Origin: Salinispora vitiensis | Lineage (GTDB): Bacteria > Actinomycetota > Actinomycetes > Mycobacteriales > Micromonosporaceae | Direction of reading: 5' to 3' | Assembly (NCBI RefSeq): GCF_000378825.1 | Contig: NZ_KB900388.1 | Location: forward strand, 4,657,901 to 4,721,900 | DNA: 64,000 nucleotides | Part shown: in pieces, positions 1 through 64,000 of the stretch | Layout of the letters: each line of letters starts with the position of its first letter | Numbering within the stretch: the stretch's first letter is position 1 | Made by a program: the position numbers and the translations under genes | The notes under the pieces: generated by a model | Databases searched by the model: none | The model's input: the letters and a program-made list of their open reading frames with translations, nothing else | What the model was told of the DNA's origin: nothing

Positions 1-72
1 CGTAGCCTCGTACCCCTTCTCGGGACTCAGTCCCTCGATGCTGGCGGCCTGCTCGGGATGCCAGCCACCGGC

Positions 73-483
73 TCAGAACCTGCTTCTGGTGGGCTGGTCC
101 GCCTGGTGCTCGCCGAAGCCGACCAGCCCAATTGTGCTAGCCAATAGGCTGACGGCGATCGCGAGGCCGAGCGTCAGGCTGGGCGGGAGCTCGGCGTCGA
201 TCGCACCCAGCACGGCCGCGTTCGTCGCGCCCGCCAGGAAGAGGACGGCCGGCCCCCACCGGGTCGGCCGCGCCGATGTGCGCAACAGGGCCAGCGCCCC
301 GGGAATGAGCACGCCGAAAACCGCCAGCGCCCCGATAAGTGAAGTGCGTAGCGTATCCGGGTCGAGCCCTTCGGAGCGTGGTTCGGCGCCGGACAGCAGC
401 GCGGCGCAGGAACCGATGCCGAGTAGGGCGACCAGGCAGGCGGCCGACCGGAAGATCCTCGTGTGCAAGCTGTGCAAGCGCAT
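73..483 (-). CDS. Small integral membrane protein, unknown function
   Basis: This is a 136-residue protein with about four hydrophobic segments (roughly residues 12-32, 47-67, 77-95 and 103-124) and a basic N-terminus, so it is predicted to sit in the cytoplasmic membrane. I do not recognise the family. The ATG at 483 has a weak GGAAG about 10 bases upstream. Codon third positions are GC-rich, which favours a real gene. It lies downstream of, and in the same direction as, the MAB_1171c-like gene, with a 260-base gap between them. Confidence 0.5.
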   Translation of the reverse strand: MRLHSLHTRIFRSAACLVALLGIGSCAALLSGAEPRSEGLDPDTLRTSLIGALAVFGVLIPGALALLRTSARPTRWGPAVLFLAGATNAAVLGAIDAELPPSLTLGLAIAVSLLASTIGLVGFGEHQADQPTRSRF

Positions 484-570
484 TTTAGTATCACTTCCGA
501 GCTATCCGAAGACGGTGCGGAACGCGAATACAGATTAGGGGCGGACCCGCCGGAGGATCCACCCCGCGTG

Positions 571-744
571 TCACCTCCCCGCGGGGCAAAGGCCAACCGC
601 TCCGACGGCCTCGGTCAGCACCAGCACCGAGTCCGGCTTGCTGATCGGTTCGGTATCCGGCAGCAGCACCTGACGCACGTCGCCGGTCTTTCGAAGCTGG
701 TCGTACTCCTGCCCGAGTCGCGCGCCGGAACGGGAATCGGGGCT
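571..744 (-). pseudogene. Possible cytochrome P450 N-terminal fragment
   Basis: Directly after the TGA that ends the MAB_1171c-like gene, the same reading frame continues open for 57 codons to a second TGA. The codons have strong GC third positions. The translated piece contains YDQLRKTGDVRQVLLPD, which resembles the early Y-x-x-L-R-x-T-G-x-V-x-x-V-x-L-P-D region of bacterial class I P450s. No start codon or heme-binding region is present. It may be a remnant of a P450 gene deleted downstream, or the cut end of a longer fusion. The family assignment is an inference from a short stretch. Confidence 0.3.
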
Positions 745-1926
745 TCAGCGTTCATGAACGGACTCCGCTGGGGCGGCAACCAGCCGTATCTGTGTGAAGG
801 CGCGGGTGGTCCGGATCAGGTGGCGAATCTCGCTCTCCTCGTCGAGGGTCGGATCAGGCGGGGTTGGTCGCGCCGGCTGTGATGGTGCTGCACCAGATGC
901 CATCGCCGTCAGCCCTGCGTGGATCCGCGCGGCCTCGACCATGGCCGCGAGATCGTCACCGACGACGCCTGTGGCGTGTGCCTGCCGGCGGGCTTCGTCG
1001 CTGATTTCCTCGCTGACGTACGGCCGCAGTGCCAGGTAAGCGTCGTAGATTTCGACCACCCGGCGGTGTAGCCGGTCTCCCGGTTTCCACCATTCCGGGC
1101 CGGCAGGTAGCTTGATCCCTGGTACGGCGTCGGTAAGGGCGCTCCACAGCGGGTGGAGCTGCTGGTATCGACGCAGGGTGCGAAACATTTTTCTGACACG
1201 GCTGACCCTGGGTCCCCACACTGGCATGGTCAGGCCGACCACAACGAGCAGTGCGCCGGTGCTGGACGAAATCGGGATGATGCCTTCCCAACGAGGTGGG
1301 CTCCATCCCAAAGTGGTCGATGCGTCGAGTAGGCGTGCCACGCAGTAGACCAGTCCGACCGAGGCACCGACGGCGGTAGTTCGTAACCCTCGGCGCAGCC
1401 ACCCCGAGTCGAGGATTTCGGCGTAGGGCCAACAGATACGGACGATATCGATCAGTCCCATAGCGAATGCCGAAACATAGATGATCAGATAGGCGGCCAG
1501 CTGTGGCCGGTGGGCGTAGCTGGCTACAAAGTCGGTCGTTCGTGTCTCGGTTGGGCCGAGTTGGGTAAACAAAACGCCCAGCACTGTCACGACCACGAAC
1601 AGCGACACGATGCGGCGTCTACTCCGACGGCGAGCCACCGCTGCCGGGTTTGTCCACCCCAGCAGCAGCACTTGGATCGTGACGGAGAACCCGACCACGC
1701 ACAGGTGTGCAATCAGCGCGGTGATGTTGTCGATGCCGGTAATCCGATCGGCAAACCCCCAAACGACGGGAGTCGACATGGTGAATGTCGTCGCGAGCAA
1801 TATGAGGGCAGCGGTAACCGCATTGCGGGAGGGAGTGGCGGCGCCCTTCCGTAGCGCGGATGACAGCCGGACCACCGCTGCCACCCAGGCGACCACAGCC
1901 AACGTGGGGTAGAAGATCTCGTTCAC
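745..1926 (-). CDS. MAB_1171c-like (DUF6545-type) integral membrane protein
   Basis: The 393-residue protein has about seven hydrophobic segments in its first 250 residues, then a soluble C-terminal part (about 255-390). The C-terminal part has a conserved-looking start, LHPLWSALTDAVPGIKL, followed by a tract rich in acidic and basic residues. This layout matches the actinobacterial MAB_1171c family of putative transporters, whose substrate is not known. The GTG start (1924-1926) overlaps the stop of the ImmA/IrrE gene in a GTGA tetranucleotide, so the two are translationally coupled. These two families are commonly paired in actinomycetes. Confidence 0.75.
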   Translation of the reverse strand: MNEIFYPTLAVVAWVAAVVRLSSALRKGAATPSRNAVTAALILLATTFTMSTPVVWGFADRITGIDNITALIAHLCVVGFSVTIQVLLLGWTNPAAVARRRSRRRIVSLFVVVTVLGVLFTQLGPTETRTTDFVASYAHRPQLAAYLIIYVSAFAMGLIDIVRICWPYAEILDSGWLRRGLRTTAVGASVGLVYCVARLLDASTTLGWSPPRWEGIIPISSSTGALLVVVGLTMPVWGPRVSRVRKMFRTLRRYQQLHPLWSALTDAVPGIKLPAGPEWWKPGDRLHRRVVEIYDAYLALRPYVSEEISDEARRQAHATGVVGDDLAAMVEAARIHAGLTAMASGAAPSQPARPTPPDPTLDEESEIRHLIRTTRAFTQIRLVAAPAESVHER

Positions 1927-2573
1927 TTCTCACCTTCTCCCAGGGATTGCCAGATACGGGCCACGGTGGCTTCCGAAGTCGGGTCGTTGGACCCAGGCGG
2001 ACCCTTGTATGTGTCTATCTGCCGGCGCAGCAGGCCGGCGATGAACTCCGCTTCCCACTCGGTGCGCTCGTCATAGCCGGAGCGGCCGAGTATCGCAGCG
2101 ACCAGCTTGGGGTCAAGCTCCGGAGCCAGTAGGCGCGCGAGTTCGCTGTTGCTCAGTGCTCCGGCGAGATGGCCCGCGAGGAGGTGACCTAACTCGTGGG
2201 CAACGATGTGTCGTTGATGCAACGGGCTTGTTTGCGCATCGTAGGCAATGTAGTAGCGGTTCGGCATCGACAGCACGACACCACAAGGGGCTTGCGGAGG
2301 TAACGGCATGGGGAGCAGTGCGACCGGCCGGTCAAGATGCTCGGCAACCGCTGCGCACAGCGCCGCGGGACCATCGGCTTTCGTCGAGATCTGCAGCCCT
2401 TCGACGAATAACGTCCATCGCCGACGTTCCCGCCAACCCCTCATCGCCTTCTTTGCCTCATTCCTTGATTCCCTGTTGTCCGGGCTGCCCGGAACAGGAC
2501 TGACCTCATTCCGGTCGGTCCAAGCCTCGGGTCGACATCGTGGCTCACTCACTGACGATGCTCCACTACTCAT
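1923..2573 (-). CDS. ImmA/IrrE-type metallo-endopeptidase
   Basis: A 216-residue protein carrying the zinc-peptidase motif HELGH within IVAHELGHLLAGH, a hallmark of the ImmA/IrrE (peptidase M78) family. Such enzymes usually cleave a partner XRE-type repressor and derepress an operon. No XRE gene is visible next to it, which is unusual. The first 43 residues are polar and poorly constrained. An internal ATG at 2444 (MRGWRERRR) may be the true start, since the domain-like sequence begins there. The gene overlaps the downstream MAB_1171c-like gene by four bases, implying one operon. Confidence 0.75.
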   Translation of the reverse strand: MSSGASSVSEPRCRPEAWTDRNEVSPVPGSPDNRESRNEAKKAMRGWRERRRWTLFVEGLQISTKADGPAALCAAVAEHLDRPVALLPMPLPPQAPCGVVLSMPNRYYIAYDAQTSPLHQRHIVAHELGHLLAGHLAGALSNSELARLLAPELDPKLVAAILGRSGYDERTEWEAEFIAGLLRRQIDTYKGPPGSNDPTSEATVARIWQSLGEGEK

Positions 2574-2860
2574 GGTGTGAATCGCCGTCCATGATCCATT
2601 ACTGCCGCCATCCTGTCAGCCCCCGCGTACCTAGGGTGCCGTGACCATGAACGTTCGCGGCGTTGGATAACACGCGTGGGCCCAGTCGACTGGGCGGTGT
2701 TGCGCGGGGCAGGCGGTGGCGGGTCTTGCACGGGTGCGGCGGCGGGAGCGCTCATGGCCAAGTGCCTCGCCGCCGAGGCGCGTGCATGGCCCCCGGGGTC
2801 GCTGTCGCGCCTGGCCCGGGGCTCCGTTTCGGACAGGTGCCCGACGAGGTAACGGGTGGC
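2574..2860. other. Intergenic region, no gene seen
   Basis: This 287-base stretch separates the ImmA/IrrE gene from the DHA2-type exporter gene, both on the minus strand. Short open frames cross it on both strands but lack codon bias and recognisable motifs. It should hold the promoter of the ImmA operon, but I could not define one. Confidence 0.4.
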
Positions 2861-4324
2861 TCAGGATGCCCGACTACGTCCGTGGCGGCGGCTGCCGAGG
2901 ATCTCGACCAGGCTGGTGAGCAGGGCGGCGACGACGATACCGAGCGCCACGGCGAGTGCGTACCGAAGCGCGGTTGACCAGCGTCCGTCGTTGGCCCCGA
3001 CCGCCGCGAACAGGGTCGCGGTGATGATCGCCAGCCCCATCGCGGATCCGACCTGCCGCATGGTGCGGTACATGCCAGCGGCGCTGCCGACGTCAGGCCG
3101 GGGCACCTCCTGGAGAGTCAGCGTGTTGTTCGGTGTGATCACGAGGCCGCCGCCGACCCCGACGACTAGTAGCGTGAACCCGTTCACGATCAAGAAGGTC
3201 ATCCCGTGCAGGCCGGCGAAGGCTATCGCCATGGCGAGACTCGCCACGAGGACGATGAGTCCAATGGCCAGCAGTGGACGGCCGTAACGGTCAACCTTCC
3301 GTCCACCGAGCACGGCCCCGAGGACCGAACCGATCGCGAACGGTGCGATTGTGAGACCGGTGATCAGTGCACTGCGGTCGAGACCGTACTGCAGGTAGAA
3401 GCTGAAAATTGCCGGCAGTGGGGCAAACCCGGCGCCGATGAGGAATCCGATCAGTAGCCCTCGGCGGTACGTCCGTTGGGTGAACAGACGGAAGTCGAAG
3501 ACCGGCGGGTGGCGTCGCGCCGCCGCGGTTTCCCAGGATCGGAAGGCGACGAGGACACCGATTCCGACCGGTACCAACAGCCACGGCAGCAGCCCTTTCC
3601 ACTGTCCCTGTTGCAGGGCGGGCAGGATTACCAACATGATCCCGACGGCCAGCAGTAGCGTACCGACCAGATCGTGTTGGTGATTAGTCCGGCGTGTCGG
3701 TCTGCTCGGGAAGTACCGCCAGATGAGCACCGCCGCCGCGAACCCGATCGGGGCGTTGACGAGAAAGACCAGTCGCCAGCCATCGTCCGCCCCGCCCACA
3801 GCGATGACTATTCCGCCGAGCAGTGGGCCTAGGGCGGCGCCCGCGTGGGAGGTGGCACCGATTGCTCCGAAAGGGCGGCCTCGTTCCCCGGGGCGGAACA
3901 GCTCCTCCGCCAAAGCGTTGATCTGGGGGGTGAGGATACCGGCGGCGGCGCCCTGCAGGAGCCGGGCGACCACCAAGATGATGCCGGAGTTGGCGAGTCC
4001 AGCCATCATGTTGGCTGTGACGAACAAGGCGAGACCGAGGAGCAGGGTAAACCGTCGTCCCTTGGCATCGCCGAGCCGGCCGGCGGGGATGAGGACGAGC
4101 GCGAACATTAGCGAGTAGCCGGAGAAGACCCATTGGAGAATGTTGTTGTCGGTCCCCAGCGTGCGGTCGATCGATGGCAGCATCACGGTGACGGCACCGA
4201 GGTCGATCCAGGTGATGAACGAGACGGTCAGCGCAATGTTGAGGAACCGCCACGGCCGAGCGTAGGCGGCCGCTACCGGAACATTCGACCGGGACATCCT
4301 CACCGCCTGATCCTGCGACAGCAC
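2861..4324 (-). CDS. MFS drug:proton antiporter, DHA2 (14-TM) type
   Basis: The 487-residue polytopic protein has about 14 hydrophobic segments. The MFS loop 2-3 motif is visible as GRLGDAKGRRFTLLLG, and the antiporter-like motif C region as GAALGPLLGGIV. Length and topology fit the DHA2 multidrug exporter subfamily (EmrB/QacA-like), which moves hydrophobic compounds out across the cytoplasmic membrane using proton motive force. The outer start is GTG at 4324; an ATG at 4297 preceded by GGCGG is an equally good start. No adjacent TetR or MarR regulator is seen. The substrate cannot be inferred. Confidence 0.85.
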   Translation of the reverse strand: MLSQDQAVRMSRSNVPVAAAYARPWRFLNIALTVSFITWIDLGAVTVMLPSIDRTLGTDNNILQWVFSGYSLMFALVLIPAGRLGDAKGRRFTLLLGLALFVTANMMAGLANSGIILVVARLLQGAAAGILTPQINALAEELFRPGERGRPFGAIGATSHAGAALGPLLGGIVIAVGGADDGWRLVFLVNAPIGFAAAVLIWRYFPSRPTRRTNHQHDLVGTLLLAVGIMLVILPALQQGQWKGLLPWLLVPVGIGVLVAFRSWETAAARRHPPVFDFRLFTQRTYRRGLLIGFLIGAGFAPLPAIFSFYLQYGLDRSALITGLTIAPFAIGSVLGAVLGGRKVDRYGRPLLAIGLIVLVASLAMAIAFAGLHGMTFLIVNGFTLLVVGVGGGLVITPNNTLTLQEVPRPDVGSAAGMYRTMRQVGSAMGLAIITATLFAAVGANDGRWSTALRYALAVALGIVVAALLTSLVEILGSRRHGRSRAS

Positions 4325-4895
4325 CTACCGGGACACGGTTGGGGCTGTCTGCCTAGCCCCCGACCCGCCGCCGTAGGCCCCGGCCTGATCCTGCCGCCCC
4401 TACGGCTGTCCGCGCCGTCATCGCGTCATGAAGCGGGCACCCGCGGCCCCCGGCTCGCTCCGGGCGCAGCAAGCGCAGCAGTAGCGGTGGTCGGAGGCCA
4501 TCGTGATGTTTAGGGAAATTATCAACCATTGGCGGCGGAGCGGCGAGTGAATCGGCGATCGAGTCGATCCGGGGCCCAAGAGCTGAGCCGTTCGGGCCGC
4601 AGCTCAGTGACCTGCCCCGCACGCGGCATATCCGAGTCCACCGAGGCGGTGTTCGGTTAGCTGCGGCCGGCGTTGCGGCAGCTCGACAACCTGCGGGCGT
4701 GGCAGCAACTCGACACCGGCCCGCGCTGCCGCGCACCCTCGCGGCCACCGGACAGGTCAGCGCCACTGGCAGGCCGAAGGTCCGGCCGATGCTGCACCAC
4801 CTGATCCGGCGCCACCGAGTTAGAGAAGCCGACCTCAAGCGCGAAACATCGAGGTTAGGGTGAGGCTGTTCCACCGCACGTATACGAAGAGTGTT
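4325..4895. other. Intergenic region, no intact gene
   Basis: About 570 bases separate the divergent DHA2 exporter gene and the decarboxylase gene. Open frames crossing it show no motif or consistent codon bias. A plus-strand stretch near 4660-4850 looks weakly coding (LRQLDNLRAWQQLDTGPR) but is broken by stops and matches nothing I recognise, so it may be a gene remnant. Confidence 0.4.
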
Positions 4896-4901
4896 TACAT
4901 T
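4896..4901 (+). promoter_or_regulatory. Candidate -10 box for the decarboxylase gene
   Basis: TACATT fits TANNNT and ends six bases before the ATG at 4908. This is the geometry of a leaderless actinobacterial transcript. The -35 region is not convincing. Confidence 0.35.
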
Positions 4902-4907
4902 GGGGGA

Positions 4908-6590
4908 ATGTTGGGGGTGAATGGAGGGTTGGTAACAGTCGGTGACCTTTTGCTTGGTCGCCTCCATGACCTGGGCGTGCGGCATGTGTTCGGAGTGCCC
5001 GGTGAATTCACAATGGGATTCACCGGGCAGGTTTTGGCCTTCGATGGCATCGACTGGGTCGGTAGTTCCAGCGAAGTGAACGCCTGCTTCAGCGCTGATG
5101 GTTATGCGCGGGTTGCTGGTCTGGGAGTGATTGTTTCACAGTTCGGTGCGGGTGAGCTGTCGAGCGTCAATGCAATGGCTACCGCGATGGTTGAGTCGGT
5201 GCCGATCGTGTCGATCGTGATTGCCCCCTCGACGGAGGTTCTGCGGGAGCGTGCCCTGATCCGTCATTCGCTTGTGGATGGTTTTCCGGACCATTGGGTT
5301 CAGGTGGCCCGACAGGTGACCGTCGCCCAAACCTCGTTGACCCCGGAGTGTGCGCTGAGGGAGATCGACCGAGTTCTGGCCGAGTGTTGGTCACAGCAAC
5401 GTCCCGTGTACATCCGGGTTCCTGCGGATGTAGCTCGAACGCCCGTCCCGCAGCCGTCGCGACGTCTCACCCGCCCGGATCCGATCTCGAACTCCGCGCA
5501 ACTGGACGCGTTTGCCGTCGCTGCTCAACGGCGACTCGCAGACGCGGAGCGGCCAGCGTTGCTGGTGGGAAATATTCCGATCCGCCTAGGTCTCGGGCCT
5601 GCTGTCGCTGCGTTTGCAGCCGAGCACAATTGGCCAGTCGCCACGCAGGCGCCCGGTCGGGGGCTGTTTGACGAGTCGGACCGTCGTTTCGTCGGGGTTT
5701 ATAGTGGCAGTGGGAGTCGTGATTCAATCCGGGAGGTGGTTGAAGGTGCCGACGTCCTGGTCTGCATGGGTGTCACCTTCTTCGCATGGAACGGACTTTT
5801 CGCCGTAGACCGTGATCCTGATCGGATTATAAGCTTGGAGCGGGACTCCGCAGAGGTTACCGGCACCCGGTTCGGCCCGATCTCCATGGCTGCGGCGCTG
5901 GGTCAACTGCACGAGATCGCCCCCAGTCGTGCGAGTGGTTGGCCGAGTAGCATTGCTCCATCGACTAAGTCGTCCGACCTGGGTCAGGCGGGCGCCAGGC
6001 CAATCTGTCATGAGCGGCTGTGGCCGGCCCTCCAAGAGGTTCTTCGTCCGGGGGATATCTTGGCCGGGGAGGTTGGGACATCATTCTTTGGTTTGGCAAC
6101 GATGCGATTGCCGGCCGGGGTGACCGTTTTGATGGCGCCCAACTGGGGGGCGGTCGGTTATGTTGTTCCCGCGTCTTTCGGTGCTGGAGTTGCGATGCCC
6201 GAGCGGCGAGTGGTGTCGATTACCGGCGACGGGGGCCTACAGATGTCCTCGCAGGAAATTAGCCGGATGCTCAACTGTGGTCAATGCCCGATCATATTCG
6301 TGATCAACAACCGTGGCTACACCTCCGAGCGAGCAATCGGAAAAGAGGTTGGGAGAGGCTACGGGGAGGAGATACCTGATTGGCGATACCGTGATCTACC
6401 AGCGGTGTTCGCTGAGGAGGGAACCTTCTCGGTGCATATCGTCCGCACCGAGGCCGAGCTGGCCGAGATCTTAGCTGGTATCGAAGATCGCCCGAACCGG
6501 TTGATCCTCATCGAGGTGATGGTCGACCCGGCGGATGTGCCTGAAGGAATGCAGCAGTGGAGTCAAAAGGCCGCCGCGCCGCAAATCTAG
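4908..6590 (+). CDS. Thiamine-diphosphate 2-oxoacid decarboxylase (pyruvate/indolepyruvate decarboxylase family)
   Basis: About 560 residues in the three-domain ThDP layout: the N-terminal PYR domain with the activating Glu in SSSEVNACFSADGYARV, a central domain, and a C-terminal PP domain with GDGGLQMSSQE and INNRGYTSE forming the Mg-ThDP site. The order matches pyruvate and indolepyruvate decarboxylases, which release CO2 from a 2-oxoacid to give an aldehyde. The paired active-site histidines of that family (HH) appear here as HS (IRHSL), so the substrate may differ. The start is ATG 4908 (leaderless) or GTG 4917, which has GGGGGA about nine bases upstream. Codon use is less GC-biased than in neighbours, suggesting transfer. 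It is convergent with the ABC exporter gene. Confidence 0.8.
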   Translation: MLGVNGGLVTVGDLLLGRLHDLGVRHVFGVPGEFTMGFTGQVLAFDGIDWVGSSSEVNACFSADGYARVAGLGVIVSQFGAGELSSVNAMATAMVESVPIVSIVIAPSTEVLRERALIRHSLVDGFPDHWVQVARQVTVAQTSLTPECALREIDRVLAECWSQQRPVYIRVPADVARTPVPQPSRRLTRPDPISNSAQLDAFAVAAQRRLADAERPALLVGNIPIRLGLGPAVAAFAAEHNWPVATQAPGRGLFDESDRRFVGVYSGSGSRDSIREVVEGADVLVCMGVTFFAWNGLFAVDRDPDRIISLERDSAEVTGTRFGPISMAAALGQLHEIAPSRASGWPSSIAPSTKSSDLGQAGARPICHERLWPALQEVLRPGDILAGEVGTSFFGLATMRLPAGVTVLMAPNWGAVGYVVPASFGAGVAMPERRVVSITGDGGLQMSSQEISRMLNCGQCPIIFVINNRGYTSERAIGKEVGRGYGEEIPDWRYRDLPAVFAEEGTFSVHIVRTEAELAEILAGIEDRPNRLILIEVMVDPADVPEGMQQWSQKAAAPQI

Positions 6591-6625
6591 CGGAGGGAGT
6601 GCGTTGCCCTGGTGCGGCATGGCGC

Positions 6626-8536
6626 TCACCCGTTTACCTCCGTGGGCACTGCCGACCCGACGGCGACGGTACGGTCGCCGCTGAGTAGCTGCCCCCGCGC
6701 CAGCTCCCGGTAGAGCTCGTCCTCGGCCATGAGTTGGTCGTGGGTGCCGGTCCTGCGGACGCCGCCGTTGTCCATCAGGACGATCACATCGGAGGCCGCA
6801 ACGGTGGACAGCCGGTGGGCGATCACCAGCATCGTGCAGCCAACGGCGAGTTCCTCGACAGCTTCGCGCAGTGCCGCCTCGTTGACCGAGTCGAGCTGGG
6901 ACGTGGCCTCATCCAGCAGCACCAGCCGGGGCCGGCTCAGCAGCAGGCGGCCGATGGCCAGCCGTTGGCGCTCGCCACCGGACAGCTGCGTTCCGCGGTC
7001 ACCGATCTCGGTGTCTAGGCCGTCGGGAAGCCGGCGGACCAGGGCGCTGAGGCGGCTGGCCTCCACGACCGCGTTCAGCTGGTCGTCGTTGGTGGCCGGC
7101 GCGGTGTAGAGCAGGTTCTCGCGCAGCGTACCGGCCAGCGCCGGCGCCTCCTGCTCCACGTAGCCGATCTGGCGGCGCAGCTCGTTGAGCGGGATGTCCG
7201 CCACGTCGCGGTCGCCGAGTAGGACACGGCCCGCCTCGGGTTCGTAGAAGCGTTCGAGCAGGCCCAGGACGGTGGTCTTTCCGACGCCGGAAGGGCCCAC
7301 CAGAGCCGCCTGCGCACCGGCCGGTATGTGGAAGGACACCTCACGGAGCACGGGGACGTCCTCGCGGTAGCCGAAGCTAACCTTTTCGAACGTCACCGAC
7401 GAGGGCGGCCCGCCGGACGATGCGCTTGTCCCAGTGAACGGTGCGGTCGGCCCCCCGGTGAGCGGGACGGCTTCGCCGACCACGGGCACCGCGCTACCGG
7501 GTATCGGCTCGACCTCCATATCGTTCACCGTCACGATGCGCGTGGTGGCGGCTGAGGCCTTCTGTAACTGGGTGACCGCATTGACGATGTGGATGATCGG
7601 GGAGGCCAGGTACAGGATGTAGAGCAGAAAGGCCACCAGGTCGGCGGCCGAGATGCTCCCGTTGGCCACACGTACCCCACCGACGCCGAGGACAATCAGG
7701 AACGACAGCTGGACCGCGAGGCCGCTGGCGACGCCGACGACCGCGTCCAGTTTGATCGACCGGACGCCCGCCGCGTACGACGTACGGGCCCACGCACTGA
7801 TCCGTTCGGACTCGCGCTCCTCGGAGACGCTGGACTTCACCGTACGGATGGCACCCAGGGCTCGCTCGAGGCCGGCGGTCATCTGCCCCAGCCCTTCCTG
7901 TGCCCGCTCCGTGGCGGTCTTGATCCGCTTCAGCGCGGGCACCACACCAACGCCGACGACCAGCAGAACCGCCAGCACCGACACCAGTTGAACCCAGTCC
8001 AGGTAGGCCATCAACGCGATCGCCCCGACGAGTGTCACCACGGCGGACACCGAGTCCAGCACGTTGGCCGTGATGACCGACCGCAGCAGGGTGGTGTCGG
8101 CTCCGGCCGTGGACAGCAGGTCGCCGGTCGAACGACGGTCGTACTCCTTCATGCGCAGCCGCAGCAGCCGGTGCACCAGGGTCAGTCGCAGTCCCAGAAC
8201 CATCCGTTCGCCCGAACGCTCCAGGATGAACAACTGGATCCCGGACAGTGCGGCGCCGCCCAGCACCAGGGCGACGAGAAACAAGATGGGCCGCAGCAGG
8301 TCTGCGTCCTGACCAACCCGCTCCAGCACCTCCCGTGCGGCCAGCGGCTGGGCCAGCGCAGCGCCCGAACCGAACAAACCCAGGCTGGCACCGACGACGA
8401 GCGTTCTCCGATAGGGCCGGGCAAACCTCAGCAGCGCCTTCAAGCCAGCGGGATCGAACTGTTCCTCGACGGTGTCCGGCTGCCTTTCTGCTCCCGCCCC
8501 GACCGGACGCTCTTCGGCCATCCGTACGTCACCCAT
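6626..8536 (-). CDS. ABC exporter half-transporter (fused membrane and ATPase domains)
   Basis: At 636 residues this has the typical size of a type IV ABC exporter half-transporter. Residues about 30-330 form a six-helix membrane domain. The nucleotide-binding domain follows, with Walker A GPSGVGKTT, signature LSGGERQRLAIG, Walker B RLVLLDEATSQLD and the H-loop in VIAHRLS. It probably works as a homodimer in the cytoplasmic membrane, exporting a lipid, peptide or drug; the substrate is unknown. A linker of about 45 residues rich in Pro, Gly, Thr and Ser separates the two domains. The ATG at 8536 has GAGGGG eight bases upstream. The gene stands alone, convergent with the decarboxylase and divergent from the restriction-like gene. 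Confidence 0.9.
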   Translation of the reverse strand: MGDVRMAEERPVGAGAERQPDTVEEQFDPAGLKALLRFARPYRRTLVVGASLGLFGSGAALAQPLAAREVLERVGQDADLLRPILFLVALVLGGAALSGIQLFILERSGERMVLGLRLTLVHRLLRLRMKEYDRRSTGDLLSTAGADTTLLRSVITANVLDSVSAVVTLVGAIALMAYLDWVQLVSVLAVLLVVGVGVVPALKRIKTATERAQEGLGQMTAGLERALGAIRTVKSSVSEERESERISAWARTSYAAGVRSIKLDAVVGVASGLAVQLSFLIVLGVGGVRVANGSISAADLVAFLLYILYLASPIIHIVNAVTQLQKASAATTRIVTVNDMEVEPIPGSAVPVVGEAVPLTGGPTAPFTGTSASSGGPPSSVTFEKVSFGYREDVPVLREVSFHIPAGAQAALVGPSGVGKTTVLGLLERFYEPEAGRVLLGDRDVADIPLNELRRQIGYVEQEAPALAGTLRENLLYTAPATNDDQLNAVVEASRLSALVRRLPDGLDTEIGDRGTQLSGGERQRLAIGRLLLSRPRLVLLDEATSQLDSVNEAALREAVEELAVGCTMLVIAHRLSTVAASDVIVLMDNGGVRRTGTHDQLMAEDELYRELARGQLLSGDRTVAVGSAVPTEVNG

Positions 8537-8907
8537 CCGGTGTTCCCCTCACCCAGCCCTCGTTCGTCAGCTCGCCAGGACAGTGCGGCCGGTACGCGTG
8601 GTGGTGGGCCATTTCCGCTTCCGCCGTACGCCGCCGTTTCGGATCACGCTAACCCACCTGAGCCAACGTGCCGGGGCAGTGAACCGAGCTCGGAAGAGCG
8701 TCGACTGCGGGCCCGACCTCGGAGGGGCCCACCGCAACCGCAGACCGTTCGTCAGTGTGGATATTGCAGGTTGCTGCGCCCCGGAGGACCTAAATCGTTG
8801 TCGGGTTTTAGACAGCTATCGATTGGGTCTGCGGGTTGCTTCATTGATTGGTGCTCTGGTTGTGTAGCCGGCTCAGAGCGTGTCACCGTGAGTGAGGAGC
8901 TGAGCGC
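8537..8907. other. Intergenic region between divergent genes
   Basis: This 371-base region separates the divergently transcribed ABC exporter and DUF262 genes and should carry both promoters. Its right half (about 8790-8860) is locally AT-richer. GAGGAG lies eight bases before the ATG at 8908. No open frame in it looks like a gene. Confidence 0.4.
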
Positions 8908-11430
8908 ATGGTCGCGGCACACGAGACGACGCTGCGGGAGCTGCTGGAGGGCGCGAAGCAGTATCGGGTACCGCTGTACCAGCGGACGTACTCGTGGACG
9001 GAACCTCAGCTTGGCCGCCTGTGGGGAGACATCCGCAAGCTGGCCGACGAGCGGGTCGAGGATCCGGACCTGACGCACTTCATCGGCTCGCTGGTGCTCG
9101 CGCCCAGCCCGACTAACGGGCCGGCGGGTGTCTCCGAGTTTCTGGTCGTAGACGGCCAGCAGCGGCTTACCACCCTGTCCATCCTGCTCTGCGCCCTTCG
9201 GGACCACCGGGCCCAGCACGAGGACCCGGGCCACCGGGACCGGATCGACCAGGAATACCTGATCAACAAATGGAAGCCCACACACCGGTTGAAGGTTGTC
9301 CCCACCCAGGCCGATCGACCCGCGTACGAGGCGTGTCTGGACGCCACTCCGCAGGCGGGCGGATCTGACCGCGTCGGTGCGGCGTACCGGTTCTTCGTGG
9401 CCCAACTCGCCGCCGTGGACGACCCGGAAGTCCCGTTGGACATCCAGCGTCTCGAGGATGCGGTCATCTCGGGGATGGCACTGGTCTCGGTCGTCGCCCA
9501 GGCCGGCGACAACGTCTACCGGATCTTTGAGTCGCTGAACAACACCGGTCTCAAGCTCACCCAGGCCGACCTGCTGCGCAACTACCTCTTCATGCGGCTG
9601 CCGAACCGTGGTGAGGAGGTCTACCGCTCGCTGTGGTTCCCGCTTCAGCAGCAGCTGGACTCCGGGGAGCTTGAGCAGTTGTTCTGGCTCGACCTGGTGC
9701 ATCGAGATCCCGGGGTCAAGCAGACCGACACCTACACCGGCCAGCAGAAGCGGCTGAACGGCCTGCACACCGAGGCGGAGATCGAGGCCGAGGTGCGTCG
9801 GTTCTGCCGGCTCGGTGCCCTCCTGCGGATCATCCTGCACCCCGAAGAGGAAGACGATCCGGAGGTACGGCGGCGGCTGGCCCGGCTCAACGCGTGGGAC
9901 ACGACCACCGTGTACCCGCTGCTGTTGCACCTGTTGGACAGCCGCGAGCAGGGGACGGCAACCTCTGAGCAGGTCGCGTCGGCGATGCGGTACGTGGAGA
10001 GCTTCTTCGTCCGGCGTCTGCTGATCGGCCGGGCGACCGCGAACATCAACCGGATCCTGCTGCGCGTCGTGACTGATATGCGTACGGACCTGCCGGTTGA
10101 CGAGGCGCTGCGGGCGTACCTGTCGGTCGGCCGGAAGTACTACGCCACCGATGCCAGCGTTCGGGAGGCGGTGCGGTCCATCCCGTTCTATCTCAACGGC
10201 CGCGCCAGCCAGCGCAAGCTCGTGCTTCGGTGGCTGGAGGAGTCGTACGCCAGCAAGGAGCCGGTGGCGCCGGACCTGCTGACCATTGAACACGTCATGC
10301 CGCAGAGCCCCACCACAGAGTGGCGACGGACGCTGAGCGAGGATCTGCAGGGCGAGGAGACCTTCGCCGAGGTGCACGAGGCTCTGGTCCACACGCTGGG
10401 GAACCTCACCCTCACCGGCTACAACGCCGAGCTGAGCAACAGCTCCTTCCTGGTCAAGCGGGCACAGCTGGGCAAGAGTGGGATCTCGCTCAACGGGGAG
10501 ATCGCCGCGCAGAAGCGCTGGGGTCGCCCCGAGATCTACGCCCGCGCCGACGCCCTCGCCGAGCGGATCATCGCCCACTGGCCGGGGCCCACCGCGGAGG
10601 CGGGCAACCGCTCCGAGGTGCCCTGGGATGTCATGAACAAGGCGCTCGCCGCGCTGCCCGCCGGCTCCTGGACGGCGTACGGCGATGTCGCCGCGCTGAT
10701 CGGCAGCCATCCCGTGCCGGTCGGGACCCGACTGGCCAACCATCCGGCTCCGAACGCGCACCGGGTGCTTCAGGCGGAAGGCACGGTGTCGCCCAACTTC
10801 CGATGGTTAGACCCCGTCCGGACGGACAACCCGTGCGACCTGCTGCACGCCGAGGGTATCGAGTTTGACAAGTACGGGCGGGCCAGCCAGGCGCAGCGCT
10901 TCGGTGTCGAGGAGCTGGCCCAGCTCGCCGGTCTGCCACAGCAGGATGTGTCGCGGAAGTTTCTCCGTCCCCGGTCCCGCCGTAGGGACGAGCTCGATGA
11001 CCGGTTCGTCGAGCAACTGACCGACCTGCAGGATGCGCGGGTTGTGGCCGGAACGCTGGGGGTCATCGAGGGCTGGGTCAAGCTGGGTGGCAGGGCGCTC
11101 TACGGCTCGGGCGGCGAGACCTCGTGTTTCCTCATGGCCCGCGGAAAGGACCACGAACTGGGCAACATCTGGCCCGCGGCGATCTACCCGAGTGGGAAGT
11201 TCGAGGTCGTGTATCAGTACATGAGCACGAGGACACCCTTCGACGACCTCGCGCTTCGCGAGGCGTTCCGCCAGCGGTTGAACGAGCTGCCGGGGGTCAG
11301 GATCGCCGCCGCGAAGCTCGCCCTTCGCCCCGGCTTTCCCCTGGAGGTCCTCGCGGACGCCAAGGCTCGCGAGGCGTTGATCGCGCATCTTGACTGGTTC
11401 TATCGGCTCGCGGTGCAACCCGGAGTCTGA
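8908..11430 (+). CDS. GmrSD-type (DUF262-DUF1524) putative type IV restriction protein fused to an alkyltransferase-like domain
   Basis: The 840-residue protein has at least three parts. Residues about 8-230 are DUF262: VPLYQRTYSW (21-30), the nucleotide-site motif DGQQR (82-86) and FESLNNTGLKLTQADLLRNYL. Residues about 430-560 are DUF1524, an HNH-like nuclease, with EHVMPQ (461-466) and LGNLTL (497-502). Residues about 570-660 resemble MGMT/alkyltransferase-like proteins, with WTAYGDVAALIG and VGTRLANHPAPNAHRVL; the usual Cys (PCHRV) or Trp (PWHRV) is Ala617. Residues about 700-840 are an unassigned domain. GmrSD proteins cut modified phage DNA; the ATL part could recognise altered guanine, which is inference. 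It stands alone, with a good RBS. Confidence 0.85.
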   Translation: MVAAHETTLRELLEGAKQYRVPLYQRTYSWTEPQLGRLWGDIRKLADERVEDPDLTHFIGSLVLAPSPTNGPAGVSEFLVVDGQQRLTTLSILLCALRDHRAQHEDPGHRDRIDQEYLINKWKPTHRLKVVPTQADRPAYEACLDATPQAGGSDRVGAAYRFFVAQLAAVDDPEVPLDIQRLEDAVISGMALVSVVAQAGDNVYRIFESLNNTGLKLTQADLLRNYLFMRLPNRGEEVYRSLWFPLQQQLDSGELEQLFWLDLVHRDPGVKQTDTYTGQQKRLNGLHTEAEIEAEVRRFCRLGALLRIILHPEEEDDPEVRRRLARLNAWDTTTVYPLLLHLLDSREQGTATSEQVASAMRYVESFFVRRLLIGRATANINRILLRVVTDMRTDLPVDEALRAYLSVGRKYYATDASVREAVRSIPFYLNGRASQRKLVLRWLEESYASKEPVAPDLLTIEHVMPQSPTTEWRRTLSEDLQGEETFAEVHEALVHTLGNLTLTGYNAELSNSSFLVKRAQLGKSGISLNGEIAAQKRWGRPEIYARADALAERIIAHWPGPTAEAGNRSEVPWDVMNKALAALPAGSWTAYGDVAALIGSHPVPVGTRLANHPAPNAHRVLQAEGTVSPNFRWLDPVRTDNPCDLLHAEGIEFDKYGRASQAQRFGVEELAQLAGLPQQDVSRKFLRPRSRRRDELDDRFVEQLTDLQDARVVAGTLGVIEGWVKLGGRALYGSGGETSCFLMARGKDHELGNIWPAAIYPSGKFEVVYQYMSTRTPFDDLALREAFRQRLNELPGVRIAAAKLALRPGFPLEVLADAKAREALIAHLDWFYRLAVQPGV

Positions 11431-11474
11431 CCCGCCCGACAGGGTGTCGCTCGATTCGGTTCGGAGGACCGGAA

Positions 11475-11990
11475 CCGGGCACGTACGGCCTGGGGCACCT
11501 GCCAGGCGGGGGTCAGTAGCCGCAGCTCCACCGCGCCGGGCAGTGGCGGGCCAACGTGTCGACCCAGCCGGTCGATCTGTGTGGTCAGGGTCGGGTCGGG
11601 CTTCGGCGTGGCCAGCAGGAGGGTGTGGCGGTCGGTGGCGAGTTGGTCGTGCAGGCGGTCCCCACCGTGCAGACCGCATATGCGGCCGGTCGCCGCAGCG
11701 GTGCCGCGCCGAGGTGGGTGAGCGGACGACCTGTCGTCCGATCCGTTCGGCCTGGTAGCTGTCGAGTAGCGCGGTCGATGCCCAGCCGGCGATCACCGCG
11801 GCGCGCCGACCGGGACGTCCACATCGACGCGGACGCCGCGGCGCAGGTTCGACCGCTGGCGTGGCGTCGTGTCGCCGAGAATCCCCCTCCATCCGAGAGG
11901 TTCGCCAGCCTCGCCCAAGCCACTGCGGAGCGTACTGCGGTGTGGCCTTGGTCTGAATGCCGCACCTGAGCAAAGGCTCTTAAAGGACGT
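11475..11990 (-). pseudogene. Decayed FAD-dependent aromatic monooxygenase remnant
   Basis: Pieces of a flavin monooxygenase of the PheA/TfdB/MhpA kind can be read on the minus strand in different frames. AVIAGWASTALLDSYQAERIG matches the conserved GWA-x(3)-LLDSY-x-AER region. About 45 residues later, in another frame, LHGGDRLHDQLATDRHTLLLA matches the thioredoxin-like C-terminal part. The upstream NAD/FAD-binding half is not found, so the gene is truncated and frameshifted. It lies in a low-information zone between the restriction-like gene and the acyl-CoA ligase, consistent with past insertion or deletion. Confidence 0.5.
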
Positions 11991-12669
11991 CGAACTCGCG
12001 CTTCCCAGATTCCGTTCATTGTGCTGGCGGTCCTGGCCGCCTGGCGGCGATTTATCCACGACCTGTACGCCACCGGAACGGGCTGCTTCAAGCTTCGGAG
12101 TGGTTCCGGGAGGTCGTCGCTCGCAAGCCGAAGGCGCAGAACGCGCACGCCCGATGGGTCGCGGCCATCATCGTGCAGCTCATCGACTGCTCGCTGGTGC
12201 CGTCGCCGGCGAGCAGTGCTGCAGTGGTGATGACCTGTGGCCGGTCGAGTGCACCTCGCCGGCGGGGCGTCGCCGACGGCGGGTTTGGCTTGGCGGTGGC
12301 GGGCGCTTGATGAGTTGTCCCTGGTGAGGATGGTCTTGCCCTAGCGGGCTCCGGGGTGGGAGTGGGTGGCCGCACCGGAAGGGCCGGCCGAGGTGACCTA
12401 CCGGTGTGCGGACTGGCCTGGTGGGCGGAGAGTGGCACCGAACAGACCTTCCCGTTAGCCAAGAATTCGGTTAACGTGAATGCGCGGTTGGTGGGGCGCA
12501 GCAGATCGTTCCCGCCGGCTGTTTGTGGTCTTCCCAGTAAAGCCGGGCTGTCTGCGTTGAGTCCGGTAACGCGCCACTGTCGGAGCTCTGAAATCTCTCA
12601 ACAGGCTGGGCGGCCGGTTCCCCTGATAACAGCAGCGGCGACCGCCGCCACTGAATATTGGAGGATCGG
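11991..12669. other. Degenerate intergenic region, no intact gene
   Basis: About 680 bases with only short, mutually overlapping open frames. A plus-strand fragment near 12090-12190 (ASEWFREVVARKPKAQNAHA) has gene-like composition but no start, partner motif or recognisable family. The part next to 12670 should hold the acyl-CoA ligase promoter. Confidence 0.4.
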
Positions 12670-14463
12670 GTGCGGGAGTCGACATCGCCGCCGCTATACG
12701 TGGTGCCGGAGAAGGGCGGGGTCGCTGACCTCGCCGCGGGCAACGCCGTCGAGGAGCCGGATGCACCGGTGTTCCACCGCAAGGTTGGGGACCGTTGGGA
12801 GCCGGTCAGCGCCGCGACATTCTTCACCGAGGTCACCGATCTGGCCCGTGGGTTAATCGCCAAGGGGGTCGAGCACGGGGACCGGGTCGGCCTGCTCTCC
12901 AGTAATCGGTACGAGTGGTCGCTCATGGACTTCGCTCTCTGGACGATCGGTGCGGCGCCCGTCCCGATCTACCTGACCTCCTCGCCTGAGCAGATCGAAT
13001 GGATTCTCGGCGACTCGGGCTCGGTGGCGGTCGTGGTGGAGAACGCGACGCACGAGGAGGTGGTCCAGGGATTGCGGGGGAAGCTACCCGCCCTGCAGCA
13101 TGTCTGGCAGCTCGACGCCGGTGCCGTGGAGGAACTCCGGGGCGCGGGTGCCGCGGTCGAGCCGGCTGTGGTGGAGGAGCGTCGGAAGGCCGTACACCCG
13201 GGGGACACCGCCACAATCATCTACACCTCGGGCACCACCGGGATGCCCAAGGGTTGCACCCTCAGCCACGCCAACCTGCTCGCCGGCTCCGGCAACTCGG
13301 TCGCCCTGCTCCGCACCATGTTCGGGCCGGTGGGCGACCTTCCCGCCTCGACTCTGCTCTTCCTGCCCCTTGCCCACGTCTTCGGCCGGATGGTGCAGGT
13401 CGGTGCCGCGGTGGCGCGGACGCCGCTGGCGCACTGCTCCGATGTGAAGCAGGTTCCCGTGGAACTGGCCAACTACAAGCCGACCTTCCTGCTCTCGGTC
13501 CCGTACGTGTTGGAGAAGGCGTACAACAGCGCCCGACGCAAGGCGTACGAGGGTGGCAAGGGCAAAATCTTCGACCGTGCGGCAGCGACGGCGATCGCCT
13601 ACTCGGAAGCACAGCAACCCGGTCTGGGGCTGCGCCTCCGTCATGCGCTCTTCGATCGGCTGGTCTACAGCAAGTTCCGTGCCGCGCTGGGCGGAAACCT
13701 GCGCTACGTCATCTCCGGGGGCGCGGCGCTGGGGGAGCGCCTCACGCACTTTTACCGGGGCTGCGGCATCACCGTGTTCGAGGGCTATGGGCTCACCGAA
13801 ACCAGCGCGGCGGTCACGGTCAACTCGCTGGAGTCCTTCCGGCCGGGGACGGTGGGCCGGGTCCTGCCGAGCGTGCAGATGCGCATCGGCGAGGATGGTG
13901 AGGTGCAGTGCACCGGCGACCCGGTGTTCGCGGGCTACTGGAACAACGAGGCGGCCAACGCCGAGGCCTTTACCGAGGATGGCTGGTTCCGCACCGGCGA
14001 CATCGGAGAGTTCGACGACCACGGTCACCTGCGGATCACGGGTCGGAAGAAGGAGATCCTGGTAACCAGCGGGGGCAAGAACGTATCCCCCGTCTTGATC
14101 GAGGATCGCATCGCCTCCTCCCCGCTGGTCGCCCAGGCGCTCGTGGTGGGGGATGGGCAGAAGTACATCGCCGCGCTCATCACCATCGACTCGGAGTACC
14201 TGGAGCACTGGAAGGCCAGCGCGGGAAAGCCGGCCGAGGCCACCTCCGCCGAGCTGGCCAATGATCCCGACCTCCTGCAGGAGCTGCAGCGCGCCGTGGA
14301 CGCGGGCAACGCGGCGGTGTCCACGGCCGAGGCGGTACGTCGTTTCCGCGTGCTCCCCAGCGAGTTCACCGTGGAGTCCGGCCACCTGACGCCCTCGCTG
14401 AAGATGCGTCGCAAGGTAATCATGACTGACTTCGCCGACGAGGTGGCCGAGCTGTACGACTGA
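12670..14463 (+). CDS. Long-chain fatty-acid--CoA ligase (AMP-forming)
   Basis: The 597-residue enzyme belongs to the ANL (AMP-binding) superfamily. It has the P-loop TIIYTSGTTGMPKGC (about residues 180-195), YGLTETSAAVT, the adenylate-binding GWFRTGDIGEFDDHGHLRITGRKKE, and the following TSGGKNVSPVLIE. These match FadD15-like long-chain acyl-CoA synthetases, which activate fatty acids with ATP and CoA for lipid synthesis or beta-oxidation. An in-frame TTG at 12658 overlaps the ribosome site; GTG at 12670, four bases after GGAGGA, is the better start. A strong hairpin follows the stop. Confidence 0.9.
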   Translation: MRESTSPPLYVVPEKGGVADLAAGNAVEEPDAPVFHRKVGDRWEPVSAATFFTEVTDLARGLIAKGVEHGDRVGLLSSNRYEWSLMDFALWTIGAAPVPIYLTSSPEQIEWILGDSGSVAVVVENATHEEVVQGLRGKLPALQHVWQLDAGAVEELRGAGAAVEPAVVEERRKAVHPGDTATIIYTSGTTGMPKGCTLSHANLLAGSGNSVALLRTMFGPVGDLPASTLLFLPLAHVFGRMVQVGAAVARTPLAHCSDVKQVPVELANYKPTFLLSVPYVLEKAYNSARRKAYEGGKGKIFDRAAATAIAYSEAQQPGLGLRLRHALFDRLVYSKFRAALGGNLRYVISGGAALGERLTHFYRGCGITVFEGYGLTETSAAVTVNSLESFRPGTVGRVLPSVQMRIGEDGEVQCTGDPVFAGYWNNEAANAEAFTEDGWFRTGDIGEFDDHGHLRITGRKKEILVTSGGKNVSPVLIEDRIASSPLVAQALVVGDGQKYIAALITIDSEYLEHWKASAGKPAEATSAELANDPDLLQELQRAVDAGNAAVSTAEAVRRFRVLPSEFTVESGHLTPSLKMRRKVIMTDFADEVAELYD

Positions 14464-14482
14464 CCCACCCCCTGGCCGTACC

Positions 14483-14523
14483 GGAAGGCCCTGCGCGTGC
14501 CACGTCACGTGTCAGGGCCTTCC
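14483..14523 (+). terminator. Rho-independent-like terminator after the acyl-CoA ligase
   Basis: GGAAGGCCCTG pairs perfectly with CAGGGCCTTCC (11 bp) across a 19-base loop, 20 bases after the ligase stop. There is no T-tract, as is usual in high-GC actinomycetes. Confidence 0.65.
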
Positions 14524-14643
14524 GGCGTTCGTGCTCCCGGTAGCGAGCCTCGGGCTGCGTCACGATCCACCTCGGCGCCGGGAGTGAGGGGTGGGCAACC
14601 GGCGTCCGGTGACCCATTAGTAGACACCGCATAGTACCGGCTG

Positions 14644-14649
14644 TATTAT
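14644..14649 (+). promoter_or_regulatory. -10 box of a leaderless PadR promoter
   Basis: TATTAT is close to the consensus and ends seven bases before the ATG at 14657, so the transcript probably begins at or near the start codon. The segment around it (TAGTAGACACCGCATAGTAC upstream) is AT-rich for this genome and could hold the autoregulatory operator. Confidence 0.45.
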
Positions 14650-14656
14650 GTGGTGC

Positions 14657-15055
14657 ATGATAGCGGCAGATCGATCGGATGATGTGGCCGAGCGGCAGGC
14701 CCAGCTACTGCGTGGCTGCCTGGACATGTGCCTGCTCGCGCTGCTTGCGGCCGAGCCGGCCCACGGCTACGAACTCGTCCGCCGGCTGGACACCGCCGGA
14801 TTCGGAACGGTCAGCTACGGCACCGTCTACCCATTGATCACTCGCCTGCACCGCTTGGGTCTTGTCGCCAACGCGCTGCAGCCCAGTTCCAGTGGGCCAC
14901 CCCGCAAGGTCTATCGCCTCACCGACACCGGCCGCGATCGGCTGCAGGTCTGGCGCGAGCAGTGGGCTCACTTCGCCGACGTGGTGAACACGACCCTCGC
15001 CATCCGTTCACCGGAACCAGGAGATGACCATGAGCACGTTGACCCCAGCCGTTGA
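14657..15055 (+). CDS. PadR-family transcriptional regulator
   Basis: The 132-residue protein shows the PadR winged-helix pattern: LLRGCLDMCLLALLAAEPAHGYELVRRLD, then the recognition region SYGTVYPLITRLHRLGLV, and the wing PPRKVYRLTDTGRDRL. PadR proteins are usually dimeric repressors of adjacent membrane-protein or efflux genes. The ATG at 14657 suits the leaderless promoter; an earlier in-frame ATG at 14648 overlaps the -10 box. The 3' end overlaps the next gene by about 26 bases, so the two are co-transcribed and likely coupled. Confidence 0.9.
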   Translation: MIAADRSDDVAERQAQLLRGCLDMCLLALLAAEPAHGYELVRRLDTAGFGTVSYGTVYPLITRLHRLGLVANALQPSSSGPPRKVYRLTDTGRDRLQVWREQWAHFADVVNTTLAIRSPEPGDDHEHVDPSR

Positions 15056-15746
15056 CGGCCTCCTCGCCACCGCCGACCGAGAGTGGCGCACTCTCGGGAT
15101 CAACCGTCGCGACCGGGTGACGCTCGCGGCCGACCTGCGGGGCGAGCTCGAGGCGGCCGCCGCCGACGGGTTCGATCCGGCGGAGTTACTCGGCTCTGAC
15201 CCGGCCGGATTCGCCCACCGGATCGCCGAGGAAGCCGGCGTGGAGCGGACCCCGCCCCGGTACGGCCAGATCCTCGGCGCGGCGACTGTGGGCGGGGTGG
15301 TCTCCTTCGTCCTGGGCTGGGCCCTTGTTCTCGGCCTGCACGATGTGTTCACGACGGCATTCGATCTGTCGCCCGAGGCGCGCGAACGCATGCCAGTCTG
15401 GCTCGGTCCCGCCGCTTTGTATGGCCTCGTCGTAGCGGCCGCGGTGGCCGGGGCTATCCTCGCCGTGCGGGTTGCCCAGCGCGACGTGCCCCGGGTCCAA
15501 CACACCGCGGCGCGGATGGCCCTACTCCTGCCGCCGGCGCTCGTGGTGTCCAGCGCAGCCGCGTCTGCGGTCGGCTGGGTGCTCGGCTATTCGTTCAACC
15601 CGCTCGTGATCGGGGTCGAGGTGGCGATCGTCCTGGCGGGCTTTCTCGCCGCAACGACGCTGGCTCGATACTGGACCGTGACTGCCCCGGGTAACCCAGC
15701 CACCGAACTCGCTCCCGCTCTGCGGGAGCCGAGCGCGGCGGGGTAG
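15030..15746 (+). CDS. PadR-coupled membrane protein
   Basis: The 238-residue protein has a soluble N-terminal region (about 1-75), with a stretch on substrate-length helices (LAADLRGELEAAAADGFDPAELL) typical of the domains that accompany PadR regulators. Four to five hydrophobic segments follow, at about 85-110, 130-150, 165-190 and 195-215. Function is unknown; it is likely the direct target of the overlapping PadR repressor and may act in envelope stress or transport. ATG 15030 is chosen because AGGAG is six bases upstream; ATG 15024 touches that site. Confidence 0.7.
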   Translation: MSTLTPAVDGLLATADREWRTLGINRRDRVTLAADLRGELEAAAADGFDPAELLGSDPAGFAHRIAEEAGVERTPPRYGQILGAATVGGVVSFVLGWALVLGLHDVFTTAFDLSPEARERMPVWLGPAALYGLVVAAAVAGAILAVRVAQRDVPRVQHTAARMALLLPPALVVSSAAASAVGWVLGYSFNPLVIGVEVAIVLAGFLAATTLARYWTVTAPGNPATELAPALREPSAAG

Positions 15747-15820
15747 CCGGCGGGCCACGGGGCGGTACGAGCGGGCGGGGCGGCGGGCGGCGGGACAGCG
15801 CCGGCAGAATTGTTGGTGTG

Positions 15821-17317
15821 ATGGCTGATCCGCGACCGCCGGCCCGGTACGGCTACCGCAGCCTCGGGGCCGAATCCGGCTTCCGGGTCCGGTTGGCGGG
15901 CGCCGCCGCCAGCAAGCTGCAAGCCGGCATGTTCTCCTTCGCGCTGCTCTACGCGGTTTCCGCCGGTCGCTCCTATGGTGTCGCCGCGCTGGTGGTCGCG
16001 GTCGCCGCGCTCGGCGGTATCGCGGCGCCCTTCCGTGGGCGGCTGCTCGACCGGTTCGGCGACAAGCGGGTCCTGTGGCCCATCCTGGCCGTGCATGTGG
16101 TCTCCGTGGCGGCATTGTTGGTCAACGAGGGTCTACATGGGCCGGTGCTGGCCACCTTTGGGCCGGCGCTCGTGGCGAACGTGTCGATGCCTCCGGTCGG
16201 GGTGCTGTCGCGGGTCATGTGGCGCCGGATGTCGCAGCCGGAGAATCTGCGGAGCGCGTTGGCGCTCGACGCGGTGCTCACGGACCTCGCCTTCGTCCTC
16301 GGACCCGCCCTGGTAGGTCTGCTGACCGAAACCGTGTCGCCGATGGTCGGGTTGGTGGTTTCCAGCGGCTCGAGTGCGCTGGCGACGGTCCTGCTCCTGC
16401 GGGCGCTGGCCGGCCGGGAACCAGCCCGGAGCGTCAACCGCGATCAGGTCGGGGGCCTCCGTCGGCAGCCGTTGGGGGGCACCGTTCGGGAGCCGGCCGC
16501 GGGCACCCTTCGGGAGTCGGCCGCGGGCACCCTTCGGGAGTCGGCCGCGGGGGGCGCCGGCCAGGAGCCGGAACGGGGCGCCGGCGGCGCGCGGCACTGG
16601 GTTGGGCCGCTTGTGCTGGCGCCCCTACGCTGGCTGCTGCTCGTCGCCTGTCTCTTCTCCGCAGCGTTGCACGCCGTGCAGATCGCACTCCCCGAGGTGG
16701 CTGGTCGGTCGGCTGGCGCGGCTCTGATCAGCACCCTGTCGGTGGGCAGCATCCTCGGTGGCCTGGCTGTTGGGGCGCTGCGTGGGCGGTGGGTACCGCG
16801 GCTGCCCGTCCTGCTTCTGGGGCTTGCCCTCGCGTGTGTGGCCCTGGTGGTGGTCGGTCGGCTGCCGCTGGGGCTGTTGGTGGCCGGGTGCCTCCTGGTC
16901 GGTCTCTTCATCGGGCCCACCTTCGTTTCCCTGTACAGCGGTGCGGGTGATCTGGCGCCGTCGGGTACCGAGGCGGAGACGCAGTCCTGGACTGGGGCCG
17001 CCATCCAGCTCGGCGCCGCCATTGGCGCTGCGGCCGCCGCCGCCGCTTTCGAGCGGTGGGCGCCGCTGGCCGCGGTCGGGGTGGCTGCTGTGCTGGCGTT
17101 GTCGGGGGCCGGGGCGGGCCTTCGGGTGACCCGCTCGCCGCGGCACCGCAGTCGGGCGGAGGGCACAAGCGGGAGTGCACCTACCTCAGAGCTGGGTGAG
17201 GCCGACCCCCGTCCGCTGGCCGAGGTGGGCAGGCTTTCCGCGGTGACCAACAACCTTGACGTACCACCGGGCGTTGATCCTGGCGGTAGAGGTGTTTCTG
17301 CCCGTATTGAGGGATAG
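15821..17317 (+). CDS. MFS transporter
   Basis: A 498-residue polytopic protein with about 12 hydrophobic segments. It contains the MFS motif region GRLLDRFGDKRVLWPIL and a second half beginning near residue 265. The central cytoplasmic loop (about 205-262) is long and contains a three-fold repeat, G-T-x-RE-(P/S)-A-A, encoded by a 24-bp tandem repeat. The substrate is unknown; this type resembles the exporters often found near regulators. The last 46 bases of the gene overlap the conserved element upstream of the RCC1 gene. The ATG follows a GTG by three bases; no strong RBS is visible. Confidence 0.8.
   Translation: MADPRPPARYGYRSLGAESGFRVRLAGAAASKLQAGMFSFALLYAVSAGRSYGVAALVVAVAALGGIAAPFRGRLLDRFGDKRVLWPILAVHVVSVAALLVNEGLHGPVLATFGPALVANVSMPPVGVLSRVMWRRMSQPENLRSALALDAVLTDLAFVLGPALVGLLTETVSPMVGLVVSSGSSALATVLLLRALAGREPARSVNRDQVGGLRRQPLGGTVREPAAGTLRESAAGTLRESAAGGAGQEPERGAGGARHWVGPLVLAPLRWLLLVACLFSAALHAVQIALPEVAGRSAGAALISTLSVGSILGGLAVGALRGRWVPRLPVLLLGLALACVALVVVGRLPLGLLVAGCLLVGLFIGPTFVSLYSGAGDLAPSGTEAETQSWTGAAIQLGAAIGAAAAAAAFERWAPLAAVGVAAVLALSGAGAGLRVTRSPRHRSRAEGTSGSAPTSELGEADPRPLAEVGRLSAVTNNLDVPPGVDPGGRGVSARIEG
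16477..16548 (+). repeat. Three tandem 24-bp repeats inside the MFS gene
   Basis: Three in-frame copies of a 24-base unit lie end to end (16477, 16501 and 16525). Copies two and three are identical; copy one differs at two bases. They encode G-T-(L/V)-RE-(S/P)-AA in the central loop. Copy number could vary without breaking the frame. Confidence 0.85.
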
Positions 17318-17328
17318 CGAACTATTAG
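17271..17328 (+). promoter_or_regulatory. Conserved upstream element of RCC1 gene 1
   Basis: GCGTTGATCCTGGCGGTAGA plus one more G (17271-17291) is identical to the element upstream of RCC1 gene 3, at almost the same distance from the ATG (84 versus 85 bases). GTTTCTGCCC follows, then TATTAGTAG (17323-17331). All three RCC1 genes share TATTAG followed closely by TGTC. This is likely a promoter or operator; the bound factor is unknown. Confidence 0.6.
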
Positions 17329-17375
17329 TAGCAGTTGTCCTTCTTGCGGTACTTCATTGCGCGGAGGCGTACGCG

Positions 17376-18911
17376 ATGCAGGGGTTCTGTCAGCGGCTGG
17401 GTCGGGGTGCCGGAGGGCGCCGAGCGGGACGCACTGTCGTCGGATGGTTCGCCCTCGTGCTGGCGGTGACGGGAACGTCGGCGATCGGGGTGTCACCCGC
17501 GTCGGCGCGGCACCAGCCGGGATCGACCACCGCGTCGGCGTTCCTGCTGGCCTGGGGGAACAACGACGATGGGCAGCTTGGCAACGGGAGTACCACCGGA
17601 AGCAACGAGCCGATCGCGGTGAGCCTGCCGCTGGGCGTCACGGTCACCGCTGTCGCCGCCGGTCGGCATCACAGCCTGGCGCTGACCTCGGCCGGCACCG
17701 TCCTCGCCTGGGGCGACAACGGCTTCGGCCAGCTCGGGGACGGGACCACGACCCGGCGTACCACTCCCGTCGAGGCGAGCCTGCCGTCCGGTACCACGGT
17801 CACCGCTGTCGCCGCCGCCGAAAGCCACAGCCTCGCGGTGACCTCCGCGGGCGCCGCGTTCGGCTGGGGGCTGAACAACCTTGGTCAGCTGGGCGACGGG
17901 AGCACCGACGATCGGAGCACGCCGGCCAGTGTCGCCCTGCCCCCCGGCGCCGAGGTCACCGCGATCGCGGCCGGCAACCGCCACAGCCTGGCGGTCATCT
18001 CCACCGGCACCGCCCTGGCCTGGGGGTACAACGCTTTCGGCCAGCTCGGGGACGGGACGACCACCCACCGGAGTGCGCCGGTCGGCGTCGCGCTGCCCCC
18101 CGGTGCCGACGTTGCCGCCGTGGTGGCCGGCCGCGGCCACAGCGCCGCCCTGACCTCGGCCGGCACCGTCTTCGCCTGGGGGGACAACAGTGCCGGGCAG
18201 CTCGGAAACGGGGGTAACAGCAGCAGCAGCGAACCCCTCGACGTCAGCCTGCCCACGGGCACGACGTTCACTACCATAGCCTCCCGCGACAGCGACCACA
18301 CGGTGGTGATAGCCACCGACGGCACCGCGCTTGCCTGGGGGAGCAATGTCTTTGGCCAGCTTGGTGATGGCACCGTCAACGACTCCAACACCCCGGTGGC
18401 CGTCACCCTGCCCGCCGGTATCAGCCTGACCGCCACCGCCGTCGGCGACAACCACAGCCTGGCCCTGCCGGCTCAGCAGGTGGGCTCCGCTACGACCTTG
18501 CAGGTCTCGCCGCCGGACCCGACCGCGGATCAGGACGTCACACTGACCGCCACGGTCACCTGCGACCTCGGGGACCCGGCCGGCAGTGTCACCTTCCGCA
18601 ACAACAACACCGACCTCGCCACCGTGCCCCTGGACACCACCAACACCGCCACCCACACCACCCGGCTCCCGGTCGGCGCCAACACCCTCACCGCCGACTA
18701 CACCAGCACCACCACCGTCTGCCCGAACAGTCAGTCCGCGGCCACCACCATCACCATCGCCGACCCGGGCGATCCCACCGACCCCACCGACCCTGATCTG
18801 CCGATCACCGGGGCCAGCCTGCCCGGCCTGCTCGGCACCGCCACCCTGCTCATCCTCGCCGGTGTCAGCTTCATCTACCTCACCCGCCGACACCGGTCGG
18901 CCCACCACTGA
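17376..18911 (+). CDS. RCC1-repeat, LPXTG-anchored surface protein (copy 1)
   Basis: This 511-residue protein starts MQGFCQRLGRG, has a signal peptide ending near ASARHQ (about residue 45), then six RCC1-type repeats (AWGxNxxGQLGDG about every 52 residues) predicted to form a beta-propeller. An Ig-like domain with one Cys pair (about 375-465) follows. The end is a sortase signal: LPITG, a hydrophobic helix and RRHR. It should be attached to the cell wall. Copies 2 and 3 have seven blades, so this one lacks a blade. GGAGG eight bases upstream supports the ATG at 17376 over the longer open frame. Confidence 0.88.
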   Translation: MQGFCQRLGRGAGGRRAGRTVVGWFALVLAVTGTSAIGVSPASARHQPGSTTASAFLLAWGNNDDGQLGNGSTTGSNEPIAVSLPLGVTVTAVAAGRHHSLALTSAGTVLAWGDNGFGQLGDGTTTRRTTPVEASLPSGTTVTAVAAAESHSLAVTSAGAAFGWGLNNLGQLGDGSTDDRSTPASVALPPGAEVTAIAAGNRHSLAVISTGTALAWGYNAFGQLGDGTTTHRSAPVGVALPPGADVAAVVAGRGHSAALTSAGTVFAWGDNSAGQLGNGGNSSSSEPLDVSLPTGTTFTTIASRDSDHTVVIATDGTALAWGSNVFGQLGDGTVNDSNTPVAVTLPAGISLTATAVGDNHSLALPAQQVGSATTLQVSPPDPTADQDVTLTATVTCDLGDPAGSVTFRNNNTDLATVPLDTTNTATHTTRLPVGANTLTADYTSTTTVCPNSQSAATTITIADPGDPTDPTDPDLPITGASLPGLLGTATLLILAGVSFIYLTRRHRSAHH

Positions 18912-18948
18912 GGTGGCCAGGTAACGGCATCGGGCACCATTACGGCCC

Positions 18949-19788
18949 ATGGACCTTCTCGTAGTGGGTGGTAGTGGGCTGCTGGGCCGAGAAATCGTTC
19001 GCCAGGCGCGGCGGACCGGACGTCAGGTGGCGGCGACCTTCCACCGTCAGGTGGCGGCGGTAGCGGGGGTGCGCTGGTGCAAGCTCGACATCCGACGCCG
19101 CGACGAGGTCGCCGCCCTGGTGCACCAGCTCCGACCCGATGCGATCATCAACGCGGCGTACCAGCAGGACGACTGGGTCACCACCGCCGACGGCGGCATG
19201 CACGTGGCTGCCGCAGCCGCCGCCAATGGGGCTCGCCTGGTGCAGGTCTCCAGTGACGCTGTCTTCTCCGGCACGGCGGAACGTTACGACGAGACGGACA
19301 GCCCCGACCCGATCAGCGCGTACGGTGCGGCCAAGGCGGCGGTCGAGACGGCGACCAGGGGCCTGGCTCCGAGTGCCGTCATCGCTCGCACCTCGTTGAT
19401 CGTTGGAGCCGGTGGTAGCTCTCGCCAGGAGCGGTTGGTGCACACCCTCGCCGCCGATCCCACCCGTGGTGTTCTCTTCACCGACGAACGGCGCTGCCCG
19501 ATCTACGTCACGGACTTGGCCGCGGCGCTGCTGGAACTGGCCAATTCCGATTACGCCGGAATCCACCACGTCGCTGGCGCCGACGCGGTCAGCCGCTACG
19601 AACTCGGCCTGCTCATCGCCCGCCGTGACGGTCTCGACGAGACGGTCCTGCCCGCCGGCCGCCGGGCCGACACCACCGTTCCTGGTCCGATCCGGGTCCG
19701 CCTCGACTGCACCGAAACCCAGTCAAAATTGACCACCCAGCTTCGCGGTGCCCGTACGTTCCTTGCCCCTACCGGCCTAACTTATTAG
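18949..19788 (+). CDS. RmlD-like sugar-nucleotide reductase / NAD(P)-dependent SDR
   Basis: The 279-residue protein opens with the Rossmann motif VVGGSGLLGREIV and has the YxxxK pair in YGAAKAAVE (about residues 125-130), with a preceding VSSDAVFSG. This pattern is typical of extended SDRs of the RmlD (dTDP-4-dehydrorhamnose reductase) group. No other dTDP-rhamnose genes are nearby, so the substrate is uncertain. It follows RCC1 gene 1 by 37 bases and may be transcribed with it. A large hairpin lies downstream. Confidence 0.8.
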   Translation: MDLLVVGGSGLLGREIVRQARRTGRQVAATFHRQVAAVAGVRWCKLDIRRRDEVAALVHQLRPDAIINAAYQQDDWVTTADGGMHVAAAAAANGARLVQVSSDAVFSGTAERYDETDSPDPISAYGAAKAAVETATRGLAPSAVIARTSLIVGAGGSSRQERLVHTLAADPTRGVLFTDERRCPIYVTDLAAALLELANSDYAGIHHVAGADAVSRYELGLLIARRDGLDETVLPAGRRADTTVPGPIRVRLDCTETQSKLTTQLRGARTFLAPTGLTY

Positions 19789-19811
19789 GCCGCCTTCGAG
19801 GATCGGCTCGC

Positions 19812-19861
19812 CCTGGTCAACGACTGATCACCTCAACAACCAAGATCAGCCGTTGACCAGG
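19812..19861. terminator. Bidirectional terminator hairpin
   Basis: CCTGGTCAACG pairs with CGTTGACCAGG, and inside this CTGATC pairs with GATCAG, giving a long interrupted stem. It lies between the convergent reductase-like and phosphodiesterase-like genes and can serve both. Confidence 0.7.
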
Positions 19862-19966
19862 TCCGAGATCTTCCGTGTTGACGCGTAGGGACGTGGGCAG
19901 GTAGGTGCGCGCCCGTCACGGAGCCGCCCTTACTGGTCGGAACTTCGCGTCAGCGTGGTGCGGTCG

Positions 19967-20806
19967 TCACCGGGTCGGCTCACGTAGGAAGTTCTCCAAG
20001 CCAGCCAGGTCGTCGGTATTGATGTGGTCCACCCCGGCCGCGCGCAGCTCGTGCCAGACGGCCTCTCGTTGCGCTCCGGGCTCGTCAGGGGTGGCCCAAA
20101 AGCGCACCCGCTGCCCGTTCTGGTGCGCGACGTCGATGATGTCGCGCAGCTGGGTTTGTTGCTCGGTCGGCATCGGACCGACTCCCTGCCAGGTGAAAAG
20201 ACTGTTCCAGTTGTCGCTGATCAGCGGCATGAACGCCGAAGTGGCACCGGTGTCGAGATCGGACATCCGGCCGTCGTAGAAGGCATACCGAACTGACTGG
20301 TCTTCCATCAGGTCCCGGGGCCGGTCCCCGCTGATCACGACCGTCACCGCGCTGGTGTGGACCTGGCCGAAGTCGTACCGGGTGAGCATCTCTCGGTACG
20401 ACTGCAGGACCTGGTCGAGTTCGGTGTACGTCTTCGTACCGCTGTTCTTGATGTCGACCAGCAATTGCAGCGGCTGCGGGCTACCCGGATACACCTGGCC
20501 GTTGTTGCTGGCCACCCGGGCCGCGAGCGGGTCCAGGTAAAGACTCTGCAAGGTCCGGCCCGGTCGCAGGTCCCAGAAATCGTGACCGACCAGCAGTTCG
20601 TCGCCGACCAGGTAGATGTCGGCCTCGACGCTGGTGAAACCGTGATCAAGAGCGTCCAGCAGTGGCCGCTCATGCTCATAGTCGTTGTGCGCGTGCGCCT
20701 GTGCTAGTGGGCAGCTACTGCCAGCCCCCCAGGCGGGTGCTGCTGCACCCAGCAGCATCGTCGCCACCAGGCCCAGGCCCAGGGCCACCGACAACCGGCG
20801 AAGCAT
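19967..20806 (-). CDS. Secreted PI-PLC/GDPD-superfamily phosphodiesterase-like protein
   Basis: The 279-residue protein has a signal peptide (MLRRLSVALGLGLVATMLLGAAAPAWGA) and a TIM-barrel phosphodiesterase pattern: AHAHNDYEHERPLLDAL, FTSVEADIYLVGDELLVGHD and LQLLVDIKN. The HAHND, E-x-D and GHD residues fit the active-site His and metal-binding acids of the uncharacterised GDPD/PI-PLC-like group. The likely substrate is an extracellular glycerophosphodiester or phosphoinositide; this is inferred from the family. GGAGG lies seven bases before the ATG. The gene is convergent with the reductase-like gene. Confidence 0.8.
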   Translation of the reverse strand: MLRRLSVALGLGLVATMLLGAAAPAWGAGSSCPLAQAHAHNDYEHERPLLDALDHGFTSVEADIYLVGDELLVGHDFWDLRPGRTLQSLYLDPLAARVASNNGQVYPGSPQPLQLLVDIKNSGTKTYTELDQVLQSYREMLTRYDFGQVHTSAVTVVISGDRPRDLMEDQSVRYAFYDGRMSDLDTGATSAFMPLISDNWNSLFTWQGVGPMPTEQQTQLRDIIDVAHQNGQRVRFWATPDEPGAQREAVWHELRAAGVDHINTDDLAGLENFLREPTR

Positions 20807-21143
20807 GAATCAACCTCCGAAGGTTTGTAATGCTCAAACGACGCAGATGCTAGGCGCTGCCGGCGGCCGGTTGCCCAACCCACTGTTAACTCCAGCCGTA
20901 CTTTGGTCCGACAATCCGCATGCCGCCCCTCGGTGTCATCCCTGGGGTCCTCAGCTGCTGGCGGGGTGGTCCAGGTTCGGCGGGCGAGCTGGTTTCGGCC
21001 ATGGAACACCGCTGGGCTGGGATTTCGATCAGCGGATCGACCAGGGTCATGTAGTGGGCGTTTCTGCGCATCGATCCGGTAAAGGCCGCTAATAATGACT
21101 TCTGTCCTATTAGTGGAGGACTGTCCGCTCGGAGGTGGGTGCG
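20807..21143. promoter_or_regulatory. Upstream region of RCC1 gene 2 with an inverted repeat
   Basis: There is no gene in these 337 bases. An inverted repeat CCGCTAATA (21086-21094) / TATTAGTGG (21108-21116) precedes the RBS of RCC1 gene 2. The TATTAG half and the following TGTC are shared with the other two RCC1 genes, and GTTTCTGC near 21059 aligns with the same word upstream of gene 1. Confidence 0.5.
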
Positions 21144-22847
21144 ATGCAGGGATTCTGCCAGCGGCGTGGCCGGGGCGGCGGAGTGCAGCCGGTGCGACGT
21201 GCGGGCGCCGGTTGGTTCTCCCTCGCGCTGGTGGTGGCGTTCTCGCCGGTGATCGGCGGAACGTCCGCGTCGGCGCACCACCAACCCGGATCGGCGCAAC
21301 ACCAACTCATCTCGACCTCCGCCAGCTCCGACGCGATCTTCGCCTGGGGTGGGAACGCCGGGGGGCAGCTGGGCGACGGGACCACGGACAACAGCAGTGA
21401 GCCGCTCGCGGTGCGCCTGCCCGCGGATACCGCGGTCGCCGCCGTCGCCGCCGGTGAACGCCACAGTCTGGCCTTGACCTCCGCTGGCACCATCCTCGCC
21501 TGGGGCAGCAACGACGACGGCCAGCTTGGTAACGGGACCACCGTCAGCAGCAGCGAGCCCGTCCCGGTGCGCCTGCCCGCGGGTATCCGGGTCGTCGCCG
21601 TCGCCGTCGGTGCCAACCACAGTGTGGCGTTGACCTCCACCGGCTCGCTGCTCGCCTGGGGTGCCAACAACTCCGGCCAGCTCGGCAACGGCACGGTTAC
21701 CAGCAGCAGCGCCCCCGTCACGGTGCGCCTGCCGGCGGGTACCGTGGTCGCCGCGGTCTCCGCGGGCCGGGACCACAACCTGGTCCTGACCGCGACCGGG
21801 CCGGCGGCCCTGCTCGCCTGGGGGGCGAACAGCGAAGGCCAGCTGGGCGACGGAACCAGGTCCGCACGCAGCGTCCCGGTCGCCGTTGCGCTGCCGGCCG
21901 GCCCCACGGTCACCGCCATCGCCGGCGGAGGCGACCACAGCCTGGCGTTGACCGTCGACGGCACCGCCCTGGCCTGGGGCAGCAATTCCCGTGGTCAACT
22001 CGGCGACGGCACCACCACGGGCCGCCTCGTACCCGTCACCGTCGCCCTGTCCGTCGGCACCGAGGCCACCGCCGTCGCCGCCGGTCGTACGCACAGTGCG
22101 GTGTTGACCTCCGAGGGAACCGCCCTCGCCTGGGGTGGCAACCAGCGGGGGCAGTTGGGGAACGGCGCCACCTCCGACAGCAGCGAACCGGTCTCGGTCA
22201 TTCTTCCGATCGGCATGCGGCTCACCGCCATCGCCAGCGGCGACAGCGACCACAACGTGGCGATAGCCGGTGACGGCAGCGCCCTGGCCTGGGGCCTCAA
22301 CTCGCAGGGGCACCTGGGGGACGGGACCACCACCGACAGCGCCACCCCGGTGGCGGTCAGTCTGCCCACCGGCACCACGCTGGAGATGATCGCCGTCGGC
22401 AACGACCACAATCTGGCCCTGCCCACCCTCCAGGCGGCCTCGGCCACGGTCTTGCAGGTCTCGCCGCCGGACCCGACCGCGGATCAGGACGTCACGCTGA
22501 CCGCCATGGTCACCTGCGACGCCGGAGACCCGGCCGGCAGTGTCACCTTCCGCAGCGACAACACCGACCTCGCCACCGTGCCGCTGGACAGCACCAACAC
22601 CGCCACCCACACCACCCGGCTCCCGATCGGCGCCAACACCCTCACCGCCGACTACACCAGCACCACCAGCGCCTGCCCCAACAGTCAGTCCGCGGCCATC
22701 ACCATCACCATCGCCGAGCTTTCCGAACTGCCCACTACCGGTCCCAACCTGCCCACCGCGTTCGGTGTGGCAGCCCTGCTCATCCTCAGCGGCGCCGCCC
22801 TCATCCACCTCGCCCGCACGCGTCGGCCCACCGGCCACCGGTACTAG
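21144..22847 (+). CDS. RCC1-repeat, LPXTG-anchored surface protein (copy 2)
   Basis: The 567-residue paralog starts MQGFCQRRGRG, followed by a signal peptide and seven RCC1 repeats (AWGxNxxGQLGxG), matching the canonical seven-bladed propeller. The same Ig-like domain follows. It ends with LPTTG, a hydrophobic segment and a basic tail for sortase anchoring. GGAGG eight bases before the ATG fixes the start. The Ig-like coding segment is nearly identical in DNA to that of copy 1, suggesting recent duplication or gene conversion. A terminator and an IS256-type element lie directly downstream. The surface role is inferred; bacterial RCC1 proteins have no settled common function. Confidence 0.88.
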   Translation: MQGFCQRRGRGGGVQPVRRAGAGWFSLALVVAFSPVIGGTSASAHHQPGSAQHQLISTSASSDAIFAWGGNAGGQLGDGTTDNSSEPLAVRLPADTAVAAVAAGERHSLALTSAGTILAWGSNDDGQLGNGTTVSSSEPVPVRLPAGIRVVAVAVGANHSVALTSTGSLLAWGANNSGQLGNGTVTSSSAPVTVRLPAGTVVAAVSAGRDHNLVLTATGPAALLAWGANSEGQLGDGTRSARSVPVAVALPAGPTVTAIAGGGDHSLALTVDGTALAWGSNSRGQLGDGTTTGRLVPVTVALSVGTEATAVAAGRTHSAVLTSEGTALAWGGNQRGQLGNGATSDSSEPVSVILPIGMRLTAIASGDSDHNVAIAGDGSALAWGLNSQGHLGDGTTTDSATPVAVSLPTGTTLEMIAVGNDHNLALPTLQAASATVLQVSPPDPTADQDVTLTAMVTCDAGDPAGSVTFRSDNTDLATVPLDSTNTATHTTRLPIGANTLTADYTSTTSACPNSQSAAITITIAELSELPTTGPNLPTAFGVAALLILSGAALIHLARTRRPTGHRY

Positions 22848-22862
22848 AACACCCTGGCCTTT

Positions 22863-22891
22863 CGCTGCTGGTCCTGCCGGGACCAGCAGCG
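22863..22891 (+). terminator. Terminator hairpin after RCC1 gene 2
   Basis: CGCTGCTGGTCC pairs with GGACCAGCAGCG (12 bp) across a five-base loop, 15 bases after the stop codon. Confidence 0.7.
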
Positions 22892-22928
22892 GAACCCCAA
22901 CTCCCGGTTGACCTTGAGTCCCCGTGGG

Positions 22929-22936
22929 CTCCCGGG
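22929..22936 (+). repeat. Left 8-bp target-site duplication of the IS element
   Basis: CTCCCGGG, repeated exactly at 24320-24327, flanks the insertion sequence. Length fits the 8-9 bp duplications made by IS256-family elements. Confidence 0.7.
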
Positions 22937-22975
22937 ACTGCGTAGATTTCCGTGTTTGACCTGGGTGTGGTCCGT

Positions 22976-22999
22976 TGGACAGGACGTTGATCCTGTCCA
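22976..22999 (+). repeat. Stem-loop before the transposase start
   Basis: TGGACAGGA pairs with TCCTGTCCA across a six-base loop, 14 bases before the transposase ATG. Such hairpins in IS elements can limit transposase translation from read-through transcripts. Confidence 0.6.
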
Positions 23000-23013
23000 G
23001 GAAGGACCACGTC

Positions 23014-24276
23014 ATGGCAGACAAGAAGAGCGTTGTTCAGCTTCCGCAGCCGTCGGCGGCGGAGGTGGAGTTCGCGCAGCAGCTGGTTGAGCGGGCCAAG
23101 GCCGATGGAGTGTCGTTGGTCGGTCCGGGTGGGCTCCTCGCGGGGATCACCCGCACCGTCCTTGAATCAGCGCTCGACGCCGAACTGGATGCCCACCTCG
23201 ACGAGGTCGGCGTCGACGAGGCGTCGGGCCGGCGGGCCAACGTGCGTAACGGGCATGGGGCGAAGACGGTGCGGACCGAGGTCGGGCCGGTACGGATCCA
23301 GGTCCCTCGGGACCGGGCGGGGTCGTTCGCCCCGCGGATCGTCCCGAAGCACGTCCGCAGGTTGGACGGGTTCAACGAGGCGATCCTGTCGCTGTATGCC
23401 AAAGGCCTGACGACCGGGGAGATCTCCGCGCATCTGGCGGATGTGTATGACGCCGACGTGTCCCGGGAGTTGATCAGCCGGGTCACCGACAGCGTGCTGG
23501 AGGAGATGGAAGCGTGGCGGCAACGGCCCCTGGACCGGGTCTATCCGGTGGTGTTCATCGACGCCCTCGTGATGAAGATTCGCCAGGGGCAGGTCGCGAA
23601 CCGGCCCGTCTACGTCGTGGTCGGAATCAGCCTCGACGGGGAACGCGACGTTCTGGGTATGTGGGCCGGCACCGGCGGTGAGGGCGCCAAGCAGTGGGCC
23701 GGCTACCTCACCGAGCTACGTAACCGGGGTGTCGCCGACGTGTTCATGGTCTGCTCCGACGGCCTCAAGGGCATGACCGACGCCATTGAGCAGGTCTGGC
23801 CGCAGGCGGTGCACCAGCAATGCGTCGTGCACCTCGTACGGGCGTCACTGCGGTACACGAATCGAAAGGACTGGCAGAAGATCACCCCGGCGTTGCGGGA
23901 GATCTACACCGCCCCGACCGTCGCGGCCGCTGAGGCCCGGTTCGAGGCGTTCGCCGTCGAGTTCGGCGACCGCTACCCGGCCGTGATCCGGCTCTGGCGC
24001 ACCTCCTGGCCGCAGTTCGTGCCGTTCTTGGACTACGACCACGAGGTCCGCAAGGTCCTCTACACCACCAACATCATCGAGAGCCTGAACGCCCGGTTCC
24101 GGCAGGCCGCCCGCCGGCGGGGGCACTTCCCGACCGAGCAGGCCGCGATGAAGGTGCTCTATCTCGTCGTCCAGCAGAAACGTAAGGGCGGCGGCAGTAT
24201 CACCGGCCGGGTCTACGGTTGGGCCAAGGCCCTCAACGCCCTGATCCTCGCCTACGGCGACCGGATCACCATCTAA
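23014..24276 (+). CDS. IS256-family transposase
   Basis: The 420-residue transposase has the mutator/IS256 DDE layout. The first Asp is in VVFIDALVMKIR (D183), the second in CSDGLKGM, and the Glu in TTNIIESLNARFR. The Q-x-C-V-V-H-x-V-R region is also present (QQCVVHLVRASL). No frameshift or stop interrupts it. ATG 23014 (MADKKSVVQL) is chosen over the upstream ATG because AAGGA precedes it and the leader carries the hairpin. It should be active in cut- or copy-type transposition of the flanking element. Confidence 0.95.
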   Translation: MADKKSVVQLPQPSAAEVEFAQQLVERAKADGVSLVGPGGLLAGITRTVLESALDAELDAHLDEVGVDEASGRRANVRNGHGAKTVRTEVGPVRIQVPRDRAGSFAPRIVPKHVRRLDGFNEAILSLYAKGLTTGEISAHLADVYDADVSRELISRVTDSVLEEMEAWRQRPLDRVYPVVFIDALVMKIRQGQVANRPVYVVVGISLDGERDVLGMWAGTGGEGAKQWAGYLTELRNRGVADVFMVCSDGLKGMTDAIEQVWPQAVHQQCVVHLVRASLRYTNRKDWQKITPALREIYTAPTVAAAEARFEAFAVEFGDRYPAVIRLWRTSWPQFVPFLDYDHEVRKVLYTTNIIESLNARFRQAARRRGHFPTEQAAMKVLYLVVQQKRKGGGSITGRVYGWAKALNALILAYGDRITI

Positions 24277-24319
24277 CAACCTCGATCACACCCAACGGCC
24301 AAACACGGAAAACGCCACA

Positions 24320-24327
24320 CTCCCGGG
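24320..24327 (+). repeat. Right 8-bp target-site duplication of the IS element
   Basis: CTCCCGGG, identical to 22929-22936. A run of about ten C residues follows shortly after. Confidence 0.7.
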
Positions 24328-24504
24328 CTCCCCCCCCCCGGCTGATCGGAGAACGCCGGGAGGGGTTTATCGGCGCGCGGCGCGGGTACCCGGCCCGAGA
24401 TTTACGTCAAGTCGGTAGGACAGGGACTAGTGGTATGAATCGGGCGGGAGCGTGGTGTGGGGGGTAGGGGAGCGGCGAGTTCACGTGCGGCGGGAGCGGC
24501 GGCC

Positions 24505-27500
24505 GTGAGTGAGGTCATGCTGCCCCAACCGGTCGTGCGCGCACCCGGACCGGCGCTGGAGGTCGACCTGGCCGCCCTCGCCGCCGACCTCCGGGCGGAG
24601 GTGGACGGTGAGGTCCGGTTCGATGCCGGTTCCCGGGCCGCCTACTCCACCGACTCCTCCAACTACCGGCAGGTGCCGCTCGGGGTGGTCCTGCCCCGGA
24701 CGATCGAGGCGGGGGTGGCGGCGGTCGCGGTGTGCCGTCGGCACCGGGCGCCGCTGGTCTCCCGAGGCGGTGGCACCAGCCTGGCCGGACAGTGCACCAA
24801 CACCGCGGTCGTGCTGGACTGGTCGAAGTACTGCAACCTCCTGCTGGAAGTCGATCCGCAGGCGCGGACCTGCCTGGTGGAGCCCGGCATCGTGCTGGAC
24901 TCACTCAACGCCCAACTCGCGCCGACCGGGCTGGAGTACGGCCCCCGCCCGTCCACCCACAGCCGCTGCACGCTGGGCGGCATGCTCGGCAACAACTCCT
25001 GCGGCGCAACCGCCCAGCGGACCGGCAAGGTGGTCGACAACGTCGTCGAGCTGGAGGTACTGCTCTACGACGGCACCCGGATCTGGGTGGGGGAGACCAG
25101 CGACGAGCAGTACGCCGAGATCCAGCTCCGTGGTGGCCGACCGGCCGAGATCTACCGGCAGCTGCGGGCGCTGCGCGAGGAGTACCTCGCCGACATCCGT
25201 ACCCGCTACCCACACATTCCGCGCCGGGTCTCCGGGTACAACCTCGACAGCCTCCTGCCGGAGAAGGGCTTCCACGTCGCGCAGACCCTGGTCGGCTCCG
25301 AGGGCACGCTGGTCACCATTCTGCGGGCGCGGTTGCGGTTGGTGCCCGTGGTGAAGGCGTCCGCCCTGGTCTTTGTCAACTATCCGGACATCGCCGCAGC
25401 GGGTGACGACGTCATGCGGGTGCTGGCGCACAAACCGGTCACCCTGGAGGGGATCGACCATCGGCTGGTCGACGACGAGCGGCGCAGACGCGAACGGCCC
25501 GCGGGGCTTCGGGAAATCCCCGAGGGCGGCGCCTGGTTGATGATCCAGATGGGCGGGGAGACGCCAGGACAGGCCCGTGCCGCCGCCAGCCGACTGATCG
25601 CCGCCGTCCGTGGTGGCGGTGCGGGAACCGTGCACGAATTCAACGACCCGGCCCACGAGCGGCAGATGTGGCAGGTTCGGGAGTCGTCCTTGGGAGCGAC
25701 CGCACAGGTACGGGGCTCCGAGCGCACCTGGCCGGGCTGGGAGGATTCGGCCGTCGCCCCGGAGAAGCTCGGCGACTACCTGCGGGACCTGCGACAGCTC
25801 CTCGAGGAGTACGGCCTGGACCAGGCGTCACTGTACGGCCACTTCGGGCAGGGGTGTGTGCACACCCGCATTCCGTTCGAGTTGAACACCCCCGACGGGG
25901 TGCGGCGGTTCCGATCGTTCCTGGAGCGGGCGGCTGACCTGGTCACCTCCTACGGAGGATCCTGCTCCGGTGAGCACGGGGACGGCCAGGCCCGGGGCGA
26001 GCTGCTGCCGAAGATGTACGGTGGCCGGCTGATGCGGGCGTTCGGCCAGCTCAAGGCGATTTTTGACCCGGACGACCGGATGAATCCGGGCAAGACCGTG
26101 TCGCCCTACCCGCTCGACAGCCACCTGCGGTTGGGCGTCGACTATGACCACGGCCCGGTGCGGACCACCTTCGCCTACCCCAACGACGAGGGTAGTTTCG
26201 CCAACGCCGTGCTTCGCTGCGTCGGGGTGGGCCAGTGCCGCCGGCACGACGGTGCGGTGATGTGCCCCTCCTACATGGTCACGCGGGAGGAGGAGCACTC
26301 CACGCGGGGTCGCTCCCGGCTGCTCTTCGAGATGCTCGACGGCGGCGCCCGGGGCGGCAGCATCGAGGACGGGTGGCGCTCCACCGCCGTCCGCGACGCC
26401 CTCGACCTCTGCCTGGCCTGCAAGGGCTGCAAGGCGGACTGTCCGGTGAACGTGGACATGGCGACCTACAAGGCGGAGTTCCTGTCCCACCACTACGCCG
26501 GGCGCCTCCGTCCCCGCGCGCACTATTCGATGGGGTGGCTGCCGGTGCTGGCGGCGGTGGCCGGAACCGTGCCGGGGGTGGTGAACGCCCTCACCCACGC
26601 GCCCGGTCTGGGCCGGCTGGCGAAGGCGGCGGGCGGCATCGACCAGCGGCGCGACATCCCGACCTTCGCCGCGGAGAGTTTCCAGCGGTGGTTCGCGCAC
26701 CGGACCCCGACCGGGGACGGCCACCGCGGCGAGGTGCTGCTCTGGCCGGACACCTTCACCAACCGGCTCCATCCCGGGGTGGCCCAGGCCGCCGTGGAGG
26801 TGCTGGAGTCCGCCGGATGGCGGGTCCGGGTGCCGGAGGGGCCGGTGTGCTGCGGGTTGACCTGGCTCTCCACCGGTCAACTCGGCGTCGCCAAGCGGGT
26901 ACTGCGGCGTACGGTCGCTGCCCTCCGGCCCCACCTGCGGGCGGGTACCCGGGTGGTTGGTCTGGAACCGAGCTGTACGGCCGTCTTCCGTAGCGACGCC
27001 TACGAGCTCTTCCCGGACGACGAGGATGTCATCCGGCTCCGCCAGCAGACGGTCACCCTGGCCGAACTTCTGCAGGAGCACAGCCCCGGCTGGCAGCCGC
27101 CGCGGCTGCCGGCGCACGCGCTGATCCAGACCCACTGCCACCAGCACGCCGTCCTGGGTACCGCCGCCGACCAGGCGGTGCTCACCGCCGCTGGGGTGCG
27201 AGCCGACTTTCTCGATTCGGGCTGCTGCGGCCTCGCCGGCAACTTCGGCTTCGAGCAAGGGCACTACGAGGTCTCCGAGGCCTGCGCCGAACGGGTGCTC
27301 CTGCCGGCCGTTCGGGACGCCAGCGACACCGATGTGATTCTCGCCGACGGGTTCAGCTGCCGCACCCAGGTCGAACAGAGCGCGTCCGGCGGTCGCACGG
27401 CGATTCACCTGGCCGAGCTACTGCGTGCCGGGTTGCACGGTGAGTCGGTGCTGCCCCGGCCGGAACAGCGCTGGGGGCGCCGGCCGCAGTCGCCGTCCCG

Positions 27501-27618
27501 GCGGGCGCGGCTGGCCGCGGTCGGGCTGGTCGGCCTGGCCGTACTCGCGCCGGTGGTCGCCCTGGTCGAGTCGAAGGCACGGTGGTGGGGAAGGTCACGG
27601 CCACGGCGACTCTGGTGA
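24505..27618 (+). CDS. FAD-binding oxidase / Fe-S protein fusion (GlcD-GlcF or D-lactate dehydrogenase type)
   Basis: The 1037-residue protein fuses two modules. The N-terminal half is a VAO-type FAD domain (RGGGTSLAGQ) with the matching C-terminal cap ending near SGEHGDGQARGELL. The second half has two 4Fe-4S clusters (CVGVGQCRRHDGAVMCPSY and CLACKGCKADCP) and two cysteine-rich CCG domains (CCGLTWL; HCHQHAVLG ... GCCGLAGNFGFE). This suits a membrane-linked D-2-hydroxyacid dehydrogenase (glycolate or D-lactate) feeding the quinone pool. A C-terminal hydrophobic helix is present. GTG 24505, eight bases after GGGAG, is preferred over the outer start. Confidence 0.88.
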   Translation: MSEVMLPQPVVRAPGPALEVDLAALAADLRAEVDGEVRFDAGSRAAYSTDSSNYRQVPLGVVLPRTIEAGVAAVAVCRRHRAPLVSRGGGTSLAGQCTNTAVVLDWSKYCNLLLEVDPQARTCLVEPGIVLDSLNAQLAPTGLEYGPRPSTHSRCTLGGMLGNNSCGATAQRTGKVVDNVVELEVLLYDGTRIWVGETSDEQYAEIQLRGGRPAEIYRQLRALREEYLADIRTRYPHIPRRVSGYNLDSLLPEKGFHVAQTLVGSEGTLVTILRARLRLVPVVKASALVFVNYPDIAAAGDDVMRVLAHKPVTLEGIDHRLVDDERRRRERPAGLREIPEGGAWLMIQMGGETPGQARAAASRLIAAVRGGGAGTVHEFNDPAHERQMWQVRESSLGATAQVRGSERTWPGWEDSAVAPEKLGDYLRDLRQLLEEYGLDQASLYGHFGQGCVHTRIPFELNTPDGVRRFRSFLERAADLVTSYGGSCSGEHGDGQARGELLPKMYGGRLMRAFGQLKAIFDPDDRMNPGKTVSPYPLDSHLRLGVDYDHGPVRTTFAYPNDEGSFANAVLRCVGVGQCRRHDGAVMCPSYMVTREEEHSTRGRSRLLFEMLDGGARGGSIEDGWRSTAVRDALDLCLACKGCKADCPVNVDMATYKAEFLSHHYAGRLRPRAHYSMGWLPVLAAVAGTVPGVVNALTHAPGLGRLAKAAGGIDQRRDIPTFAAESFQRWFAHRTPTGDGHRGEVLLWPDTFTNRLHPGVAQAAVEVLESAGWRVRVPEGPVCCGLTWLSTGQLGVAKRVLRRTVAALRPHLRAGTRVVGLEPSCTAVFRSDAYELFPDDEDVIRLRQQTVTLAELLQEHSPGWQPPRLPAHALIQTHCHQHAVLGTAADQAVLTAAGVRADFLDSGCCGLAGNFGFEQGHYEVSEACAERVLLPAVRDASDTDVILADGFSCRTQVEQSASGGRTAIHLAELLRAGLHGESVLPRPEQRWGRRPQSPSRRARLAAVGLVGLAVLAPVVALVESKARWWGRSRPRRLW

Positions 27619-27651
27619 GGCGGGTTCGGCATCGGATGGAGGGCGGAAGCG

Positions 27652-28050
27652 ATGATGGCGAAACAGGCGCCTGCCCGGATCGCGGGCCGGGGGGAGCTGA
27701 CCCCGACGGCGGCGGGGGAGCTGACCCGGTTGGTGTGGGGCGGGCTGCTCCTGGCCGCGCCCGACCGGGTGCTGCGGGTGATGGGCGGCCAACCGGGTTC
27801 GACCCCGTCGGCGATCCTGCGGGTGCTCGGAGTCCGGCACCTGGTGCAGGCCGCGGTGCTGCTCCGGTGGCCGACGCCGGAGGCGTTCCGGCTCGGCGCG
27901 GTCGCCGACGGGCTGCACGCGCTGACCGCGGTGGCGCTCATCGCTGACCGGCGATGGCGTCGGGTCGCGTTGACTGACGCCGCCATCGCCACCGGGTGGA
28001 CCATCCACGACGGTGCCGCCGCGAGCCGGGCGGGCGCCGGCCGACGGTGA
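27652..28050 (+). CDS. Small conserved-looking membrane protein
   Basis: A 132-residue protein with two to three short hydrophobic stretches (about 27-42, 60-75 and 90-105). I do not recognise the family. GGAGGG lies eight bases before the ATG, and the gene follows the oxidase fusion by 33 bases, so they may form an operon. It could be an accessory membrane component, but nothing in the sequence shows a function. Confidence 0.6.
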   Translation: MMAKQAPARIAGRGELTPTAAGELTRLVWGGLLLAAPDRVLRVMGGQPGSTPSAILRVLGVRHLVQAAVLLRWPTPEAFRLGAVADGLHALTAVALIADRRWRRVALTDAAIATGWTIHDGAAASRAGAGRR

Positions 28051-28191
28051 CGCGGACGGGGTCACGCGGTTTCCACCCGCGACGACCGGGGCCGGGTTTG
28101 GGTCACCGTACGGCTGGACAACTGAGCTCCTCCAGCGGCGCAACCCGGCAACCTTTCGTGGGGCGCACCGCGAACCTCGGTGGTCCCGGCA

Positions 28192-29979
28192 TCAGTCGGC
28201 GCAGGGAGCGGCGTGGCCGAGGCGTACGGCGGTTTCGAGCATCAGCGCGTGCACGAAGGCCTGCGGTAGGTTGCCCCGTAGCTGCCGCTGCGCCACGTCG
28301 AGCTCCTCGGTGAAGAGGCCCGGTGGGCCGCACCCCGCCCGGTTGCGTTCGAACCACCGGTTCGCGGCGACGGCGTCGCCGGCCTGCCACTCGGCGAGTG
28401 CCGCGGCGAAACCGCAGAGCAGGAAGGCCCCCTCGGCGTCCCCCAGCGGGCGGCGGTCGGGTCGAAACCGGTACAGGTAGCCGTCCTTCTGGAGTTCGGT
28501 CAGCACGGCCCGACGGGTCGCCTCGGTCCGGGGATCGCCTTCGGGGAGCGCGCCACGGATTCCCGGCAGCAGCAACGCCGAGTCGACGCGGGGGTCGTCG
28601 TAGGCGCGCTGCCAGCGCCCGGAGGGGTGCAGCGCATGCGTCGTGGTGTCGGCGAGAATCGTGTCGGCGAGGGAGGCCCAGCGGCCGGCCAGGCCGCCCG
28701 GCGCGATCCGGGCCGCCGCGCGCAACCCGGCCACACAGGTCAGCTTCGAGTGGGTCCACTGCTGGGCCGGGAGCTCCCAGATGCCCGAGTCGGGCGACCG
28801 CCAACGCTTCTCGATGGCCTGGGCAGCGACGGTTAGCGCATGCCAGGAGGTGGCCTCCAGCCGTCCCCGTTCGGCGGCGGCCGCCAGGACCAGCAGCACG
28901 TCACCGTAGGCGTCCAGTTGGAACTGCCCGCCAACCCAGTTACCGGTTCGGGCCTTGGCCCCCGGATATCCGGGTAGGAAGGTCAGCTCCTCTTCCGACG
29001 GTACGGTGCCACCATCGATGGTGTAAGCGGGAGCGAGCCGATCACCGTCGGCGAGGACCCGGTCGGTGAGGAACCGCACCGCGTCATCGAGGAGGTCGTG
29101 CCGACCGATCAGGGCGGCGGCCTGTCCGGCGAACGACTGGTCGCGGATCCAGGCGTAGCGGTAGTCGTAGTTGCGTCCGGCGAGCGCGCGCTCCGGCAGC
29201 CCCGTGGTCACCGCGGCGACCATCCCGCCGCCGGGCTGGGTCAGCCCGCGCAGCACCGTGTAGGCGAAGATCGCATCCCGTCCCGCGGTGCCGCGGGACA
29301 GCGGGCGCAGCACGTCCTGCCAGGACTTCTCGGTGATCCGCCACAGCTCCGCGGCGTCGGGTGGCTTCCCCTCCAGGGGCTGGGTGGCGATCTCCAGCAC
29401 CAGGTCAACCTGCCCACCGGCGGGCACCCGCAGCTCGCCGTCGAGTGGCCCCTCGGCGCTGGGTTTGAGGGGGTGGCCGCAGGTGTGGCGGAGGTGCAGG
29501 TCACCGGAGCGAGCGTGCCACAGCCCCCCGTCCTGCCGTACCTGGCGGAGCGGCTCTCGACCGAAGTTCGCCCGGGGGGCGAGCCGTACCCGGACCTTCG
29601 CTTCCTGGTCCACCGCGCGTATCTGGCGGAGCAGGACCACCCGTTGGGCGTCGCCGGGGAAGGCCAGGGCCTCCCGGGTTTCGATGATTCCGTCGGTGGT
29701 CACCCATCTGTTGATCCAGATCAGCGAGTCGGGCTCGTACTGGCCGCCCCAGACGAAGCGCCGCTCCGTCGGGGTCACCAGGTAGCTGCCCCGGCCACCG
29801 AGGAGGCCGCTGAACAGCGGCGGGTCGGCCCACCGGGGGGCGCAGAGCCAGACGATGTTCCCGTTCGGGCCGACCAACGCCGCCCGCTGCCCGTCGGCGA
29901 GTAGCGCGTACTCCCGGAGCACGTTCGGCGAGTCCAGGTGGCGCGCTTCGGGGCTGTTCGTACGTTTGTTGCGGGCCAC
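28192..29979 (-). CDS. Glycoside hydrolase family 15 (glucoamylase/trehalase-type)
   Basis: The 595-residue protein has an N-terminal beta-sandwich with LVGPNGNIVWLCAPRWADPPLF and a C-terminal (alpha/alpha)6 barrel with NYDYRYAWIRDQSF and SGIWELPAQQWTHSKLTCVAGL. This is the pattern of bacterial GH15 enzymes, which release glucose from alpha-glucans or split trehalose; the Glu in GIWE is the likely catalytic acid. No signal peptide is seen, so it is cytoplasmic. GTG 29979, seven bases after GGAGG, is preferred over a longer open frame to 30138. It is convergent with the small membrane protein gene. Confidence 0.88.
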   Translation of the reverse strand: MARNKRTNSPEARHLDSPNVLREYALLADGQRAALVGPNGNIVWLCAPRWADPPLFSGLLGGRGSYLVTPTERRFVWGGQYEPDSLIWINRWVTTDGIIETREALAFPGDAQRVVLLRQIRAVDQEAKVRVRLAPRANFGREPLRQVRQDGGLWHARSGDLHLRHTCGHPLKPSAEGPLDGELRVPAGGQVDLVLEIATQPLEGKPPDAAELWRITEKSWQDVLRPLSRGTAGRDAIFAYTVLRGLTQPGGGMVAAVTTGLPERALAGRNYDYRYAWIRDQSFAGQAAALIGRHDLLDDAVRFLTDRVLADGDRLAPAYTIDGGTVPSEEELTFLPGYPGAKARTGNWVGGQFQLDAYGDVLLVLAAAAERGRLEATSWHALTVAAQAIEKRWRSPDSGIWELPAQQWTHSKLTCVAGLRAAARIAPGGLAGRWASLADTILADTTTHALHPSGRWQRAYDDPRVDSALLLPGIRGALPEGDPRTEATRRAVLTELQKDGYLYRFRPDRRPLGDAEGAFLLCGFAAALAEWQAGDAVAANRWFERNRAGCGPPGLFTEELDVAQRQLRGNLPQAFVHALMLETAVRLGHAAPCAD

Positions 29980-30160
29980 GGCAGCACCTCCCCGCCCCCC
30001 GTACCCGATCCGGCGGTCTCCGACACCCGTGGCGGCCGGGCAGCCGGCTCCCACCCCGGCGGCTCGCGAGCCGGCTCGACTAACTCGAAACGCCCCGGGT
30101 AGACAGCGTGCCGAGGTGTGGAACCGAAGCAGGGTCAACCCGTTACGGGAGGTGGCGCGG

Positions 30161-31174
30161 ATGGGGCACGGGCGGCGGGAGATTCAGGTGGCGGTGGTCA
30201 CGGGTGCCAGCGGCGGGGTCGGGCGGGCCACCGTGCGGCAGCTGGCGCGCCCGGGGGTCACGATCGCCCTGTTGGCCCGCGGTCGTGCCGGTCTCGACGC
30301 CGCGGCCGACGATGTCCGCGCCGCCGGCGGCCACGCCGTGCCGATCGAGGTCGACATGGCCGACTACCACCAGGTCGCCGCCGCCGGCCAGCGGGTCGAG
30401 GACGAGCTGGGGCCGATCGACGTGTGGATCAACGTGGCGTTCAGCTCGGTCTTCGCGCCCTTCCAGCAGATCCGGCCCGAGGAGTTCCGCCGGACCACCG
30501 AGGTCGCCTACCTCGGCTACGTCTACGGCACCCGGGTGGCCCTGGATCACATGATCCCGCGGGACCGGGGCGCGATCGTGCAGGTGGGCTCGGCGCTGGC
30601 GTACCGGGGGATTCCGCTGCAGGCCGCCTACTGTGGGGCTAAACACGCCATCGTCGGGTTCACCGAGTCGCTCCGTTGTGAGTTGTTGCACGACAAGAGC
30701 AACGTCAAGGTCACCATGGTGCACCTGCCGGCGATGAACACCCCGCAGTTCTCGTGGCTGCTGTCCCGGTTGCCGCGGCACGCCCAGCCGGTGCCGCCGA
30801 TCTACGAGCCGGAGGTCGCCGCCCGCACCATCGTCGCCGCTGCCGCCCGGCCGGGGCGGCGGGCGTACTGGGTGGGTACGCCCACCGTCCTGACGATCCT
30901 GGCTAACCGGCTGGTACCGGGGCTGCTGGATCGCTACCTGGGCCGGACGGGCTACGACTCGCAGCAGACCGACCAGCCGGTCGGGCCGGACCAGCCGGTG
31001 AACCTGTGGCAGCCGGCCGATGGGCCGGGCGGCCACGACTTCGGTGCGCACGGCGCGTTCACCGATCGGTCGCTGCGGCACAGTCCACAGGCGTGGCTAT
31101 CCCGGCACCGGATGGTGTCGGTGGCGGGGGCGGCTGGGCTGCTCTTCGGCCTGCTCGCCTGGCGTCGTACCTGA
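30161..31174 (+). CDS. Short-chain dehydrogenase/reductase with C-terminal membrane segment
   Basis: The 337-residue protein begins with the SDR nucleotide-binding motif VTGASGGVGRATV and has the catalytic Ser-Tyr-Lys set in SALAYRGIPLQAAYCGAKHAI. A C-terminal hydrophobic tail (VAGAAGLLFGLLAW) suggests membrane anchoring. The C-terminal half is longer than in classical SDRs, as in the group found in actinomycetes beside GH15-like proteins. The substrate is unknown. GGGAGG eight bases upstream fixes ATG 30161. It is divergent from the GH15 gene. Confidence 0.85.
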   Translation: MGHGRREIQVAVVTGASGGVGRATVRQLARPGVTIALLARGRAGLDAAADDVRAAGGHAVPIEVDMADYHQVAAAGQRVEDELGPIDVWINVAFSSVFAPFQQIRPEEFRRTTEVAYLGYVYGTRVALDHMIPRDRGAIVQVGSALAYRGIPLQAAYCGAKHAIVGFTESLRCELLHDKSNVKVTMVHLPAMNTPQFSWLLSRLPRHAQPVPPIYEPEVAARTIVAAAARPGRRAYWVGTPTVLTILANRLVPGLLDRYLGRTGYDSQQTDQPVGPDQPVNLWQPADGPGGHDFGAHGAFTDRSLRHSPQAWLSRHRMVSVAGAAGLLFGLLAWRRT

Positions 31175-31180
31175 GCGGCC

Positions 31181-31229
31181 GGCCGGGTCAGCGCCGACGG
31201 ACGCAACCGCCGGTGGCGCTGACCCGGCC
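31181..31229. terminator. Bidirectional terminator between the SDR and GH5 genes
   Basis: GGCCGGGTCAGCGCC pairs perfectly with GGCGCTGACCCGGCC (15 bp) across a 19-base loop. It lies between convergent gene ends at 31174 and 31250. Confidence 0.75.
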
Positions 31230-31249
31230 CGTGCCGGTCGGGTCAGCGG

Positions 31250-32482
31250 TTAGCGGATCGGGCCGAGGCCGCGGGCGGCGAGGTAGCCCTCGTCGGTCAC
31301 CCGGTCCGGGGTGACGATCGCCGTGGGTTCGGTCTGCCGGGCCTTCACCCATTCCTGGTGGAACGCGCTTCCCGGCGCGACCTCCGCCCGCCGTGCGGGC
31401 TCCTGGAGCGGGTTGATCGGCGCCACCAGCGCTGGTCGAGCCGGGGCTGCCGCGTGGGCCGCGGTGTCGCGGGCGAACTCGGCCAGGGCGAGCGCGGCCG
31501 GCTTCGGCCGGTGGTCCACGGTGAACAGGCCCAGATCGTATTCCCGGTCCGGGAAGTCGGAGAGGCGACGATCGATGTCGTGCGAGGACCACCAGGTGAC
31601 ACCCCACAGTGCCGGGTTGGCGGCCACCGTCGCCAGGGTGCGCGCGACGAATTCGCCGGCCTGCTCCGCCGGTACGTCCGGCCGGGGCACCCCGACCTCC
31701 TGCAGCCACACCGGGCGGGTCGGGTCCGGGGCGCTCGAGGCGGCGAGCTCCAGCAGGTAGTCGGCGTGTGACGTGGTGGCCGGTCCGAGCGGCCCGTCGA
31801 TGCGCGAGGTGCCGTTGAACACCCAGGAGTGCACCGTGGTCAGGTCGCCCAGCTCGACCGCCTCGGCGGGGTGGAAGGGGTGATCGGGGGCGTACCACGC
31901 GTCGTCGAAGATGGAGTGCAGGCGGAGCGTGTCGGGCGCCGCGGTGCGGACCACCTCGAGTAGTTCCGCCGCCCACTGGTGGGAGGCCTCCGGGGTGGTG
32001 GGGTTGGCCGGCCAGAGGTTGTTGACCTCGTTGCCGAGGGTGATGGCGAAGACGTTGGGGCGCGTCGCGACCTCGGTGCTGAGCCGCCGGACGTACTCGT
32101 TGATGCCGTCGCGGGCCGCCCGGTCGGTGAAGATGCTGCTCTGGTGCCAGGTGAGCACCCAGGAGGGCAGGAAGTCGAAGCTGGACAGATGCCCCTGGAG
32201 TAGGTCGACCGAGACCCCGAGGTCGAACTCCGCCGCTACGTCGATCAACGAGAGCAGGTCGTCGATCGGCCGTTGGCGTAGGAGCGCGCGGTTGGGTTGG
32301 ATCCACGGCCAGATCGGGAAGACGCGTACGTGGTCCAGGCCGATGCTCGCCAGGTCCTCGAGGTCGCGGCGGGCCGCGTCAGCCGAGAAGTCGAGCCAGC
32401 TGTAGAACCAGCCGTCGGACGGTACGTAGTTGGCGCCGAGGCGGAACCTTCGGGTGCTCTGCGTACGGGCATTGGTGTTCAA
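31250..32482 (-). CDS. GH5-type glycosidase, possible core beta-mannosidase (GH5_18-like)
   Basis: About 410 residues forming a TIM-barrel with the clan A acid/base Glu in TLGNEVNN (about E152) and the nucleophile Glu in WLQEVG (about E262). Its place beside GH85 and GH38 genes mirrors bifidobacterial N-glycan loci, where a GH5_18 enzyme cleaves Man-beta-1,4-GlcNAc. I infer that role here. No signal peptide, so it acts after import. The in-frame ATG at 32494 has no RBS upstream and itself leads into GGAGG; a TTG at 32482, five bases after GGAGG, is the likely start. A LacI-type palindrome lies just upstream. Confidence 0.75.
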   Translation of the reverse strand: MNTNARTQSTRRFRLGANYVPSDGWFYSWLDFSADAARRDLEDLASIGLDHVRVFPIWPWIQPNRALLRQRPIDDLLSLIDVAAEFDLGVSVDLLQGHLSSFDFLPSWVLTWHQSSIFTDRAARDGINEYVRRLSTEVATRPNVFAITLGNEVNNLWPANPTTPEASHQWAAELLEVVRTAAPDTLRLHSIFDDAWYAPDHPFHPAEAVELGDLTTVHSWVFNGTSRIDGPLGPATTSHADYLLELAASSAPDPTRPVWLQEVGVPRPDVPAEQAGEFVARTLATVAANPALWGVTWWSSHDIDRRLSDFPDREYDLGLFTVDHRPKPAALALAEFARDTAAHAAAPARPALVAPINPLQEPARRAEVAPGSAFHQEWVKARQTEPTAIVTPDRVTDEGYLAARGLGPIR

Positions 32483-32521
32483 AAGGTCCTCCATATGGAT
32501 AGCCAGGCACAGATGGGGTGC

Positions 32522-32533
32522 TAAACCGATTTA
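32522..32533. promoter_or_regulatory. Candidate LacI-type operator upstream of the GH5 gene
   Basis: TAAACCGATTTA is a near-perfect palindrome with a central CG, the form LacI-family proteins bind. It differs by two bases from the site at 33697 and sits about 40 bases upstream of the GH5 start, in the promoter region. Confidence 0.55.
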
Positions 32534-32582
32534 TTTCACACCACGAGTATTACTCGACACGCGAGCATCGACCCGGGAGTAC

Positions 32583-33602
32583 TTAGTTGCGGGTCGGCGA
32601 GGTGCTCTCCCGCGTGATCAACCGGGGGGTCTCGGTCTTGTGGTTCTTCGTCTTCGCGGGGTTGGCCAGGACCGCCATCATGGTCTGGGCCGCCTGCACG
32701 CCGAAGCGGTAGGTGTCGCGGGACAACGCGGTGAGGGAGGGGTGGGTGAGCTGGGCCAACACCGAGTCGTCGAAGGAGATGATCGATAACTCGTGTGGGA
32801 CGGTGACCCCCATCTCCAGTGCGACGCCCAACCCGGCGACCGCCATCAGGTCACTGTCGTAGATGATCGCCGTTGGGCGGTCGGCTCCGGCGAGCAGCTT
32901 GCGCGTCGCGGCCGCGCCCTGGGCGTCGCTGAAGTCGGTGTGCAGTGACCGGGCGCGGGGGAGCGTTAGCCGGGTGGCGGCGTCCCGCAGTGCTCGGGAA
33001 CGGCGCTGGGTGTGCTGAAACTCAGGTAGCCCCGACACGTGGGCGATCCGGGTGTGGCCGAGCACCGCGAGGTACTCCACCGCCGAGAGCATCGCCGCTC
33101 GGTCGTCGGCCCAGACCGAGGAGACGCGCCCGTGCCGGCCGGGCCCGCCGACCACGACGGCCGGGATCTTGAGCTCCTCCACCGCGGCGATGCGGGGGTC
33201 ACGAACCTTCAGGTCGATCAGTACCAGACCGTCCACCCGGCGTTCGGAGACCCAGCTCCGGTAGACCTCGATCTCCGCCTGGGTGTCCTCGACGATCATC
33301 AGGTGTAGCGCGATCGACTGGCTGGAGAACTCCGCCTGCAGGCCGGAGAGGAGGCGGGCGAAGAAGGGCTCCACGCCGAGGGTCCGCGCGGGGCGCGCGA
33401 TAACCAGCCCGACGGCGTCGGCCCGGGCTCCGCCGAGGGCTCGCGCCGCGCTGTGCGGACGCCAGTTGATCTCCTCAGCCACGCGGAGGATGCGCGCCCG
33501 GGTGGCCTCGCTGACGCCGGGCCGGCCGTTAAGCGCGAACGAGACGGCGCCCTTGGAGACCCCGGCCCGCCGGGCGATGTCGGCGATTGTCGGTCGCTGC
33601 AT
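32583..33602 (-). CDS. LacI-family transcriptional regulator of the glycan locus
   Basis: The 339-residue protein has the N-terminal LacI helix-turn-helix (TIADIARRAGVSKGAVSFALNGRPGVSEATRARIL) and the periplasmic-binding-protein-like effector domain (DGLVLIDL, ALRDA, DSDLMAVAGLGVALEMG, SIISFDDS). It is divergent from the ABC importer gene cluster and upstream of the GH5 gene on the same strand. It probably represses both units until a mannose- or GlcNAc-containing ligand binds. ATG 33602 has GGAGA about nine bases upstream; a longer open frame lacks the HTH-proximal start. Confidence 0.92.
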   Translation of the reverse strand: MQRPTIADIARRAGVSKGAVSFALNGRPGVSEATRARILRVAEEINWRPHSAARALGGARADAVGLVIARPARTLGVEPFFARLLSGLQAEFSSQSIALHLMIVEDTQAEIEVYRSWVSERRVDGLVLIDLKVRDPRIAAVEELKIPAVVVGGPGRHGRVSSVWADDRAAMLSAVEYLAVLGHTRIAHVSGLPEFQHTQRRSRALRDAATRLTLPRARSLHTDFSDAQGAAATRKLLAGADRPTAIIYDSDLMAVAGLGVALEMGVTVPHELSIISFDDSVLAQLTHPSLTALSRDTYRFGVQAAQTMMAVLANPAKTKNHKTETPRLITRESTSPTRN

Positions 33603-33658
33603 CTGGCGACGATCTCCCTCCACGCGGCTACCGAGAAGCGACGGTCGGTAGGCCGCTC

Positions 33659-33688
33659 TTGACACGTGATTCTAACCGGGGGGATAGT
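33659..33688 (+). promoter_or_regulatory. Candidate promoter of the ABC importer operon
   Basis: TTGACA (33659-33664) is a perfect -35 box; GATAGT (33683-33688) lies 18 bases downstream and is a fair -10. The LacI-type palindrome follows nine bases later, placing it where a bound repressor would block initiation or early elongation. Confidence 0.45.
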
Positions 33689-33696
33689 CCGTTCAC

Positions 33697-33708
33697 TAGA
33701 CCGGTTTA
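33697..33708. promoter_or_regulatory. Candidate LacI-type operator upstream of the importer
   Basis: TAGACCGGTTTA is a palindrome with one mismatch and a central CG, matching TAAACCGATTTA upstream of the GH5 gene. It lies between the LacI gene and the substrate-binding protein gene. Confidence 0.55.
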
Positions 33709-33793
33709 TCATTGCCGGCGGATCGCCTGTGAGCACCGGACACGCCCGATCCGACGGGGTGGCCGGCTGACTAAAAGTTAGGGGCGGAGAGAG

Positions 33794-35074
33794 ATGCGAA
33801 CACGCTTGGTCGGGCTTGCCCTGTCGTCGGCTGTGCTGACGGCCGTAGCGGGATGTGGGCTGTCCGGCGCGGACACCAGTGATGACCAGGTCGACATCAC
33901 CGGTGAGGTCAAAGGCACTGTGACCCTGCAGACCTGGGCCCTGAAGCCCAAGTTCACCGACTACATGCAGGGTGTTATCGACAGCTTCGAGGCGGAGTAC
34001 CCGGGAACGACCGTCAAGTGGCTGGACCAGCCCGGTGACGGTTACTCGGAGAAGGTGCTCAGCCAGGCGGCCAGCAACGAGCTGCCCGACGTGACGAATC
34101 TCCCACCGGACTTCGCCCTGCCGCTGGCCAAGCAGGGACTGTTGCTCGACATCGACCAGGCCGACGACAAGCTCCGTGAGGAGTACGTCGAGGGCGCCGT
34201 CGCCTCCTACGAGTTCGCCGGTCAGACCGGGGTCTTCGGCTACCCGTGGTACCTGAACACCGACGTGAACTTCTGGAACACGGAGCTGCTGGCCAAGTAC
34301 GGCCTGGACGAGACCAAGCTGCCGACGACGATGGAGGAGATGGTCGATCAGGCCCGGATCCTCAAGGAGAAGTCCGACGGCGCGGTGCACCTGCTGAGCC
34401 GTAAGCCCGGCATCGAGGATCTCAACCAGGCCGGCGTCGAGCTCGTCTCGGCGGACGGCACGGAGTTCATCTTCAACACCCCCGAGGCCGTGGCGGTCCT
34501 GGACCTGTACCGGGAGGCCTTCGCCGAAGGGCTCCTGCCGCGCAACGTGCTCACCGACGCGTACCTCGGCAACATGGACCTGTTCAAGAAGGAGCAGGTC
34601 GCCTGGACCACCGGCGGCGGTAACTCGATCACCGACATCGCGGTGGACAACCCGTCGCTGGCCGAGAAGGTCATCGCGTCGCCGTCGATCGGCACCCCGT
34701 CGCTGTACACCCAGGGGCTGTCGGTGGCCAAGAACAGCGACAACCTGCCCGCGGCGGTCGCCCTCGCGCGTTGGGTGACCAACACGGAGAACCAGGCGGC
34801 CTTCGCCGAGGTCGTGCCCGGAATCTTCCCGAGTACAGTTGCCTCCGCTGAGGATCCGCAGTTCAGCCAGAGCGACGGCACCAACGTCGGGGACGCGAAG
34901 AAGATCGCCTTCACCTCGCTGGCTGAGGCGGAGCTGTTGAAGCCAGTCATCGTCGACCAGGCGATGGACGACTTCCTCAAGCAGCAGTTCTCCCTGGCGA
35001 TCAGCGGAGAGATCACCTCCCAGCAGGCGCTGGACAAGGCAGTCGAAAAGTGCAACGAACTGCTCAACAACTGA
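33794..35074 (+). CDS. ABC sugar importer, substrate-binding lipoprotein
   Basis: The 426-residue protein has a lipoprotein signal peptide with the lipobox LTAVAGC (Cys21), then a family 1 extracellular solute-binding fold typical of oligosaccharide importers (VTLQTWALKPKFTDYMQGVIDSFEAEYPGTTVKWLDQPGD). It probably captures released N-glycan oligosaccharides on the outer face of the membrane and delivers them to the two permeases. It starts the operon; no ATPase gene is in the locus, so a shared MsiK-like ATPase encoded elsewhere is expected. The ligand is inferred from the neighbours. Confidence 0.9.
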   Translation: MRTRLVGLALSSAVLTAVAGCGLSGADTSDDQVDITGEVKGTVTLQTWALKPKFTDYMQGVIDSFEAEYPGTTVKWLDQPGDGYSEKVLSQAASNELPDVTNLPPDFALPLAKQGLLLDIDQADDKLREEYVEGAVASYEFAGQTGVFGYPWYLNTDVNFWNTELLAKYGLDETKLPTTMEEMVDQARILKEKSDGAVHLLSRKPGIEDLNQAGVELVSADGTEFIFNTPEAVAVLDLYREAFAEGLLPRNVLTDAYLGNMDLFKKEQVAWTTGGGNSITDIAVDNPSLAEKVIASPSIGTPSLYTQGLSVAKNSDNLPAAVALARWVTNTENQAAFAEVVPGIFPSTVASAEDPQFSQSDGTNVGDAKKIAFTSLAEAELLKPVIVDQAMDDFLKQQFSLAISGEITSQQALDKAVEKCNELLNN

Positions 35075-35245
35075 TCGGCCGAGTCGGGCCGGTCCTGCGT
35101 TGACCAGCGGTGCTCGGCCGGACCGGAACCCGGCCGGCCGAGCACCGGCGCCGCCCACACCGCGGCGCCACCACTGCCGTCACCTGTCGTTGCGCGACTT
35201 ACCGCATCGCCACGCCACCCAACCGGAAAAGCAGAGCGGGACGTA

Positions 35246-36118
35246 ATGAAAACTCAGCGTTGGTTCACCCCCTGGCTGTTGCTCGGGCCTGCGGTCGTAT
35301 GGCTGCTGGTGTTCAACCTCTGGCCAGCGATCAACACCGTGGTCCTCGCGTTCACCAACGCCAAGCCACTCGGCGGTGGAAGCTTCACTGGACTGGCCAA
35401 CTTCGAGCGCATGCTCAACGACGATCAACTCGTCTATGCGCTGGTCAACAGCATCGTCTATATGCTGGTCTGTTTACCCCTGTTACTCTTCCTGCCGCTG
35501 CTGCTCGCGGTGTTGCTGGAGAAGAAGCTGCCGGGCATCACGTTCTTCCGTACCGCCTTCTACACCCCGGTGATCGCCTCCGCGGTGGTCGTGGCGCTGA
35601 TCTGGACCTGGTTGCTGGAGGACCGTGGCCTGGTCAACGGGCTGGCCCAGCAGCTCGGCTTCCTCACCGAACCGTTGCCTTTCCTCAGCGGACGCTGGCT
35701 GCTGCTGTTCAGTGCGATCAGCCTCACCGTGTGGAAGGGGCTGGGTTACTACATGATCATCTACTTGTCGGCGTTGGGGAACGTCTCGCGCCAGCTACAC
35801 GAGGCGGCCGCAGTTGACGGCGCCGGTCCGATCCGCCGGTTCTGGTCGGTCACCGTGCCCGGGGTACGCACGACGATGTTGCTGGTCAGCGTCCTGGTAA
35901 CCGTCTCCGCACTGCGGGTCTTCACCGAGCTGTTCGTCCTCACCAACGGCACCGGTGGGCCCGGCGGCCGGACGATGTCCCTGGTCATGCTCATCCAGAT
36001 GTACAGCCGGGGCTTCACCGGGCACCTCGGCTACGCCTCGGCGCTCAGCCTGTTGTTGTTCGTGATCACCGTCGGCCCCATGCTTCTCCTCCTGCGCCTG
36101 AACCGGAAGGCGGCCTAG
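35246..36118 (+). CDS. ABC sugar importer permease (MalF-type)
   Basis: A 290-residue protein with six hydrophobic segments. It carries the cytoplasmic EAA loop, LHEAAAVDGAGPIRRFWSVTVPGVR (about residues 187-210), which docks the ATPase. Size and loop match CUT1 MalF/UgpA permeases that move oligosaccharides. It stops three bases before the next gene, so the two permeases are made together and probably form a heterodimer with the lipoprotein encoded upstream. Confidence 0.92.
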   Translation: MKTQRWFTPWLLLGPAVVWLLVFNLWPAINTVVLAFTNAKPLGGGSFTGLANFERMLNDDQLVYALVNSIVYMLVCLPLLLFLPLLLAVLLEKKLPGITFFRTAFYTPVIASAVVVALIWTWLLEDRGLVNGLAQQLGFLTEPLPFLSGRWLLLFSAISLTVWKGLGYYMIIYLSALGNVSRQLHEAAAVDGAGPIRRFWSVTVPGVRTTMLLVSVLVTVSALRVFTELFVLTNGTGGPGGRTMSLVMLIQMYSRGFTGHLGYASALSLLLFVITVGPMLLLLRLNRKAA

Positions 36119-36120
36119 CC

Positions 36121-37035
36121 ATGACCCAGCTAACCACCCCTCCCGCCGACGCTCCGGCGAAGAAGCCCGCCTCCTCGCCGAGGCGACAGCGTCGGGGCTC
36201 GGGTTTCGGCACCATGCGGCGGCGCGAGAAGGTGCTCCGGTACGTGTTGCTGCTGCTGGCGCTGGTGGTGACCGTCGGGCCGTTCGTGTGGCAGCTGTCC
36301 ACCTCCCTGAAGGGCGCCGGCGAGAACATCTACACCTCGACCCCGCAGTTCATTCCCTCCAGTCCGACGTTCGAGAACTACCTGCGGGTGGCCGAGACGA
36401 TCCCCGTCCTGTCGTACGCGAAGAACTCGCTGATCGTGGCGGCCATGGCGGTGGCCGGTAACGCAGTGGGCTGCACCCTGGCCGGGTTCGCCCTCGCCAA
36501 GCTGCGCTTCCGGGGTCGGACGCTGTTCCTCGCGCTGGTACTCGGCACCCTGGTGCTGCCGGTCGAGGTGACGATCGTCTCGCAGTACGTGACGGTCCGC
36601 AGCCTCGGTCTGGCCGACACCTTGGTCGGTGTGGCGCTGCCCACCGCCGTCGCCATGCTGAACGTGCTGTTGATGCGTGCGGCGTTCATGGCGATCCCCG
36701 ACGAGATGGACGAGGCGGCGGTGATCGACGGTGCCTCGGCCTGGCAACGGCTGATCCATATCGGGCTCCCCAACGTTCGGGGCATGCTCAGCGTGATCAC
36801 GATCTTCGCCTTCATCGGCGCCTGGGATGACTTCCTGTGGCCGTTGATCGTGCTGACCGACCCGCAGAACTACACCCTCACCGTCGGCCTGCAATACCTC
36901 AGCGGGGCGTTCACCGCGAACCCGCGGGTCATCGCGGCCGGCACGATGATCGCGTTCATTCCGATCGTCATTGTCTTCGCGACGCTGCAACGGTTCTTCT
37001 TCCGCGGCGTCGAGGAGGGGGCGATCAAGGGGTAA
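36121..37035 (+). CDS. ABC sugar importer permease (MalG-type)
   Basis: The 304-residue protein has a basic N-terminal extension of about 35 residues (APAKKPASSPRRQRRG) and six hydrophobic segments. The EAA loop is visible as EMDEAAVIDGASAWQRLIHIGLPNV. This is the usual partner of a MalF-type permease. AAGGCGG ahead of the start gives a modest RBS. A C-rich gap of about 45 bases separates it from the GH85 gene. Confidence 0.92.
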   Translation: MTQLTTPPADAPAKKPASSPRRQRRGSGFGTMRRREKVLRYVLLLLALVVTVGPFVWQLSTSLKGAGENIYTSTPQFIPSSPTFENYLRVAETIPVLSYAKNSLIVAAMAVAGNAVGCTLAGFALAKLRFRGRTLFLALVLGTLVLPVEVTIVSQYVTVRSLGLADTLVGVALPTAVAMLNVLLMRAAFMAIPDEMDEAAVIDGASAWQRLIHIGLPNVRGMLSVITIFAFIGAWDDFLWPLIVLTDPQNYTLTVGLQYLSGAFTANPRVIAAGTMIAFIPIVIVFATLQRFFFRGVEEGAIKG

Positions 37036-37068
37036 CCCTCGCCCCACCCCCACCCCCCCACCCCCAAT

Positions 37069-37080
37069 GGAGGTGATCCT
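37069..37080 (+). promoter_or_regulatory. Near-perfect ribosome binding site of the GH85 gene
   Basis: GGAGGTGATCCT matches 11-12 bases of the complement of the 16S rRNA 3' end, far more than usual, and ends two bases before the ATG. It predicts very strong translation, or possibly ribosome stalling. Confidence 0.8.
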
Positions 37081-37082
37081 GG

Positions 37083-39131
37083 ATGCGACGCCTGCTTCTG
37101 TCCCTGCTGGTTGGTGCCACAGTCGTGGCTGGCAGCACCCTCAACGCGGCCCCCACCGCGGCAGCCAACACCAACCCGCAGGACGGCAGTCAGCCGTACG
37201 CCTCGTACTGGTTCCCGAACGAGATCCTCGACTGGGACCCGGAGACCGACCCCGACGCCCGCTTCAACCGAGCGACTGTTCCGCTCCAGAAGCGGGCCTC
37301 CGACCCCGCGCTGAAGGCCAACCCGAACGCGCGGGCCGGCGAGGGCGAGGTGGCGTCCCTGGTGTCGTTCGCCCCGACGTCGGACAACCCGTCCCAGGGC
37401 TCGCTCGACGAGGACTACTATGCGTTCGGTCACTGGCAGTACATCGACACGCTGGTCTTCTGGGGCGGATCGTCCGTCGAGGGCCTGATCCTGGCGCCGA
37501 ACCCCACGGTGATCGACGCGGCGCACCGCAACGGCGTCAAGGTGTACGGCACCGTCTTCTTCCCACCGGTCGCGTACGGCGGGAAGATCGACTGGGTGCA
37601 CGACTTCGTCGCCAGGTCGGGCTCGACCTATCCGGTCGTGGACAAGCTCGCCGAGGTGGCCGAGTACTACGGCTTCGAGGGCTGGTTCATCAACCAGGAG
37701 ACGACGGGTGGCGACGCCGCCCTCGCCACCGAGCTGCGTAACGCCATGACCCACGGCCGTAAGCAGGGCCTGGAGTTCATGTGGTACGACGCGATGACCG
37801 AATCCGGCGCCATCTCCTGGCAGAACGCGCTCACCGACGCCAACGACGCGTTCCTGGGCGGTGGCCGGAAGCCGGTCGCCGACTCGATGTTCCTGAACTT
37901 CTGGTGGTCCAACAGCCAGCGGCTCGCGGAGTCGCGGGATCACGCGCAGTCGCTCCGGCGCAGCGAGTACGACCTGCACGCCGGCATCGACACCGAGGCC
38001 AACGGGTACCACACCAACGTCGACTGGGACGCCCTGTTCCCGGCCGACGAGTCGCACGTCACCTCGCTGGGCATCTACCGCCCGGAGTGGACCTGGAAGT
38101 CGTCGAGTGGGCCTGCCGACTTCCGGGAGCGTGATTCTCGCTACTGGGTCGGTGCCAACGGGGACCCCTCGAACACCGCGACCTCCTCGCCCTGGAAGGG
38201 GCTCGCCAACTACGTTGCCGAGTCCACCCCGGTGACCCAGAAGCCTTTCGTGACCAGCTTCAACACCGGAAACGGTGATGCCTACCACGTCTTGGGTGAG
38301 CGGGTGCACACCGGCGGCTGGAACAACCTGTCCCTGCAGGACGTGCCGCCGACGTACCAGTGGGTTGTCTCCTCGACCGGCACAAAGTTGACGCCGTCGC
38401 TGGACTTCACCGACGCCTACGAGGGCGGCTCGACGCTGCGCCTCAACGGCACGCTGGACGCCACGAACACCGTGCGCCTCTACCAGACCCAGCTGAAGGT
38501 CGCCAAGGACACCAAGCTGTCGGCGGTCGTCAAGACCCCGCAGGCCGGCGCGACCCACCTGAGCGCGGCGGTGGCGTTCACCGACGCCCCCGACACCTTC
38601 ATCCCCCTCGACCTGGGCTCGACCTCCGGCACCGGCTGGGAGCGTCGCGTCCTGGACCTGTCCGGGTACGCCGGCAAGACGATCGCCCAGATCGGGTTGC
38701 GGGCGTCGGCCGCCGAGGTGGTCCCGTCCTACGACATCAAGGTCGGCCAGCTCGCCGTCTACGACGGCAAGGTGGACCAGGTCGCCCCGCCGACCGAACT
38801 GACCGTCCTGGGCAGCACCGACGTCTCCGCGAGCGAGCAGACGCTGCGGCTGGCCTGGACCCCCTCGGCCAAGGGGACGGTGCACCACTACGAGGTGTAC
38901 CGTCGCAACCCGGACGGCAGCCGTACCCTCCTGGGTGCCACGCCGAACGACGCGTACTTCGTGCCGCAGCTCGACCGGGTCGGCACCGAGACCAGCGTGA
39001 CCATCGAGGTCGAGGCGGTCTCGACCGAGTACGGCCGCTCCACGGCGGCGACCACCACGGTCACCTGGTCCGGCACCGCCCCCAGCACGACCAACCCGGT
39101 GCTCGACCGGTCGGCGAACCCGCCGAGTTGA
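37083..39131 (+). CDS. Secreted endo-beta-N-acetylglucosaminidase, GH85
   Basis: The 682-residue protein has a signal peptide (cleavage near AAPTAAA, residue 28) and a GH85 catalytic barrel. The active-site Asn-x-Glu is visible in WFINQETTGG (N204, E206). Other GH85-like words are YASYWFPNEILDWDP and LNFWWSN. Beta-sandwich segments and a fibronectin-like domain (about 560-665) follow. GH85 enzymes cut the chitobiose core of N-glycans, freeing a high-mannose oligosaccharide and leaving one GlcNAc on the protein. Neighbouring importer and GH38 genes fit this role. It is secreted without an LPXTG anchor. Confidence 0.88.
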   Translation: MRRLLLSLLVGATVVAGSTLNAAPTAAANTNPQDGSQPYASYWFPNEILDWDPETDPDARFNRATVPLQKRASDPALKANPNARAGEGEVASLVSFAPTSDNPSQGSLDEDYYAFGHWQYIDTLVFWGGSSVEGLILAPNPTVIDAAHRNGVKVYGTVFFPPVAYGGKIDWVHDFVARSGSTYPVVDKLAEVAEYYGFEGWFINQETTGGDAALATELRNAMTHGRKQGLEFMWYDAMTESGAISWQNALTDANDAFLGGGRKPVADSMFLNFWWSNSQRLAESRDHAQSLRRSEYDLHAGIDTEANGYHTNVDWDALFPADESHVTSLGIYRPEWTWKSSSGPADFRERDSRYWVGANGDPSNTATSSPWKGLANYVAESTPVTQKPFVTSFNTGNGDAYHVLGERVHTGGWNNLSLQDVPPTYQWVVSSTGTKLTPSLDFTDAYEGGSTLRLNGTLDATNTVRLYQTQLKVAKDTKLSAVVKTPQAGATHLSAAVAFTDAPDTFIPLDLGSTSGTGWERRVLDLSGYAGKTIAQIGLRASAAEVVPSYDIKVGQLAVYDGKVDQVAPPTELTVLGSTDVSASEQTLRLAWTPSAKGTVHHYEVYRRNPDGSRTLLGATPNDAYFVPQLDRVGTETSVTIEVEAVSTEYGRSTAATTTVTWSGTAPSTTNPVLDRSANPPS

Positions 39132-39312
39132 CGACACATCCAGTGAACGTCAACACCCGGTACGTGCGGCTGGTTGTCACCACCCTGCCCCAAAACGACG
39201 ACCTCGCCCCCTGCGCCCACGAGCCTGTGGCCAGCGGCGAATAGCCTCCCCAAATTTTCACCGGCGCGACGTGTTTGCGCTGGTGGGCGTACCAACAAGA
39301 AAGGATGACCCC

Positions 39313-42300
39313 GTGTCGGTCATGATTACCGCCGTCGAGTCCACCGACCTGTTCGTCGGTACCGAAGACAACCCGCGTCAGGTGCTCCGCGTGACACTTG
39401 ACGGTCCCTCCGGCCCGGTCACCGTCACCGGGCCCGGTGTCTCCGGTAACGCGACCGGCACGGGCGTCGTCGAGGTCCCCCTGGACATCGACGACCGAAC
39501 CCCCGGCACGAAGCTGCCGGTAACCGTCACGGCCGGCGACGCGACCGCCGAAGCAACGGTCGTGGTCGCCGAGCCGGGCTGGACGATGTTCCTCGTCTCA
39601 CACTTCCACTACGACCCGGTGTGGTGGAACACCCAGGCCGCGTACACCTCGCCGTGGGAGCTGCTCTCCGGTGACGCCACCACCCGGCCGCTCTGGGAGC
39701 GCAACGGCTTCGCGCTGGTGGACGCGCACATGGACCTCGCCCTGCGCGACCCGGTGTACACCTTCGTTCTCGCCGAGATCGACTACCTGAAGCCGTACTT
39801 CGATCTGCACCCCGAGCGTCGGGCGGACCTGCGTCTGCTGATCGAGCGCGGCCAGGTGGAGCTGATCGGCGGCACCTACAACGAGCCCAACACCAACCTC
39901 ACCGGCGCCGAGACCACCATCCGGAACATCATCTACGGTGTCGGCTACCAGCGGGACATCCTCGGCGGTGACCCGCAGACGGCCTGGCAGCTCGACGTGT
40001 TCGGGCACGACCCGCAGTTCCCGGGCTACCTCGCCGACGCCGGGCTGACCGGTTCGGCCTGGGCCCGCGGCCCGTTCCACCAGTGGGGGCCGATCCAGAA
40101 GAACTTCCGCGAGGCCAAGAACGACGCGACGGTGATGCAGTTCCCGAGCGAGTTCGAGTGGATCTCGCCGTCGGGGCTCGGTGTCCTCACCCACTTCATG
40201 CCGCACCACTACTCGGCCGGCTGGTGGATGGACTCCTCGCCGGACCTGGCCAGCGCCGAGAAGGCCGTCTACGAGCTGTACCAGCGCCTCAAGCCGGTCG
40301 GCGCGACGAAGAACCTGCTGCTGCCGGTGGGCACCGACTACACCCCGCCGAACAAGTGGGTCACCGAGATCCACCGCTCGTGGGCCGAGAAGTACGTCTG
40401 GCCCCGCTTCGTCTGCGGTAACCCCCGGGACTTCCTCTCGGCCGTCCGCGCGGAGCTGGCCGAAGCCGGACGCCGCCCCAGCCCACAGACGCGGGACATG
40501 AACCCGGTCTACACGGGCAAGGACGTCTCCTACATCGACACCAAGCAGGCGCAGCGGGCCGGCGAGGTCGCCGCCGTGGACGCCGAGAAGCTGGCGACGC
40601 TGGCCGCGCTGGAAGGGCTCGGTCGGTACCCCGACGCCGCGCTGGACAAGGTCTGGCGGCAGCTCGCCTACGGCGCCCACCACGACGCCATCACCGGGTC
40701 GGAGTCCGACCAGGTCTACATCGACCTGCTCTCCGGCTGGCGGGAGGCGTACGACCTGGCGGCCACCGTCCGGGACCGGTCGTTGGAGGCGCTCGTCGGG
40801 ACGGTCGACACCACCGGTGACGGAACCCCGATCGTCGTCACGAACACCCTCTCCTTCGTCCGCTCCGACCTGGTGTCGGTCCGGCTTCCCGAGGGCCACG
40901 ACGGTGGCCGGGTGATCGACGACACCGGCGCCGAGGTGCCGGCAGTCGTGGACCGGGGCACGGTGCGCTTCCACGCCGCCGACGTCCCCGCCCTGGGCTG
41001 GCGGACCTGGCGGCTGCTGCCGGGCGTCTCCAGCGCCGAGCCGGCCTGGACACCCGCCGACGGTGCCGCGATCGAGAACGCCTACTACCGGGTCACCGCC
41101 GACGCCGAGCGCGGTGGCGGGCTCGACAGCATCTACGACAAGATCTCGGACCGCGAACTGATCCGCACCGACCACCTCGGTAACGAGCTGCGGATCTACG
41201 AGGAGTACCCGACCCACCCCGACTTCGGCGAGGGTCCGTGGCACCTGCTCCCGAAGGGCCCGGTCGTGGGCAGCTCGGCGGCGGGGGCGACGGTCCGCGT
41301 CGAGACCAGCCCGATCGGCACCCGCCTGGTGGTCACCGGCGTCGTGGAGGAGATCGGCTACGAGCAGACGATCACGCTCTGGCACGGTGTGCGGCGGGTG
41401 GACTGCCGTACCCGCATCGTCGACTTCGCCGGCGCCGACCGGCTGGTTCGGGTGCGTTTCCCGGTCGACCTGCCCGGTGCCCTGCCGGTCTCCGAGGTTG
41501 CCGCCGCGGTCGTCGGCCGTGGGTTCGCGCTACCGGACGTGGACGCCGCGACCGCGCCCTGGACGCTGGACAACCCGGCCAACACCTGGTTCGGGCTCGG
41601 CTCCACCGCGCGGGTCTCGCTCACCGACGCCGCCGGTGCCCCGGTGGGGGACCGCGCCCTCGGTGTCGCCGAGGTGGTCACCCCCACCCTCGAGGAGGCG
41701 GCCGACGCCCGCGACCTGGTCGTCGCGCTGGCCGCGGTTGGTGTCACGGTGACGACCGCCAGCGCTGACTGGGCACGGTACGGCTGGCTCGACGTCGACT
41801 CGAACCTGCCGGACTTCCGCATTCTCATCGGTGGGGCGCAGACCAACGACGCCACCCGGGAGCTGCTGGAGCGGGCGGGCCCGGAGTACGTCGAGGCGCT
41901 GGAGCAGCACGGCCGGGTCTGGATTCCCGCGGAGAAGGCGCTGCACGAGGTGTGGCAGCCCAACGCCGACCTGCGGGACCTGCGGGCGCTGCCGGCGCTC
42001 GTGGTCACCGACGTCGCCGCGCTCACCGAGGATGTCGCGGACGCCCAGATCCAGGCGCCCTGCCCGGGTTCGGTGCCGGCCTCGGAGCTGCTGGTCAACC
42101 ACACCGTGGCGATGCTCACCTACGGGCTGCCCGGCTTCGCCGTCGACCCGACCGGCGCGCTGCACCTGTCGCTGATGCGTTCCTGCACCGGCTGGCCGTC
42201 CGGCGTCTGGATTGACCCGCCGAAGCGGACCCTGCCCGACGGCGCCTCGTTCCAGCTGCAGCACTGGACCCACGAGTTCAACTACGCGGTGACCAGTGGC

Positions 42301-43509
42301 GACGGTGACTGGCGGGCGCTCACCCTGCCCGCACAGGGCCAGGAGTTCAACCACCCGCTGTACGGCCGGGTCGTGGAGAACCACCCGGGCACGAAGCCGG
42401 CGACGCACTCCTACCTGGGCGTGGAGCCCGCCCGGGAGGTGCTGATCGGCACGCTCAAGCCGACCGGTAACCCGATCGCGCACGGCGCCGCCGCCTCCTC
42501 GGACCCGGCGGACGCGGTCAGCCTGCGGCTGCTGGAGTCCACCGGGCTCGGCCGCTCCGCGACCCTGACCGGCGCGCTGGCCCTGTCCGACAAGCACCAG
42601 GCCGACCTGTTGGAACGTCGTGGTGCGCCGCTCGCGGACTCGATCGAGTTGGCGGGTTCGCAGGTCACCACGGTCGTCGGGGTACCGGCCGCGGCCCCGC
42701 GCAGCGAGGAGCCGCTCGGACCCGAGGTCGAGATCGCCCAGCCGGTGCACTCCCGGTACTGGTTGCACAACCGGGGTCCGGCGCCGATGGGCTACCTACC
42801 GGTCTCCGTGGGCGTCTCACCGGGGCTGCTGCGGACCGTCAACGAGCCGGTCGAGGTCTCCGTGGTGCTCGCCTCGCACCTGCGGGACGCGGCCGTCGAG
42901 GGGACCGTCAACGTCCTCGTACCGGAGGGGTGGACGGCCTCGCTGGGCAGCCGCCCGTACCGGCTCGACCCCGATGGTCAGCTCCGCTTCGACGTCACGG
43001 TGACGCCGCCGGCCGGGGTGGAGTCCGGGCTGTACTTCATCACGGCGCGGACCGAGCACCTCGGGCAGACGATCGAGGATGTCGCCACGGTCGCGGTCGG
43101 CGAGCTGCCCGCGCTGCTGCCGGTGCCCGGAGACATTCCGGAGGACGCGGACGCGATGCAGGGCACGACGGCCGAGACGGGACGCGACACCGGGCTCACG
43201 GTGGACGTCACCACCACCTCGGTCACCGTCGCTCCCGGCGGGCGGGCGACCATCGGCGTGTCGATGCACAACCGCACCCGGGGGGAGATTCGGGCTGAGC
43301 TCCAGCTCGTCTCGCCCTGGGGCACCTGGGACGCCATCGCCGAGCCGATCCGCGGCGTCGCGTTGGCCGCGGGCGAGTCCAACACGATCACCTTCGACGT
43401 CGTTCCCCCGCGGGACGTCGACCCGGGCCGCTTCTGGGCCCTGGTGAAGGTGATGTGGTTCGGCCGTTGCCAGTACGCCCCGACGGTTGAACTGGTGCTG
43501 GAGCCATGA
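39313..43509 (+). CDS. GH38 alpha-mannosidase, unusually large
   Basis: At 1398 residues this is longer than the usual bacterial GH38 (about 850-1050). The zinc-binding HFHYDPVWW (97-105; ligands H99 and D101), the nucleophile Asp in QLDVFGH (D228) and the HHDAITG zinc motif (456-462) are all present. An extra N-terminal domain of about 95 residues and C-terminal beta-sandwich domains, one like NPCBM-associated NEW3, account for the length. No signal peptide is visible, so it probably trims imported mannose chains in the cytoplasm. GTG 39313 follows GAAAGGA by seven bases. Its last four bases overlap the next gene. Confidence 0.9.
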   Translation: MSVMITAVESTDLFVGTEDNPRQVLRVTLDGPSGPVTVTGPGVSGNATGTGVVEVPLDIDDRTPGTKLPVTVTAGDATAEATVVVAEPGWTMFLVSHFHYDPVWWNTQAAYTSPWELLSGDATTRPLWERNGFALVDAHMDLALRDPVYTFVLAEIDYLKPYFDLHPERRADLRLLIERGQVELIGGTYNEPNTNLTGAETTIRNIIYGVGYQRDILGGDPQTAWQLDVFGHDPQFPGYLADAGLTGSAWARGPFHQWGPIQKNFREAKNDATVMQFPSEFEWISPSGLGVLTHFMPHHYSAGWWMDSSPDLASAEKAVYELYQRLKPVGATKNLLLPVGTDYTPPNKWVTEIHRSWAEKYVWPRFVCGNPRDFLSAVRAELAEAGRRPSPQTRDMNPVYTGKDVSYIDTKQAQRAGEVAAVDAEKLATLAALEGLGRYPDAALDKVWRQLAYGAHHDAITGSESDQVYIDLLSGWREAYDLAATVRDRSLEALVGTVDTTGDGTPIVVTNTLSFVRSDLVSVRLPEGHDGGRVIDDTGAEVPAVVDRGTVRFHAADVPALGWRTWRLLPGVSSAEPAWTPADGAAIENAYYRVTADAERGGGLDSIYDKISDRELIRTDHLGNELRIYEEYPTHPDFGEGPWHLLPKGPVVGSSAAGATVRVETSPIGTRLVVTGVVEEIGYEQTITLWHGVRRVDCRTRIVDFAGADRLVRVRFPVDLPGALPVSEVAAAVVGRGFALPDVDAATAPWTLDNPANTWFGLGSTARVSLTDAAGAPVGDRALGVAEVVTPTLEEAADARDLVVALAAVGVTVTTASADWARYGWLDVDSNLPDFRILIGGAQTNDATRELLERAGPEYVEALEQHGRVWIPAEKALHEVWQPNADLRDLRALPALVVTDVAALTEDVADAQIQAPCPGSVPASELLVNHTVAMLTYGLPGFAVDPTGALHLSLMRSCTGWPSGVWIDPPKRTLPDGASFQLQHWTHEFNYAVTSGDGDWRALTLPAQGQEFNHPLYGRVVENHPGTKPATHSYLGVEPAREVLIGTLKPTGNPIAHGAAASSDPADAVSLRLLESTGLGRSATLTGALALSDKHQADLLERRGAPLADSIELAGSQVTTVVGVPAAAPRSEEPLGPEVEIAQPVHSRYWLHNRGPAPMGYLPVSVGVSPGLLRTVNEPVEVSVVLASHLRDAAVEGTVNVLVPEGWTASLGSRPYRLDPDGQLRFDVTVTPPAGVESGLYFITARTEHLGQTIEDVATVAVGELPALLPVPGDIPEDADAMQGTTAETGRDTGLTVDVTTTSVTVAPGGRATIGVSMHNRTRGEIRAELQLVSPWGTWDAIAEPIRGVALAAGESNTITFDVVPPRDVDPGRFWALVKVMWFGRCQYAPTVELVLEP

Positions 43510-44231
43510 CCACCGCGCAGCTCGACGAGTCGGTGCTGGGCTGGCTCGACGGACGGCCACTGGACCGTACGGAACTCGACCGCCGGCTCGCCGCCCTGCG
43601 CGGCGGGCTGCGGTCCTCCGCACTGCCGGTGCCCGGGAGCGCGGAGGACCGGCAGCTGACCCGCTGGGTGGCGCAGGTGATCCTGACTGAGCAGCTCTGC
43701 ATCGCGGAGGCCGAGTCCCGTGGTCTCGACGTGACGGATGCGCCACTGGTCCGGTTGGACCAGCTGGCCGCCGTCGAGTTCGGATCCATCACCGCGGCGG
43801 CGTTCGAGGGCTGCGCCGCGGTCCGGTCCCTGTATGCGGCGCTGACCGCTGAGGTCACCGCGCCAGCCGAGCAGATCGCCGCCTATCGGGCGGCGACCGC
43901 GGCACGGTCGGCCGGAGTCGTCTGGCAGTTGTCCTCCGCGGATGGCGACTTCGAGGCGACCCCGGATTCGTTGCCGGTGGCGTTGGCGGAGGCGCTGCGC
44001 TCGGCCGCGCCGGGGGAGACGGTCACCGTCGACTCGTGGACGGTGGTGCTTCGGGGGCGCCGGGAGTTGGTCGATCCGGCTCTTGATCCGACTGATCGGA
44101 TCAACGACTCCGCGCGTCGGATCGCCTTTGTCCGGTGGCTCGACCACGCCCGCGCGCACCGGCTTCGGCTGGTGCAGGGGCTGGAGCACCCGGGCGACCC
44201 GAACCAGCCGGACAACTACCACCGGCACTGA
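43506..44231 (+). CDS. Unknown protein coupled to the GH38 alpha-mannosidase
   Basis: The 241-residue, soluble, Ala/Arg-rich protein has no signal peptide and no motif I recognise with confidence. The ATG lies within an ATGA overlap with the GH38 stop, so it is translated with that gene. The end, EHPGDPNQPDNYHRH, is distinctive. The helical N-terminal part followed by a small beta-rich part (ETVTVDSWTVVLRGRREL) loosely resembles parvulin-type foldases; this is a weak suggestion. A role in folding or assisting the large GH38 enzyme is an inference from position. Confidence 0.7.
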   Translation: MTTAQLDESVLGWLDGRPLDRTELDRRLAALRGGLRSSALPVPGSAEDRQLTRWVAQVILTEQLCIAEAESRGLDVTDAPLVRLDQLAAVEFGSITAAAFEGCAAVRSLYAALTAEVTAPAEQIAAYRAATAARSAGVVWQLSSADGDFEATPDSLPVALAEALRSAAPGETVTVDSWTVVLRGRRELVDPALDPTDRINDSARRIAFVRWLDHARAHRLRLVQGLEHPGDPNQPDNYHRH

Positions 44232-44235
44232 CGCT

Positions 44236-44282
44236 CCGGCCGGGGCTGCTCGTCGCTGTCGGCGACGAGCAGCCCCGGCCGG
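44236..44282. terminator. Very strong bidirectional terminator hairpin
   Basis: Two arms of 21 bases (44236-44256 and 44262-44282) pair perfectly across the loop TGTCG. It closes the glycan operon and also faces the end of RCC1 gene 3 on the other strand. Confidence 0.85.
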
Positions 44283-44296
44283 CTGTGTGCTACCTG

Positions 44297-46012
44297 CTAC
44301 TTCTGGTGGTGGGTGGACCGGTTCCGGCGGGTGAGGAAGATGAAGCTGGCGCCGACGAGGAGGAGCAGGGTGGCGGTGCCGAGCAGGCTGGGCAGGCTGG
44401 CCCCGGTGATGGGTAGGTCGGGATCGGTCGGGTCCGTGACCGTGACGGTGACGGCCTCGGACTGACTGTTGGGGCAGACAACGGTGTCGCTTGTGTAGTC
44501 GGCGGTGAAGGTGTTGGTGCCGGCGGGGAGCCGGAGGGTGTGGGTGGCGGTGCTGGTGCTGTCCAGGGGCACGGTGGCGAGGTCGGTGTTGTTGTTGCGG
44601 AAGGTGACGCTGCCGGTCGCGGGTCCGGGGTCGCAGGTGACGGTGGCGGTGAGGGTGACGTCCTGATCCGTGGTCGGGTCCGGCGGCGAGACCTGCAGGC
44701 CCGTGGCGGAGGTCGCCTGGAGCGTGGGCAGGGCCAGGCTATGGCTGCTGCCGACGGCGGCGGTGGTCACGGTGGTACCGGTGGGCAGGTTGACCGGGAT
44801 CGGGGTGTTGCTGCTGCTGGCGATGCTGGGGCCTTCGGGGTCGGGCGGGTCGTCGGTCTCGGCGCCGAGCTGACCGTAGGAGTTGTCGCCCCAGGCGAGG
44901 GCGGTTTCGGCGTCGGTTATCGCCACGGTGTGGTTGCTGTTGTTGGCGGCGATGGCGGTGAGTGTGGTGTCGTTGGGCAGGACGACCGGGACCGGGGTGC
45001 CGCTGCTGACGTTGTTTCCGTTGCCCAGCTGCCCCTGGGAGTTGTTACCCCAGGCGGCGGCGGTGCCGTTGCCGAGCAGCGCCACACTGTGGCGGTTGCC
45101 GGCGGCGACGGCGGTGACCTCGGTGCCCGGTGCCAGGGCGACGTTGACCGGCGCTAGGGCGTCGTCTTTGCTCCCGTCGCCGAGCTGGCCCTGGGAGTTG
45201 TCCCCCCAGGCGAGGGCGGTGTTTTCGGAGGTCAACGCGAGGCTGTGGGCGGCGCCGCCGGCGATCGCGGTGAGCGTGGTGCCCGGCACCAGCGCGACGT
45301 TACTCGGTTTGCTGGTGCTGTTGGTGCTCTCGTCCCCGAGCTGGCCCTGGGCGTTGTCCCCCCAGGCGAAGGCGCTGCCAGTGGCGGTCAGCGACAGGCT
45401 GTGACTGTCGCCGGCGGCGATGGCGGTGGCCGTGGTGTTCGTGGGCAGGCCGACGGCGACGGGGGTGCTGGTGTTGTCGGTGCTCCCGTCACCGAGCTGG
45501 CCGGAGGAGTTGCCGCCCCAGGCGAAGACGGTGCCACTGGAGGTCAACGCCAAGCTGTGGGCGCCGCCGGCGGCGATGGCGGTGACTTCGGTTCCGGCGG
45601 GTAGGTCGACCGCGACGGGGGTGTTGCTGCTGGTCGTGGTGCCGTCGCCGAGCTGGCCGGAGGAGTTGTCGCCCCAGGCGAGCAGGGTGCCGGTGTTGGT
45701 CAACGCCAGGCTGTGGGCGCCGCCGCCGGCGATGGCGGTGACCAGGGTGCCTGCGGGGAGGCTGACCTCGCCCGGCACGGTGCTGTTCTCGTTGTTCCCG
45801 TTGCCCAGCTGCCCCGCCTTGTTGTCTCCCCAGGACAGGGCGGCGTCTGTCACGGCGGCGGTCGTCGGTGGCTTGTTCTGCGCGAACGCGGGTGACACGA
45901 CGAGCGCCTGCGTGACCGTCACGGCCAGCGCGAGGGAGAGCCAGCTGGCGGCGGTGCGCCTAGTCTGTTGCCCTCCAACGCCTCGGCTGAGCCGTTGACC
46001 GATTCCTTGCAT
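44297..46012 (-). CDS. RCC1-repeat, LPXTG-anchored surface protein (copy 3)
   Basis: The 571-residue paralog, on the opposite strand from copies 1 and 2, begins MQGIGQRLSRG, has a signal peptide, then seven RCC1 repeats (AWGDNxxGQLG), a shared Ig-like domain and the sortase signal LPITG with a hydrophobic helix and RRNRS tail. The last propeller repeat carries a Pro/Asp/Glu insertion (DDPPDPEGPS). GGAGG eight bases upstream supports the ATG at 46012. Its upstream region shares a 21-bp identical element with copy 1. The role is unknown; a cell-wall surface location is inferred. Confidence 0.88.
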   Translation of the reverse strand: MQGIGQRLSRGVGGQQTRRTAASWLSLALAVTVTQALVVSPAFAQNKPPTTAAVTDAALSWGDNKAGQLGNGNNENSTVPGEVSLPAGTLVTAIAGGGAHSLALTNTGTLLAWGDNSSGQLGDGTTTSSNTPVAVDLPAGTEVTAIAAGGAHSLALTSSGTVFAWGGNSSGQLGDGSTDNTSTPVAVGLPTNTTATAIAAGDSHSLSLTATGSAFAWGDNAQGQLGDESTNSTSKPSNVALVPGTTLTAIAGGAAHSLALTSENTALAWGDNSQGQLGDGSKDDALAPVNVALAPGTEVTAVAAGNRHSVALLGNGTAAAWGNNSQGQLGNGNNVSSGTPVPVVLPNDTTLTAIAANNSNHTVAITDAETALAWGDNSYGQLGAETDDPPDPEGPSIASSSNTPIPVNLPTGTTVTTAAVGSSHSLALPTLQATSATGLQVSPPDPTTDQDVTLTATVTCDPGPATGSVTFRNNNTDLATVPLDSTSTATHTLRLPAGTNTFTADYTSDTVVCPNSQSEAVTVTVTDPTDPDLPITGASLPSLLGTATLLLLVGASFIFLTRRNRSTHHQK

Positions 46013-46040
46013 CGTGCATACCTCCGAGCCGACAAATGAC

Positions 46041-46118
46041 CGCTAATAGGGCAGCAGCCACCTTTAGCCACCTATAACCCTGCGCGGGGAGAAATGTCTC
46101 TACCGCCAGGATCAACGC
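46041..46118 (-). promoter_or_regulatory. Conserved upstream element of RCC1 gene 3
   Basis: The 21 bases at 46098-46118 are identical, on the minus strand, to 17271-17291 upstream of copy 1. Closer to the gene, an imperfect inverted repeat GCTAATAGG (46042-46050) / CCTTTAGC (46061-46068) resembles that upstream of copy 2. This points to one shared regulator for all three copies. Confidence 0.6.
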
Positions 46119-46236
46119 ACGCCGGGCGTTAAGGGTGTCGGTCCGGGCAAAAGGACGATTGACTCGGCTTCCGCGACGTGGGTCAGTGCCGGCAGCGGCG
46201 GCGCTCAGGAAGGGCTGCGCTTCGCGGCGGCGGCGC

Positions 46237-47088
46237 TCAGAAGAGCGTCAGCGGCTGCACCGGAGCCGGCCGGGGCAGCGGCTCGAGCGCCGGGACGCGG
46301 AGGCGTACCTCGTCGTGGAAACGGCGGGCGAGCACCGGGGCGTCGGCGTTATCTGGAGTGTGGACGAAGAAAGTGGGCGAGCGGCCCTCGTGGAGCCAGC
46401 CGGCGACGGTGTCGACCCAGCGCCGCCAACCCGCACCGGTCTGGTCGGGGTCGTCCCGGCCGAGGTAACGGACAACCGGCCGGTCGGTCAGCGCCGCCGA
46501 GCGGAGCGGCAGCCGTGGCTTCTTCGTCCAGGCATCCCGCTCCGCGTCGCTGGTCGGGGGGTGGGCGAAGAACGTGGTGGTGTCGAAGGGAATCCACTCG
46601 GTGCCGGTGGCGGCCAGGGTCCGGACCAACAGCTGGGTCGCGCCGGAGTCGACGAAGAACGCGGGGTGGCGCACCTCGACCGCGTACCGGTAGGTCGGGG
46701 GAAGGCGCCGTAGGAATCGGGCGAGGGTGGCCACATCGCCGGGAGCGAAGGAACCGGGCAGCTGGATCCAGAGAGCCTGGGCCCGAGGGCCCAGGGGCTC
46801 GATCGCGTCGAGGAAGGCACGCAGCGGTTCGTCCACCGCACCGAGGCGTCGCTCGTGCGTGACAACCCGGGGCAGCTTGAGCACAAAGCCGAAACTCGGG
46901 TCGGTCTGCTGCGCCCAGCCGGACACCGTCTCCCGGGCGGGGGTCGCGTAGAAGGTGGTGTTCCCCTCCACCGCGTTGCACCACCCGGCGTAGTGCCGCA
47001 GGCGTTCGGGCGCCGGTAGCGGGTGCGCCACCAGGCGCCCTTGCCACGCCTTGTGCGTCCACATCGCGCATCCCACCTGGAGCCGCAC
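46237..47088 (-). CDS. DUF72 protein
   Basis: The roughly 283-residue protein matches the DUF72 (YecE-like) TIM-barrel family, with an early VGCAMWTHKAW, then NAVEGNTTFYATP, FVLKLPRVVTHERRL, ALWIQLPGSFAP and YAVEVRHPAFF. The conserved acidic and aromatic residues suggest an enzyme, but no reaction is established for the family. GTG 47088, five to six bases after AAGGGA, is preferred over the GTG at 47112. It lies downstream of the unknown gene at 47131 with a short gap. Confidence 0.85.
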   Translation of the reverse strand: MRLQVGCAMWTHKAWQGRLVAHPLPAPERLRHYAGWCNAVEGNTTFYATPARETVSGWAQQTDPSFGFVLKLPRVVTHERRLGAVDEPLRAFLDAIEPLGPRAQALWIQLPGSFAPGDVATLARFLRRLPPTYRYAVEVRHPAFFVDSGATQLLVRTLAATGTEWIPFDTTTFFAHPPTSDAERDAWTKKPRLPLRSAALTDRPVVRYLGRDDPDQTGAGWRRWVDTVAGWLHEGRSPTFFVHTPDNADAPVLARRFHDEVRLRVPALEPLPRPAPVQPLTLF

Positions 47089-47130
47089 GCGGTATCCCTT
47101 CGCCGGTCCCACCCGCCGGAAGCGAGCAGG

Positions 47131-47649
47131 TCAGTCCGGAGTGGGGAAGCCGTACCGGGCGGCGTGCTCCGGATCGGCCGGGTCGATCTGGCGTACGCCG
47201 GAGTCGGCGAGACGCTTGTTGACCTCGTCCAGCCGCTCCCGCACCAGCCGGGCCTCCTCCTCGGTGACCCGGCCCCGGTGCGGCCGGCCCGCGTGCTCGA
47301 TGGTGCCGTAGTCGACCTTCTCGGCGGCGCGGCGGCTCTTCGGCGGACGAACCCGCTCGGCGGTCCGCAGCAGCTGCGCCATCGGGGTGTCGGTGGCCAT
47401 CGCGTCGAACTCACTGGCGGTCAGCACCACCCGGCGCGGCTCGCCCCCACCGTGGCTGTCGTGGATCTCCACGATCGCGACGTCCAGGGCCGCGTCGTCG
47501 ATGTTCTCCACCTCGGCCGGGGTGGCGTCCAACTGTACGGGCCCGGCAACCAGGTCCGGGTGCTCCAGGACGACCACCCGGGTGGCCTCGTCGTCGGGCT
47601 GGAGCACCCGGCCGCTGAAGTCGGAGACGCGGATCGTCTTCTTGCCCAT
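47131..47649 (-). CDS. Unknown soluble protein
   Basis: This 172-residue acidic protein starts MGKKTIRVSDFSGRVL and shows a beta-rich N-terminal half, then a helical, basic region (RPPKSRRAAEKVDYGTIEHAGRPHRGRVTEEEARLVRERLDEVNKRL) and a conserved-looking end (DPADPEHAARYGF). I do not recognise the family. AGGAGAAG eight bases upstream supports the ATG. It may share an operon with the DUF72 gene 42 bases downstream. Confidence 0.65.
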   Translation of the reverse strand: MGKKTIRVSDFSGRVLQPDDEATRVVVLEHPDLVAGPVQLDATPAEVENIDDAALDVAIVEIHDSHGGGEPRRVVLTASEFDAMATDTPMAQLLRTAERVRPPKSRRAAEKVDYGTIEHAGRPHRGRVTEEEARLVRERLDEVNKRLADSGVRQIDPADPEHAARYGFPTPD

Positions 47650-48023
47650 GCGCGGAACTTCTCCTGTCGTAGCCCGGTCTGGAGGACCAGCAGACGTTAC
47701 CCGACAGGTGTGCGAATGTCGGCGCCGGCTCGCCGGTCGCTGCGGTGGTGGCGTTGATCCCCGGGTGCCGCCCCGGGGCCCGACGGAGGTCAGTGGGTGT
47801 TGGGGCGGCGGGTGGGACGGTGGTTCAGCTCAACCCAGGTGAGCAGCGGCGAGGCGCGGATGCCGCGGTGTGGTGGCTGGGCCGGAAAGCGCTCCCCGGC
47901 AACCCAGGCGGTTGGCCAGAGTGCGCTGGAGTCGTGGCGGCGGTGCTGCGGCGGGTTCGACATGACCCCACCATCCCAGAGAATGGTGTACGTCTATTAA
48001 ATATAGCGGTAACAGTCGATGGG
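47650..48023. other. Intergenic region, no gene seen
   Basis: These 374 bases lie between the histidine kinase stop and the unknown gene at 47131. An AT-rich patch (around 47992-48010) is unusual for the window. Open frames here lack codon bias. It should include the promoter for the minus-strand gene at 47649. Confidence 0.4.
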
Positions 48024-49055
48024 CTAGGCGGCTCCCGGAAGAGGTAGCCGGACCTCGAACCGACACCCACCGGTGGTGTTGCGAACCTGCACCCGGCCGC
48101 CGTGCGCCTCCACCAGCCCTCGTACGATCGCCAGTCCCAGCCCTCCGGAGCTGGCCAGTTCCCCGGTGCTGGGGCAGGGGGTGCGGGCTCGCTCCCCGCG
48201 GAAGGCGACCTCGAAGACGCGGGGTAGATCCGCCTCGGGGATGCCGCCGCAGGTGTCCGCGACCGCCAACCAGGCGCAGTCGGTCTCCGCCCCGGCCTCG
48301 ACCCGGACGGTCCCCTCCGACGGGGTGTAGCGGACGGCGTTGAGTAGGAGGTTCCCCACCACCCGGGCCAGCTCGGGCTCACTGGCCAGTACGGTGGGCC
48401 AGCCCGAGTCGGGTGCCAGCAGCCGGACCCGGCAGGCCGCGGCCAGCGGTGCGGTGCTGGCCACGGCGTCCGACACGACATCGCCCAGGGGCACCGCCGA
48501 CAGGGTCAGGCGCAGGGCGCCGGCGTTGATTCGGGAGAGCTCGAAGAGGTCGTCGACCAGCCGGGTCATCCGATCGGTCTCCACCCGGATCCGGCGGTGG
48601 TACTCGCTCACCGTCGCGGGATCGTCGACCACCCGGTCCTCCAGCGCCTCAGCCATCGCGCGCAGCCCGGCCAGTGGGGTTCGCAGATCGTGCGACACCC
48701 AGGCGACGAGGTCCCGCCGACCCTGTTCGATCTGGCGTTCCCGTTGCCGGGCCTGGTCGGCCCAGACCGCGGCGGCGGCCAGGCGGCGCCCGAAGAGCCA
48801 GCCGACCGTGAGAACCACCAGGGCCGCCGCCGCCACCGTGATCAGCACCACGTTCCGGTCGTGCGGGGAGAGGAACATCTGGTCGGCGACCATCGCCACC
48901 GCGGCGACCATCGCGGTCACCGCGACGACCAGCAGGGTGACGATGTGTACCGTCACCGAGCGTCCGCGCAGCAGGCGCAGGGCGAGGGCGCCGAACGCGC
49001 CGACACAGAGCGCCGGACCGAGCGCGAACGCGAAGATCAGCGCCAGTTCACCCAT
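48024..49055 (-). CDS. Sensor histidine kinase
   Basis: The 343-residue protein has about three hydrophobic segments (5-28, 35-58 and 69-90), so it is membrane-embedded with little extracellular sensor. HisKA then gives the H-box VSHDLRTPLAGL (H122). The ATPase domain has the N-box LLLNAVRYTP and G-boxes GGLGLAIVRGL. It should phosphorylate the response regulator encoded just upstream, whose stop overlaps this start by eight bases. The signal is unknown; a short or absent periplasmic loop suggests a membrane-derived cue. Confidence 0.92.
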   Translation of the reverse strand: MGELALIFAFALGPALCVGAFGALALRLLRGRSVTVHIVTLLVVAVTAMVAAVAMVADQMFLSPHDRNVVLITVAAAALVVLTVGWLFGRRLAAAAVWADQARQRERQIEQGRRDLVAWVSHDLRTPLAGLRAMAEALEDRVVDDPATVSEYHRRIRVETDRMTRLVDDLFELSRINAGALRLTLSAVPLGDVVSDAVASTAPLAAACRVRLLAPDSGWPTVLASEPELARVVGNLLLNAVRYTPSEGTVRVEAGAETDCAWLAVADTCGGIPEADLPRVFEVAFRGERARTPCPSTGELASSGGLGLAIVRGLVEAHGGRVQVRNTTGGCRFEVRLPLPGAA

Positions 49056-49740
49056 CGGTCGGCTCGTATCGGTAGCCGATGCCCCAGACCGTCACGATCC
49101 GGCGTGGGTTCGCGGGATCGGCCTCCACCTTCTCCCGTAGCCGGCGAACATGGACGGTCACCGTTGACTGGTCACCGAAGTTCCAGCCCCACACCCGCTC
49201 CAGCAGCTCGGCCCGGCCCAACGCCCGGTCGGGGTGTCGCATCAGGTACGCCAGCAGGTCGAACTCGCGTACGGTGAGGGTCAGTTCGTGGCCGTGCAGC
49301 CGGGCCACCCGGGGGCCGGTCTCGACCACGAGCGCGCCGTCGCGGAGCACGGTGGCCGGTGCTGTCCGCGGCTCACCGCTGCGCCGCAGCACCGATCCGA
49401 CCCGCAGCACCAACTCCCGGGGCGAGAACGGCTTGCTGAGGTAGTCATCGGCACCAAGCTGCAGGCCGAGGACGCGGTCCGCCTCGTCACCGCGCGCGGT
49501 GAGCATGATGATGGGCACCCCGCCCGGCTTGGCGCGTAACCGCCGGCACACCTCCAGGCCGTCGAGCCCGGGCAGCATCAGATCCAGCACGACCAGGTCC
49601 GGTGGTTCGGCGGCGACCGCGGCGAGCACCGAATCGCCGTCGCCGACATGCCGCACCTGGTAGCCGGCGTGCACCAGGTAGCGACAGACCACGTCACTGA
49701 CTGTTCGGTCGTCGTCAACGACCAGTACCCGTTGCGTCAC
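49048..49740 (-). CDS. OmpR-family response regulator
   Basis: The 230-residue protein has the receiver motif VLVVDDDRTVSD, the phosphoacceptor Asp in LVVLDLMLPG (D53) and the conserved K of SKPFSPREL. A winged-helix DNA-binding domain follows, LTLTVREFDLLAYLMRHPDRALGRAELLERVWG. It acts with the overlapping histidine kinase as a two-component pair. GTG 49740 with GGAGG four bases upstream is the start; the open frame extends further but without receiver sequence. Confidence 0.93.
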   Translation of the reverse strand: MTQRVLVVDDDRTVSDVVCRYLVHAGYQVRHVGDGDSVLAAVAAEPPDLVVLDLMLPGLDGLEVCRRLRAKPGGVPIIMLTARGDEADRVLGLQLGADDYLSKPFSPRELVLRVGSVLRRSGEPRTAPATVLRDGALVVETGPRVARLHGHELTLTVREFDLLAYLMRHPDRALGRAELLERVWGWNFGDQSTVTVHVRRLREKVEADPANPRRIVTVWGIGYRYEPTDG

Positions 49741-49887
49741 CGGGCCTCCCTCGTCGTTGCCCAGCGTAGCCGCGGTGATCAGCTTAAGATCTTGCGAGCC
49801 GGTTACGGTCGTCGACAGTGACGGTGGTCCGCGACTCGAGGGGGACCGGGTAGGCGGAGCGCGACGAGTAGACCTTGAAGGAGTGCG

Positions 49888-50550
49888 ATGGGCAGCCGGC
49901 GGCTTCACCTGCACCTGGCCACCTGGCTGGGGCAGTGGCCGGCTGGCCCGGGGCAGCACGTGGTCGCCGCGCGGCGCCGGGCCGAACCCGCCTGGGACGG
50001 TCGGCTCCGGCCGGCGATCGCCGTCTCCGCTGGGGAGCACCAGGTGCTCTCCGTAGCGCCGGAACGGGTCGCAGCCGTCCGGGAACTGGCCCGGGGCTCG
50101 TCCCGGCGGCTCCTCGCCGACCTGCCGGCAGCTGTCGGTCACCCCGACTGGGTGGTGCACGACGATGTGTTTCGGTGGACCGAGGATCCCGCACCGCTGC
50201 CGGAGGTCGGTGAGTGGATCCCGCCGACCTCGCCCGGCCTACCGTCCTGGCTCCGACTGTTCGATCGGCCGGTGCTGGTGGTGCGCGACGACCGCGGCGA
50301 GTACCAGGCCGGGGTCGGCGTCAAGCGGCATGACGCGTACGGCCGGGAGCTGGCGGTGGGCACCGTCCCGGCAGCCCGGGGGCAAGGGCTGGCCCGTCAG
50401 CTGGTCGCCCAGGCGGCCCGCCGGGTCCTCGCCGAGGGGGCGGTGCCGACGTACCTGCACAGTCGGCGGAACCGGGCGTCGGCCCGGGTGGCTGAGGCGG
50501 CCGGGTTCCCCGACCGGGGCTGGCGGTCGTTCGGGGTCTACCCGGGCTGA
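49888..50550 (+). CDS. GNAT-family N-acetyltransferase
   Basis: The 220-residue protein has the acetyl-CoA-binding signature in its C-terminal half, VGTVPAARGQGLARQLVAQAARRVLAEGA (V/I-x-x-x-x-RGxGxA/G), and the downstream YLHSRRNRASARVAEAAGF. This is the C-terminal GNAT fold; the first 120 residues are less conserved. The acyl acceptor is unknown. AAGGAG six bases upstream supports ATG 49888. It is divergent from the two-component genes. Confidence 0.85.
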   Translation: MGSRRLHLHLATWLGQWPAGPGQHVVAARRRAEPAWDGRLRPAIAVSAGEHQVLSVAPERVAAVRELARGSSRRLLADLPAAVGHPDWVVHDDVFRWTEDPAPLPEVGEWIPPTSPGLPSWLRLFDRPVLVVRDDRGEYQAGVGVKRHDAYGRELAVGTVPAARGQGLARQLVAQAARRVLAEGAVPTYLHSRRNRASARVAEAAGFPDRGWRSFGVYPG

Positions 50551-50607
50551 ATTGGAGCGCGACCCGCATCGGGGCAGAGGTGCAGCGGCGGCCGGCGCGT
50601 GCCGCCG

Positions 50608-50649
50608 GAAGTGGGTAGGGCGAAGTGGGTCGGGCGAAGTGGGTAGGGC
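50608..50649 (+). repeat. Three tandem 14-bp repeats
   Basis: GAAGTGGGTAGGGC, GAAGTGGGTCGGGC and GAAGTGGGTAGGGC follow one another (50608, 50622 and 50636) in noncoding DNA downstream of the acetyltransferase gene. Confidence 0.8.
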
Positions 50650-50686
50650 GCGGACCGGAGCTCCCGGGCCGGAACCCCGGTCCGCG
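50649..50686. terminator. Terminator-like hairpin downstream of the acetyltransferase and GH3 genes
   Basis: CGCGGACCGG pairs with CCGGTCCGCG (10 bp) across an 18-base loop; a run TCCTTCCCCC follows. It sits between the convergent ends of the acetyltransferase gene (50550) and the GH3 gene (50865). The rest of 50551-50864 has no gene. Confidence 0.6.
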
Positions 50687-50864
50687 TCCTTCCCCCAGGC
50701 CCCCGCTGGCCGCCCGGGGGCGGATCGCTGGATGCAGTTGTGACGCTACGTATTTAGTGGCGGGTGGGCAAGGGGTGATCGGAGGTGTTGGTGTGTCGAA
50801 AACTGGACTCTGAACTGCAGTAAGAAGCTGTACGGCCGACTGGCGTGGACGGTGACGGAGCGTA

Positions 50865-52325
50865 CTAGGCGCGTCCGGCGGTCAGCCCGAGGAGTTCGGC
50901 GGCGGCGCGGCCGTTGGCGTGGCTGGCACCGTACGTGGTGACGAAGGCGTCGACTCCTGGCGGCCGCCACGACCCGGGCCAGCCCATCTCGACCACCGCC
51001 ACCGGGTGCTGGGCGGCGAGCGCGGTCACCAGGTCGGCGGCGCCGGGGAGCAGGTGTAGCCGCCGGCCGACCAGGACGATCGTCCGCGTGCCGGCGATCC
51101 GGCGCAGGGTCGCCGGGTCCGTGGCGGTGGCGACGACCCGCAGCTGCTCGACGCCGCTGAGGTGTGGGCCGAGTCCCCACGGCACCCGTGCCTCGGCGAC
51201 TGTCGAGCTGGCCTGCAGCTGCACCACCAGGGGGCGGCCGAGCCCGGCCAGGGTGCCCTCCACCCGGACGGCCCGGCGGGCGGCGGCGTACCCGAGCTGG
51301 GTGGGCAGGGGGCTGGCGGCGTCGGTGGTCCGGGTCCAGGCGGCGAGTTCGGCGGTACGGCCGGCCGCCTCCTCGACCCGGGCCCGCTTCAGCCGGCCGT
51401 CGGTGAGCGCCGTCCCGATCTCGCCGGCCACCTGTTCGACCCGGCCGGCGTCGACCCGCGCGCCGAGGCAGAGTAGGTCCGCCCCGGCGGCGAGCGCCGC
51501 GACCGCGGCCGGGCCCACCCCGCCCGCGGCCAACACGGCGCCCCTCATCTCGAGGGCATCGGTGACGACCGCCCCGGTGAAGCCGTACTGGTGGCGTAGT
51601 AGGTCAACCAGGGCCGCCCGGCTGAAGGTCGCCGGGCCAGCCCCGGTCAGGGCCGGGATCCGGATGTGCGCGGTCATCACCGCCCGGGTGCCGGCGTCGA
51701 CGACGGCCGCGAACGGCGGTAGGTCCCGCTGGCGGAGGAGCGCCAGCGGGACGTCGACCGTGGGCAGTTCGTGGTGGGAGTCGGTGACCGAGGCGCCGTG
51801 GCCGGGGAAGTGCTTGGCGCAGGCGGCGACGCCGCCGTCTTGCAGGCCGGCCACCGCGGCGGCGGCGTGTGCGGCCACCCGATCCGGGTCGCGACCGAAG
51901 GAACGGGTGCCGATCACCGGGTTCTCGTCGGCGCTGTTGACATCGACGACCGGGGCGAGGTTGACGGTGATGCCGAGGGCGGCTAACTCCGCCCCGATGG
52001 CCTCGTGGACCTGTCGGGTCAGCGCCACGTCGCCGATCGCGCCGAGCGCGGCGTTGCCGGGGTACGGGCTTCCGGTCGCGTGCGCGAGGCGGGTGATGTC
52101 GCCACCCTCCTCGTCGATCGCGATCAGAACGTCGGAGCGGGCGGTACGCAACGCGGCGGTGCTCGCCGCCACCTGTTCGGGGTCGTGCACGTTGGTGCCG
52201 AAGAGCGTGTGTCCGGCGAGTCCGTCGCCGACCAGGTCAACGGCCCACTGTGGTGGGACCGGCCCCGGGTACGCGGCGAGCAGCGTGCCCAGCGCGAGGC
52301 GGCGAATTCCTGGATCCGGCCTCAT
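50865..52325 (-). CDS. GH3 beta-N-acetylglucosaminidase (NagZ-like)
   Basis: The 486-residue protein matches NagZ-type GH3: CAKHFPGHGASVTDSHHELPTVD (the Asp-His pair that assists general acid catalysis) and VVTDALEM with the nucleophile Asp. GH3 enzymes of this kind remove terminal beta-GlcNAc from muropeptides or chito-oligosaccharides. No signal peptide is seen, so it works in the cytoplasm. It is divergent from the ROK regulator gene (starts 117 bases apart), which probably controls it. It could handle GlcNAc from the glycan locus; this is inference. Confidence 0.9.
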   Translation of the reverse strand: MRPDPGIRRLALGTLLAAYPGPVPPQWAVDLVGDGLAGHTLFGTNVHDPEQVAASTAALRTARSDVLIAIDEEGGDITRLAHATGSPYPGNAALGAIGDVALTRQVHEAIGAELAALGITVNLAPVVDVNSADENPVIGTRSFGRDPDRVAAHAAAAVAGLQDGGVAACAKHFPGHGASVTDSHHELPTVDVPLALLRQRDLPPFAAVVDAGTRAVMTAHIRIPALTGAGPATFSRAALVDLLRHQYGFTGAVVTDALEMRGAVLAAGGVGPAAVAALAAGADLLCLGARVDAGRVEQVAGEIGTALTDGRLKRARVEEAAGRTAELAAWTRTTDAASPLPTQLGYAAARRAVRVEGTLAGLGRPLVVQLQASSTVAEARVPWGLGPHLSGVEQLRVVATATDPATLRRIAGTRTIVLVGRRLHLLPGAADLVTALAAQHPVAVVEMGWPGSWRPPGVDAFVTTYGASHANGRAAAELLGLTAGRA

Positions 52326-52441
52326 CTGCTCCCCTGTCTCTGTCGGTACGGCCAGTTACCCGCTCGATCGGTGGTCGTTACGCTACGCTCACCTCTTTCA
52401 TCGTTGCGTGTGGCTGGTTTCATGAATCCTCGAGGACTGGC

Positions 52442-53617
52442 ATGTCTATGACCCGGCTCCCCGGCACTCCTCGCCTGTTGCGGGCGCTCAACGACCGCGC
52501 GGCGCTGGAGCTGCTACTGGAGCAGGGTCCGCTGACCCGGGCGCGGCTGGGCGAGCTGACCGGCCTGTCCAAGGTAACCGCGTCTCAGCTGGTCGAGCGC
52601 CTCGAGGAACGAGGGCTCGTCACTCGGGTTGGTGAGCAGGCGGGCGGGCGGGGTCCGAACGCCCAGCTCTATGCCGTCCGCCCGGGCAGCGCTCACGTGG
52701 TCGGGGTCGATTTCGGGGCCGACCGGGTGGTCGCCGCCTGCGCGGACATCACCGGGACGGTGGTCGGCCGCTCCGAGCAGGCAACTGGCGATACCGAGGA
52801 CCCGGTCGGTGTGGTGCACGACGCCGTCGTCGAAGCCGCGAGCAGCGCCGGGGCGCCACTGGCGACCGTACGCCGGGTCGTCCTGGGCGCCCCTGGTCTG
52901 GTGGATCCGGCCAGTGGTGACATCACCTTCGCGTTCAACCTGCCGCGGTGGCACGCCGGCCTGCTCGGTGCGCTCCGGGACGACCTGCGTACCCCCCTGG
53001 TCTTCGAGAACGACGTCAACCTGGCGGCGATGGCGGAGGCGCGGTCGGGAGCGGCGCAGGGCGTGGCCGACTTCGTCTTGGCCTGGGTGGACGCCGGCAT
53101 CGGCCTGGCGATCGTAATTGGCGGGCGGCTGCACCACGGCAGCACCGGCGCCGCCGGCGAGATCGGCTGGCTGCCGGTGCCCGGGGTGCCGATTCCGCGT
53201 GCCGCTGCCCTTCGTACCAAGCCCGCTTTCCAGCAGCTCGTCGGCGCGGAGGCGGTTCGCGCGCTCGCCCGGGAGCACGGGTACCCCGACGCCACGGCGG
53301 CCGGCGGGGTCTCCGCGGCGGTCGCCGACGGCGCGGCGGGTGCCCCGATGCTGGACGAACTGGCCCGTCGGCTCGCACTCGGGGTGACGAGCACCTGTGT
53401 GGTGTTGGATCCACCGCTGGTGGTTCTGGCTGGTGCGGTCGGCGGGGCCGGCGGGGCGGCGTTGGCCGAACGAGTGCAGCGAGAGGTGGCGGCGATCGCT
53501 CTGGTCCGGCCACGGGTGGTGCCGACCGGCCTGACCGAGGAGCCGATTCTGCGCGGCGCGCTGCACACCGCCCTGGCGGCGGTCCGGGACGAGGTGTTCG
53601 GCTCCACGACGAGCTGA
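52442..53617 (+). CDS. ROK-family transcriptional regulator
   Basis: The 391-residue protein has an N-terminal winged HTH (LLEQGPLTRARLGELTGLSKVTASQLVERLEERGLV) followed by the ROK sugar-kinase-like fold (VGVDFGADRVVAACADITGTVVGRSE, WVDAGIGLAIVIGGRLHHGSTGAAGEIGW). The usual ROK zinc motif (CxCGxxGCxE) is absent; at that position the protein reads LPVPGVPIP. It is probably a regulator rather than a kinase. It is divergent from the GH3 gene. GAGGA seven bases before the ATG supports the 52442 start. Confidence 0.88.
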   Translation: MSMTRLPGTPRLLRALNDRAALELLLEQGPLTRARLGELTGLSKVTASQLVERLEERGLVTRVGEQAGGRGPNAQLYAVRPGSAHVVGVDFGADRVVAACADITGTVVGRSEQATGDTEDPVGVVHDAVVEAASSAGAPLATVRRVVLGAPGLVDPASGDITFAFNLPRWHAGLLGALRDDLRTPLVFENDVNLAAMAEARSGAAQGVADFVLAWVDAGIGLAIVIGGRLHHGSTGAAGEIGWLPVPGVPIPRAAALRTKPAFQQLVGAEAVRALAREHGYPDATAAGGVSAAVADGAAGAPMLDELARRLALGVTSTCVVLDPPLVVLAGAVGGAGGAALAERVQREVAAIALVRPRVVPTGLTEEPILRGALHTALAAVRDEVFGSTTS

Positions 53618-53734
53618 CCGGCGGGGCGGTGTGGTGGTGTGGTCGGCCGACGCTCCGCCGGTCCACCGCGCTTCGCTCCGGTAGCTCCTTCGGGGGCTCG
53701 GGTGTGGCTGACCGGTGCGTGGTTGGATGGGGTC

Positions 53735-54577
<843 letters not shown>

Positions 54578-54649
54578 GGCACGGCGTGGCCCACGCCCGG
54601 ACCGGGTAGGGATCCCGCAGCCCCCAACCCGCACAACCGGAGGTGCTCG

Positions 54650-55546
54650 ATGCCACAGACCCGGGTGGTCGTCCTGGGTAGCGCCAACATGGACCTCGTG
54701 GCGACCGCTGCGGCGCTGCCACGGCCGGGGGAGACGCTGCTCGGCGCGGACTTCGTCATGGTGCCGGGCGGCAAGGGTGCCAACCAGGCCATCGGGGCAG
54801 CCCGGGCCGGCGCGGCCTGCACGTTCCTCGGTGCCATCGGCTCCGACGCCTTCGGCGTCACCCTGCGCGCCCGCATCACCGCGGCCGGAGTGGACACCAG
54901 TCAGCTGCGGGTCGCGTACGGTGCCTCCGGGGTCGCCCTGGTGATGGTGAACGCCGAGGGGGAGAACGCCATCGTGGTCAGTCCCGGCGCCAACGCCACG
55001 ATGACCGGGCTGACCGAGCCGGAACTGGCCGCCATCCGCGAAGCGGATGTGCTGGTCGCCCAGTTGGAGATCCCGGTGGAGACCGTCACCGAGGCGGCGG
55101 TGGCGGCGCGTGCCGCCGGTACCCGAGTGGTGCTCAACGCCGCCCCCGCCCGGACCGTGCCGCCGGAGCTCTTCGCCGCCACCGATGTGCTGGTGGTCAA
55201 CGAGAGCGAGGCGCAGACGTTCACCGGTCACGGTCGGGACACCCCGGCGGCCCTGCTGGAGTTGACCCCCCGGGCGGTGCTCACGCTCGGCGTCTCCGGC
55301 GCCTGGTACGGCGACCGGGATGGCGGCCGGGCGTGTGTCCCGGCGGTGCCGGTCGAGACCGTTGACTCGACGGCGGCCGGCGACGCGTTCTCGGCCGCGC
55401 TCGCGGTCGCCTGGGGTGAGGGGCGCGACCTGGTGGACGCGGTGCGGTGGGCGACGGGCGCCGGCGCGGCGTGTGTCCGGCGGCTCGGCGCTTCGGTGGC
55501 GTTGCCCAGCCGGGACGAGATCGACGAGCTGTACCAGCCGGGCTGA
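54650..55546 (+). CDS. rbsK: Ribokinase
   Basis: The 298-residue protein is a PfkB-family kinase with the N-terminal SANMDLV, the substrate motif GGKGANQAIGAARAG and the C-terminal catalytic DSTAAGDAFSAAL (general base Asp). These match ribokinase, which phosphorylates ribose to ribose 5-phosphate. GGAGG before the ATG supports the start. It lies 72 bases after the ABC ATPase gene; no ribose importer is seen. Related sugars cannot be excluded. Confidence 0.88.
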   Translation: MPQTRVVVLGSANMDLVATAAALPRPGETLLGADFVMVPGGKGANQAIGAARAGAACTFLGAIGSDAFGVTLRARITAAGVDTSQLRVAYGASGVALVMVNAEGENAIVVSPGANATMTGLTEPELAAIREADVLVAQLEIPVETVTEAAVAARAAGTRVVLNAAPARTVPPELFAATDVLVVNESEAQTFTGHGRDTPAALLELTPRAVLTLGVSGAWYGDRDGGRACVPAVPVETVDSTAAGDAFSAALAVAWGEGRDLVDAVRWATGAGAACVRRLGASVALPSRDEIDELYQPG

Positions 55547-55604
55547 CTCTTCCCGCGCCGCACGCCAGGGCGGCGGTGGCGGCCGCGACGGCGGGTCGGC
55601 CGAG

Positions 55605-56087
55605 TCACCGGTCGTAGGTCTGCTGTTCGACAGCGCGTTGTACGGCGCGGTAGATCTGGCCGAACCGGAGCGCGTCCGGCGTGCGCAGGAGCAGTAACTC
55701 GCGGCCCTGTGCCTGCACCCACAGCTCGTGCACCCGGTTGCCCCGCTCGTAGGAGCGGTCCAGCCAGCTGAGCGGGAGCTCCAGGAAGGGCGCCACGGCC
55801 AACGCGAGCAGCAGGCACCCGGCGAGGGTGAGCAGCACCGGCAGCCACCCTCGCTCCGGCGCTGACCAGACCAGCGCGAGTGCACAGAGCACTGCCGCCA
55901 GTGGCGGCAGCGACAACAGCAGCACCAGGACACCGCGGCTGAGTAGCCGCCCGCGGACGGCGAGGGTGGTTCGCCCCTTCGCGTGCCAGACGTACCTGAT
56001 CTCGGCTATCGGTACCCGGAGCCCACCCGACCGGATCGCCTCGGAGGTCACCTGCACCGCGTCGTCCCGGTAATAGAGGGTCATCAT
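55605..56087 (-). CDS. DUF6232 membrane protein (copy 1)
   Basis: A 160-residue protein with a short N-terminal beta-rich region (YYRDDAVQVTSEAIRSGG) and two hydrophobic helices (about 48-68 and 78-105), then a C-terminal region ending FGQIYRAVQRAVEQ. The two-helix, FGQIYRA-type layout matches DUF6232, a small actinobacterial membrane family without a known function. It lies beside a paralog on the same strand. The start is one of two adjacent ATGs with no clear RBS. Confidence 0.75.
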   Translation of the reverse strand: MMTLYYRDDAVQVTSEAIRSGGLRVPIAEIRYVWHAKGRTTLAVRGRLLSRGVLVLLLSLPPLAAVLCALALVWSAPERGWLPVLLTLAGCLLLALAVAPFLELPLSWLDRSYERGNRVHELWVQAQGRELLLLRTPDALRFGQIYRAVQRAVEQQTYDR

Positions 56088-56144
56088 TAACTCTAACCGG
56101 GGTCGATCGGTGCGGGTCGGCCTGATCGGGTCGGGTACCGGGCC

Positions 56145-56684
56145 CTACTTCGGTGCCGGGCCGCTCCGGCTGCTGGCCCGGGAGTGGGCCGCTCTCGCTG
56201 CCGGGTGCGGCGGTTGGAGGGCTGGTTGGCTGTTTTCAATGGCGCGCTGCAGGGCTCGGTAGATCTGCCCGAACCGCACCGCGTCCGCGGTCGCCAGCAG
56301 CAGCGTTGGCCGGCCCTGCCAGCGGACCCAGATCTCCAGCCGGCGGCTGCCCCGGGCGTACGAGCGGTCTAGGTGTTCGAAGAGGAAGTCGGCGACCGGC
56401 CCGACCGCGAGCCCGACCAGCACCGAGGTGCCGATGATGGCGATGGTGACGGTGGGGGAGCGGCCGAGCCAGAGCGCGAGCGCGATGCCCGCCACCGCGG
56501 CGACCAGCGGACCGGCCAGGGCCGCGCCGATCGCGCCGCGGCCGACGAGCACGCGCCAGGAGCGGCTGCCGCGGTGGTGCCACACGGCGCTGATCTCGGC
56601 CAGCGGGAAGGTCTGGTGCAGCACCTGGATAGTCGTTGATGTTACTTGTATCGATTTATCGTGGTAATGCGTGACCATTTCCAA
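56145..56684 (-). CDS. DUF6232 membrane protein (copy 2)
   Basis: The 179-residue paralog of the neighbouring gene shares the beta-rich start (HDKSIQVTSTTIQVLHQTFPLAEISAVWHHRG), two hydrophobic helices (about 50-70 and 78-98), and FGQIYRALQRAIE, followed by a longer basic, Ala/Ser-rich tail. The two copies probably arose by tandem duplication. The 5' end lies close to the divergent enoyl-CoA hydratase gene. Confidence 0.75.
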   Translation of the reverse strand: MEMVTHYHDKSIQVTSTTIQVLHQTFPLAEISAVWHHRGSRSWRVLVGRGAIGAALAGPLVAAVAGIALALWLGRSPTVTIAIIGTSVLVGLAVGPVADFLFEHLDRSYARGSRRLEIWVRWQGRPTLLLATADAVRFGQIYRALQRAIENSQPALQPPHPAARAAHSRASSRSGPAPK

Positions 56685-56775
56685 ACTCCCGGTTACGGGG
56701 CTGGCGCCAGACTACGGCCCCAGCGGCCGGGCCGTAAGGTTGGCACGCTACTTCGACGAGGAAGTGAGGGACGGC

Positions 56776-57549
56776 GTGGGCGAGTTCGTGCGGCTGGAGA
56801 TCAAGGACGGGATCGGCACCATTCGGTTGGAGCGGCCGCCGATGAATGCGCTGAACACCCAGGTGCAGGAGGAGCTGCGCGCCGCGGCGACCCAGGCGGG
56901 GGGCGACCCGGCCGTCCGCGCGGTCATCGTGTACGGCGGGGACCGGGTCTTCGCCGCCGGGGCGGACATCAAGGAGATGGCCGACATGTCCTACGTGGAC
57001 ATGTCCGAGCGGGCAGCCGCCCTCTCCAGTGCGCTGGGTGCGATCGCCCAGATCCCCAAGCCGGTAGTCGCCGCGATCACCGGGTACGCCCTCGGTGGCG
57101 GCTGCGAGCTGGCCCTCGCCTGCGACTGGCGGGTGGTGGCCGAGGACGCCAAGCTCGGCCAGCCGGAGATCAAGCTCGGCGTCATTCCCGGCGCCGGTGG
57201 CACCCAGCGGCTGGCCCGCCTGGTCGGCCCGGCCCGAGCCAAGGATCTGATCATGTCGGGCCGGATGGTGGACGCGGCGGAGGCGCTCCGGATCGGGCTG
57301 GCCGACCGGGTGGCCCCCGCCGCCGAGGTCTATGCCGCTGCGGTGGCCCTGGTGCAGCCGTACCTGACCGGCCCGGTGCAGGCCCTGCGCGCGGCGAAGC
57401 TGGCGGTCGACGGTGGCCTGGAGATGGACCTGACCTCCGGCCTCGCCTGGGAGAGCCAGCTCTTCGCGGCGCTGTTCGCCACCGACGACCGGCGGGAGGG
57501 CATGGCGGCCTTCGTGGAGAAACGCAAGCCGGACTTCACCGGACGTTGA
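56776..57549 (+). CDS. Enoyl-CoA hydratase/isomerase
   Basis: The 257-residue protein has the crotonase fold motifs: AGADIKEM for the oxyanion hole, GGGCELALACDWRVVAEDAKLGQPEIKLGVIPGAGGTQRL for CoA binding and catalysis, with the Glu of GQPEI and GAGGTQ in place. It hydrates 2-enoyl-CoA in beta-oxidation or a related pathway. GTG 56776, five bases after AGGGA, is preferred; the longer open frame to 56671 overlaps the divergent DUF6232 gene. Confidence 0.9.
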   Translation: MGEFVRLEIKDGIGTIRLERPPMNALNTQVQEELRAAATQAGGDPAVRAVIVYGGDRVFAAGADIKEMADMSYVDMSERAAALSSALGAIAQIPKPVVAAITGYALGGGCELALACDWRVVAEDAKLGQPEIKLGVIPGAGGTQRLARLVGPARAKDLIMSGRMVDAAEALRIGLADRVAPAAEVYAAAVALVQPYLTGPVQALRAAKLAVDGGLEMDLTSGLAWESQLFAALFATDDRREGMAAFVEKRKPDFTGR

Positions 57550-57621
57550 TCCGGGGCGTTCCCTTTCCGGCTACCGCTGGGTAGCGTATGCCCGGATCTT
57601 CCGCGATCAGGGGAGCTGGTC

Positions 57622-59244
57622 ATGTCGGAGCGGATCGAGGGGCACGGCGGGGCGCTAGCACTGGCGGCGCTGCGGGCACACGGGGTGCGGGAGATGTTCA
57701 CCCTCTCCGGAGGGCACGTCTTCCCGCTCTACGACGCCGCGCACCAGCTCGGGTTTCCGATCTATGACGTCCGGCACGAGCAGTCGGCGGTCTTCGCCGC
57801 CGAGGCGGTCGCAAAGCTGCAGCGCCGCCCCGGCCTCGCCGTACTGACCGCCGGGCCGGGCGTCACCAACGGCATCTCCGGGCTGACCAGCGCCTTCTTC
57901 AACGCGTCACCGATCCTGGTGCTCGGTGGGCGAGCACCACAGTTTCGGTGGGGGGCGGGCAGTCTCCAGGAGCTGGATCACCTGCCGTTGGTCACCCCGG
58001 TGACAAAGCACGCCGAGACGGTCCTGCGCCCCGAGGACATCCCACACGTGGTGAGCGGCGCGTTGACCACGGCGCTGACCCCGCATCGTGGCCCGGTCTT
58101 TGTGGACCTCCCCCTAGAGGTGGCCTTCTCGGTGGCCGCCGCCGCCCTGCCGGCCGTCGCTGCGATCGAGGCGATCGAGGCGGACCCGGCGGAGGTGGCG
58201 AAGGCCGCCGACCTGATCGCCCGCGGTCAGCGACCCGTGCTCATCGCCGGCTCCGACGTCTACGCCGGCGACGCCGTTGCCGCGCTGCGCGCGGCGGCCG
58301 AGGCCTTCGCGGTGCCGGTCTTCACCAACGGCATGGGCCGGGGCGCGCTGCCGCCGGACCACCCGCTCGCCTTCACCAAGTCCCGCCGGGTGGCGTTGCA
58401 GCAGGCCGACGTGGTGGTGGTCGTCGGCACGCCGTTGGACTTCCGGCTCAACTTCGGCGACTTCGGCGCCGCGGCGGTGGTGCACGTCGTGGACGCGCCG
58501 GGTGAGCGTGCCGGGCACCGCCGGCCGGCCGCCGCACCCGCCGGCGACCTGCGACTGATCCTGTCCGCCTTCGCCGACCACCCCGGCGACCGCGTCGACC
58601 ACACGGAGTGGGTCGCCGAGTTGCGGGCCGCCGAGGATGCCGCCCGGACCCGCGACGCCGCGGAGATGGGCGCGGAGACCGACCCGATTCGGCCCGCCCG
58701 GGTCTACGGCGAACTGCGCCGGGTACTGGCCCGGGACGCGGTCACCATCGGCGACGGTGGCGACTTCGTCTCGTACGCGGGCCGGTACCTGGAGCCCGCC
58801 CAGCCCGGCACCTGGCTCGACCCCGGTCCGTACGGCTGCCTCGGCACCGGGATGGGCTACGCCATGGGTGCCCGGGTCACCCACCCCGACCGGCAGATCT
58901 GCGTCTTGATGGGGGACGGCGCGGCCGGCTTCTCCCTGCTGGACGTGGAGTCGTTGGTCCGGCAGCGGTTGCCGGTGGTGATCGTCGTCGGCAACAACGG
59001 CATCTGGGGGCTGGAGAAGCATCCGATGCGCGCGCTGTACGGCTACGACGTGGCCGCCGACCTCCAGCCGGAGCTCCGTTACGACCAGGTGGTCCAGGCG
59101 TTGGGCGGTGCGGGCGAGACCGTGACGAGGGCCGCCGACCTTGGGCCGGCGCTGCGACGGGCCTTCGCGGCCGGGGTGCCGTATCTGGTCAACGTGGTGA
59201 CCGACCCGGCTGACGCGTACCCCCGGTCGTCGAATCTCGCCTGA
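57622..59244 (+). CDS. IlvG-like ThDP-dependent enzyme (acetolactate synthase family)
   Basis: The 540-residue protein follows the acetolactate synthase order: the N-terminal PYR domain with activating Glu in RHEQSAVFAAEAVAK, the GPGVTNGISGL region, a central FAD-like domain and the PP domain with GDGAAGFSLLDVESL and NNGIWG for Mg-ThDP. It resembles mycobacterial IlvG and 2-hydroxyacyl-CoA lyase-like proteins more than the housekeeping IlvB. The reaction is uncertain (2-oxoacid ligation or decarboxylation). It is 72 bases after the enoyl-CoA hydratase gene and could be in its operon. Confidence 0.85.
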   Translation: MSERIEGHGGALALAALRAHGVREMFTLSGGHVFPLYDAAHQLGFPIYDVRHEQSAVFAAEAVAKLQRRPGLAVLTAGPGVTNGISGLTSAFFNASPILVLGGRAPQFRWGAGSLQELDHLPLVTPVTKHAETVLRPEDIPHVVSGALTTALTPHRGPVFVDLPLEVAFSVAAAALPAVAAIEAIEADPAEVAKAADLIARGQRPVLIAGSDVYAGDAVAALRAAAEAFAVPVFTNGMGRGALPPDHPLAFTKSRRVALQQADVVVVVGTPLDFRLNFGDFGAAAVVHVVDAPGERAGHRRPAAAPAGDLRLILSAFADHPGDRVDHTEWVAELRAAEDAARTRDAAEMGAETDPIRPARVYGELRRVLARDAVTIGDGGDFVSYAGRYLEPAQPGTWLDPGPYGCLGTGMGYAMGARVTHPDRQICVLMGDGAAGFSLLDVESLVRQRLPVVIVVGNNGIWGLEKHPMRALYGYDVAADLQPELRYDQVVQALGGAGETVTRAADLGPALRRAFAAGVPYLVNVVTDPADAYPRSSNLA

Positions 59245-59249
59245 GCGGG

Positions 59250-59657
59250 TCAGCCCTCGGGTCGCTTCTGCTCACCGTCCCCGCGGCGCAGATCGTCCTC
59301 GCGGCGGCGCAGGTCTTCCTCCCAGCGGCGGAAGAGCTCCCGGTCGGCCTGGCTCTCGGTGCGTTCCTCGACCGAACGGAGAAACTCCGGGTCGTCGTCC
59401 GGTGCGATCGGGCGGTGCCGGCGCCCGGTGAGACCGTAGCCGGCTGGCCGGCCGGCCCCGGGCTGACCGGCTCTGGTCTCGCGGCCGGCGACGAACCAAG
59501 CGATCGAGCCGACCAGCGGGAAGAGAAGGATGATCAGCACCCAGGCGATCCGGGGCAGGGTGCGGATGTCGCCCTCCTCGGCCGAGAGACAGCTGATCAA
59601 CGCGATGACGGCGAGGATGACCTGCGCGAGGAAGAGGAGAACGTACAGCCGAGCCAT
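59250..59657 (-). CDS. PLDc_N-domain small membrane protein
   Basis: The 135-residue protein has two N-terminal hydrophobic helices with the phospholipase D nuclease N-terminal pattern (LPRIAWVLIILLFPLVGSIAWFVAGRE), then a charged cytoplasmic tail rich in Arg and Glu (RRWEEDLRRREDDLRRGD). Function is unknown; the family is common in actinomycetes. ATG 59657 is chosen because the sequence upstream lacks membrane character. Confidence 0.8.
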   Translation of the reverse strand: MARLYVLLFLAQVILAVIALISCLSAEEGDIRTLPRIAWVLIILLFPLVGSIAWFVAGRETRAGQPGAGRPAGYGLTGRRHRPIAPDDDPEFLRSVEERTESQADRELFRRWEEDLRRREDDLRRGDGEQKRPEG

Positions 59658-59727
59658 GAGACCATCATGACGTACCGGTGGTTGTTGCCACACCCCACGG
59701 CGGGGGCGACATCTACACTCCGTGATC

Positions 59728-60135
59728 ATGGAGCAGCGGTTGACGGCCGAGGAGCGGCTGACCCTCAAGACGGGCGCCTTCGGCGCGGTCGTCCTCGTGT
59801 CAAATGTGGAGCCCGGTGTGCTGGCGCTGGTACGGGAGAGCTTCGCCGCCTCCGCCGCGCTGGCTGACTCCAGTGGGATGGTCAAGGCCGTGCTGACCAG
59901 TGGTCCCCTGCCCCGGCTGCCGCGCGATTCGGAGCTCGAGATCGAGTCTGTGGTGCTGCCGGCGCTGACCCGGGCGGTGGCGATTCTGCGGGAGAAGTCG
60001 CCACCGGACGTGCGGACCTACCGGGAGGTGGTGTTGGCCGCCGCCGACCAGGCGGCCGGGGCGCACCGGGGGGTCACCCCGCGGGAGACAGCGATGATCG
60101 AGCGCATCCGGGGTGCGCTGGTGGAGCCGGTCTGA
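59728..60135 (+). CDS. Unknown small cytoplasmic protein
   Basis: A 135-residue protein, predicted helical, with no recognised domain. It reads EQRLTAEERLTLKTGAFGAV and ends with a basic region (TPRETAMIERIRGALVEP). TACACT (59714-59719) sits just before the ATG, suggesting a leaderless start; a GTG at 59722 is also possible. It is divergent from the PLDc_N-domain gene and 181 bases before the electron-transfer flavoprotein genes. Confidence 0.6.
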   Translation: MEQRLTAEERLTLKTGAFGAVVLVSNVEPGVLALVRESFAASAALADSSGMVKAVLTSGPLPRLPRDSELEIESVVLPALTRAVAILREKSPPDVRTYREVVLAAADQAAGAHRGVTPRETAMIERIRGALVEPV

Positions 60136-60316
60136 GTCGCCTTTGGTGAGCTGTGTCACCATACGGGCCCCGGGGGTGGAAGCTACTTGTGGGTAACATG
60201 ACGTCGTGGTCAACCGCACAGCGTCCGCGGTTGACCGCGCGTTGAGTTACGCGGGAGGCTGCGCCCCATACCGGGCGAGCGAATCGCATCAACCACAGGA
60301 GGGTCGTCGAAGCGCG

Positions 60317-61096
60317 ATGAATATCGTCGTACTCGTCAAGCAGGTGCCCGATTCGGGCGCGGACCGCAACCTGCGTACTGACGACAACACCGTCGACCGC
60401 GGTTCGGCGAACAACGTCATCAACGAGATGGACGAGTACGCCATCGAGGAGGCGTTGAAGATCAAGGAGGCGCACGGCGGCGAGGTCACCATCCTGACCA
60501 TGGGGCCCGACCAGGCGACCGAGTCGATCCGCAAGGCGCTCTCCATGGGGCCGGACAAGGCCGTACACGTCCTGGACGACGCCCTGGCCGGGTCCTGCGC
60601 GGTGACCACCTCCAAGGTGCTCAGCACCGCGCTCGGGCAGCTGAACGCCGATCTGGTGCTCTGCGGTGCCGAGTCCACCGACGGCCGGGTCCAGGTCCTG
60701 CCGCACATGATCGCCGAGCGGCTCGGCGTCGCCGCGCTGACCGGTGCTCGGAAGCTCACCGTCGACGGCGGCACGCTCACCATCGAGCGGCAGACCGAGG
60801 AGGGCTACGAGGTGGTCACCGCCGAGGCCCCCGCCGTGGTCTCCGTCTGGGACACCATCAACGAGCCGCGCTACCCCTCCTTCAAGGGCATCATGGCCGC
60901 CAAGAAGAAGCCGGTGCAGACCCTGCCCCTGGCCGACCTCGGTGTCGCCCCGGCCGAGGTGGGCCACGCCGGCGCGACCAGCGCCGTGCTGGAGCACAGC
61001 AAGCGCCCGCCGCGCTCCAGCGGCACGAAGGTCACCGACGAGGGCGCCGGCGGCACGCAGCTGGTCGAGTTCCTCGCCACCGAGAAGTTCGTGTGA
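60317..61096 (+). CDS. etfB: Electron transfer flavoprotein beta subunit
   Basis: The 259-residue protein begins MNIVVLVKQVPDSGADRNL and has the ETF beta pattern NEMDEYAIEEALKIKEAHGGEVTILTMGP and DLVLCGAESTDG. It forms a heterodimer with the next gene product and passes electrons from acyl-CoA dehydrogenases to the quinone pool. AGGAGGG is 13 bases before the ATG, farther than normal. The two subunits are separated by 14 bases, so they are co-translated. Confidence 0.94.
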   Translation: MNIVVLVKQVPDSGADRNLRTDDNTVDRGSANNVINEMDEYAIEEALKIKEAHGGEVTILTMGPDQATESIRKALSMGPDKAVHVLDDALAGSCAVTTSKVLSTALGQLNADLVLCGAESTDGRVQVLPHMIAERLGVAALTGARKLTVDGGTLTIERQTEEGYEVVTAEAPAVVSVWDTINEPRYPSFKGIMAAKKKPVQTLPLADLGVAPAEVGHAGATSAVLEHSKRPPRSSGTKVTDEGAGGTQLVEFLATEKFV

Positions 61097-61110
61097 GAGC
61101 AGGTCTGGAC

Positions 61111-62070
61111 ATGTCTGAGGTTCTCGTCGTCGTCGAAGCCACCCAGGAGTTCGGCGTCAAGAAGGTCACCCTGGAGATGCTCACCCTCGCCCGTGGCCTG
61201 GGTACGCCGAGCGCGGTCGTGCTCGGCGGCCCCGGCGCAGCCGAGGCGCTGAGCGCGAAGCTGGGTGAGTACGGGGCAGCGAAGATCTACGCCGCCGAGA
61301 GTGCGGAGATCGACGGCTACCTGGTCGCGCCCAAGGCCACCGTCCTGGCCGAGTTGGTTACGCGGGTGCAGCCCGCCGCGGTGCTGCTCGCCTCCGCCCA
61401 GGAGGGCAAGGAGATCGCCGCCCGGCTCGCGGTGAAGCTCGACAACGGCATCCTGACCGACGTGGTCGGGCTGGACGCCGACGGCACCGCGACGCAGGTC
61501 GTCTTCGCCGGCTCCACCATCGTGAAGTCCAAGGTCACCCGGGGCCTGCCGCTGGTCACCGTCCGGCCGAACTCGGTCACCCCGGAACCGGCCGCGGCCA
61601 CCCCGGCCGTCGAGCAGCTCACCGTCTCGGTCCCGGCCGCCGACAAGCTCGCCCGGGTCGTCAACCGGGTCGCCGAGCAGAAGGGCAGCCGTCCGGAGCT
61701 GACCGAGGCTTCGGTCGTGGTCTCCGGCGGCCGTGGGGTCGGCACCGCCGACAACTTCAAGCTCGTCGAGGAGCTGGCGGACCTGCTCGGTGGGGCTGTC
61801 GGCGCATCTCGCGCCGCCGTTGACTCGGGCTACTACCCGCACCAGTTCCAGGTGGGTCAGACCGGCAAGACGGTCTCCCCGCAGCTCTACATCGCGCTCG
61901 GTATCTCCGGTGCGATCCAGCACCGGGCCGGCATGCAGACCTCGAAGACGATCGTCGCGGTCAACAAGGACGGTGAGGCGCCGATCTTTGAGCTCGCCGA
62001 CTTCGGCGTGGTGGGCGACCTGTTCAAGGTCGTACCGCAGACCGCCGAGGAGATCCGCAAGCGCCGGTGA
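61111..62070 (+). CDS. etfA: Electron transfer flavoprotein alpha subunit
   Basis: The 319-residue protein starts [24 protein letters not shown] and carries the C-terminal FAD-binding signature: [72 protein letters not shown]. This is the standard ETF alpha end. It pairs with the beta subunit. A strong hairpin terminator follows the stop. Confidence 0.94.
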
Positions 62071-62085
62071 GTTGACGCGTCGGCC

Positions 62086-62128
62086 ACGACCAGCGCCGGG
62101 AACCCGTGGGGTTCCCGGCGCTGGTCGT
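62086..62128 (+). terminator. Strong terminator after the ETF genes
   Basis: Two 20-base arms (62086-62105 and 62109-62128) pair perfectly across a three-base loop, 16 bases after the ETF alpha stop. Confidence 0.85.
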
Positions 62129-62221
62129 ATCGGCGTCCGCGCACCGCCGCCGCGCCAACCTGCGAGGATGGCCTGCGTGCCCCGTACGCACCGCGGCCGA
62201 GGCAGGGAACGAGGAGCGCGG

Positions 62222-64000
62222 ATGCCGAGGACGCCCGACCGGGGTCACCACGCGTTGGCCCTGCCCGAGGTCGTGCAGCGGCTCGAGACCGACACCGAGC
62301 GTGGCCTGAGCGACGCGGCGGCGGCCGACCGCCGGGAGCACTTCGGAGCCAACGTCCTACCGGCCGCCAGTCGCGGCGGCCTGCCCCGCCGGCTGCTTCG
62401 CCAGTTCCAGAACCCCCTCGTGTACGTGTTGGTGGGCGCCGGCCTGGTCACGCTGCTGCTCGCCGAGTACGTCGACTCGGTCGTGATCTTCGGTGTGGTT
62501 CTGGTCAACGCCCTGGTCGGGTTCCTGCAGGAGTCCAAGGCCGAGGCCGCGCTGGACGCGTTGCGGTCGATGGTGCGGACCGAGACCCGGGTGGTCCGGG
62601 ACGGCCAATCGCGGCGGGTGCCGTCGGCGGAGGTGGTCCCCGGGGACCTGGTGCTGGTCGAGGCGGGGGAGAAGGTCCCCGCCGACCTGCGCCTGGCCCG
62701 GGCCGACGAGGTCAGGGTCGACGAGTCGACCCTGACCGGTGAGTCGCAGCCCGTCCGCAAGGACGAGACCGTCGTCCCGGACGGGACGCCGGTGGCCGAT
62801 CGTCGCAACGTGCTCTACTCCGGCACGCTCGTCACCAGCGGCTCGGCGGCCGGTCTGGTCACGGCCACCGGGGCCGAGACGGAGCTGGGTCGGATTCATC
62901 GCCTGGTCGGCAGCGCCCAAGTGCTGGACACCCCGCTCACGACCAAGCTGGCCCGATTCAGCCGGCTGCTCACCGTCGTGATCCTGGTGCTCGCCGGGTT
63001 GGCCTTCGGAGTCGGCATCCTCCGGGGGGAGAGCGGCAGCGAGATGTTCACCGCCGCCGTGGCGTTGGCGGTGGGGGCCATTCCCGAAGGGCTGCCGGCG
63101 GCGGTGACGATCACGCTGGCGATCGGGGTGGGGCGGATGGCCCGCCGGCGAGCGGTGATCCGGCGGCTGCCGGCGGTGGAGACGCTGGGCAGCACGACGG
63201 TGATCTGTACGGACAAGACCGGCACCCTGACCGAGAACCAGATGACGGTACGGGCGCTCTGGACAGTCGCCGGCCGGTACGAGGTCACCGGCAGCGGATA
63301 CCGGCCCGCGGGTGAGCTCCGGGGTCCCGACGGCGAGGCCGCCCGGATCTCGGGTGCCGGGGCGCTGCGCTGGTCGCTGCTCGCCGGGGTGGCCTGCAAC
63401 GACGCCCGGCTGGTCGAGCGGGACGAGGAGTACGTGGTGCTCGGCGACCCGACCGAGGGCGCGATGCTGGTGGTGGCGGCCAAGGGTGGCCTGTGGGCCG
63501 CCGCGGTGGCCGAGGAGCTGCCCCGGGTCGCGTCGATTCCGTTCACCTCGGAGCGGCGTTTTATGGCGACTCTGCACGACACCGGGGACGGCGGACGGGT
63601 GGTGCTGGTCAAGGGCGCGGTCGAGCGGCTGGTGGAGTGGAGCGTCGCGGCGCTGGACGAGCAGGGGCGACCGGTGCCACTGGACCGGGACGAGATGCTG
63701 GCCGCCGCCGGTGCGCTCGCCGGCGAGGGGCTACGGGTACTGGCCACGGCGCAGGTGCGGCTGGACGGCGCGGCCGAGCTGGCGGAGCAGGAGTTGCCGG
63801 GCAGCCTGGTCCTCACCGGTCTGCACGCCATGCTTGATCCGCCCCGGGCGGCGGTCGCCGACGCGGTCGCCGCCAGCCAGCGAGCCGGAATCTCGGTGAA
63901 GATGATCACCGGCGACCACCAGCACACCGCGCGCGCCATCGCCGGTCGCCTCGGACTGCTGGCTGCGGAGCCGGGTCCCGGCGCGGTGCTCTCCGGCGCC
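62222..64000 (+). CDS. Cation-translocating P-type ATPase (3' end beyond the window)
   Basis: The frame is open from ATG 62222 to the window edge (593 codons) with no stop. It has the N-terminal cation-ATPase domain ([12 protein letters not shown]), the actuator motif TGES (172-175), the membrane word PEGLP (288-292), and the phosphorylation motif CTDKTGTLT with Asp331. These match P2-type (Ca2+ or related cation) ATPases, including the first and second halves of the membrane domain. GAGGAG lies five bases before the ATG. The C-terminal transmembrane part is missing only because the window ends. Confidence 0.92.

Follow-up and report, generated by a model that had tools for sequence, protein, structure and literature searches.

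Results

Organization of the locus and its GmrSD core

The 64,000-nt window from the marine actinobacterium Salinispora vitiensis, the whole stretch of DNA that we analyzed, carries on its forward strand an open reading frame (8908–11430) encoding an 840-amino acid (aa) protein with an ATG start. The reading frame and its relatives indicate a real and conserved gene comprising a GmrSD core, an alkyltransferase-like (ATL-like) domain, and a C-terminal domain: five relatives share 63–83% identity with the 840-aa protein over almost its full length, and a sequence from Salinispora oceanensis matches its C-terminal third at 95% identity. An NCBIfam scan of the protein returned no family. Separately, PADLOC attached the names Orf5 (1.2e-135) and HEC-06 (3.3e-60) to the protein, which we left out of the evidence.

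The first two domains had been read from motifs as a GmrSD core, and Pfam profile searches confirm this assignment. A GmrS-like DUF262 domain (GmrSD_N, PF03235; E = 3.6e-34) spans residues 10–228 (8935–9591) and a GmrD-like DUF1524 HNH nuclease domain (GmrSD_C, PF07510; E = 4.9e-24) spans residues 414–552 (10147–10563); the linker lying between these matches (residues 229–413; 9592–10146) has a mean pairwise identity of 60% across 42 proteins. The DUF262 domain contains VDGQQR at residues 81–86, in agreement with the (I/V)DGQQR motif of the GmrSD family. DGQQR itself (residues 82–86; 9151–9165), which forms the NTP pocket in published GmrSD, BrxU, and SspE work, is the same in 53 of 54 proteins, the remaining protein being gapped at the motif. 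In the DUF1524 domain, where EHVMPQ occupies residues 461–466 and LGNLTL residues 497–502, E461, H462, P465, Q466, N499, N506, and K517 are invariant in all 54 proteins, and H462, N499, and N506 supply the HNH-type residues typical of the family. The initial annotation had placed DGQQR and EHVMPQ correctly in the translation. Through its N-terminal domain, the protein also matches SspE (1.6e-7) and a DUF262 protein (1.5e-13) among PDB sequences.

An ATL-like domain with an altered pocket

The third domain, covering about residues 570–664 (10615–10899), is ATL/MGMT-like by Pfam (PF01035), profile search, and predicted fold, which upholds the MGMT-like region suspected initially. The Pfam match to DNA_binding_1 (MGMT) at residues 578–650 scores 24.6 bits (E = 2.2e-5), below the cut-off of 27, and the region reaches 29.1 bits, above the PF01035 cut-off, in a family search of its own genome. 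Among relatives, L126 (27.1), L127 (34.3), L149 (27.1), L130 (28.4), L117 (31.5), and L218 (36.3) score above this cut-off and L128, L132, L133, L134, and L136 below it. For the homology claim we used a profile of 48 fused domains, taken from 75 segments and containing zero Trp-type ATLs (A4), and set aside one that includes six Trp-type ATLs (A3). The top match of A4 among PDB chains is Atl1 (3gva, 1.5e-8), followed by the Vibrio ATL (2kif, 2.3e-7). The AF2 model of the domain resembles Atl1-DNA (3gx4) with a Z of 10.4 and the V. parahaemolyticus ATL with a Z of 8.7; Foldseek gave 2kif a probability of 1.00, though with an E of 0.013. Profile and fold thus both describe a domain that has the C-terminal fold of AGT but no N-terminal domain, as in ATLs. 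In a tree, the fused domains separate from the Trp-type ATLs with a branch support of 100/96.

The pocket of this domain departs from those of both AGTs and ATLs. As initially placed, WTAYGDVAALIG lies at residues 588–599 and Ala617 within PNAHRVL, and the alignment agrees that Ala617 (10756–10758) stands in for the reactive Cys of AGT or the Trp of ATL; of the 35 fused domains, 27 have Ala in this column, all six Trp-type domains have Trp, and the aligned PDB sequence of the V. parahaemolyticus ATL carries Trp here. The PCHR of AGT/MGMT, with its reactive Cys, is absent, NAHR being found in its place, so the domain does not qualify as an AGT. TTHA1564 is an Ala-type ATL. PMC7216122 (in part) does not state the Ala-type nature of this protein. 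Tyr591 (10678–10680), which corresponds to Tyr114 of human AGT, the residue that flips the base, is kept, with Tyr in 31 of 35 fused and six of six Trp-type domains, but the arginine-finger position is Val603 (10714–10716), a column with Arg in four of 35 fused domains versus all six Trp-type ATLs; the finger is therefore lost in 31 of 35. ATLs are defined by a conserved Arg finger and a Tyr for base flipping, their Cys being mostly replaced by Trp (PMC10779285, in part). The fused domains alone carry an FxW lid insertion (F631-R-W633; 10798–10806), with F631 in 25 and W633 in 26 of 35, and the W633 column is gapped in six of six Trp-type domains. Besides Tyr591, the fused domains keep the pocket residues His618 (26 of 35), Arg619 (35 of 35), and Glu649 (31 of 35). 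Mean pairwise identity across 42 proteins is 0.63 for the ATL-like domain and 0.64 for each of the two core domains, and W588 and R619 are invariant in 54 proteins. Because it is conserved as the core is, the domain has been retained despite its inability to transfer alkyl groups.

The initial annotation envisaged a protein that reads alkylated or otherwise modified guanine; in that form, the reading of alkylated guanine is not supported. With the Cys/Trp (Ala617) and the arginine finger (Val603) lost and the lid lengthened by FxW, the sequence makes such reading through the known ATL mechanism doubtful, and loss of the finger in 31 of 35 fused domains means that base flipping may be lost too. 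These losses speak for a model in which the domain is a winged-helix DNA grip only, flipping and reading no base, with specificity residing in the DUF262/DUF1524 core. In its favor, too, is the relative L129, which retains the core and C-terminal domain around a degenerate ATL-like stretch (no phmmer match at 1e-3; hhalign probability 91 over 50 columns) and shows that the ATL-like domain is not always needed. We nevertheless consider a grip alone rather unlikely, since a mere grip need not retain Tyr591, His618, Arg619, and Glu649; the aromatic lid added only in fused domains and the position of related domains on McrB-type proteins also speak against it.

Predicted fold of the C-terminal domain

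The fourth domain, residues 691–840 (10978–11427), is predicted from its AF2 model and VIA matches to have a double-wing-like DNA-binding fold. The model has high predicted confidence (pLDDT 96.1), and its best VIA match is the T4 MotA C-terminal domain 1kaf (Z of 6.5; 3.4 Å over 102 residues), below the Z of 8 from which matches by this tool count as safe. Three MotA entries match (Z of 6.5, 6.3, and 5.9), ahead of the next unrelated structure (Z of 4.6); a comparison with the YjbR-family structure 2a1v gave a Z of 5.0, and Foldseek against 5jlt gave an E of 0.92. The double wing of MotA and YjbR is thus the best structural likeness of the domain, at a middling Z, and the resemblance of the model to the DNA-binding domain of phage T4 MotA is suggestive only. 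Neither the PDB profile search nor Pfam found sequence similarity to MotA or YjbR. The fourth-domain profile drew chance-level matches only from PDB sequences, and a BFVD structure search gave nothing useful (best probability 0.60, with an E of 0.76; lowest E 0.33). The domain had been left without a family, and Pfam found no convincing one in the 30 of 44 members scanned, the best match being FeoC in one member (E = 0.0019). DUF4268 (PF14088), the other GmrSD add-on described in PMC4619093 (in part), had zero Pfam matches in these 30 members; hhalign of the domain with the DUF4268 region of the relative L126 likewise found no match, a weak test with a single DUF4268 sequence.

Related domains on other restriction proteins

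Fused ATL-like domains occur with GmrSD, GmrSD-RAMA, McrB-type AAA_5, and NucS-like partners, the NucS-like carriers being probable PD-(D/E)XK nucleases. All six McrB-type carriers have AAA_5 followed by an adjacent McrC (PF10117), and the ATL-like domain lies upstream of the GTPase; in E. coli McrB, the specificity domain is at the N terminus (PMC11090510, in part). PF01035 is the top family for six of six McrB-type segments, always below the cut-off (E of 5.4e-5 to 0.03), and phmmer E values for the ATL-like segment are no better than 2e-4 and 4e-4 in two of the six. The McrB-type L146 is itself a row of the A4 profile, so hhalign of A4 against L146 is circular and not counted as evidence.

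Residues 565–840 have a sparse distribution, with matches in 43 of 160 same-genus genomes, and no phage record encodes a relative of this region. A search of 396 genomes across the phylum with the ATL profile gave matches in 186, mostly through short frames resembling ordinary repair proteins and with a few strong matches in long frames, a count that we do not use for conclusions.

Endonucleases joined to the C-terminal part of AGT (AGT-endonuclease V) are known, and stand-alone ATLs pass lesions to excision repair (PMC10779285, in part), precedents for a repair or damage-surveillance nuclease that would detect alkylated bases in the DNA of its own cell and initiate their repair. Such a role is very improbable here, given that the S. 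vitiensis genome encodes three further PF01035 proteins that outscore the fused domain, that the distribution is sparse, that related domains have McrB/McrC and RAMA partners, and that relatives have the neighbors described below.

Genomic context of the gene and its relatives

Island markers were found in 23 of 29 same-genus regions with relatives versus zero of 19 controls; the markers, DISARM/ARMADA/Druantia-like or GajB-like genes, were picked afterwards from the same regions. Neighbors of relatives include a GajB-like UvrD helicase, a YprA helicase, a PglX-like methylase, and an SNF2 helicase, resembling parts described for ARMADA type II (PMC12458937, a preprint, in part), and a distance of ~6 kb, or five annotated features, separates a plasmid copy from a type I-E CRISPR cas operon. 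Pfam did not confirm the RelE-like N terminus of ArmD. By contrast, tblastn with seven marker proteins (E 0.01) found no match in the 64-kb window; the S. vitiensis locus has zero genes of ARMADA, in which YprA, SNF2, and UvrD-RelE helicases are linked with a PglX-like methylase, and lies outside that system. Gene calling found no recognized defense neighbor within four genes, and neither approach showed a defense island around this gene, whose neighbors do not look defense-related. The expected association with defense genes therefore holds for the relatives and not for the S. vitiensis locus, and the defense role proposed initially is supported by the conserved NTPase and HNH motifs and by the defense-island neighbors of relatives.

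In 13 of 29 same-genus regions, a complete GajB/ArmD-like helicase gene lies <200 bp downstream on the same strand, which raises the alternative that the C-terminal domains are there to serve a partner, not DNA, in a two-gene system of which the S. vitiensis copy would be an orphan or would use a distant helicase. An ArmD/YprA-like pair elsewhere in the S. vitiensis genome could play that part. We nonetheless rate a partner-binding role as improbable: no helicase adjoins the S. vitiensis gene or L084, the relative closest to it, although the protein remains whole and conserved, and the L120 helicase is encoded on the other strand.

Discussion

We favor, as the moderately probable account, a single-chain type IV, modification-dependent restriction enzyme of the GmrSD family that takes at least part of its specificity from an ATL-derived reader and a probable double wing. 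The ATL-derived domain would inspect DNA for a modified base but carry out no chemistry on it, and the probable double-wing domain would grip the DNA. We infer that both C-terminal domains would first engage modified foreign DNA, that NTP binding or hydrolysis in DUF262 would then couple recognition to a conformational change, and that the DUF1524 HNH domain would finally cut.

Characterized GmrSD, BrxU, and SspE enzymes are not known to carry an ATL-like or double-wing domain, and because enzymes such as BrxU already act on a modified substrate, the add-ons may not set specificity. The DGQQR and HNH core is common to these enzymes and the S. vitiensis protein; BrxU, a characterized GmrSD-family enzyme, acts on modified cytosine, and SspE reads phosphorothioate through an N-terminal patch (PMC10952713, in part). 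The fused domain shares its fold and the Tyr, His, Arg, and Glu of the pocket with S. pombe Atl1 and the V. parahaemolyticus ATL but differs in having Ala for Trp, Val for the Arg finger, a longer FxW lid, and fusion to a nuclease. The GmrSD–PF01035 fusion is not new, having been reported by Machnicka et al. in 2015 (PMC4619093, in part); the passages concerned hold nothing on the lost Cys or Arg finger, the fold of the fourth domain, or PF01035-type domains on McrB, RAMA, or NucS-like proteins. What looks to be new is an ATL-like domain common to McrB-type, GmrSD-RAMA, and NucS-like restriction proteins, which we did not find in the open-licence literature, supplements aside, including main-text word checks of PMC11090510, PMC7641849, PMC10952713, PMC11037411, and PMC12458937. 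Methylguanine, MGMT, and alkyltransferase do not occur in the main text of PMC7641849, nor "alkyl" in that of PMC11037411, nor GmrSD and DUF262 in that of PMC12458937. Also new here are the loss of the Cys/Trp and Arg finger, the lid insertion, the suggested double-wing likeness of the C-terminal domain, and the defense islands of relatives.

EVE/PUA domains (PMC7641849, in part), winged-helix 6mA sensors (PMC11037411, in part), and RAMA are likewise small DNA readers found on several nuclease types, although their folds differ from that of the ATL-like domain. A tentative and bolder possibility is that ATL-derived domains make up a further distinct and recurring class of modified-base readers in type IV restriction, in addition to PUA/EVE/SRA, winged-helix, and RAMA domains. 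Such a domain would have been taken over from DNA repair, would have shed alkyl transfer and, for the most part, the arginine finger while acquiring an aromatic lid, and would have been shuffled onto GmrSD, McrB, RAMA-GmrSD, and NucS-like nucleases in Actinomycetota, the one phylum whose whole genomes were searched with it. There it would sense a phage purine modification, in the S. vitiensis protein jointly with the MotA-like double wing. As a guess, the target could be a 7-deazaguanine-type hypermodification, since this would fit a guanine pocket.

Little is understood of how GmrSD enzymes tell modified DNA from unmodified DNA. If the ATL-derived domains do form such a reader class, the S. 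vitiensis enzyme would read base and groove together through its ATL-derived and MotA-like domains, and a detachable, repair-derived reader would serve several effectors, a proposal testable by domain swap or deletion. It may also point to guanine-side phage modification beyond the range of known readers, and the known roles of the AGT/ATL fold would widen from repair to immunity.

The GmrSD core

The window spans C1:4657901-4721900 of genome G000, an actinobacterium near Salinispora. The gene under study (window 8908-11430, + strand) was delimited by open-frame analysis and encodes a GmrSD-ATL protein of 840 residues, whose C-terminal third has its nearest named relative in S. oceanensis (L001; 95% identity). 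Long open frames on the opposite strand (e.g., 8752-10761) are expected from the high GC content, and the reverse reading offered no ground for preference. Pfam found GmrSD_N and GmrSD_C in the protein; both sequence features tested for GmrSD membership are present. Its top PADLOC matches were GmrSD-like models that carry no stated meaning. Among 82 sequences inspected (the window and the fetched relatives L084-L163 and L005), 54 encode a GmrSD core plus an ATL-like domain in one protein longer than 600 residues. The DGQQR motif is the same in 53 of these 54 proteins and gapped in the remaining one, and the DUF1524 residues E461, H462, P465, Q466, N499, N506 and K517 are invariant in all 54. 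The main texts of earlier papers assign NTP binding to the DUF262 motif and HNH cleavage to the DUF1524 motif (PMC10952713, PMC4619093). These motifs indicate that the core claimed in the initial annotation is intact in the window protein and its relatives. In one relative (L162, G516:C61), the GmrSD-ATL gene is split into several frames.

An altered ATL domain with a partial pocket

The third domain had been described as MGMT-like, and profile and structure comparisons bear this out. The Pfam MGMT DNA-binding domain straddles the cut-off, scoring just below it in the window protein and above it, at 29.1 bits, in the family search of the window's own genome. When the PDB was searched with a profile of fused domains (ATL-like domains joined to a restriction effector; 48 of 75 ATL-like segments, none from a Trp-type ATL, which has Trp at the reactive-Cys position), the leading chains were Atl1 (1.5e-8) and V. 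parahaemolyticus ATL (2.3e-7), followed by AGTs. An AF2 model of residues 564-840, built from 28 of 42 alignment rows (pLDDT 86.9, pTM 0.61), matched 2kif by Foldseek (probability 1.00, E 0.013) and DNA-bound Atl1 by VIA (Z 10.4, 3.6 A across 97 residues). The third domain is thus ATL-derived but altered. The ATL-like domain is conserved to the same degree as the core, with mean pairwise identities across 42 proteins of 0.63 and 0.64, respectively.

Alignment A3 (41 of the 75 segments) compares 35 fused domains with six Trp-type ATLs; for two Trp-type ATLs, L143 and L155, stand-alone status is assumed, since their open frames (448 and 470 residues) show no further Pfam family. Ala occupies the Cys/Trp position in 27 of the 35 fused domains, and Arg is found at the arginine-finger position in 4 of them, compared with 6/6 Trp-type ATLs; the window domain differs from AGT in missing the Cys and from a standard ATL in missing the arginine finger. 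Other pocket residues are kept: Tyr591 in 31, His618 in 26, Arg619 in 35 and Glu649 in 31 fused domains. The W588 column is Trp in 35/35 fused domains and Val in 6/6 Trp-type ATLs, and a lid insertion carries F631 (25/35) and W633 (26/35), the latter column being gapped in all six Trp-type ATLs. On these column counts, alkyl transfer by the fused domain is excluded, most fused domains lack the classical base-flipping wedge, and part of the pocket is retained together with a new aromatic lid. The initial annotation had proposed a reader of alkylated guanine; O6-alkylguanine is a possible ligand but not a favored one, because the arginine finger is mostly lost and because, to our knowledge, it is a damage product and not among phage modifications.

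A pair of cysteines (CxxC, window columns 612 and 614) stands just ahead of the pocket motif in seven of the 35 fused domains (L128, L130, L132, L133, L135, L136 and L137), all from the NucS-like or RAMA group; this possible zinc site is absent from the window protein.

The fourth domain

For residues 691-840, which the initial annotation rightly left without a family, no convincing Pfam family was found in 30 of 44 members scanned (best, FeoC in one member, 0.0019), and no relative was found by sequence search of the PDB. The AF2 model of this region (pLDDT 96.1, pTM 0.90) gave only weak Foldseek E values (lowest 0.30; MotA 5jlt 0.92, probability 0.51). VIA re-alignment placed three MotA entries on top (1kaf 6.5, 6k4y 6.3, 5jlt 5.9; next 4.6), and the two-domain model matched the YjbR-family structure 2a1v at Z 5.0. 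A "double-wing" DNA-binding fold is described for the MotA C-terminal domain and YjbR in the main texts of PMC6755090 and PMC7641849. VIA notes that Z below 8 can arise by chance, and a MotA/YjbR-like double-wing fold is therefore a lead from modeling. The fourth domain is the most variable part of the protein (mean pairwise identity 0.56, 42 proteins). In the relative L129, core and fourth domain flank a degenerate ATL-like stretch (no phmmer match at 1e-3; hhalign probability 91 over 50 columns).

ATL-like domains on other effectors

Residues 565-840 were matched in 43/394 genomes in the class search and 43/160 in the genus search. The fourth domain is present in 42 of the 54 GmrSD-ATL proteins and absent from 12, among which RAMA scored above cut-off in all three scanned (L132, L135, L137) and L126 carries DUF4268. 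Six McrB-type proteins (L114, L140, L142, L146, L147, L150) also carry the domain; all have AAA_5 and an overlapping next gene encoding McrC (PF10117). Their segments matched the window's ATL-like domain by phmmer (E 4e-11, 5e-11, 3e-7, 2e-7, 2e-4 and 4e-4), and PF01035 tops the families in all six, yet below cut-off (5.4e-5 to 0.03); the assignment appears weaker here. Five further proteins (L128, L130, L133, L134, L136) have a probable PD-(D/E)XK N-terminus with invariant R-L-D and E-L-K. NucS_C lies under cut-off in four of them (2.9e-4, 0.0053, 0.0038, 0.066) and is absent from the Pfam listing of L130 at 0.001; in a profile search of the PDB, NucS came up only at 0.066. L127 has an ATL-like domain above cut-off and no clear partner; no recognized partner domain was found in L149, so its tree label "PDDEXK" is unsupported.

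A tree of 73 rows (67 fused domains and six Trp-type ATLs, omitting the fragments L122 and L162 and rows whose match was below about 70 residues) separated fused domains from Trp-type ATLs by a 100/96 branch. Partner labels required 11 changes (minimum possible 6) on a tree that leaves 33/69 inner branches unresolved and contains several long ones. Because searches were seeded with a GmrSD protein, the high GmrSD share is biased, and the 13 non-GmrSD rows are the informative ones.

Genomic context

In the window, the gene is flanked by one ABC-transporter-like gene and one acyl-CoA-ligase-like gene (named by sequence reading), with no recognized defense gene seen within four genes and no match to seven marker proteins at E 0.01 across the 64 kb. 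Elsewhere in the window are three proteins (17457-18911, 21183-22847, 44300-45922) that are related to one another and in which RCC1-like repeats (WGxNxxGQLGxG) were seen by eye, a transposase-like ORF (22987-24276) that we take to be of IS256 type, and, at the left end (748-2276), a small, presumably ImmA/IrrE-like protein with a HELGHLL zinc-peptidase-like motif beside a membrane protein.

Neighborhoods were taken for the 54 GmrSD-ATL genes (L005 and L148 yielded no neighbors). The commonest neighbor cluster is a ~717-residue helicase (23 regions, some truncated by the region edge), UvrD by Pfam and GajB by PADLOC. Its helicase, its size and by-eye reading make it resemble ArmD, which the main text of PMC12458937 describes as a UvrD helicase whose N-terminus is RelE-like; Pfam found no RelE family in it at E 0.5. 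Further neighbors match DrmMI, DrmD/DpdE/BrxH and DruE models, and 3/10 scanned matched nothing. The neighbors seen near GmrSD-ATL relatives correspond to those described for ARMADA type II, and neither "GmrSD" nor "DUF262" occurs in that paper's main text (PMC12458937). At least one of the seven markers occurs in 23/29 same-genus regions with full architecture (core, ATL-like and fourth domain; the exceptions are the window, L084, L085, L088, L105 and L111), 8/25 of the remaining GmrSD-ATL regions (six of the 25 are same-genus as well), 7/22 non-GmrSD regions and 0/19 control regions 1 Mb distant in the same genomes; the marker set was picked after viewing the neighborhoods, so these counts are descriptive and not a test.

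A complete helicase gene follows 26 to 126 bp downstream on the same strand in 13/29 full-architecture same-genus regions, and no YprA match was found across the 17-19 kb fetched for each of the 13. GmrSD-ATL and the GajB/ArmD-like helicase possibly form a compact defense system of their own. The regions with the helicase within 200 bp are L086, L087, L089, L092, L094, L095, L097, L098, L100, L102, L103, L104 and L106. In the window's own genome, an ArmD-like helicase (UvrD/ArmD-like; 36% identity) adjoins a YprA-like helicase at 1.59 Mb (G000:C1:1582000-1601000, L217), with the window at 4.66 Mb. On a Streptomyces plasmid, a copy with 47% identity lies ~6 kb from the cas operon of a type I-E CRISPR system; an integrase is 4 kb away from the copy.

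Other surroundings were also seen. Beside GmrSD-ATL genes, an SNF2 helicase (L093:15946-18873, -) gives a full-length match (1700 bits) to one PADLOC model, named DpdE, and genes upstream in L124 (721-4717) look by eye like type III CRISPR Cmr/Cas10 parts. The McrB-ATL/McrC pairs of L140, L146 and L147 lie near PglX-like methylase genes, L140 also near an SNF2 helicase, resembling the DISARM-like cassette near McrBC mentioned in the ARMADA preprint's main text (PMC12458937).

A proposed reader

The GmrSD-PF01035 fusion has been published since 2015 (main text of PMC4619093); the points beyond it were not found in print in the main texts of open-license papers. In type IV enzymes, a nuclease is coupled to a specificity domain, which in E. 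coli McrB is N-terminal (main text of PMC11090510). The main rival, that the ATL-like domain is a plain DNA grip, seems to us unlikely but not negligible. A reading role is favored by where the domain sits on McrB-type proteins, by its being conserved although it has no chemistry, and by its company of RAMA and a probable double-wing domain. Our best guess, held with somewhat better than even confidence, is that the ATL-like domain would serve as the reader in a type IV restriction enzyme.
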